From the NCBI GenBank assembly GCA_022600175.1, contig JAHZKW010000124.1:1-32504 (forward strand): 32,504 nucleotides of DNA. Direction: 5' to 3'. The translations under genes were made by a program, and so were the position numbers. Origin of the DNA: Campylobacterota bacterium (GTDB taxonomy: Bacteria; Campylobacterota; Campylobacteria; Campylobacterales; QNZT01). Shown here in pieces: positions 1 through 32,504 of this stretch (position 1 is its first letter; every line of letters begins with the position of its first letter). The notes under the pieces were generated by a model. The model did not search any database. It was given only the letters and a program-made list of their open reading frames with translations, and had not been told where the DNA came from.

Positions 1-363
1 ATAATAATTTATTTAATAATTTTGCATCTGCTCTTACAATAACTAATGAAGAAGCAATTACACCTTTATCTAAAATAGTTACTAATCCACATTTACCTAG
101 TGAACCTCTTAAGCAGAATAAAATATCATTTTTTTTATTTTTCCACCACTAACCAAGTTATATCTTTCTTCATTGATATAATTTAACTTATCTAAATTGA
201 TTGACCACCCATTTAAATCTTTGGCACTAATTACTGCAATACCACTATCTACAAAAGCAGATTTTGATGGGTAATTTTTACCTCTATCTCCATTCTCAAG
301 TTGGCAAAGATCTTTTAACTTCTTCCACTGCCATCCCTCAGGAAGGGCATACAACTCACACAT
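1..363 (-). pseudogene. hsdS: Type I restriction-modification specificity subunit (HsdS) N-terminal part, frame-shifted at a T8/A8 homopolymer; continues off the left edge
   Basis: ORF 109-363 (MCELYALPEGWQWKKLKDLCQLENGDRG...) reads as an HsdS target-recognition domain. After T8 at 129-136 the other frame continues it to the window edge: ...NDILFCLRGSLGKCGLVTILDKGVIASSLVIVRADAKLLNKLL. Confidence 0.75.
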
Positions 364-937
364 CGATATCTTTTCCCACCAAAATAGTCTCTATCTCATC
401 CAGTAAAGCATTTATCTCTCTGTTATTATCTTTGATATTTTCCATCAACTCTATTGGTAATTTGTGCTCTATTACTTCAATGTTATTTGGATTTTTAGCA
501 GAAATGTCAAATGCTTTGATATCATTGACATGGACTATCCATGAGTTATCAGTAAGCGCTCTTTTTTCCCATACATTCAAAAACTCTTTAAAGTGTTCAT
601 GCTTTATGGGTTTGTTTTTAGTCAGTTTGTAAGGAGGATTGACCTCGTAGTAAAAGATATCAGATGTTGAACCATTTCTATCAAAAAAGAGTACATTGGT
701 TTTCACACCACTATAGGGAAGAAATATCCCAGTGGGGAGACTCAGTATCGTATGAACATTGAACCGTTCTAGTAACTCTTTTTTAACTGTGCCAAAGGCT
801 TTGTTCGTTTGAAACAATACACCTTCGGGGATAACCACACCACAACGTCCGTTTAGCTTCAGATAGTTCATCATGTGTTGTAAAAACAGGAGCTCCGTAG
901 CATTGGATTTGATAGGAAAATTTTGCTGGATGCTGTT
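356..937 (-). pseudogene. hsdM: Type I restriction-modification DNA methyltransferase (HsdM), C-terminal remnant lacking the N-terminal catalytic portion
   Basis: Reading frame extends upstream of the listed ATG (874) as SIQQNFPIKSNATELLFLQHMMNYLKLNGRCGVVIPEGVLF, typical of HsdM, then meets TAA TAA at 938-943. The NPPF-containing half is missing. Stop overlaps the hsdS start. Confidence 0.8.
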
Positions 938-1027
938 TTATTAAAAATGCTTTAAGATATTATATAATATTTAGAATTAATTATTTAACACATTTATCTC
1001 CTATTGGTATCACTAACCTCCAACTTT

Positions 1028-1420
1028 TTACGTCGCAGGGGTATCTAACTCATAAAACTTCTCAAAGTAACTGCCTTTACTTTTCGTCTCAACCACATTA
1101 CTTAGTGCATCAGCTCCCTTTTCACCTGTGCGTATACGTTCTACATCTGAAACCGTTGTAATCCACATCTTTCCGGATCCTACACTTAGATCCATCGTAT
1201 TAGCACGGATCGCTTCCATCGCAATCTCTCGATAGTAGTCACTTGAAACCACAATTGTTAACATCACTTTGGCTTCAACTGTTGAAGTAGTCTCTTTTAA
1301 AAAAGTATCTTTATCGACCACATCAACAATCGTCACCCCAGAAATACCCATACTCTCCAAATCCTCAAGGACCTCTCGTAAAACCATTTTATTAAAAACT
1401 GCGCTTATCTGATACATCAT
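1028..1420 (-). CDS. PII-like (GlnB/GlnK superfamily) protein with shortened T-loop
   Basis: GSGKMWITTVSDVERIRTGEKGADAL matches the PII signature (GDGKIF...V.RIRTGE..DA.). The usual RGAEY T-loop segment is absent. Divergent from nifU. Confidence 0.75.
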   Translation of the reverse strand: MMYQISAVFNKMVLREVLEDLESMGISGVTIVDVVDKDTFLKETTSTVEAKVMLTIVVSSDYYREIAMEAIRANTMDLSVGSGKMWITTVSDVERIRTGEKGADALSNVVETKSKGSYFEKFYELDTPAT

Positions 1421-1451
1421 CTTCTCCTGACATTTGATTTATAAATGATTT

Positions 1452-1467
1452 TGCATAACTCATTCTA
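1452..1467 (-). promoter_or_regulatory. Sigma-54-like promoter for the PII-like gene: TAGAATGAGTTATGCA
   Basis: Matches the repeated nif-locus pattern WAGNAY-N5-NTGCA; 14/16 identical to the nifW site; about 31 nt before the start codon. Confidence 0.6.
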
Positions 1468-1478
1468 CATAGACCACC

Positions 1479-1494
1479 AAGAACACTTCTTGCA
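1479..1494 (+). promoter_or_regulatory. Sigma-54-like promoter for nifU: AAGAACACTTCTTGCA
   Basis: Shared -24/-12 pattern; extended match CCAAGAACACNNCTTGCATA with the nifB site; about 32 nt before the nifU ATG. Confidence 0.7.
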
Positions 1495-1526
1495 TAAATC
1501 TTTTAAAAAATTATGAGGAGCAGCCA

Positions 1527-2504
1527 ATGGCAAGAAATGATCTAATCGGTGGAGCATTATGGGAAGAGTACTCAAAAGAGGTACAAACGCGGATGAACAA
1601 TCCTATCAATATGGGAGAGATTGATCCTGAGTATGCAAAAACAAAAGGTGCAGAGCTGATTGTTGCAGATTTTGGAGCAGAGAGTTGTGGTGATGCAGTA
1701 CGTCTTTACTGGATGATCGACCCTAAATCTGACAAAATTCTAGAGTCACGTTTTAAAAGTTTTGGTTGTGGTACAGCCATAGCCAGTTCAGACATGATGG
1801 CAGAGCTTTGTCATGAAAAGACGGTTGACGAAGCACTTAAGATCACCAATATCGACGTTGAAAAAGCACTACGTGACCATCCAGATGTCCCTGCAGTTCC
1901 TGGACAAAAGATGCACTGTTCGGTGATGGCATACGATGTGATCAAGAAGGCAGCCTCTTTGTATAAGGGTGTTGATATGGAGAGTTTTGAGACAGAGTTT
2001 ATCGTTTGTGAGTGTGCACGTGTCACGCTTGATACCATCAAAGAGGTCGCAAAGCTTAACAACCTTACCACGGTAGAAGAGATCACTGACTACACCAAAG
2101 CAGGTGCATTTTGTAAGTCATGTATCAAACCAGGTGGACATGAGCATAAAGATATCTACCTTGTTGATATTCTCTCTGAGATTGCAGAAGAGAGAGAAAA
2201 AGAGCAGAAGAGTAGAGTGGTGATCGCGGCTAAAGGTGATGGTGACTTTGCTTCGATGGGTATGGTCATGCAGATCAAGTCAATCGAATCAATCTTAGAA
2301 GAGTATATCAGACCGACACTCAAAGCAGATGGCGGAGATGTAGAGCTTATCGATATCCAAAACAACAGTGGACAGTTTGATGTCTATATCAAGTATAAGG
2401 GTGAGTGTATGAGCTGTTCAATGAACACCACCACAACTCTCACAGGTATTGAAGAGATGCTCAAGTTTAAACTCAAAGCTGATATCAGGGTATTGGTAGT
2501 CTAA
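1527..2504 (+). CDS. nifU: NifU Fe-S cluster scaffold (IscU-like, [2Fe-2S] and C-terminal Nfu domains)
   Basis: 325 aa with ADFGAESCGDAVRLYW, FGCGTAIASSD, CECARVTLDTI..CKSC and GGDVELIDI...GECMSCSMNTTTTLTGIE. Confidence 0.92.
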   Translation: MARNDLIGGALWEEYSKEVQTRMNNPINMGEIDPEYAKTKGAELIVADFGAESCGDAVRLYWMIDPKSDKILESRFKSFGCGTAIASSDMMAELCHEKTVDEALKITNIDVEKALRDHPDVPAVPGQKMHCSVMAYDVIKKAASLYKGVDMESFETEFIVCECARVTLDTIKEVAKLNNLTTVEEITDYTKAGAFCKSCIKPGGHEHKDIYLVDILSEIAEEREKEQKSRVVIAAKGDGDFASMGMVMQIKSIESILEEYIRPTLKADGGDVELIDIQNNSGQFDVYIKYKGECMSCSMNTTTTLTGIEEMLKFKLKADIRVLVV

Positions 2505-3637
2505 TGTACAAAGGTGTAGCAACTAAAGAGAAGACCTTTTGTTATATCAAGCGATTTCCAAAATATAGTAGAGACTTTTTTATCTACTCTCATGATCGTT
2601 TCTTCTCTACGTTAGGGCTAGGGACATTTAAGCCTGAGCCTTATCGTGAAGATAACTATATCGTGAACTTTAAAGATGCCATCATTGAAGCAGTCTCAAA
2701 TGGTATCAACTACATCGATACAGCAAGTAACTACCGTTATGGTATCAGCGAACAAGAGATCAAAGAGGCACTTGATATCCTTTTAGAAACCAAAGGGTTT
2801 CAAAGAGAAGAGCTAGTGATCTCTTCAAAGGCTGGTTTTATACCACTTGATTTCCCTTTTCCAGAAGATCCCTATAGCTGGATAGAAGAAAAGGTCGTGC
2901 AAAAGGGACTAGCGACAAAAGAGGAAGTGGTCATCGATCAACACTGTATGAATCCTAAGTTTTTGAGATGGAGTGTGGAACGCTCACTTTCTAATTTAGG
3001 TATAGAGACTCTAGATCTCCTCTTTTTACACAATCCAGAAACCCAACTAGGCTACGTCCCTCGCAAAATCGTACTAGAACGTATCAAAGAGGCTTTCATC
3101 CTCTTTGAATCTTTAGTCAAAGAGGGCAAGATCAAACATTATGGTGTTGCATCATGGAACACTTTTTTATATGAAGAGGATCATACGGAGTACCTCTCTT
3201 TGATGGATATTGTAGCCATTGCCAAAGAAGTCGGTGGAGAGGCACACCATTTTAAATATCTGCAACTCCCTTACAATCTAGCCAAAACACACGCACTAAA
3301 CTATACCAATCAACCCTATAGTGATGGTAAATACTACAGTATCATGCAAGTTGCAGCGATGGAAGATCTTCATGTCATAGGGAGTGCTTCACTACTCCAG
3401 ATGAATCTCTTCAAAAAGCCTTTTACACAAAATATCAGTGCTATTTTAGGAACAGCGGCTATGACAGATGTCCATACCGCACTGCAGTTTGCTAGGTCTG
3501 GTCCTGTGGTCAGTGCACTTTTTGGCTCACTCACCCCCGATCATGTCAAAGATAATCTCTTCTTAGCATTCACCCCTAAAGCCAATCCCAACGAGTATAG
3601 AAGCCTCTTTATGCAAGGAGATGTTAATGCTTTATGA
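2504..3637 (+). CDS. Aldo/keto reductase family protein
   Basis: IDTASNYRYGISEQEIKEAL, VISSKAGF, ETLDLLFLHNP, KHYGVASWN; ATG overlaps the nifU stop. Confidence 0.8.
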   Translation: MYKGVATKEKTFCYIKRFPKYSRDFFIYSHDRFFSTLGLGTFKPEPYREDNYIVNFKDAIIEAVSNGINYIDTASNYRYGISEQEIKEALDILLETKGFQREELVISSKAGFIPLDFPFPEDPYSWIEEKVVQKGLATKEEVVIDQHCMNPKFLRWSVERSLSNLGIETLDLLFLHNPETQLGYVPRKIVLERIKEAFILFESLVKEGKIKHYGVASWNTFLYEEDHTEYLSLMDIVAIAKEVGGEAHHFKYLQLPYNLAKTHALNYTNQPYSDGKYYSIMQVAAMEDLHVIGSASLLQMNLFKKPFTQNISAILGTAAMTDVHTALQFARSGPVVSALFGSLTPDHVKDNLFLAFTPKANPNEYRSLFMQGDVNAL

Positions 3638-5282
3638 TGTGGTGATCGTAGGCAGTGGTATTGCAGGGCTATTTGCTGCCTTAGAGGCCAATAAAAATGG
3701 TCAAAAAGTAGCGATCCTCACAAAATCAAACCCCTTTAGATCCTCCTCTGCGGTAGCTTCAGGGGGTATCAATGCGGTGATTTATACAGGAGAAGACTCC
3801 ATACAGCAACATATCCAAGACACGATCAAAGGTGCTGATGGGTTAGTGCACTACAAAAATGTAGAACAGATGTGTTATGGTGCCGCAGAGATTATCGAGG
3901 AGCTTGAGTCAATTGGTGTGCATTTTGATAAGACTGATGAGGGAAAGATCGCACAACGCCCTTTTGGCGGTACGAAAAAAAAACGTACTTGTCATGTGGC
4001 TGATACCACAGGCTCAGCAATCATACAAAAACTTCTTATCGCCTGTAGAGATGCAGGGGTACATATCTTAGCCAATCACTTCTTTCTCAATATCACCTAC
4101 TATAAAAATCAAATCTCAGGGGTTACCGTACTTAGAAGACGTGATACAATGGTGATTGCGATTGCCTGTAAAGCGGTCATCTTTGCAGGTGGTGGCTATG
4201 CGGGTATCTATAGGGGTCACACGACAAATGCTGCTGACAGTTCAGGTGACTCTATCGCTGCTGCACTACGTGCAGGGTTGGAACTCTCAAATATGGAGTT
4301 TGTTCAGTTTCACCCAACAACCTTGGCAAAGAGTGGATCTTTGATCAGTGAGGCGGCACGTGGTGAGGGTGGCTACATCATCGATGAGAACGGTACACGT
4401 TTTACGGATGAACTCCTCACTCGCGATAGACTCTCTAGAGAAGTGGTCAAACATATGAGAAAGGGACATCAAGTCTTTTTAGATCTACGACACCTTGATC
4501 CAGATCTGATAGCCAAAAAACTCCCCTCTGTCAAAAAAATCGCTTATCAAGCAGGTGGTTTAGATATCCAAAAAGAGATTATTGAGATTGCACCTTCAGC
4601 ACACTACACCATAGGAGGTATTGCAACACGTTATGATACTTCTACCGATATCCATGGTGTTTTTGCCTGTGGAGAGTGTGCGACAAGTGGAGTACATGGT
4701 GCCAATAGATTGGGAGGGAACAGTCTTTTAGAGGGTGCTTATTTTGGAAAACTTGCTGGTTTTGAAGCGGCAAAGTTTGCTACAAATAAAGAGTATTTAA
4801 TGATTGATTATGCGCAAGTCTCCAAAGAGATGGATCAAGTAGAGCGTATCATGTCTGGTGAAAATCGCTACAACATCAATACAATGCGTAAAAATCTTGG
4901 TCATACCCTCTTCTACAAAGCAGGTGTGTTTAAATCAGAAGAAGAGCTCTTAGATGCACTAGACTATATACACTATCTGATGAGTAAAAGTTATGGACTT
5001 TGCACTATCAACAAAGAGCGTGAAAACAATGTTGAACTTGTCGCTATATTGGAGTTTGATAATGCACTTTTAGTCGCTGAAGCGATGGTGCTTTCTGCAC
5101 TTAAACGTCAAGAGAGCCGAGGGGTACATTTTAGAAGTGATCACCCTTTTAGAGATGATAAAAACTTTGATGGGGCATCTTATGTCAGTATGATGCACAA
5201 AAATCTTATGAAAGTCAACTTTAAAAATGCAGCACCCAATCATCTGTGGCATAAAGTCACCAAGCTGTTAAGTGTCAACTAG
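3621..5282 (+). CDS. FAD-dependent NadB/SdhA-family flavoprotein (L-aspartate oxidase-like)
   Basis: N-terminal GSGIAGL FAD motif; SSAVASGGINA, EAARGEGGYIIDENGTRF, SAHYTIGGIATRYDTSTDIHGVFACGECATSGVHGANRLGGNSLLE. NadB versus other family members not resolved. Confidence 0.78.
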   Translation: MLMLYDVVIVGSGIAGLFAALEANKNGQKVAILTKSNPFRSSSAVASGGINAVIYTGEDSIQQHIQDTIKGADGLVHYKNVEQMCYGAAEIIEELESIGVHFDKTDEGKIAQRPFGGTKKKRTCHVADTTGSAIIQKLLIACRDAGVHILANHFFLNITYYKNQISGVTVLRRRDTMVIAIACKAVIFAGGGYAGIYRGHTTNAADSSGDSIAAALRAGLELSNMEFVQFHPTTLAKSGSLISEAARGEGGYIIDENGTRFTDELLTRDRLSREVVKHMRKGHQVFLDLRHLDPDLIAKKLPSVKKIAYQAGGLDIQKEIIEIAPSAHYTIGGIATRYDTSTDIHGVFACGECATSGVHGANRLGGNSLLEGAYFGKLAGFEAAKFATNKEYLMIDYAQVSKEMDQVERIMSGENRYNINTMRKNLGHTLFYKAGVFKSEEELLDALDYIHYLMSKSYGLCTINKERENNVELVAILEFDNALLVAEAMVLSALKRQESRGVHFRSDHPFRDDKNFDGASYVSMMHKNLMKVNFKNAAPNHLWHKVTKLLSVN

Positions 5283-5347
5283 GCTCTCTAGGTGTAAGCC
5301 TAAGCTTTAGTTGAGAGGCATTTCTAAGGGGCTTTACTACTTAGAAA
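5280..5347 (+). repeat. Two successive stem-loops between the flavoprotein gene and nifT
   Basis: TAGGCT (5280-5285)/AGCCTA (5297-5302) and TTTCTAAG (5321-5328)/CTTAGAAA (5340-5347), each with an 11-nt loop. Confidence 0.55.
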
Positions 5348-5375
5348 GAAGACAATTTAATAAAAAGGAGATACG

Positions 5376-5591
5376 ATGGCAAAAGTAATGCTAAGAGAAA
5401 ATGATCAGGGGCAAGTCCTCTTTTATGTCGCAAAAAAAGATATGGAGGAGATTATCGAAACATTAGAGTTTGATAGTGAAGAGAAATGGGGTGGAGAAGT
5501 AGGATTGACTAATGGTGAAACGTGGTTTATCGCACCAGGACCTAAAAAACTGCCAGATGAGGTCAATGCAAAAAGATTGAGTCTTGGCTAA
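5376..5591 (+). CDS. nifT: NifT/FixU family protein
   Basis: 71 aa MAKVMLRENDQGQVLFYVAKKDMEEIIETLE...WGGEVGLTNGETWFI, typical NifT. Confidence 0.85.
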   Translation: MAKVMLRENDQGQVLFYVAKKDMEEIIETLEFDSEEKWGGEVGLTNGETWFIAPGPKKLPDEVNAKRLSLG

Positions 5592-5779
5592 TGGGTATTT
5601 TTGAAGCAAAAATAAAAGAGGAGCTCGCAAAAGAGCTCTATACCAATATCGATAAAATTTATGATGCATTAGAACAAAAGCTGATTTTAGAAAAAGCACA
5701 ACGTGATACGATGATCAGAGAGTTAAACAAACTTAAAGATCAACTCTATCTCATCATTGGAGAGAGTAAACTCTCATAA
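5591..5779 (+). CDS. Small predicted coiled-coil protein of unknown function downstream of nifT
   Basis: 62 aa; ATG overlaps the nifT stop (TAATG), implying translational coupling. Confidence 0.65.
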   Translation: MGIFEAKIKEELAKELYTNIDKIYDALEQKLILEKAQRDTMIRELNKLKDQLYLIIGESKLS

Positions 5780-7039
5780 CTATAACATCTCTAATTGATA
5801 GAGAAATTTACGCTCTTTATAGGCAGGAATTTTTAACTCTTGTCTATACTTTGCGATGGCACGTCTTGTCATGACAAGCTTGAAACGCTCCTCCACACTC
5901 TCATGTAGATACTTATCACTATAAGGGCTCTCTTTCACTTCACTATCCACCAACCTTTTGATAAAAAACTTGATCTCTGAAGCAGAGGTATTGCCTATAG
6001 CATTAGAGAAAAAATCTTTAAAAGAGTATATACCTCTTTCTGTCTGAATATATTTATTGTCAATTGCACGTGAGATGGTGGATTCATTAAAACCTAACAT
6101 ATCTGCGATATCTTGTAACTTTAACGGCTTTAACTCTCCCCCTAAAAAGAAGTTATACTGCCGCTCTACAATGGCTAGGGTGATATTGTACAGGGTCGCT
6201 TTTCTAAGGTCTAAAAGCTTGACTAGTTCTCTGGCTTCTTTGAGTTTTTGTTTGATAAACTTCTCTTCACTCTTAGGTTGTTGTATCTCGATCTTTGGGT
6301 AAAATTGATTATTGATCTCAATCTCTAACTTATCTTTTTTAAACACAACAAAGAGTTCTGGAATAATCGGTTTTGTCTCTTCCATGTAGGCTAAAGCAGG
6401 TGGGTTTTTAAAGTGTTTGATCACCTCTTTGGCTTCACTGATACGTGGATGTTTTAAAAATTTTTCAAACTTCTCAAACTGCAAAATCAATGCACTCAAA
6501 AGTATACTCAACTCGTCATCGATGTCAAATTCACCGAGTTGAAATAAAAAAGCTTCTTTATAATCCACTGCACCTACCCCATAAGGCTGAAGGTATGCAA
6601 AACGCTGTCTCACTGCTTCAGCTTTTTGTGCTGTAGTGTCACATAACTTTGCAATCTCTTTGATATCTCCTTCAAAATAGCCTTCATCACTGATATGTTT
6701 AATAATCTCTTCTGCTATTTTTTCTGAAACAGGCGTAGGAAAAAGTGGCGCTTCTATCTGCTTTTGTACTTTTTCGTAGAGTGATTCACCACTGATAGTT
6801 ACCTCTTCAAAAAACTCGGAGACTGCATTACTGACATGATTGCTATACTCTGCATAAGCACTTTTACGTTTATGTCTATCCTGTGTAAATCCATCTTTGA
6901 CATCTAAACAGGGATTTTCACTGATATACGAGTGCAGATGTGAATCAAGCTGATCTAATGAACATTGAAGCAGTGGTATCCATGTCTTCATTGCCAATTT
7001 TGGTACTTGTTTTTGTTTGAAAAGAAATTCTTGTTTCAT
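5780..7039 (-). CDS. rpoN: RNA polymerase sigma-54 factor
   Basis: 419 aa; Gln-rich region I, HTH region (LQDIADMLGFNESTISRAIDNKYIQTERGIYSFKDFFS) and RpoN box TRRAIAKYRQELKIP. Confidence 0.92.
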   Translation of the reverse strand: MKQEFLFKQKQVPKLAMKTWIPLLQCSLDQLDSHLHSYISENPCLDVKDGFTQDRHKRKSAYAEYSNHVSNAVSEFFEEVTISGESLYEKVQKQIEAPLFPTPVSEKIAEEIIKHISDEGYFEGDIKEIAKLCDTTAQKAEAVRQRFAYLQPYGVGAVDYKEAFLFQLGEFDIDDELSILLSALILQFEKFEKFLKHPRISEAKEVIKHFKNPPALAYMEETKPIIPELFVVFKKDKLEIEINNQFYPKIEIQQPKSEEKFIKQKLKEARELVKLLDLRKATLYNITLAIVERQYNFFLGGELKPLKLQDIADMLGFNESTISRAIDNKYIQTERGIYSFKDFFSNAIGNTSASEIKFFIKRLVDSEVKESPYSDKYLHESVEERFKLVMTRRAIAKYRQELKIPAYKERKFLYQLEML

Positions 7040-7157
7040 AAAGGAACCTCAATTTTTACATACATGCTTTTACACAAAGTTTACTCTTATTTTAGGGATT
7101 TTTCTTGATCTGATTGATCAATTTTTCTGCATTTGTAAAAATAGTAGACATCAATAC

Positions 7158-7174
7158 CAAGGAGAGACTCCTTG
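7158..7174 (-). terminator. Stem-loop between the 7206 ferredoxin stop and the rpoN start; probable transcript end
   Basis: CAAGGAG-AGA-CTCCTTG, 7-bp perfect stem, partially extendable; T-rich stretch further downstream on the minus strand. Confidence 0.5.
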
Positions 7175-7205
7175 ATATCAATCAAAATTTTTACAGGGCA
7201 TATTT

Positions 7206-7496
7206 TTAGTATTTTAATCTCACAAGACCATTAGGCTCGATGATTTTCATCTGACATGCTAATCTTGCTTTAGCACTAGTCTCACCAACTGTTTTTAAAA
7301 CAGTCTCCTCTTTTTCGTTTTTATCATTTAAAAACTCCATACCGCTCTCAACAAGTACAATACATGTACCACACTCACCATCTCTACAACCAAATGGCAA
7401 TGCACTTCCTGATGCTTCAACAATATCTTGGATTGTCTTACCTGGTTTTACATTGATTGCTAAAAAGTCATTTACGATTTCTACTCTTGTTGTCAT
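7206..7496 (-). CDS. [2Fe-2S] plant-type ferredoxin
   Basis: FGCRDGECGTCIVLVESG...RLACQM motif. Confidence 0.85.
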   Translation of the reverse strand: MTTRVEIVNDFLAINVKPGKTIQDIVEASGSALPFGCRDGECGTCIVLVESGMEFLNDKNEKEETVLKTVGETSAKARLACQMKIIEPNGLVRLKY

Positions 7497-7509
7497 TATC
7501 TCTCCTTTT

Positions 7510-7908
7510 TTATTCGAATGGTTTTACGAGCATTGGCCCTTTGATGATGCATTGACATGCAAGTCTCACAGGTGTTTGCTGTACGTACTGTTGCGCACTT
7601 TCAGCCTCTTTTTTTGTGATTGCTCCCATCTCGACTAAAGTATCTAACTCTTTATCTTCCATATACGTTGTATATTTATCTTTATCCCACGCATCTGGAT
7701 CAACTGTGCTCTCAAATTGTTTATTAGTATCTGGATCACCGCCCAACTCTTCTACTCTTACTGCACAGCTTCCACACATTCCATCTTTACATTCAGTTGG
7801 AATTGTTACACCATTGTTTGATGCAACACGAAGCAATACATCACCTTGTTTAGCAAAAATACGTTTATCTTGCCCTTCACCAAAACCACAGAAAATAATG
7901 TTCACCAT
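7510..7908 (-). CDS. [2Fe-2S] ferredoxin with long insertion before the last Cys
   Basis: TECKDGMCGSCAVRVEELGG...VRLACQCIIKG; longer than usual spacing between Cys3 and Cys4. Confidence 0.83.
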   Translation of the reverse strand: MVNIIFCGFGEGQDKRIFAKQGDVLLRVASNNGVTIPTECKDGMCGSCAVRVEELGGDPDTNKQFESTVDPDAWDKDKYTTYMEDKELDTLVEMGAITKKEAESAQQYVQQTPVRLACQCIIKGPMLVKPFE

Positions 7909-7980
7909 CTGTTGACTCCTTTAATTTTTTCCCATTCCCCAACAAAAATGCCAAAAGCATCTTTGCAAGAGCATAGAATA

Positions 7981-8361
7981 CTATAGCTCTTGTGCCTTTT
8001 GAGCTGCTTTTTTTGCTCGATGTTCTTTCAACCATCGAAGCTCTTCAGCCACTTCATCAACTTCACCTTCAGCATCTAAATCTACTACTTCAAGCTCTGC
8101 TTCACGGCACCCAAAGATAAAACCATCTTCAAAAAAGTTTACTTCATAGACACGAATAGATTGTAAAAAATCACCAATCTTTCGTACATACCCTTCAGCC
8201 CCTGTATCGACAAGTATATCTCCCGTATTGGCATAAGGGTAGGTACCGTCATTTCGTATTGTTTTAATCAACCTAACACGTTGTCCAATCTTAAAGACTG
8301 GAAGAATCTCATCTTTAGTTGAAGCTGAGACCATGTCCTGTTGAGCAGGTGTGAGCTCCAC
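7981..8361 (-). CDS. nifZ: NifZ family protein
   Basis: FKIGQRVRLIKTIRNDGTYPYANTGDILVDTGAEGYVRKIGDFLQSIRVYEVNF, characteristic of NifZ; overlaps nifW. Confidence 0.83.
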   Translation of the reverse strand: MELTPAQQDMVSASTKDEILPVFKIGQRVRLIKTIRNDGTYPYANTGDILVDTGAEGYVRKIGDFLQSIRVYEVNFFEDGFIFGCREAELEVVDLDAEGEVDEVAEELRWLKEHRAKKAAQKAQEL

Positions 8362-8692
8362 TTTCGACTCCTTCTATATCATCACATGAGGTTGAGGTGG
8401 TACAGGTACCACAAGGGGTTGGCTTACCAAACATATCCCATACTTCAGCAGCAGAAGGGCTATAACCATTTTCAAAACTCTTGTAGACCGAAAGTAGTGC
8501 AAATTTGTAGTACTCTAAAAACTCCTCTTCAGTCTCAAAACTATCATCCATAGCGCGATCTACCATCTCTCCAAATTTTTTCAAAATATGAAAACGTTTG
8601 ACATACACAAGACGTTCATCATACTCTAGATCAAAAAACTCAAAATACTCTTCGGCATCTGTAAGCGTCTTAAACTCTTCTATGCTGTTCAT
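8315..8692 (-). CDS. nifW: NifW nitrogenase-stabilising/protective protein with Cys-rich C-terminal tail
   Basis: FKTLTDAEEYFEFFDLEYDERLVYVKRFHILKKFG matches NifW; unusual tail PCGTCTTSTSCDDIEGVESGAHTCSTGHG. Confidence 0.82.
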   Translation of the reverse strand: MNSIEEFKTLTDAEEYFEFFDLEYDERLVYVKRFHILKKFGEMVDRAMDDSFETEEEFLEYYKFALLSVYKSFENGYSPSAAEVWDMFGKPTPCGTCTTSTSCDDIEGVESGAHTCSTGHGLSFN

Positions 8693-8720
8693 GATTTATC
8701 CTTTCGTTTTAGTTATCACT

Positions 8721-8736
8721 TGCATAATACATTCTA
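8721..8736 (-). promoter_or_regulatory. Sigma-54-like promoter for nifW-nifZ: TAGAATGTATTATGCA
   Basis: Nearly identical to the PII-like gene site; 28 nt before the nifW start; RBS-like AAAGGA between. Confidence 0.55.
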
Positions 8737-8743
8737 GTCATTT

Positions 8744-9262
8744 TTACGCAAGTGAGAGTTCAGATTTTAGCTGTGTTGCCCATGTTTGAACCCTTTGGCT
8801 CGTAAGATCCTCTTGGTTAACATCATCGATAGCCAAACCACAAAATTGTCCCTCTTTTTCAGCCAAAGAGTGTTCATATTTGTAACCTTCTGTTGACCAA
8901 AATCCTACAAATTCTGCACCAAGGTTTCCAAATACTTCATGCATCTTTCCAAGTGCACTGACAAACTCCTCGCCATGGGTATCTTGATCACCTGCACCAA
9001 AAAGGGCTATCTTTTTACCACTAAAATCAGGCGCTTCATTTTCAATATCATAAAGTGCATCTACCCAATCACGTTGTGGATCACCCTGCCCCCAAGTTGA
9101 AGATCCTAAAAGCAGTACATCAAACTCTAACATCTGATCTGCATCATCATAATCTTCTTCCATGTCTATCAGTTCAACTTCTTCAAAAAGTGTCTCTAAC
9201 TGTTCTGCAACACTTCGTGTCACACCACTACTACTCCCATAAAAAATTCCAATACTCGCCAA
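8744..9262 (-). CDS. nifF: Flavodoxin (NifF/FldA-type)
   Basis: IGIFYGSSSGVTRSVAEQL, LLLGSSTWGQGDPQRDWVDALYDIE, ALFGAGDQDTHGEEFVSALG. Confidence 0.88.
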   Translation of the reverse strand: MASIGIFYGSSSGVTRSVAEQLETLFEEVELIDMEEDYDDADQMLEFDVLLLGSSTWGQGDPQRDWVDALYDIENEAPDFSGKKIALFGAGDQDTHGEEFVSALGKMHEVFGNLGAEFVGFWSTEGYKYEHSLAEKEGQFCGLAIDDVNQEDLTSQRVQTWATQLKSELSLA

Positions 9263-9271
9263 TTTTTACTC

Positions 9272-9736
9272 CTACTTTTCACAAGGTTTATACTGTTCAT
9301 AAATTGTAAATGCTTTATTTAAAAGCTTCTCACCATCATCATAGAGTTTCTCTAATGTTCGATATCCAAAACGATGTGCATCTTTAAAGTATTTGTCACT
9401 AATTACAACTTTGTCAGCAACAACGGCACAGCGACCAAACCCTTCGTGGCTCATCTCCATCAGCACGTTACACATTACCCCTGTTTTTCTCTCAAATGCT
9501 AAAGCAATAGCTTGAAAAATCATACGGATATCTGCTGTTTTCATCTCATCAATGTCTGCGATCATAGGGATATTTTTAAGATCTTCTTTGGTAACCACAT
9601 ACTTTTTAGTTAAAAGTTCATCATCACTGAGTTTTCCCCACGTACCAAATTGGTCTTGTGCACGAATTTGACGCACTAACTCCTCTGTAAATATATTAAT
9701 CTCTGTCTGTTCACTCATGTTAGGCATCCTTTTCAT
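9272..9736 (-). CDS. NifX-associated nitrogen fixation protein (DUF269)
   Basis: ELVRQIRAQDQFGTWGKLSDDELLTKKYVVTKEDLKNIPMIADID...; start may be the internal MSEQTE at 9718. Confidence 0.85.
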   Translation of the reverse strand: MKRMPNMSEQTEINIFTEELVRQIRAQDQFGTWGKLSDDELLTKKYVVTKEDLKNIPMIADIDEMKTADIRMIFQAIALAFERKTGVMCNVLMEMSHEGFGRCAVVADKVVISDKYFKDAHRFGYRTLEKLYDDGEKLLNKAFTIYEQYKPCEK

Positions 9737-10142
9737 TGATAATTTTTTTGATCCAAGGTGGAGGGTTCCCGATAAGCATCTGTTGAAACTTCTCTAACGT
9801 CTCATTAATCGGAGTAGGTTCGTTGACTTTCATAGGGTGTATTCCTGCACGTATCACTTTGGCTGCAGCCGTCCCACCGATAGACTCACAATACATGATA
9901 TTTGTACCTGCTAATGCTTTGACCTTGAAATCTGTCTTATCATCACCCTTCATCTTTGAAGTATCTGTATTTAACACCTCTATGAGATCAAATCCCTCTT
10001 TGGTGACGCCATAGATTGCAAACTGTTTTGTCCCACCAAAGTGCGCGTTGATCGTCTCCATATCACTGCTTGCAAATGCAATCTTTAGTGCATGATCCAT
10101 ATCTACACTTCCCTCTACTTTTATTTTTTTAGCTTCAGCCAT
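9720..10142 (-). CDS. nifX: NifX
   Basis: LKIAFASSDMETINAHFGGTKQFAIYGVTKEGFDLIEV...IMYCESIGGTAAAKVIRAGIHPMKV. Confidence 0.88.
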   Translation of the reverse strand: MAEAKKIKVEGSVDMDHALKIAFASSDMETINAHFGGTKQFAIYGVTKEGFDLIEVLNTDTSKMKGDDKTDFKVKALAGTNIMYCESIGGTAAAKVIRAGIHPMKVNEPTPINETLEKFQQMLIGNPPPWIKKIINEKDA

Positions 10143-11433
10143 GATGTTTTACCTCTCGAAGTTTATTTGCTATCTCAAACAAAAAATAACAGCTCCCTTC
10201 ATAGTGCTGATCATTTTTCAGTTGGTTACCTAGCTCCTCATAATTTGGAAATCCGCGAAGTACCAACCCTGTATGTTTTTTATCATGCAATAACCGTTCT
10301 GCATGAAAATTACTAATGACAAGATCTGTTTTATGAAAAAGATCTTTGGCATCTTCGAGGTCTCCAACGAAAACGCGTTTAGCTTCGATACGCTTTAGAA
10401 CAGGTGAACGTACTGTAGAGATCGCCGCATCAACAGTACCTCCAACACTACGTACCAGGGCACACATCCCAACTAACATATCAGGTTCACCTGTCACCAC
10501 AAAGTGAGATGAGCCTGTAAGAAAATGGGCATCTAACATCGCATCTTGTAATCTTCCTCGCCATCTTTTGATAGAAGGTAACGGATCAATTTGTCGTATC
10601 TGCATCAACGTAGCAACAAAATTGTCACTCGCTTCCAATCCCATCACATGATCAAAGTGGATATGTTTGATATTTTCATTTTTTGAAACTAACGCTTCTG
10701 CAGCAATCTGCATAGAGCTACCTATAGAGATCACCGTACTGCTATCCCCCAATGCCCTAATCTCCTCTACCGTAATCGCACCTGTGGCCAGTTTGCCCTG
10801 TCCCTCATCGAGGTAACCATCTAGGGCTGTTGAGAGATCAGGTAAGGCATAGGTCTCTAATCCAAACGAACTACAGAGCTCTTTAAGCCTTTCAACTTCA
10901 ATGGGTTGCATACTCACATGAGGAAGTAGTACAATCTTTTCAGCTTTGATCTCCAGACTAGGTTCACATAATTGCTCTATGAGAGATTTTGCAGTAAGTG
11001 CCCAACCACTCTCCATACCACCTTCATAATCAGGGGTATTGACATAACAATAGGGAATCTCAATGTGCATCCCAACCCCACGTACATCATCCCCTTTGGT
11101 CTCTGTCAAGCCTGTTGTATGCAGTCCAATGAGTTGAGGTTTGAGCTTTTTATTTTTCTTGGTGATATTTTCAATCGCCATCAAAATAGAGTAATCTCCA
11201 CCATCTAAAACTGCCGTAATATCACTCACAGAAGTGTTGTACATAGCGATAGGTTCATTGAAGTGCCTGGTATAAAAAACTTTTGTATACGAAGCACACC
11301 CTTGTGAAGCATGCATCAAAGGTAAACAACCCTCAACACCCATAAAGGCTAAAGCCGCACCCATAGGCTGAGAATGTTTGATAGGGTTTACTTGTAGAGG
11401 TTTGTGGTTTTCTTGTGTGGGTTCTCTCTCCAT
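10135..11433 (-). CDS. nifN: NifN, FeMo-cofactor scaffold subunit
   Basis: PLQVNPIKHSQPMGAALAFMGVEGCLPLMHASQGCASYTKVFYTRHFNEPIAMYNTSV typical of NifN. Confidence 0.92.
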   Translation of the reverse strand: MEREPTQENHKPLQVNPIKHSQPMGAALAFMGVEGCLPLMHASQGCASYTKVFYTRHFNEPIAMYNTSVSDITAVLDGGDYSILMAIENITKKNKKLKPQLIGLHTTGLTETKGDDVRGVGMHIEIPYCYVNTPDYEGGMESGWALTAKSLIEQLCEPSLEIKAEKIVLLPHVSMQPIEVERLKELCSSFGLETYALPDLSTALDGYLDEGQGKLATGAITVEEIRALGDSSTVISIGSSMQIAAEALVSKNENIKHIHFDHVMGLEASDNFVATLMQIRQIDPLPSIKRWRGRLQDAMLDAHFLTGSSHFVVTGEPDMLVGMCALVRSVGGTVDAAISTVRSPVLKRIEAKRVFVGDLEDAKDLFHKTDLVISNFHAERLLHDKKHTGLVLRGFPNYEELGNQLKNDQHYEGSCYFLFEIANKLREVKHHG

Positions 11434-11467
11434 GGCAACTCCTTGTTATGAGAAGGAGTGCAAGAAG
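11422..11467. repeat. Direct repeat copy 1: nifN RBS/start region
   Basis: 40/46 identical to 11901-11946. Confidence 0.7.
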
Positions 11468-11474
11468 TGTGCTA
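11459..11474 (-). promoter_or_regulatory. Sigma-54-like promoter for nifN: TAGCACACTTCTTGCA
   Basis: Closest of the set to canonical TGGCAC-N5-TTGCA (one -24 mismatch); 25 nt before nifN ATG. Confidence 0.7.
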
Positions 11475-11556
11475 GCTTGATATTCGTACTTTTACTATAC
11501 CAAATTTATGCATTAAGATAATGCTTATAAGGACCAATTATAAAGAAGATTTAATC

Positions 11557-11730
11557 TCATAGTTTCTCGAGGAACGCTATAAACTTTTTAAGCACAGAGA
11601 CAACCTCTGCTACTACCTCAAAAGGAACAAAAACTTCATAACACAGTATCTCTGTTGCCTTATTTGTCATCTCTGCATCATCTGCTAAAATAAACCTTAG
11701 GATGATATTTGCATCAACTATGGTTATCAT
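11557..11730 (-). pseudogene. PIN-domain (VapC-like) toxin, truncated N-terminal remnant
   Basis: Unlisted 57-codon ORF MITIVDANIILRFILADDAEMTNKATEILCYEVFVPFEVVAEVVSVLKKFIAFLEKL; VDANIILRFIL is a PIN-domain start; normal length would be about 130 aa. Confidence 0.7.
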
Positions 11731-11828
11731 TGATCATCCTTAACACTATTAACCCACGCATCTTCCTCTTTTATGTTATCAAGAATCTGAAGATTTTGTC
11801 TTAACTTTGTCGTAGATATCGTAATCAT
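11727..11828 (-). pseudogene. Antitoxin remnant paired with the PIN toxin
   Basis: 33-codon ORF MITISTTKLRQNLQILDNIKEEDAWVNSVKDDQ; ATGA overlap with the toxin start as in toxin-antitoxin operons. Confidence 0.6.
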
Positions 11829-11900
11829 AATTTACTCCATAGTGTACATAATGTAGTAAAATAAAGCTATATGCTAAGAATATTTGATGAGATGTAAGGA

Positions 11901-11946
11901 TTCTCTCTGCATAGTAACTCCTTGTTACGAGAAAGAGTGCTAGAAG
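11901..11946. repeat. Direct repeat copy 2: decayed nifN leader copy
   Basis: 40/46 identical to 11422-11467; minus strand carries AAGGAGTTACTATGCAGAGAGAATCC (compare nifN AAGGAGTTGCCATGGAGAGAGAACCC), soon stopped. Confidence 0.7.
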
Positions 11947-11957
11947 GTTTTAATCTA

Positions 11958-12434
11958 CTATTTAGAGCTTTTTAACGCTTCTCTAAGTGCATCTCTTGAA
12001 GCTCTATCCACAAGTGTGAATAGTCTATCGATCCCATCTTTGTTACGTGTAGCTTTATGTCCACGTACTTTGATAAACGTACAAGGTATGACATCTGTTA
12101 ACTTATAAAATGCTCGGTAAAGTTGATGATTAATAATACGCTTTCCACTTTTGGTATGATAATTTGTCTGCTCAAAACGCAAACGTCGTCCTTCCAAACT
12201 TAGGATGTTTTGGCAATCGGTATAGATCATCACTTCACTTTGAGATAGAGGCATCTCTTCCAATGCCCATAAGAGTGTCTGAAGTTCAAGTTTAGTTGAA
12301 GAGGTATCTTCAAATCTCTTTGTTTGAATAGCCTGTGCATCACTCATATCTTGTCTATCATAGAGGATAAAATATGCACCATATCCGATCTTACTTTGAG
12401 GGTGTACGCTTCCATCTGTAAAAAGCTTGATCAT
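11958..12434 (-). CDS. Ribonuclease HI family protein
   Basis: Catalytic pattern FTDGS / KLELQTLLWAL / IYTDCQ / VDRASRDALR. Confidence 0.85.
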   Translation of the reverse strand: MIKLFTDGSVHPQSKIGYGAYFILYDRQDMSDAQAIQTKRFEDTSSTKLELQTLLWALEEMPLSQSEVMIYTDCQNILSLEGRRLRFEQTNYHTKSGKRIINHQLYRAFYKLTDVIPCTFIKVRGHKATRNKDGIDRLFTLVDRASRDALREALKSSK

Positions 12435-12492
12435 GTTACCATATCTCCTTTTTCAAACAATACATTAAAACTGCTTTACTAGAGATTTTAAC

Positions 12493-13854
12493 TCAAACCT
12501 TCCAAGGGGCACTTTTAGCCACATTGGCAAAGACTGGATTGTCAAAAGCATATTTGAGATCTTTTGCCAAGTTGATTAAGCCGTCATAGCCGCCATAACT
12601 GGTTTTTTTCTCTTGGTTTACATCGATAAATGAGATACGTTTTTTGATCGCTGTATAGAGACTTCGTCCACCTGCGAGGAGAATATCAGCACCCTTTTCA
12701 TCGATCACTTTGGCTTGTTCACTTGCAGGAGACTTCATCAGCACTCCCGATTCTCCTAAATAGTCTCTAGCTTTAGCGATATCATCTTCTGTTGATTTTC
12801 GAATAGAAGTAGCCACTACTTCAATACCAAGATCTTGGAGTCCTGAAGCGATCGACCATGCTTTATTTCCTCCTGTATTTAAGACTGCTTTTTTCCCAGA
12901 AAATGCCTCTTTATAAGGTTTGAGTTTTGCTTCTAGCTTTGCCTCTTCTTCAGCCAGTACTATTTCTGCTTTTGTAATAAGCTCTGGATCACCTAAAGCC
13001 TCAACAATCTCACGAATAGCAAATGTCGTATCGCGCTTTCCATAAAAGGAGACAGAGATCCAAGGGATATCATACTGCTCTTTCATCTTACGACAGAGTG
13101 TCACTAGCGATTTCGCACAGACGATCACATTGAGCTTTGCACGATGTGCAGTACGGACATCAGCCACACGCCCATCTCCACTAAGACTAGAAAGTACACG
13201 TATACCGATCTTCTCTAATATAGGGAGATACTGCCACATATCACCCGTGACATTGTAATCTCCTATAAGATTGATATCATAAGGTGTGGTAAAGTGTGGC
13301 TCTTTAGTACCGATAAGGTTTTCAAGTACCGCTTCACCCGCAAGTCTAGAGCCAAGGTTTTTACCCCCTACAAATCCTGGTGCATGTACAGGAACAACGG
13401 GAATACCATGTTTATCACTACTAAGCTTGCATGTCATGTCGATATCATCTCCTACAAGTGCAGTCACACAAGTAGAGTAGACAAATATCGCCTCAGGATC
13501 ATAATTTTCTAAAATATAGTCTACAGACTCACTCAAACGTTTATCCCCACCAAAAATTACATCATTGGTATTAATACCTGTTGTAAAACCCATCTGCGTA
13601 TGATCTTGCCCCGTATAAGAAGTCTTAGTCTCTCGTGTCTCCCATGAAGCTCCTAAACAGGTTTGTGGACCATGTACAAGGTGAATCGCATCGGCATAAG
13701 GGAAAAGTGATATCTGTGCACCATCAAACGCACACCCTCCTGCTGCAAGTCCGGGTTTGACCTTGTCACAACCACCGCCTTTTTTCTGCTTGTCATGATT
13801 GTGTGCACAGGCACTCTCGTTCATTAGTTCTTTAATCTTTGCTCGGCTTACCAT
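12493..13854 (-). CDS. nifE: NifE, FeMo-cofactor scaffold subunit (start revised from 13872 to 13854)
   Basis: GGCAFDGAQISLFPYADAIHLVHGPQTCLGASWETR..., TCVTALVGDDID. AAGGAG sits between the promoter and ATG GTA AGC, so MVSRAKIKEL is the more plausible start. Confidence 0.92.
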   Translation of the reverse strand: MVSRAKIKELMNESACAHNHDKQKKGGGCDKVKPGLAAGGCAFDGAQISLFPYADAIHLVHGPQTCLGASWETRETKTSYTGQDHTQMGFTTGINTNDVIFGGDKRLSESVDYILENYDPEAIFVYSTCVTALVGDDIDMTCKLSSDKHGIPVVPVHAPGFVGGKNLGSRLAGEAVLENLIGTKEPHFTTPYDINLIGDYNVTGDMWQYLPILEKIGIRVLSSLSGDGRVADVRTAHRAKLNVIVCAKSLVTLCRKMKEQYDIPWISVSFYGKRDTTFAIREIVEALGDPELITKAEIVLAEEEAKLEAKLKPYKEAFSGKKAVLNTGGNKAWSIASGLQDLGIEVVATSIRKSTEDDIAKARDYLGESGVLMKSPASEQAKVIDEKGADILLAGGRSLYTAIKKRISFIDVNQEKKTSYGGYDGLINLAKDLKYAFDNPVFANVAKSAPWKV

Positions 13855-13886
13855 TTTGTACGCTCCTTGCATCTTTTTTAAACTAA

Positions 13887-13902
13887 TGCAAGAAATGTAC
13901 TA
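13887..13902 (-). promoter_or_regulatory. Sigma-54-like promoter for nifE: TAGTACATTTCTTGCA
   Basis: Shared pattern; about 32 nt before the revised nifE start. Confidence 0.7.
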
Positions 13903-13971
13903 GCACCGTATCATTAAAAGCGTATTAAAAATGATAGGTTATGATATGCGTAAAGTTTCAAGGAGAGATTT

Positions 13972-15720
13972 ATGTCTAAACATATTTTAACAATTATGCT
14001 ATTCATTGCATTTACCGTACTCAATGGTTGCGGAGGTAGTAGTTCAGCATCCGATAATACGACGCAGGATGCAACGGATAACAATACAGACTCTGCCCAG
14101 AGTGATCAGAGTGTTTCTGATCAAAATATAACTGATCATGCTTTGGCTGGAGATTATATATGGGAAAGTAGTGAAGAGATCTTGATCACGCTTGATGGAG
14201 AGACAATAACCACTTTAAGTAGCCAAGTAACGGTTGAGAGTAGTGTTGCTACAATCACGAAATCAGGTGTTTATCGATTGAGTGGGACACTCACAGATGG
14301 GCAAATCATTATTGATACGGATGATGAAGAGACGGTGCAATTGATTTTAGATGATGTATCAATTAGCAGTAGTACCAATGCCCCTTTAAATATTCAAAGT
14401 GCTGAAAAAACAGTTATAATTTTGGCTGAGGATACACAAAATATTCTCACCGATGCATCTGAATATGTTTTCGATGATCCTGAAGAGGATGAACCGAATG
14501 CTGCACTCTATAGTAAAGATGATTTAAGTATCTATGGAGGCGGTACACTTACCGTGCATGCAAATTATAATGATGGTATTACCAGTAAAGATGGCTTGGT
14601 TATTGATAGTGGTACGATTGTTATTGACTCAGTAGATGATGGTATCCGTGGAAAAGATTATCTGGTTGTCAAAGGCGGAGATATTACGGTGGATGCTTAT
14701 GGCGATTGTTTAAAATCTGACAATGAGGATGCTGATACGGGCTATATCTCTATTGAAGATGGTACATTTGATCTTACTTCTTATGAAGGTGATGGTATCG
14801 CGGCGGAATCTGACCTCTTTATCGCTAGCGGTGGGTTGACGATTAAAACAGCTGACGGAAGTACAACGTATCTTACCGAGGATAGCAACTCTATGAAAGG
14901 GATGAAGGCTGGTGATCAAATCATCATAGATAATGGTACTTTTAACCTTAATTGTGCAGATGATGCGATCCACAGTAACAATACCATCACTATTAATAAT
15001 GGAAACTACACCTTGTCTACTGCCGATGATGCGATCCATTCAGATATTGCGCTTACTATAAATAGTGGTACCATCACTATCAATGAATCATATGAAGGAA
15101 TAGAAAGCGGCACAATCACTATAAACGGCGGGACAATCTATGTCACGGCAAGTGATGATGGTATTAATGCCGCTTCTGATGAAGTGTCAAATAGATATTT
15201 ATATATCAATGGTGGATATATTGTGGTTGATAGTGAAGGTGATGGGATCGATGTCAACGGTATGATGCAGATGACTGACGGAACAGTCATTATCCACGGT
15301 CCTATTGCAAGTAATAATGGCGCATTGGATTATGATATGCAGTTTTCTCTGCAAGGTGGTTTACTTGTTGCGGTAGGCAGCTCGAGAATGGCACAAGCAC
15401 CTAGTAGCTCTTCAACACAGTATACTGTCAGTGCAACGTTCAACAGTACACAAAGTGCAAACACGCTAGTACATATCCAAGATAGTAGCGGGAACAGTGT
15501 ACTCACTTTTGAACCTAAAAAAGCGTATGAGTCTTTAATCTTCTCTTCTGCTGATTTGGTGTATGGAAGTGGATATTCGATCTATTTAGATGGAACTGAT
15601 ACAGGTACACAAAGTGATGGTCTTTACCAAACAAGTAACTACACACCGGGAACGCTTTTTGATAGTTTTACGATTTCTAGTATGATTACATCAATTAACA
15701 CAGCACAAAATAGAAGATAA
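13972..15720 (+). CDS. DUF4353-type carbohydrate-binding beta-helix lipoprotein
   Basis: Signal peptide with lipobox LNGC; repeated DDGI..KDYLVVKGGDITVDAYGDCLKSDNEDADTGYISIEDGTF, ADDAIHSNNTITINNGNYTL, SDDGINAASDE. Confidence 0.8.
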   Translation: MSKHILTIMLFIAFTVLNGCGGSSSASDNTTQDATDNNTDSAQSDQSVSDQNITDHALAGDYIWESSEEILITLDGETITTLSSQVTVESSVATITKSGVYRLSGTLTDGQIIIDTDDEETVQLILDDVSISSSTNAPLNIQSAEKTVIILAEDTQNILTDASEYVFDDPEEDEPNAALYSKDDLSIYGGGTLTVHANYNDGITSKDGLVIDSGTIVIDSVDDGIRGKDYLVVKGGDITVDAYGDCLKSDNEDADTGYISIEDGTFDLTSYEGDGIAAESDLFIASGGLTIKTADGSTTYLTEDSNSMKGMKAGDQIIIDNGTFNLNCADDAIHSNNTITINNGNYTLSTADDAIHSDIALTINSGTITINESYEGIESGTITINGGTIYVTASDDGINAASDEVSNRYLYINGGYIVVDSEGDGIDVNGMMQMTDGTVIIHGPIASNNGALDYDMQFSLQGGLLVAVGSSRMAQAPSSSSTQYTVSATFNSTQSANTLVHIQDSSGNSVLTFEPKKAYESLIFSSADLVYGSGYSIYLDGTDTGTQSDGLYQTSNYTPGTLFDSFTISSMITSINTAQNRR

Positions 15721-15730
15721 GGAGATATTT

Positions 15731-16165
15731 ATGAACAAGTACATTATGATTACACTTTCCAGTATGCTAGCACTGCAAACTGTGTTGTTTGCTTTTCCAA
15801 ATGAGAAAGAACCTGGTAGAATGATGCCACCGCCTCCACAGCAAAATCAGCATCATAACGAAGCCTCATCTGTTCAAAAACTTTTTGGAATGTTAGAGCT
15901 TACTAAAGAGCAGAGAAACAAGATTGAAACGTTTAGGAAAGAGAGTTTTGCAAATCAGCCAGATGAACATGAAGCATTTAGTGATAAAAGTTTTGATAAA
16001 GAGAAATATATTACACTTATTAAAGCGAAAAAGGAAGCGAAGTTAGTTGCAGAAGCGGATGTTATTGAAAAAATTTATAGTATTTTAACCGAAAAACAGA
16101 AAAATGATTTCAAAACGATTCTGGATATGCAAAAAATTTTAAAACAAAAAAAGAAAAAACATTAA
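15731..16165 (+). CDS. Spy/CpxP-like periplasmic protein
   Basis: Signal peptide; LELTKEQRNKIETFRKES...LIKAKKEAKLVAEADVIEKIYSILTEKQKNDF. Confidence 0.65.
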   Translation: MNKYIMITLSSMLALQTVLFAFPNEKEPGRMMPPPPQQNQHHNEASSVQKLFGMLELTKEQRNKIETFRKESFANQPDEHEAFSDKSFDKEKYITLIKAKKEAKLVAEADVIEKIYSILTEKQKNDFKTILDMQKILKQKKKKH

Positions 16166-16171
16166 AGAGAA

Positions 16172-16861
16172 TTGATGATTAAAATTGCAATGGTAGAGGA
16201 TGATAGTGACTTAGCTTACATGCTCACAGAGTATCTCAAAGACTTTGATATCATTGTAGAAAATTTTGAAGACCCTTATATTGGGCTTAGTGCTATTGGT
16301 CTAGGAGAGTATGATCTTGTGATTTTAGATCTTACGCTTCCAGGCCTTGATGGATTGGAACTGTGTAAAGAGATTCTTGAACGTTATCAACTACCGGTTA
16401 TTATCTCTAGTGCCAGAAGCGACATCAATGATAAAATAGTTGCTATGGAACTTGGTGCAGATGACTATCTGCCTAAACCTTACGATCCCAGGGAATTGGC
16501 ACTTCGTATTAAAACAATTATGCGGCGTATTGATAAATACACCCCTCCTGCACACAAAGATATTGACAACAAATATCATTTTATTTGTGATGAAGAGAAA
16601 AGAGAAATCACAAAAGATGGTACCCCAATCACTTTTACAGCTGCAGAGTATGCTGTTATGTCACTTTTTATCAAAAGAAGAGGTTTTATCATCAGCCGTC
16701 AGGAGATTGTAGAAGTGACTGCACTTTCACAAGGTATAGAAGCAAATGGCGGTAGTATCGCCGTCATTATCAACCGTATACGCCATAAAATTGAAGACGA
16801 CCCAAAACAACCACAGTTTTTAATTACAATACGTGGTATGGGATATAAATTAGATGAGTAA
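16172..16861 (+). CDS. OmpR-family response regulator
   Basis: Receiver (MVEDDSDLAYMLTEYL, DLVILDLTLPGLDGLEL, LPVIISSAR, GADDYLPKPYDPREL) and winged-helix domain. Confidence 0.92.
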   Translation: MMIKIAMVEDDSDLAYMLTEYLKDFDIIVENFEDPYIGLSAIGLGEYDLVILDLTLPGLDGLELCKEILERYQLPVIISSARSDINDKIVAMELGADDYLPKPYDPRELALRIKTIMRRIDKYTPPAHKDIDNKYHFICDEEKREITKDGTPITFTAAEYAVMSLFIKRRGFIISRQEIVEVTALSQGIEANGGSIAVIINRIRHKIEDDPKQPQFLITIRGMGYKLDE

Positions 16862-18101
16862 ATATTTAAAACTCCATTCACTTTTTTTTACTATCACACT
16901 CTTTTTTATAGTTTCATTGGCTGCTTTGCTAAGCGGGTTCTACTTTCTCTATGATATGGATCAAAATAGATTCAAGGAATATCAACAAAAACGTTATCAA
17001 CAAGTAATCCATACGGTACATACAAAGACACTGCATCATAGATTAAATGAGCAAAATGACCAACAAAGTTTTGCCATTTTTGATTTTAAACTGATTACAA
17101 ATTTAGCAAAAATAAAATCGATCATTGATAACCCAAAAATTAAATATATAAAAAGTGAAGGGAATGTTGATTTTTTTGAGTCTAAGACAGAGCGCTATCT
17201 CTTGATAATATCACCTGTTTCCTACATACTGTTACATGATATTATGACAAAAACTGTTGATGATCAAAATACTATACTTATTTTTACCCTCTTAACAATA
17301 CTTTTTATCCTACTTTATTTATTGACAATTAAAAAAATCTATCCTATTAAAACACTCTATCACGATATCCAACGGCTAGGGGAAGGTGACTATAACATAC
17401 GATACGCTACGGATAAAAAAGATGAAATTTCACAACTTGCCAATGCATTTGAAAAGACTGCAAAGAGATTAAAAAACTACAAAGAATCAAGAAATGTTTT
17501 TATACGAAATATAATGCATGAACTCAAAACACCTCTTGCAAAAGGTAAGTTTCTTATGGAGCTTCCCCACAATGAGTATAACAAAACAAAAATGAGGGAA
17601 GTTTTTTACCGTTTAGAGAATCTGATAAATGAGTTTGCTCTGGTTGAGTCTCTCATCACAACTGAGAATACTTTGCAAATCAAAAAATATTACTTAAGTG
17701 ATATCTTAGACAATGCAATTGATATCTTAATGTGTGATGACAATCATGTGTTAAAAGATATAGATGAACAGATGATGATAGTTGCTGATTTTAAACTTTT
17801 GAGTATTGCTCTAAAAAACTTAATAGATAATGCCATCAAGTACTCACCAGAAAAAAAAGCCTATATCACTACACAAAATAGTGATACTATCATGATAAAA
17901 AATAGAGGTGAAAAATTACCGTTATCGTTTGAAAAATATTGTGATCCGTTTTTTCAGCATCAAGATAAAAACAGCGGTTTTGGCTTAGGACTCTATATTG
18001 TTAAACATATACTTGATGCACACCATTATCAAATGGCTTACCGCTATCAAGATAAATACCATATCATTACTATCAAGCCTCTAGATTCTGCTAAAGGTTG
18101 A
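16854..18101 (+). CDS. Sensor histidine kinase (ArsS-like)
   Basis: Two TM segments, HAMP-like region, IMHELKTPLAKGKFLMEL H-box, NLIDNAIKYSP N-box, GFGLGLYIVKHI G-box; overlaps the RR gene. Confidence 0.9.
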   Translation: MSKYLKLHSLFFTITLFFIVSLAALLSGFYFLYDMDQNRFKEYQQKRYQQVIHTVHTKTLHHRLNEQNDQQSFAIFDFKLITNLAKIKSIIDNPKIKYIKSEGNVDFFESKTERYLLIISPVSYILLHDIMTKTVDDQNTILIFTLLTILFILLYLLTIKKIYPIKTLYHDIQRLGEGDYNIRYATDKKDEISQLANAFEKTAKRLKNYKESRNVFIRNIMHELKTPLAKGKFLMELPHNEYNKTKMREVFYRLENLINEFALVESLITTENTLQIKKYYLSDILDNAIDILMCDDNHVLKDIDEQMMIVADFKLLSIALKNLIDNAIKYSPEKKAYITTQNSDTIMIKNRGEKLPLSFEKYCDPFFQHQDKNSGFGLGLYIVKHILDAHHYQMAYRYQDKYHIITIKPLDSAKG

Positions 18102-18118
18102 TAGTAGAAATTTATTTG

Positions 18119-18577
18119 TTATGCACCAAGATCCAACATTGTCCCACTGGTTTTACCGGTATACTCTTCAATTTGTGCCAATAACTCTTCTGCACTCAGT
18201 TCACCAGAGTCCACTTGACTTAAAATATCGTTAAAAAAAGACTGATCTTCTGAGGACATACTTGACATACTCATTGATGGGGGAGGAGGTGGCGGTGGCG
18301 GCGGAGCCATCTCTTCAGTACCTTCAATCTCCATAGGCTCTAACCCTGCTTCCTGCATAATCTCCATCGTCTCTTCAGTTGGAGGTATTTGGGCTTCTCT
18401 AAGTGCTTCACCAAGTGCCATATGGTCCTCTTGACTCATATTCTCCAAATCAAAACTACTTAGTATCTCCTCTAATGATTCTCTCTGTGCATCTGTCAAT
18501 GATTCTTGTTGCATACCTTTAGATTGCATACCCTGCATAGGTGGCATAGATCCTGACATACCTTGTATTTGCATCAT
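18119..18577 (-). CDS. Met-rich acidic protein with Pro9 run, unknown function
   Basis: 152 aa; MQIQGMSGSMPPMQGMQSKGMQQ..., PPPPPPPPP; RBS AAGGAG upstream. Confidence 0.7.
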   Translation of the reverse strand: MMQIQGMSGSMPPMQGMQSKGMQQESLTDAQRESLEEILSSFDLENMSQEDHMALGEALREAQIPPTEETMEIMQEAGLEPMEIEGTEEMAPPPPPPPPPSMSMSSMSSEDQSFFNDILSQVDSGELSAEELLAQIEEYTGKTSGTMLDLGA

Positions 18578-18794
18578 ATACTCCTTTTTAAATATTTAAA
18601 ATCCTGATTAAAGATTTCATATATTCATTATCGGCACCAATTTTTAACACAATTTTAATATTTAAGCTTTTTATCATTTTTTTCACTAATATCTACATTA
18701 CTGATATATTAAAGTCAATTATATCTGATTTTGAAAGGTTCTAAACGAAAAAAATAACCATTTTTTCCGATATACATTTATAAGAATAACAATA

Positions 18795-19898
18795 TTGGAG
18801 AGACATATGTTTAAAACCAAACATAACCAATCATCTAAGCACTCAGATGAATTTGCAAAAATGCAACAAGAGAATAGTGCACTTAAAGCACAAATCGAAC
18901 AACTCGAAGCACAGTTATCAAGTGAAAGAGCCTCAAACAGCAAAGCAAATGAAGATCAAAAATCAGCACAAGAACTTGTCAATACACTTATAGACAGCTA
19001 TGAAGACGGCACACGTTTTTTACAACATAACATTGAAGAGAACCTTGTCGGTCTTGAAGAGGTAAATCAACTCAATATACAAACATTTGATCAAATTGGC
19101 AGTGCTTTAGTCCAAACTGAGGAAGTTACTTCATCAGCAGAAAATATTCAACAATATACAGTTCAACTTCGCGACAGTTCAGCTTCATTAAATGATAGTG
19201 TTATCTCTATTGCAAATATCATCAATCTTATTAAGGATATTTCAGACCAAACCAATCTCTTGGCGCTGAATGCTGCGATTGAAGCAGCAAGAGCGGGTGA
19301 ACATGGTCGTGGGTTTGCCGTTGTTGCAGATGAAGTAAGAAAGTTGGCTGAAAGAACGCAAAAAGCAACGCAAGAAGTAGAGATCAACATCAGCGGTCTT
19401 AAGCAAAATGCCAACTATCTCAATGAAATCAGTGACACATTCAGTACACAAACCGAATCAATTAATAATCGCATAGAGCATCTAAATGGTAGTATAGATG
19501 AGATCAGTACCAATGCACAACGTGTTGTCGATAACTCTAAAAATATTACACGAGAAATCAATGTTGCCAATGGTAAAATTGACCATATTTTATTAAAGCT
19601 CTTATCTTATAAAGCACTCTTACAACATGAAAAAGTCACAATTCAAGACCATAACAGCTGTCGATTTGGACAGTGGTTTGCACAACTAGTAAAAGGTGAT
19701 CTGGCAACAAAAACACAAGCAGTGAACAGTATTTCCAAACACCATGAGAATGTACACCGTAAACTACAAAAAACTGTCGATGTTTTTGCACAACAAAACG
19801 ATTTTGGACAAAGTGTTGAACTGATCAAAGATGTAGAAAAATCTAGTAAAGCTGCATTTGAAGAACTTTTAAGTACTATCAAGGATATTCGCAATTAA
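18795..19898 (+). CDS. Soluble methyl-accepting chemotaxis protein with C-terminal CZB zinc-binding domain
   Basis: [41 protein letters not shown] signalling hairpin; [10 protein letters not shown] and [13 protein letters not shown] motifs; no TM segment. Confidence 0.9.
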
Positions 19899-19947
19899 TA
19901 CATATAAGCAATAATGTTTTATTATTGCTTATAAAATATTTTTTATT

Positions 19948-20598
19948 TTACATCTCAGTAATGATGTTATGTCGATACTTTTTACCTAACCAATTTTTAT
20001 CTTTATCAAACTGTTCATTTTCAGCTTCAGTCATTTTTTCACCATTTAGCTTGGTACGTTTATGAATTGTTTTTAGTTTGTTTCCGACTAACTCTTCATT
20101 GGTACTGTTTTTGACCATTGTACTAACACCTTTGAGGCCACTTTTTGGAAATGGTAGATCACAGTAGTAATCTCCAGCCGTATTAACTCCCCAATAGATA
20201 AAACCAAGCTTGTCATAAAACTGAAGTGCCCCAGGAACAGCACAAAACTTAAAACGCTTGACATTTAACAACATACTAAGATCAAACTGTTGAGATAACA
20301 ACTCTTTAGCATAGCCCAGTTTTCTAAATATATGTGGTGTAAATAGATTATGAATCGTGAGATATTCCAAGTATCGGTCACTCTTTCCAAAAAGGTATGA
20401 GAGGTGCTGCTCTTTTTCATCTACCAACACTAAACATTTATCTTTTTTCCAGTTAAAATGTTTATCCCACCAGGCAAGTGAATTTTCACCAAACCTTTTA
20501 CTCTTTGCATCACTGATCATATCAATGGAATCGATATAGTCACTGCGTGACAAGAGTATAGTCTTCATAAGATAAATGGCATTAGTATGAACCTTCAC
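19948..20598 (-). CDS. GNAT-like protein
   Basis: LFTPHIFRKLGYAKELLSQQF...RFKFCAVPGALQFYDKLGFIYWG resembles GNAT motifs A/B. Confidence 0.5.
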   Translation of the reverse strand: MKVHTNAIYLMKTILLSRSDYIDSIDMISDAKSKRFGENSLAWWDKHFNWKKDKCLVLVDEKEQHLSYLFGKSDRYLEYLTIHNLFTPHIFRKLGYAKELLSQQFDLSMLLNVKRFKFCAVPGALQFYDKLGFIYWGVNTAGDYYCDLPFPKSGLKGVSTMVKNSTNEELVGNKLKTIHKRTKLNGEKMTEAENEQFDKDKNWLGKKYRHNIITEM

Positions 20599-20794
20599 CT
20601 ACAGATATGACAAAATTATTATCCACTTCAACCACATCAAACTCATGCTCACCGCAAAATGATTCATTGCACTGTTGTGCCCAAGCTCTGGCTACTCTAA
20701 GCGCATCTTCTTTGTCATCAAGTGTTTTGATTCTTGGCATTTTTTTACGATTTGCACATTTGCAGAGCTTTTCTACTACGATATGATGTTCCAT
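20582..20794 (-). CDS. Small conserved-looking protein, unknown, Cys-containing
   Basis: 70 aa MEHHIVVEKLCKCANRKKMPRIKTLDDKEDALRVARAWAQQCNESFCGEHEFDVVEV; promoter-like site upstream. Confidence 0.6.
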   Translation of the reverse strand: MEHHIVVEKLCKCANRKKMPRIKTLDDKEDALRVARAWAQQCNESFCGEHEFDVVEVDNNFVISVGEGSY

Positions 20795-20826
20795 ATTCGT
20801 CCTTTAAAATGATATAAAACATGTAT

Positions 20827-20842
20827 TGCATAAAGTGTACGA
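20827..20842 (-). promoter_or_regulatory. Sigma-54-like promoter for the 70-aa ORF: TCGTACACTTTATGCA
   Basis: Close to the nifE site TAGTACATTTCTTGCA; about 32 nt before the start. Confidence 0.55.
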
Positions 20843-20877
20843 GTAGAGTAAAGACAAAATTGTAGGAATACACGCCC

Positions 20878-20892
20878 CCCTCTTAGAGAGGG
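20878..20892 (-). terminator. Stem-loop downstream of nifK
   Basis: CCCTCT-TAG-AGAGGG with additional flanking pairing (ACAC/GTGT); no strong U-tract. Confidence 0.45.
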
Positions 20893-20918
20893 AGTGTTTC
20901 ACAATATAAGGAAGTAGA

Positions 20919-22466
20919 TTAACGAATCAAATCAAAGAAGTAGTCAGTTGACGCAATACCTTTAGTATCTTCGTCAAGTTGATCAAGTACTTTGTTTGTA
21001 ATCCATGTCAAGAGGTTAAGACCACCATCATAACCACTGATAGAGTATCTATGCAGATGGTGTCTATCAAAGATTGGGAAACCGATATAGATAAGTGGTG
21101 TTCCTGTATCTCTCATAAGCTCTTTACCGTAAGAGTTACCGATCATAAAGTCTACAGGCTCAGTGAAAAGTAGACTTCTCATATGCCATAAATCTTTACC
21201 AGCCCATACATTGAGGCTCTCTTTTGCAGGAGAAGTATCAAGCAGTGCTCTCATCTCTTCTTCCCACCCTTTTGGTGCATTGTGACACAATACATGCGTA
21301 GGCTCAGCACCCATCTCTAGTAAGAAAGAAACCACACCTAGAAGGAAATCAGGATCTCCCCAGATAGCAAATTTCTTACCGTGCATATATGGATAAGAAT
21401 CCTGCATTGCATCCACAAGACGTCCACGCTCAGTTTTAAGTTGTGCCGGAACCTCTTTACCTGTAAGCTCTGAAAGTTTCATGATAAACTCATCCGTACC
21501 TTTTAGTCCGATTGGGTTTAGCGTTACTTTCTCTTGCTTCCATCTTTTCATCAATTTCATCGTTTTGACAGTACTATACTTTTGAAGAGAGATTGTCGCT
21601 TTAGAGTTAGCACAATCCTTAGCATCTTCAATTTTTGTACCACCGGCAAACATTTGATATTCACCAGCTGGCATATCCCACTGATCAGAGTGGTCACCTA
21701 ACATAATGTAATCATAATCAAACGCTTCTACCATACTTTTTACAGATCTGATACTTCCGATATAAGTCTCAAAACCTGGGATGATGTTGATACGCTCTTT
21801 TTTGTTCTCTTTATCAACATTACCTTCTGTAAGTTGATTCATAGTACCTTGCATCATGTTGTCATAACCAGTGATATGAGAACCTACAAATGATGGCGTA
21901 TGTGCATAAGGGATCGGAAGAGATTCTGGAAGATCAACACCACCATCCTCTTCTCTCGCTGCCGTAGCAAATGCAAAAAGGTCATCACCGATAACTTCTG
22001 CCATACATGTTGTTGATACCATAATCATATCCGGCTTGTAGACTGCTGCACAGTTTTTTAAACCATCTTTCATATTAACAAGACCACCAAATACCGCTGC
22101 ATCTTCTGTCATTGAGTCAGAAACACAAGGAGTTGGTTCTTTAAAGTGTCTTGTAAAGTATGATCTAAAGTATGCAACACAACCATGACTTCCGTGAACG
22201 TAAGGCATGGTGTTTTCAAAACCAAGCGCTACCATCACAGCACCAAGCGGTTGACATGCTTTAGCTGGATTTACAGTGATCGCCTCACGAGCAAGGTTTT
22301 TCTCTCTGTATTCCCAGCCTTTTGTCCACTCTGCTACCTCTTTAACTTTTTCAGGGTTAACAGCACCCATTGCACCTTCAAACTGTTTTTTGTTTGCTAA
22401 TGTTTCTTGATATTCAGGTTTTAGAAACAGGTCTTTACCGTTTACTATATTTTCTACGTCTTGCAT
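20919..22466 (-). CDS. nifK: Nitrogenase MoFe protein beta subunit
   Basis: PAKACQPLGAVMVALGFENTMPYVHGSHGCVAYFRSYFTRHFKEPTPCVSDSMTEDAAVFGG; VSTTCMAEVIGDDL. Confidence 0.97.
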   Translation of the reverse strand: MQDVENIVNGKDLFLKPEYQETLANKKQFEGAMGAVNPEKVKEVAEWTKGWEYREKNLAREAITVNPAKACQPLGAVMVALGFENTMPYVHGSHGCVAYFRSYFTRHFKEPTPCVSDSMTEDAAVFGGLVNMKDGLKNCAAVYKPDMIMVSTTCMAEVIGDDLFAFATAAREEDGGVDLPESLPIPYAHTPSFVGSHITGYDNMMQGTMNQLTEGNVDKENKKERINIIPGFETYIGSIRSVKSMVEAFDYDYIMLGDHSDQWDMPAGEYQMFAGGTKIEDAKDCANSKATISLQKYSTVKTMKLMKRWKQEKVTLNPIGLKGTDEFIMKLSELTGKEVPAQLKTERGRLVDAMQDSYPYMHGKKFAIWGDPDFLLGVVSFLLEMGAEPTHVLCHNAPKGWEEEMRALLDTSPAKESLNVWAGKDLWHMRSLLFTEPVDFMIGNSYGKELMRDTGTPLIYIGFPIFDRHHLHRYSISGYDGGLNLLTWITNKVLDQLDEDTKGIASTDYFFDLIR

Positions 22467-23938
22467 TATGCTTCTCCTTCTTTATCCCATGGTGCTGTTG
22501 AGTGTCCCCATACCGGAGAGTTCAACGCTAAATCCATATCTTGAGCAAATATTGCAAATCCGTCATAACCATGGTAAGGACCACTATAATCCCAAGAGTG
22601 CATCTGTCTATATGGTAATCCCATTTTTTGGAATACATACTTCTCTTTGATTCCCGATGCGACAAGATCAGGCTGCAATTTTTTAACAAATGCTTCAAGC
22701 TCATACTCATTAACATCATCATAGATTACTGTAGATCTAAAAATCTCATCTTTTGTTCTCTTATAATCATCATCGTGTGCAAACTCATAACCTGTACCGA
22801 TAACTTCCATTCCAAGATCTTCATAAGCACCGATAACGTGTCTAGGGCGCAGACCACCAACAAACAACATCACTTGTTTACCCTCTAATCTTGGTTTATA
22901 TTTTGCTGTAACACCGTCGATCATCGGTTGGTATTTAGCAATTACTTCTTCACATTTTGCTTGAACCTTCTCATCAAAGAATGCAGCAATTTTTCTTAAA
23001 GAAGTGATTGTTTGAGTTGGACCAAAAAAGTTATACTCAACCCAAGGTATACCATACTCTTTTTCCATATGTCTTGAGATATAGTTCATAGATCTGTAGC
23101 AGTGTAAAAGATTTAGTTTTACTCTTGGTGTTAACGCCATCTCTTTAAGTGTCGCATCACCAGACCACTGCGCTACTACTCTAAGACCCATCTCTTCAAG
23201 AAGGATTCTTGAACTCCATGCATCACCACCGATGTTATAATCACCGATAATAGCAACATCATATTCACCAGGTTCTACATCTGTACCAGCGAGTGCATCT
23301 GTTTTGTCAAAAACATAATCTCTTACCGTATCATTTGCGATGTGGTGACCGAGTGATTGAGATACACCACGAAAACCTTCACAGTTTACCGGTACGATTG
23401 TATGACCAGTTTTTTTCGCATACATTTTTGATGTAGCATTAATATCATCACCGATAAGACCGATTGGACACTCTGACTGTACTGTAATACCATTATTTAA
23501 TGGGAAAAGTTCATCAATTTCATGAAAACAAACATCTAGTTTTTTATCTCCACCAAAAACGATATCTTTCTCTTGGAAATCTGAAGAGAAGTTCATCGTT
23601 ACATAGGTATCTACACCAGTTGTACCGATATAGTAGTTTCTTCTACCAGCTCTACTATATTGACCACAACCGATAGGACCGTGTGAAATGTGGATCATAT
23701 CTTTAACTGGTCCCCATACAACACCTTTAGATCCTGCGTATGCACAACCTCTTTGACTCATCACACCTGGAACTGTTTTTTTGTTACTTCTAACATTTCC
23801 ACATGTTTTTTGACTTTCATCTTCTGGACCGCCAACACCTAAGTGTTTTGCACGGTTCTTTTTCGCTTTCTCAGGATACGCTTCTAGTACCTCTTCGACA
23901 GCTGCTTTTTGTCTAGCTTCTAATGATTCTGGACCCAT
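22466..23938 (-). CDS. nifD: Nitrogenase MoFe protein alpha subunit
   Basis: [58 protein letters not shown] (FeMo-co Cys), [21 protein letters not shown] (FeMo-co His). Confidence 0.97.
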
Positions 23939-23969
23939 GATCTACTCCTAAAATATTTTATTATTTAAA

Positions 23970-24347
23970 TTACGCTGCTTTAACTCTAAATTGTTCCATT
24001 GAATCAAATTGTTTACAAAGCGCCATAGTTTCATCATCAGAATCTAATTTTTTTGAAAGCTCAGACATTTGGTATCTGTTTGTATAAACCAAATATTTCT
24101 CACCATCTTTTTCTACATACGTCTCATCTTTAAGATAAGTTGCTAATGCTTTAAACATAAATGTATCTTTGTTAGCGTAAGTAATTTTGACAACTTCGTC
24201 ACTTTTTCTCAGTCCCATCTCTAATTCAATTGCATTGATATCATCAATTGGTGTCTCTGCGATTTGTGCGTCAAGTCTCTCTATTACTGCTGAGTCCTCT
24301 ATTGAATTTCCCATATCTGCTGTGAAGTGCATACCTAAAATAAACAT
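23970..24347 (-). CDS. Uncharacterised protein encoded between nifH and nifD
   Basis: 125 aa MFILGMHFTADMGNSIEDSAVIERLDAQIAETPIDDINAIELEMGLRKSDEVVKITYANKDTF...; no family recognised. Confidence 0.8.
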   Translation of the reverse strand: MFILGMHFTADMGNSIEDSAVIERLDAQIAETPIDDINAIELEMGLRKSDEVVKITYANKDTFMFKALATYLKDETYVEKDGEKYLVYTNRYQMSELSKKLDSDDETMALCKQFDSMEQFRVKAA

Positions 24348-24399
24348 CTTTTTTCCTTTTTTCTGTTGTTTTCATTTCATTATCGAAAGTGTTTTTAGG

Positions 24400-24435
24400 A
24401 TCTCCTCAAAAGAGGAGATTGTAAGCCCATTGGGC
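24400..24435 (-). ncRNA. Tandem stem-loops in the nifH 3' intergenic region
   Basis: ATCTCCTC-AAAA-GAGGAGAT (24400-24419) and GCCC-ATT-GGGC (24425-24435); no clear U-tract after the second on the minus strand. Confidence 0.6.
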
Positions 24436-24460
24436 ACCTTAATCTACTGTATTAAATGGC

Positions 24461-25411
<951 letters not shown>

Positions 25412-25426
25412 TTACATTAGAGAGTA

Positions 25427-25442
25427 TGCACATGATGTTCTA
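25427..25442 (-). promoter_or_regulatory. Sigma-54-like promoter for nifH: TAGAACATCATGTGCA
   Basis: Shared -24/-12 pattern; 45 nt before the nifH ATG. Confidence 0.6.
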
Positions 25443-25657
25443 GGGTTTTTGAGGATTATTAAAGAATACTTTGACACAAAATATACAAATATGTTGGAAT
25501 CAAAATTGCAAGTGTGCGACAAATTGTCATATTTTAAAATTATTGTCATCGAACACAAGCGTTTTGATTCTAAAGCGATATTTTGTCGTAAAGGTGTATA
25601 GAAATAAATTTAAGTAGAGTAGAGATCTATCCACTCAATTTTGAGTGGATATAAGGA

Positions 25658-27136
25658 CTAGAAGAGGTAGTGCATTGCTTGAAGATTAGTTGTTTTCCAT
25701 CCCTTTTTCATATAAAAATGTAATGCTTTGGTATTTTTCTTATCTGCAACCAACTGCAATCTTTTATACTCTTTATCCATTGCAATCTTTGTCATATAAT
25801 CAATAATCCGACTCCCAACACCTAAACGTCGGTAACTTTTTTGCACCACCACATCCTCAATCACACCTGAAACACCGCCACTGGCTGTAGAGATCAACTC
25901 CTGCATGGTGGAGAGGCCTACTACAAGACCTTGGTATTTCGCCACAATAATCGTAGCACTTGCAGAGGAGACTAAAAGTTCAAACGCTTTGGTATGTTTA
26001 CTTTCATCATACTCAAAGTCACGCTCTAGGGCAAAAAGTTGTTCAAGCAGTTTATTCATCGCTTTAATATCTTGGGGTGTTGCTTCAGCAATCTCAACAT
26101 GACTGAGATCCACAAGATCACAATACTCAAGATCAAATGAGAGTATATACCTAATTTCGCTCTCAGCCAGAGGATTTCCTTTCACATAAAGTTTTTTAAG
26201 ATGGGTGAGTTTATCAAATATTTTAGGTAAAAATATAATCTCGTTATCATCTACATCTAAAATCTCAAGCTGTTCAAAGAGGGCTAAAGTATCAGGTAAA
26301 TCACAAATTTGATTACCTGAAAGACTTAGGGTTGTAATATATTTTTTTGCTTCCAACTCTGGAAAAACTTCAAGTGCACATCCATCAGCAAAAAAAGTAT
26401 TTAAATAGGGAGCAAACTCTACTTCAAGCTGTAGATCTTCCAAAGGGTTATCATCCAAAATCAACTCCTCAAGATCTTCCATACCTGAAAAACGCAAATA
26501 GGTGAATTGATTTGTTGAGATATCTAATCGCTCTAAAACACTCTGCGAGAAATCTGGCAATTGATCGAGCATATTCTCTGAGAGATTTAATTGCGTAAGG
26601 TTAGGGATGGAGGCAATATTAGGCACACTTTTAAGATAGTTTCCTTCAAGGTTTAAAATTTCAAGGTTCACAAGATGGACAATACCACTATCAATCGAGT
26701 GGATATGATTTTGTGATAAATTTAAACTTCTAAGCTCTAAAAGGCCTCCTATCTCAGAACCAATATCACCAATCTCATTGTTACTAAGGTTGAGTACGCG
26801 GATCATATAAGGAAAATTCTCTACTCTTTTGAGTTGATTAAACGAGAGGTTGAGTGATTTTAGAGCCATCGTATAAAGTACAGAAGGTACTTTTTGAAAA
26901 GCATTATTTCTAAGATCAATAAATCCAAGATTTTTAAGTGCCTCTAGTGAATCTGGCAGCGTGGTGAGTTTATTGTCTGCGAGGTTGAGAGAGTATAAAG
27001 AGGTCAACTTTCCAAAATCATCTGGCAAACTTTCAATATCACATGAGCTAAGATCTAATCTTTTTACATCCTCTTCTCTCTCAATTGACACATCAATTGC
27101 CTCAAGATCATATAACCAATCTAGTATCGCACTCAT
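25658..27136 (-). CDS. Leucine-rich repeat protein fused to C-terminal GNAT domain
   Basis: At least 10 LRRs (LDLSSCDIESLPDDFGKLTSLYSLNLADNKLTTLP...), then IIVAKYQGLVVGLSTMQ...VIEDVVVQKSYRRLGVGSRIIDYMTKIA...ALHFYMKKGWK. Confidence 0.85.
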   Translation of the reverse strand: MSAILDWLYDLEAIDVSIEREEDVKRLDLSSCDIESLPDDFGKLTSLYSLNLADNKLTTLPDSLEALKNLGFIDLRNNAFQKVPSVLYTMALKSLNLSFNQLKRVENFPYMIRVLNLSNNEIGDIGSEIGGLLELRSLNLSQNHIHSIDSGIVHLVNLEILNLEGNYLKSVPNIASIPNLTQLNLSENMLDQLPDFSQSVLERLDISTNQFTYLRFSGMEDLEELILDDNPLEDLQLEVEFAPYLNTFFADGCALEVFPELEAKKYITTLSLSGNQICDLPDTLALFEQLEILDVDDNEIIFLPKIFDKLTHLKKLYVKGNPLAESEIRYILSFDLEYCDLVDLSHVEIAEATPQDIKAMNKLLEQLFALERDFEYDESKHTKAFELLVSSASATIIVAKYQGLVVGLSTMQELISTASGGVSGVIEDVVVQKSYRRLGVGSRIIDYMTKIAMDKEYKRLQLVADKKNTKALHFYMKKGWKTTNLQAMHYLF

Positions 27137-27145
27137 CTTCTTTCC

Positions 27146-27418
27146 TTAATTTTTTAGTTCATCAACCATTTTTTTAAGTTTATCATGACGTATTTTAATC
27201 AACCGATAAATCTCATCATAGTCATACTTACCAAAATAGACCATATCAAAGAGTTTCATTAACGGTTGTCTACAACAGTTTTTATTACAACCCGTCACTA
27301 ATTTTTTTGCTTTTTTAAATGGTAGCTCTGTGTGTTGAAAAATCTCTACTGCCTCACCCACATTTTTTTCACCACATTCACAAATTTCGGTTTTTAGTAT
27401 CTCTTCAACACTGGGCAT
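27146..27418 (-). CDS. Small Cys-rich protein (possible BFD-like Fe-S protein)
   Basis: 90 aa with CECGEKNVGEAVEIF...LVTGCNKNCCRQPLMKLF. Confidence 0.6.
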   Translation of the reverse strand: MPSVEEILKTEICECGEKNVGEAVEIFQHTELPFKKAKKLVTGCNKNCCRQPLMKLFDMVYFGKYDYDEIYRLIKIRHDKLKKMVDELKN

Positions 27419-27450
27419 ACCAAATTCCTTTCACAGTTTATTTTAGGATT

Positions 27451-27651
27451 TTACAACCCTGCCTCTTTTTTAAAATTGTTTGCTTTCTCAACAGCGACAA
27501 TCAACTTTTCACTAAGTTCTGGCATCTTGACATAATCACTCCACAATGTATCTTCAACAATATCATGAATCTCTGATGCAATCTCTACAGCTTGTCTTTT
27601 ATACTTTGCCAACTCTTTTTTTTTCTCTTTTTTCTCTTCTGGTGTCATCAC
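27451..27651 (-). CDS. CCE_0567/DUF683-type nif-associated small protein
   Basis: 66 aa EKKKELAKYKRQAVEIASEIHDIVEDTLWSDYVKMPELSEKLIVAVEKANNFKK; fits the family. Confidence 0.7.
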   Translation of the reverse strand: MMTPEEKKEKKKELAKYKRQAVEIASEIHDIVEDTLWSDYVKMPELSEKLIVAVEKANNFKKEAGL

Positions 27652-27704
27652 CGCTCCTTTAATTTTAATTTTTTCTTTATCCTCTTACTTGACACTTACC
27701 ATGG

Positions 27705-28529
27705 CTATAGTGAAAATGCATAAATATTTTCAAACTTGATATGCTCCTTACCTATAGCCATATGATAGAATGTCTCCTCTTTTTTAAAGTGAAATGACTC
27801 ATAGAGTGAAACCACGTGAGGCTGATTGAGCGGTATATCTGCATAGATACGTCTCAATCCTCTAAAATAGAGCACTCCCTTCATCAGTTTCACAGCCTCT
27901 TCTTCATGACCATTCTCAACCTGCCAAGGACCTAGATAGATATTTCTAGCACTAATCACACTTGAGTGTTGAAAGCCATTTGAGAGTGCAAAACGAAGAC
28001 TTGAGTTTCGCTCCATCTCATCTTCTAAAAATGCCAATCGATACTCTCCAAAAGTTTCATGATCTATCTTTTGAATCACCGCATCAAAATTGGTCCCTTC
28101 CAACTCTTTGGCATGGGCATTGTTAAAATGAAAAGGAGGTACTTTGCCTACATTGAGATAACGACCAACCTCTATCTTTTTCTCAAAACCATAGCTTTCA
28201 AAAAAGTTTTGTAGTTTAGGATTGGCATGAAGATAGATATGTTCATATTCAGGTTTGAGTACATGGACTAATGTTTCAAAAAGTCTTTTTCCAATACCCT
28301 GTTTTTGATATGTAGGTTTGACCATCAAATATTTGATCATCGCACTATTTTCAAACTCAAGTGCCAATACAGCACCAATGAGCTCATCTCCCGCATATGC
28401 ACCATAGCAGAGATGTGGAGAGTGTTTTAACATAAGATTAAGATGAAAACCATCAGAGAGCCACCCTACACTATTGGCAATCTCTACAACGTTAGGAACA
28501 TCTCGATATTTTAACCAGCCTATAAACAT
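27705..28529 (-). CDS. Two-domain GNAT acetyltransferase-like protein
   Basis: IKYLMVKPTYQKQGIGKRLFETLVHVL...LQNFFESYGFEKK, then a second GNAT-like half; start overlaps the nifV stop. Confidence 0.8.
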   Translation of the reverse strand: MFIGWLKYRDVPNVVEIANSVGWLSDGFHLNLMLKHSPHLCYGAYAGDELIGAVLALEFENSAMIKYLMVKPTYQKQGIGKRLFETLVHVLKPEYEHIYLHANPKLQNFFESYGFEKKIEVGRYLNVGKVPPFHFNNAHAKELEGTNFDAVIQKIDHETFGEYRLAFLEDEMERNSSLRFALSNGFQHSSVISARNIYLGPWQVENGHEEEAVKLMKGVLYFRGLRRIYADIPLNQPHVVSLYESFHFKKEETFYHMAIGKEHIKFENIYAFSL

Positions 28530-29635
28530 TAACCATCCTGATAGAGTTTTTGAAGTTCAAACGGACTAAGCACTTTTTTACGTGTTGTCACAATATCACG
28601 AATACGAGGTAAAAGATTTTTAATACTCTTCTTCTCTACAGCAATACCTAACTGCGCCAAATGATAAGCAATCGTACCACTACCAGAGTGTTTACCGATA
28701 GGAAAAGTCCGAACAGCTCCTACCTCTTCAGCTAAAAATGGCTCATAGCTGCTTTTATCTTTCATCATCCCATCTGCATGAATACCACTCTCATGTGCAA
28801 AAATACGTTCACCAATAATAGGTGCATTTAAAGCGATATCTACATTTGCAGCAGTACATACAACTTGCACCAACTCTTTAATCTTTTGAGAATCAAAAAT
28901 ACGCTTCTCTCCATAAAGATGCAACAAACTCATCAAGATCTGTTCAAAAGAGGCATTGCCTGCTCTCTCCCCTAGACCAATAACAGTGGTATTGAGACTT
29001 ACCGCACCTGCTTCAACTCCAGCTAGTGCATTGGCATTTGCCATACCAAAGTCATTATGAGTATGCATCTCTATAGACAAAGAGGATTTTTCTCTTAAAG
29101 ATTTGATTCGTTCATATGTTTGTAAAGGGCGTAAAACTCCCACTGTATCACAGTAGCGAAACCTATCAGCACCTGCACTATACCCAAGTGCCATCACCTC
29201 TTCTAAAAAAGAGTGTTCTGCCCGAGAGGCATCCTCACCTCCAATACAGACAAACACTCCCTCTTGTTTTGCCAAGATTAATACCTCTTCAAGCTGTTGC
29301 AACATTTTTGTCTTATCGCCACCAAATTTGGCATCTATCAAAATGTCCGAAACAGGGATTGAGAGATCCACTGCCTTAGCACCACATCCCAATGAGTGCT
29401 CAAGGTCAGAGAGTGTAGCTCTATTCCATGTCATCATCCTGACATCAAGCCCAAGGCTGATCAATGTTTTGATATCCTCACGCTCTTTTTTACCCATCGC
29501 AGGAATACCGATCTCTAGTTCATCGGCTCCACTCTCAGATAACAGTGTCGCTATTTTCACTTTCTCTTTGGTATTGAAAGCGACATAGGGTGCCTGTTCT
29601 CCATCGCGAAGGGTGGTGTCATTGATGATGGCCAT
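28529..29635 (-). CDS. nifV: Homocitrate synthase
   Basis: MAIINDTTLRDGEQAPYVAF, EMHTHNDFGMANANALAGVEAGA, NTTVIGLGERAGNASFE, HESGIHADGM. Confidence 0.93.
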   Translation of the reverse strand: MAIINDTTLRDGEQAPYVAFNTKEKVKIATLLSESGADELEIGIPAMGKKEREDIKTLISLGLDVRMMTWNRATLSDLEHSLGCGAKAVDLSIPVSDILIDAKFGGDKTKMLQQLEEVLILAKQEGVFVCIGGEDASRAEHSFLEEVMALGYSAGADRFRYCDTVGVLRPLQTYERIKSLREKSSLSIEMHTHNDFGMANANALAGVEAGAVSLNTTVIGLGERAGNASFEQILMSLLHLYGEKRIFDSQKIKELVQVVCTAANVDIALNAPIIGERIFAHESGIHADGMMKDKSSYEPFLAEEVGAVRTFPIGKHSGSGTIAYHLAQLGIAVEKKSIKNLLPRIRDIVTTRKKVLSPFELQKLYQDG

Positions 29636-29638
29636 AAC

Positions 29639-31060
29639 TTAGTTTACCTCTACTGCTTTATCTACATCAAAATAGGTTTGTGCAGCTTTAAGTACAGATG
29701 CCTCTATCGGTTGAAATGCATACTCTTGAATTGCCGTTAAACCTGCAGCTTTGAGATCTTCTTGTGGACATCCACCAATTTTTGCAGTCAAAATAAGCTT
29801 CACATCTTTAAGAACATCAATCACTTCATCAATTGGATTACCGCCATCTGGTCCTGCACAATACTCAGTCGTAATTTTTCGATGTTGGATAAACTTAATA
29901 CCCTTATCTCCTGCTTCGTAAATCAAAAACTCTTTAACAGATCCAAAGTGTTGATTGATCATTCCTTCACCTGCAGTGGTAACAGCGACAAGAATAGTTT
30001 CAGAAGTTGAGCTAAGCTCCCCTTTCTCTTTTTGTACTTTTTCATTGGCTTTATCAAGGAAGAATCTAAACTCTTCAATCTTTGCATGAGCATCTTGGCG
30101 TGCTTCTACATTGTAGTGATCTTCAAGTGCATCAAAAGTCATAGTGGAAAAAACATCTTTGGTAAACTCAGCACCTCTATCTTCACCGATAAGTCCTACA
30201 GCATCTGCACGACATTGTCGACAATGTGCCATAATCTTCATATCCATACCACACGCTTCTTGTACTTCCATCTGCTCTTGTGGAGTTGCACTAGGCACAC
30301 CATCAATCGCAAACTTTGTACCATACTCAGGCTCAGAGATGATTGGCATGATATTGTGTAAAAAGACACCAATCTCTTTTAACTTTTTTGCAACTTCTGG
30401 TAAATGTTTTTCATTGACACCAGGAATCAGTACAGAGTTTGCTTTGATCAAAATCCCTTTTTCTACAAGCATCTTCATCCCTTCGAGTTGTCTCTCTAAA
30501 AGAATCTGTGCTGCCTCTTTTCCATAATATCTTTTGTTGTTGTAAAAAATCCAAGGATAGATTTTAGATCCAATCTCTCCAGTGGTATCGACACTATTGA
30601 TCGTGACCGTGACATGATCAATATCATATTTCACCATCTCATCAACATATTTTGGCAATTCAAGTCCATTGGTTGAGAGACAGAGTTTAAGGTCAGGTGC
30701 TTTTTCACGTACCATTTTAAATGTATCAAAAGTCTTCTCTGGATTTGCCAAAGCATCACCAGGTCCTGCGATTCCTAGTACACTCATACGCTGTACTTCA
30801 CCACCTACAAAGAGTACTTTTTTAGCCGCATCTTCAGGAGTCAATCTTTCGCTTGTCACTCCTGGTCGACTCTCATTTGAACAGTCATATTTTCTGTTAC
30901 AATAATTACACTGTATATTACATGCTGGTGCTACCGCAACATGAATCCTTGCATAGTGATGATGTGCCCCCTCACTATAACATGGGTGATTATGTATCAT
31001 ATCCTTTACGTCATCTGGCATCCCAGCTTCTGCTACACTACCGCTTGTTCCACAGCTCAT
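29639..31060 (-). CDS. nifB: NifB radical SAM FeMo-cofactor biosynthesis protein with C-terminal NifX domain
   Basis: VAPACNIQCNYCNRKYDCSNESRPGV; C-terminal INQHFGSVKEFLIYE...AKIGGCPQEDLKAAG. Confidence 0.96.
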   Translation of the reverse strand: MSCGTSGSVAEAGMPDDVKDMIHNHPCYSEGAHHHYARIHVAVAPACNIQCNYCNRKYDCSNESRPGVTSERLTPEDAAKKVLFVGGEVQRMSVLGIAGPGDALANPEKTFDTFKMVREKAPDLKLCLSTNGLELPKYVDEMVKYDIDHVTVTINSVDTTGEIGSKIYPWIFYNNKRYYGKEAAQILLERQLEGMKMLVEKGILIKANSVLIPGVNEKHLPEVAKKLKEIGVFLHNIMPIISEPEYGTKFAIDGVPSATPQEQMEVQEACGMDMKIMAHCRQCRADAVGLIGEDRGAEFTKDVFSTMTFDALEDHYNVEARQDAHAKIEEFRFFLDKANEKVQKEKGELSSTSETILVAVTTAGEGMINQHFGSVKEFLIYEAGDKGIKFIQHRKITTEYCAGPDGGNPIDEVIDVLKDVKLILTAKIGGCPQEDLKAAGLTAIQEYAFQPIEASVLKAAQTYFDVDKAVEVN

Positions 31061-31138
31061 TGCTTCTCCTTTGTAAATAAGATTTTTAAAGTTTGCAATG
31101 ATCTCACTTCATCTAGTTACAATCATTACAAGGATATA

Positions 31139-31154
31139 TGCAAGTTGTGTTCTT
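31139..31154 (-). promoter_or_regulatory. Sigma-54-like promoter for nifB: AAGAACACAACTTGCA
   Basis: CCAAGAACACNNCTTGCATA shared with nifU; 78 nt before nifB. Confidence 0.65.
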
Positions 31155-31235
31155 GGTAGTTTTTTCATATTGGTATCAAACTTGTCAAACAGTACTTTGG
31201 TCAATATGCTTACAGTACTGATTATATTAATTTGG

Positions 31236-31265
31236 TTGACAACAAATAATCATTAATAGTATAAT
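31236..31265 (+). promoter_or_regulatory. Sigma-70-type promoter for the 89-aa secreted protein
   Basis: TTGACA (31236-31241), 18-bp spacer, TATAAT (31260-31265), 37 nt before ATG 31303. Confidence 0.65.
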
Positions 31266-31302
31266 TACAACATGGTTCATTGGCAATTTTAAAGGTCTTG
31301 AT

Positions 31303-31572
31303 ATGAACACTTTAAGTTTAAAAGTCGTCACAGCTACACTTATATTAGCACTGTCCATCTCTTTGCTCTACGCGAAAAGTGATAGTGAACTAAAGAAAAA
31401 AATCATCCAACAATCAATTGCTGCATATCCAAAAAATTGTCCCTGTCCCTATAATAGAGCCAGTAATGGTAGTATATGTGGGAAAAGAAGTGCCTACAGT
31501 AGATCAGGAGGATATGCACCAATCTGTTTTGAATCGGATATCACTCCTGAGATGTTGAAACACTATAAATAA
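31303..31572 (+). CDS. Small exported Cys-containing protein of unknown function
   Basis: Signal peptide plus NCPCPYNRASNGSICGKRSAYSRSGGYAPICFESDIT. Confidence 0.75.
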   Translation: MNTLSLKVVTATLILALSISLLYAKSDSELKKKIIQQSIAAYPKNCPCPYNRASNGSICGKRSAYSRSGGYAPICFESDITPEMLKHYK

Positions 31573-31600
31573 AAGCGCTAAAAAGTTATGTGTAAGGTGG

Positions 31601-31984
31601 TTAGTTACAACCACACTTACAAGTATCCGTCTCACCTGGATCTAACAGATCATCACAATTCTTACTGTCAACCAGTGTCACTTCTCCACTTTTAAACTTA
31701 CGATAGATCTCATCTAAACTCATGATGTCATTATAAGCTTTATAGACATTCATAGAGGCTTCTGAAAATGCCTTATAAACACCCTCACCCATGTGATAAA
31801 AAAGTGTGTCTGTAACACCTTTTGTTTTTAAAAAAGATGCGATTTTGTTCCCATTACCAAGTTCATCATTTTCAACCACTTTAAAATAACCTGTCGTTAA
31901 ATCCAAAAGTGCGAAAAAAGGAGCATTTCCATAAAGCTCGGAGATTTGTGTTGAACTACTACTGTTCAAAGGGATAGCTAGCAT
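31601..31984 (-). CDS. NifX/NifB-C-type (dinitrogenase iron-molybdenum cofactor family) protein with Cys tail
   Basis: MLAIPLNSSSSTQISELYGNAPFFALLDLTTGYFKVVEND...; C-terminus CDDLLDPGETDTCKCGCN. Confidence 0.7.
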   Translation of the reverse strand: MLAIPLNSSSSTQISELYGNAPFFALLDLTTGYFKVVENDELGNGNKIASFLKTKGVTDTLFYHMGEGVYKAFSEASMNVYKAYNDIMSLDEIYRKFKSGEVTLVDSKNCDDLLDPGETDTCKCGCN

Positions 31985-32021
31985 TGTTTTTCCTTATAAA
32001 TTAAAATATAAAAATGTTTTA

Positions 32022-32037
32022 TGCAATTTCCGTTCTA
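32022..32037 (-). promoter_or_regulatory. Sigma-54-like promoter for the NifX-like gene: TAGAACGGAAATTGCA
   Basis: Shared pattern; 37 nt before the start; back-to-back with 32055-32070. Confidence 0.65.
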
Positions 32038-32054
32038 GCAAGACAATCGTCAAC

Positions 32055-32070
32055 AAGAACAGAAATTGCA
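32055..32070 (+). promoter_or_regulatory. Sigma-54-like promoter for the Tpx-like gene: AAGAACAGAAATTGCA
   Basis: Shared pattern; 33 nt before GTG 32104 with AAGGAG at 32093-32098. Confidence 0.65.
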
Positions 32071-32103
32071 ACACTGCTTTGTAAAGCTTATAAAGGAGTT
32101 TAA

Positions 32104-32504
32104 GTGCAAGTTACACTAAATGCACAGACAATGATGTTAGAAGATATCCCTTTAGATGAGGGGTATGCCTCTGAAAAAGTCACGGCTAAAGATATGCGTG
32201 GAAAAGAGATCACCTTTGGTGGACAAAATGGTAAAACGCAGATCATTATCTCTGCTCCTTATCTAGATGAAGAGAACTTCAATGAATTTGATCAACTAAT
32301 GAAACATGAAGATCTTGCGATAGAAGATGTCCAAAAATATTTTATTCTCTCTTCAAAAGCAGATCTAAAAAGTGACTGTGATCTTCCTTTACTGATAGAT
32401 GAGGAGGAGCACTTTGGTGATGAGTTTGGTGTGCGTATCAGTGAAGCACCACTCAAAGGGAAACTTACCAAAGCACTTTTTATCGTTTCTAAAGATGGTG
32501 CCAT
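32104..32504 (+). CDS. Thiol peroxidase (Tpx)-like protein lacking the peroxidatic Cys; runs off the right edge
   Basis: Not in the ORF track. GTG start after AAGGAG: VQVTLNAQTMMLEDIPLDEGYASEKVTAKDMRGKEITFGGQNGKTQIIISAPYLDEENFNEFDQLM...HFGDEFGVRISEAPLKGKLTKALFIVSKDGA. Confidence 0.65.
   Translation, partial: MQVTLNAQTMMLEDIPLDEGYASEKVTAKDMRGKEITFGGQNGKTQIIISAPYLDEENFNEFDQLMKHEDLAIEDVQKYFILSSKADLKSDCDLPLLIDEEEHFGDEFGVRISEAPLKGKLTKALFIVSKDGA

Follow-up and report, generated by a model that had tools for sequence, protein, structure and literature searches.

Promoters read by sigma-54 share the -24/-12 consensus TGGCAC-N5-TTGC, whose GG in the -24 element counts as highly conserved; classical NifA-dependent promoters carry, in addition, an upstream site of the form TGT-N10-ACA. 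Some sigma-54 promoters deviate from the consensus (PMC12316311). In Cereibacter (Rhodobacter) sphaeroides, RpoN1 serves nif genes, RpoN2 serves flagellar genes, and promoter position -11 is reported to discriminate between the two (PMC11999139, citing Poggio 2006). In the literature covered by our search (subscription papers lay outside it), we found nothing on a promoter class with a base other than G at -25, nor on rpoN in the nif clusters of Sulfurimonas, Sulfurovum or Sulfuricurvum. Here we describe an inverted repeat in a Campylobacterota nif cluster, both arms of which have A at this position.

The window, that is, the whole 32,504-nucleotide stretch of DNA that was analysed, contains TGCAATTTCCGTTCT (32022-32036) and AGAACAGAAATTGCA (32056-32070), which form a 15-bp inverted repeat with one mismatch just as the original prediction had it. 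Allowing one mismatch and a gap no larger than 60, a scan of the window finds this 15-bp repeat and no other, and a bare palindrome of this kind lies within chance, two of six dinucleotide-shuffled windows having one. Unlike the bare palindrome, the match of both arms to one promoter-like element is beyond chance: the window has six occurrences of CWAGNACNNNNNTTGCA where 0.05 would be expected, a count reached in 0/100 shuffles, and the arms, which extend to the 18-mers listed in Table 1, are two of these six matches. The 15-bp arms are 19 bp apart; measured from one 18-mer to the other, the gap is 15 bp.

Both arms have G at -24 and, after N10, GC at -13/-12, which is the sigma-54 spacing, with TT before the GC (TTGCA in both arms); at -25/-24, however, they carry AG and not the canonical GG. 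Two outward-facing -24/-12 promoters had been proposed, a claim supported by the spacing and by the sites that orthologs of the flanking genes possess on their own, but not in its canonical form, and the proposed 17 bp between the -24 elements was near without being exact, the two -24 Gs lying 22 bp apart. Each arm stands 30-40 bp upstream of its own gene, and the identities suggested for these genes, NifX-like with a Cys-rich tail on the left and Tpx-like on the right, agree with the family matches in Table 1. If starts are predicted by counting 12 from the -12 C, the leaders are about 25 nt long; the start codons, ATG 31984 and GTG 32104, are each preceded by a Shine-Dalgarno-like AAGGA/AAGGAG. 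The predicted starts are 70 bp apart and the upstream footprint of sigma-54 is usually limited near -34, so a pair of holoenzymes at 32022-32070 would be almost in contact, and the two outward directions may therefore compete. These starts also bear on the idea that the repeat forms an RNA hairpin or a terminator, as an inverted repeat with a 19-nt loop might suggest; both lie outside the arms, so that the repeat would be in neither transcript, and with no terminator-like site and no Rfam match at the repeat we give this idea almost no credence. A sigma-70 promoter reading of the repeat was also checked and is not supported.

Table 1. Features of the window discussed in the text (positions count from its first nucleotide).
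Feature	Position	Strand	Sequence	Remarks
nifU-promoter outward partner	1451..1468	-	GTAGAATGAGTTATGCAA	before P-II gene 1028-1420; 9-bp gap
nifU RpoN2-class promoter	1478..1495	+	CAAGAACACTTCTTGCAT	exact class match
RpoN2, sigma-54 paralog in nif cluster	5780..7039	-	RpoN box MTRRAIAKYRQELKIPAYKERKFLY	419 aa; PF00309, PF04963, PF04552
nifN RpoN2-class promoter	11458..11475	-	CTAGCACACTTCTTGCAC	exact class match
nifE RpoN2-class promoter	13886..13903	-	CTAGTACATTTCTTGCAT	exact class match
nifH RpoN2-class promoter	25426..25443	-	CTAGAACATCATGTGCAT	near-copy, seventh in window
nifH outward partner	25494..25511	+	TTGGAATCAAAATTGCAA	GG form; 50 bp from nifH site
nifB RpoN2-class promoter	31138..31155	-	CAAGAACACAACTTGCAT	exact class match
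NifX-like gene, Cys-rich tail	31601..31984	-		127 aa; PF02579, E=4.6e-10
Left arm, putative RpoN2-class promoter	32021..32038	-	CTAGAACGGAAATTGCAT	predicted start 32011; would drive NifX-like gene
Right arm, putative RpoN2-class promoter	32054..32071	+	CAAGAACAGAAATTGCAA	predicted start 32081; would drive redoxin gene
Redoxin/Tpx-like gene	32104..32504	+		GTG start; truncated by window end; full-length ortholog in G012 above PF08534 cut-off

The class to which both arms belong, C[A/T]AGNAC-N5-TTGCA (CWAGNAC-N5-TTGCA), has A in place of the usual G at -25. Its six exact copies, each oriented toward a gene and just upstream of it, stand before nifU, nifN, nifE, nifB, the NifX-like gene and the redoxin gene, and A is the -25 base of the two arms and of every one of the seven nif promoters of the window, the near-copy before nifH included, as it is wherever a nif promoter was found in the source genome. 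No canonical TGGMAC-N5-TTGC site was found in the 32-kb window, so promoter surveys built on GG would miss the whole nif regulon. Both arms also fall within the wider class found upstream of nif genes in genomes that carry a member of the RpoN2 clade (C[AT]AGNAC or CTCGNAC-N5-TTGCA, with a non-G -25), and we infer that the repeat consists of two promoters of the class named after RpoN2. Further class-like sites in the window are CTAGAATGTATTATGCAA (8720-8737, minus strand), upstream of a gene at 8315-8692, and CTCGTACACTTTATGCAA (20826-20843, minus strand), upstream of a gene at 19948-20598. Genome-wide scans were done by sequence patterns. A match to AGAAC-N5-TTGCA (AGAAC...TTGCAT) at 10285-10302 (minus strand) was set aside, as it lies in conserved coding sequence inside nifN; it recurs in most RpoN2 genomes and is a trap for promoter scans. 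The genome-wide pattern RGNAC-N5-TTGCA proved too loose, many of its matches probably lying in coding sequence.

Conservation in related genomes, which the original prediction had named as a check, holds for each arm before its own gene and fails for the pair. The NifX-like orthologs of G086, G097 and G140 have a sigma-54 site alone, in the GG form (in G086 the gene diverges from nifE, the 18-mers being just 8 bp apart), and a site precedes the redoxin orthologs of G012 (CAAGAATAAAAGTTGCAA), G020, G108, G128, G130, G138 and G140; in RpoN2 genomes the redoxin gene is often divergent from nifB. In none of the relatives examined are the NifX-like and redoxin genes adjacent, and the palindrome therefore seems to be a novelty of the source bacterium's lineage. 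The absence of the pair elsewhere would suit a reading in which one arm is a working promoter and the other a chance or decayed match, but the separate conservation of each arm, together with the frequency of outward pairs in the regulon (see below), makes that reading unlikely. Alternatively, the repeat could be a dyad operator, with a repressor or activator dimer on two 15-bp arms and no promoters; its near-perfect symmetry (14/15) and the 34 bp between the arms, about three helical turns, are in keeping with such a site. Against this, other nif operons are preceded by single, oriented copies of the same class, just one arm is present in relatives (the G012 redoxin, for example), and the additional spacer match of the arms (4/5 outside the promoter consensus) also occurs in 8.5% of random nif-promoter pairs. 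Moreover, outward promoters of one class inevitably form an inverted repeat, so a dyad-binding protein is not required, and we regard an operator as decidedly improbable beside a pair of promoters.

The source genome has two sigma-54 genes, a general RpoN (C17:749) and the RpoN2 of the nif cluster. RpoN2 belongs to the sigma-54 family: the activator-interacting, core-binding and DNA-binding domains all score over cut-off, and RRAIAKYR fits the RRxxxKYR box. Scanning one genome per species with nif-cluster RpoN proteins yielded 54 loci, mostly from Sulfuricurvum, Sulfurimonas and Sulfurovum MAGs, and nif genes lie beside nearly all of them. The 49 RpoN2 genomes that were searched for sigma-54 genes have at least two in 39 cases and one in 10. 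In a 96-sequence tree the RpoN2 proteins form a single clade (SH-aLRT 100) that adjoins the RpoN of diazotrophs with one such gene, G061 and G086 among them. The arginines R455 and R456 of E. coli, required for -24 binding (PMC7175178), have equivalents in the RpoN2 proteins. At the equivalent of E. coli S470, RpoN2 proteins have F/Y (53/53) where other RpoN proteins have S (72/72); at Q475 they have F as against K/Q/R, and at T457 mostly S/V/L/A as against T in nearly all others. Candidate specificity residues are thereby narrowed to a few positions beside the RpoN box.

We further scanned upstream of nifE, nifN, nifU, nifH, nifB, the NifX-like gene, the redoxin gene and flgB with a score blind to -25. 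In genomes with both sigma-54 types, the -25 base of nif sites is A in 53, C in 31 and G in 1 (n=85), against G at 30/30 flgB sites, and C occupies -27 in 63/85 nif promoters; -11 is A in 85/85 nif promoters and T at 30/30 flgB sites, a contrast that could be partly gene-specific since the flgB set is one gene family. Diazotrophs whose one RpoN lies outside the RpoN2 clade have the -25 G in 9/9 nif promoters, and genomes with two RpoN, none of that clade, have it in 6/6, so the -25 change tracks the RpoN2 clade and not RpoN number; the notion that any second RpoN causes loss of the G was rejected, as G040, G094 and G070 have two RpoN yet GG. RpoN2-only genomes without flgB are mixed, with G in 10/16: a Sulfurovum-like clade is back to GG, a return that is one event on the tree with the mixed genomes G099 and G118 at its base, and G104 and G114 have no -25 G. 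Because the compared genomes are all related (mostly MAGs) and about two changes on the tree suffice for the -25 state, small Fisher P values overstate independence, and we describe the contrast only. It nevertheless speaks to the reading in which general RpoN reads both arms, RpoN2 is redundant and drift at -25 is tolerated. Deviating sigma-54 promoters are on record, as noted at the outset, and the -24 G and -12 GC of the arms are intact, but the bases at -25 and -27 in nif promoters are not random, flgB keeps its G, and RpoN2 is encoded within nif clusters, all of which leaves this reading with little probability compared with recognition by RpoN2.

Sites of the general-RpoN type, TGG[AC]A[CT]-N5-TTGCTT, number 8 in the source genome against 0 in the control, and one of them lies before flgI. 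The genome encodes RpoN and, on contig C101, an AAA+ activator, a NifA-like protein with GAF, AAA+ and Fis-type HTH domains. Around this activator are four further AG sites, preceding a flavodiiron-like gene, a second redoxin gene, a ferredoxin operon and a MoxR-like operon; names given on C101 without a family search denote sequence resemblance only. The second redoxin gene (L070, 6043-6591, minus strand) is divergent from the NifA-like activator (6717-8285, plus strand) and has an AG-type site of its own at 6621-6638. The nif upstream regions show no enrichment of TGT-N10-ACA, the classical NifA site (11/127, against 11.1 in shuffles), and in this respect do not look classically NifA-dependent. 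In RpoN2 genomes, TTGTC/GACAA half-sites reach 2.0 per 110 nt upstream of nifH, against 0.18, and 0.74 upstream of nifU, where they often take the form TGACAAAAATGTCA immediately before the -24 element; they are not dense upstream of nifE, nifN or flgB. TTGTC/GACAA is a candidate regulator site, possibly for an activator or a repressor.

Outward pairing is not unique to 32022-32070 but common in the nif regulon: in the 150 bp upstream of each of 127 nif promoters, an outward-facing class match is present in 62 cases and a same-direction match in 2, while flgB sites have an outward partner in 0/33 cases. The window itself holds three back-to-back pairs, namely nifU/P-II, NifX-like/redoxin and nifH, with gaps of 9, 15 and 50 bp, respectively. 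Gaps recur across genomes, at 6-11 bp for nifE, 32 bp for nifU (Sulfuricurvum) and, in 29 genomes, 59 bp (Sulfuricurvum-type) or 68-70 bp (Sulfurimonas-/Sulfurovum-type) for nifH, the two nifH groups differing by about one helical turn. No gene was found in front of the nifH partner site in the window, and apparently no conserved gene stands there in the relatives' cases checked; kept at fixed distances in this way, the partner may modulate nifH transcription or give rise to a small RNA. A conserved ATTCYTACAAATTTGT block lies beside the nifH partner site in relatives. Outward sigma-54 pairs may even be a built-in device of the nif regulon and not simply a consequence of divergent genes, with tail-to-tail holoenzymes sharing or competing for one activator, although we hold this idea only tentatively and think it somewhat doubtful.

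We consider it probable that the repeat is a back-to-back pair of nif-specific, non-G -25 promoters, most likely read by RpoN2, activated by a NifA-type protein and insulated from general RpoN. The left promoter would serve the NifX-like gene and the right one the redoxin gene; RNA polymerase carrying RpoN2, encoded in the same nif cluster, would most likely read CWAGNAC-N5-TTGCA, and the NifA-type activator, whose gene lies elsewhere in the genome, would switch the class on, possibly acting on both promoters of the pair. General RpoN would read the TGG[AC]A[CT]-N5-TTGCTT promoters of motility genes. Separation of the two sigma-54 systems would come from the lost -25 G combined with A in place of T at -11, so that the cell could control nitrogen fixation and swimming separately. 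The locus would then belong to a larger system in which nif has a sigma-54 to itself, with a -24 element of its own and RpoN2 as the predicted reader. If RpoN2 does read AG/CG promoters, this would be a natural case in which the -24 element separates two sigma-54 factors, RpoN2 could serve as an orthogonal sigma-54 part, and the system would suggest how Campylobacterota control nif and motility genes apart.

Like canonical sigma-54 promoters, those described here have the -24 G, GC at -13/-12 and exact N10 and lie upstream of nif genes; they differ in having A/C at -25 and a preference for C at -27, and they do so across a whole regulon and not at a single weak site. The single-RpoN Campylobacterota diazotrophs G061, G086 and G097 share the same nif genes and the TGCA-type -12, and G086 has the divergent NifX-like/nifE pair, but they have one RpoN and GG at -25/-24. 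G040, G094 and G070 likewise have two RpoN genes, one of them in the nif cluster, but this nif-cluster RpoN lies outside the RpoN2 clade, its box end is canonical, and the nif promoters are GG. As in Cereibacter sphaeroides, nif and motility may be divided between separate sigma-54 paralogs; the promoter classes are distinct in sequence here, with -11 being A at nif and T at flgB. Unlike that pair, the present one belongs to the Campylobacterota and shows an additional difference at -25, within the -24 element contacted by the RpoN box, which is not mentioned in the account cited (PMC11999139).
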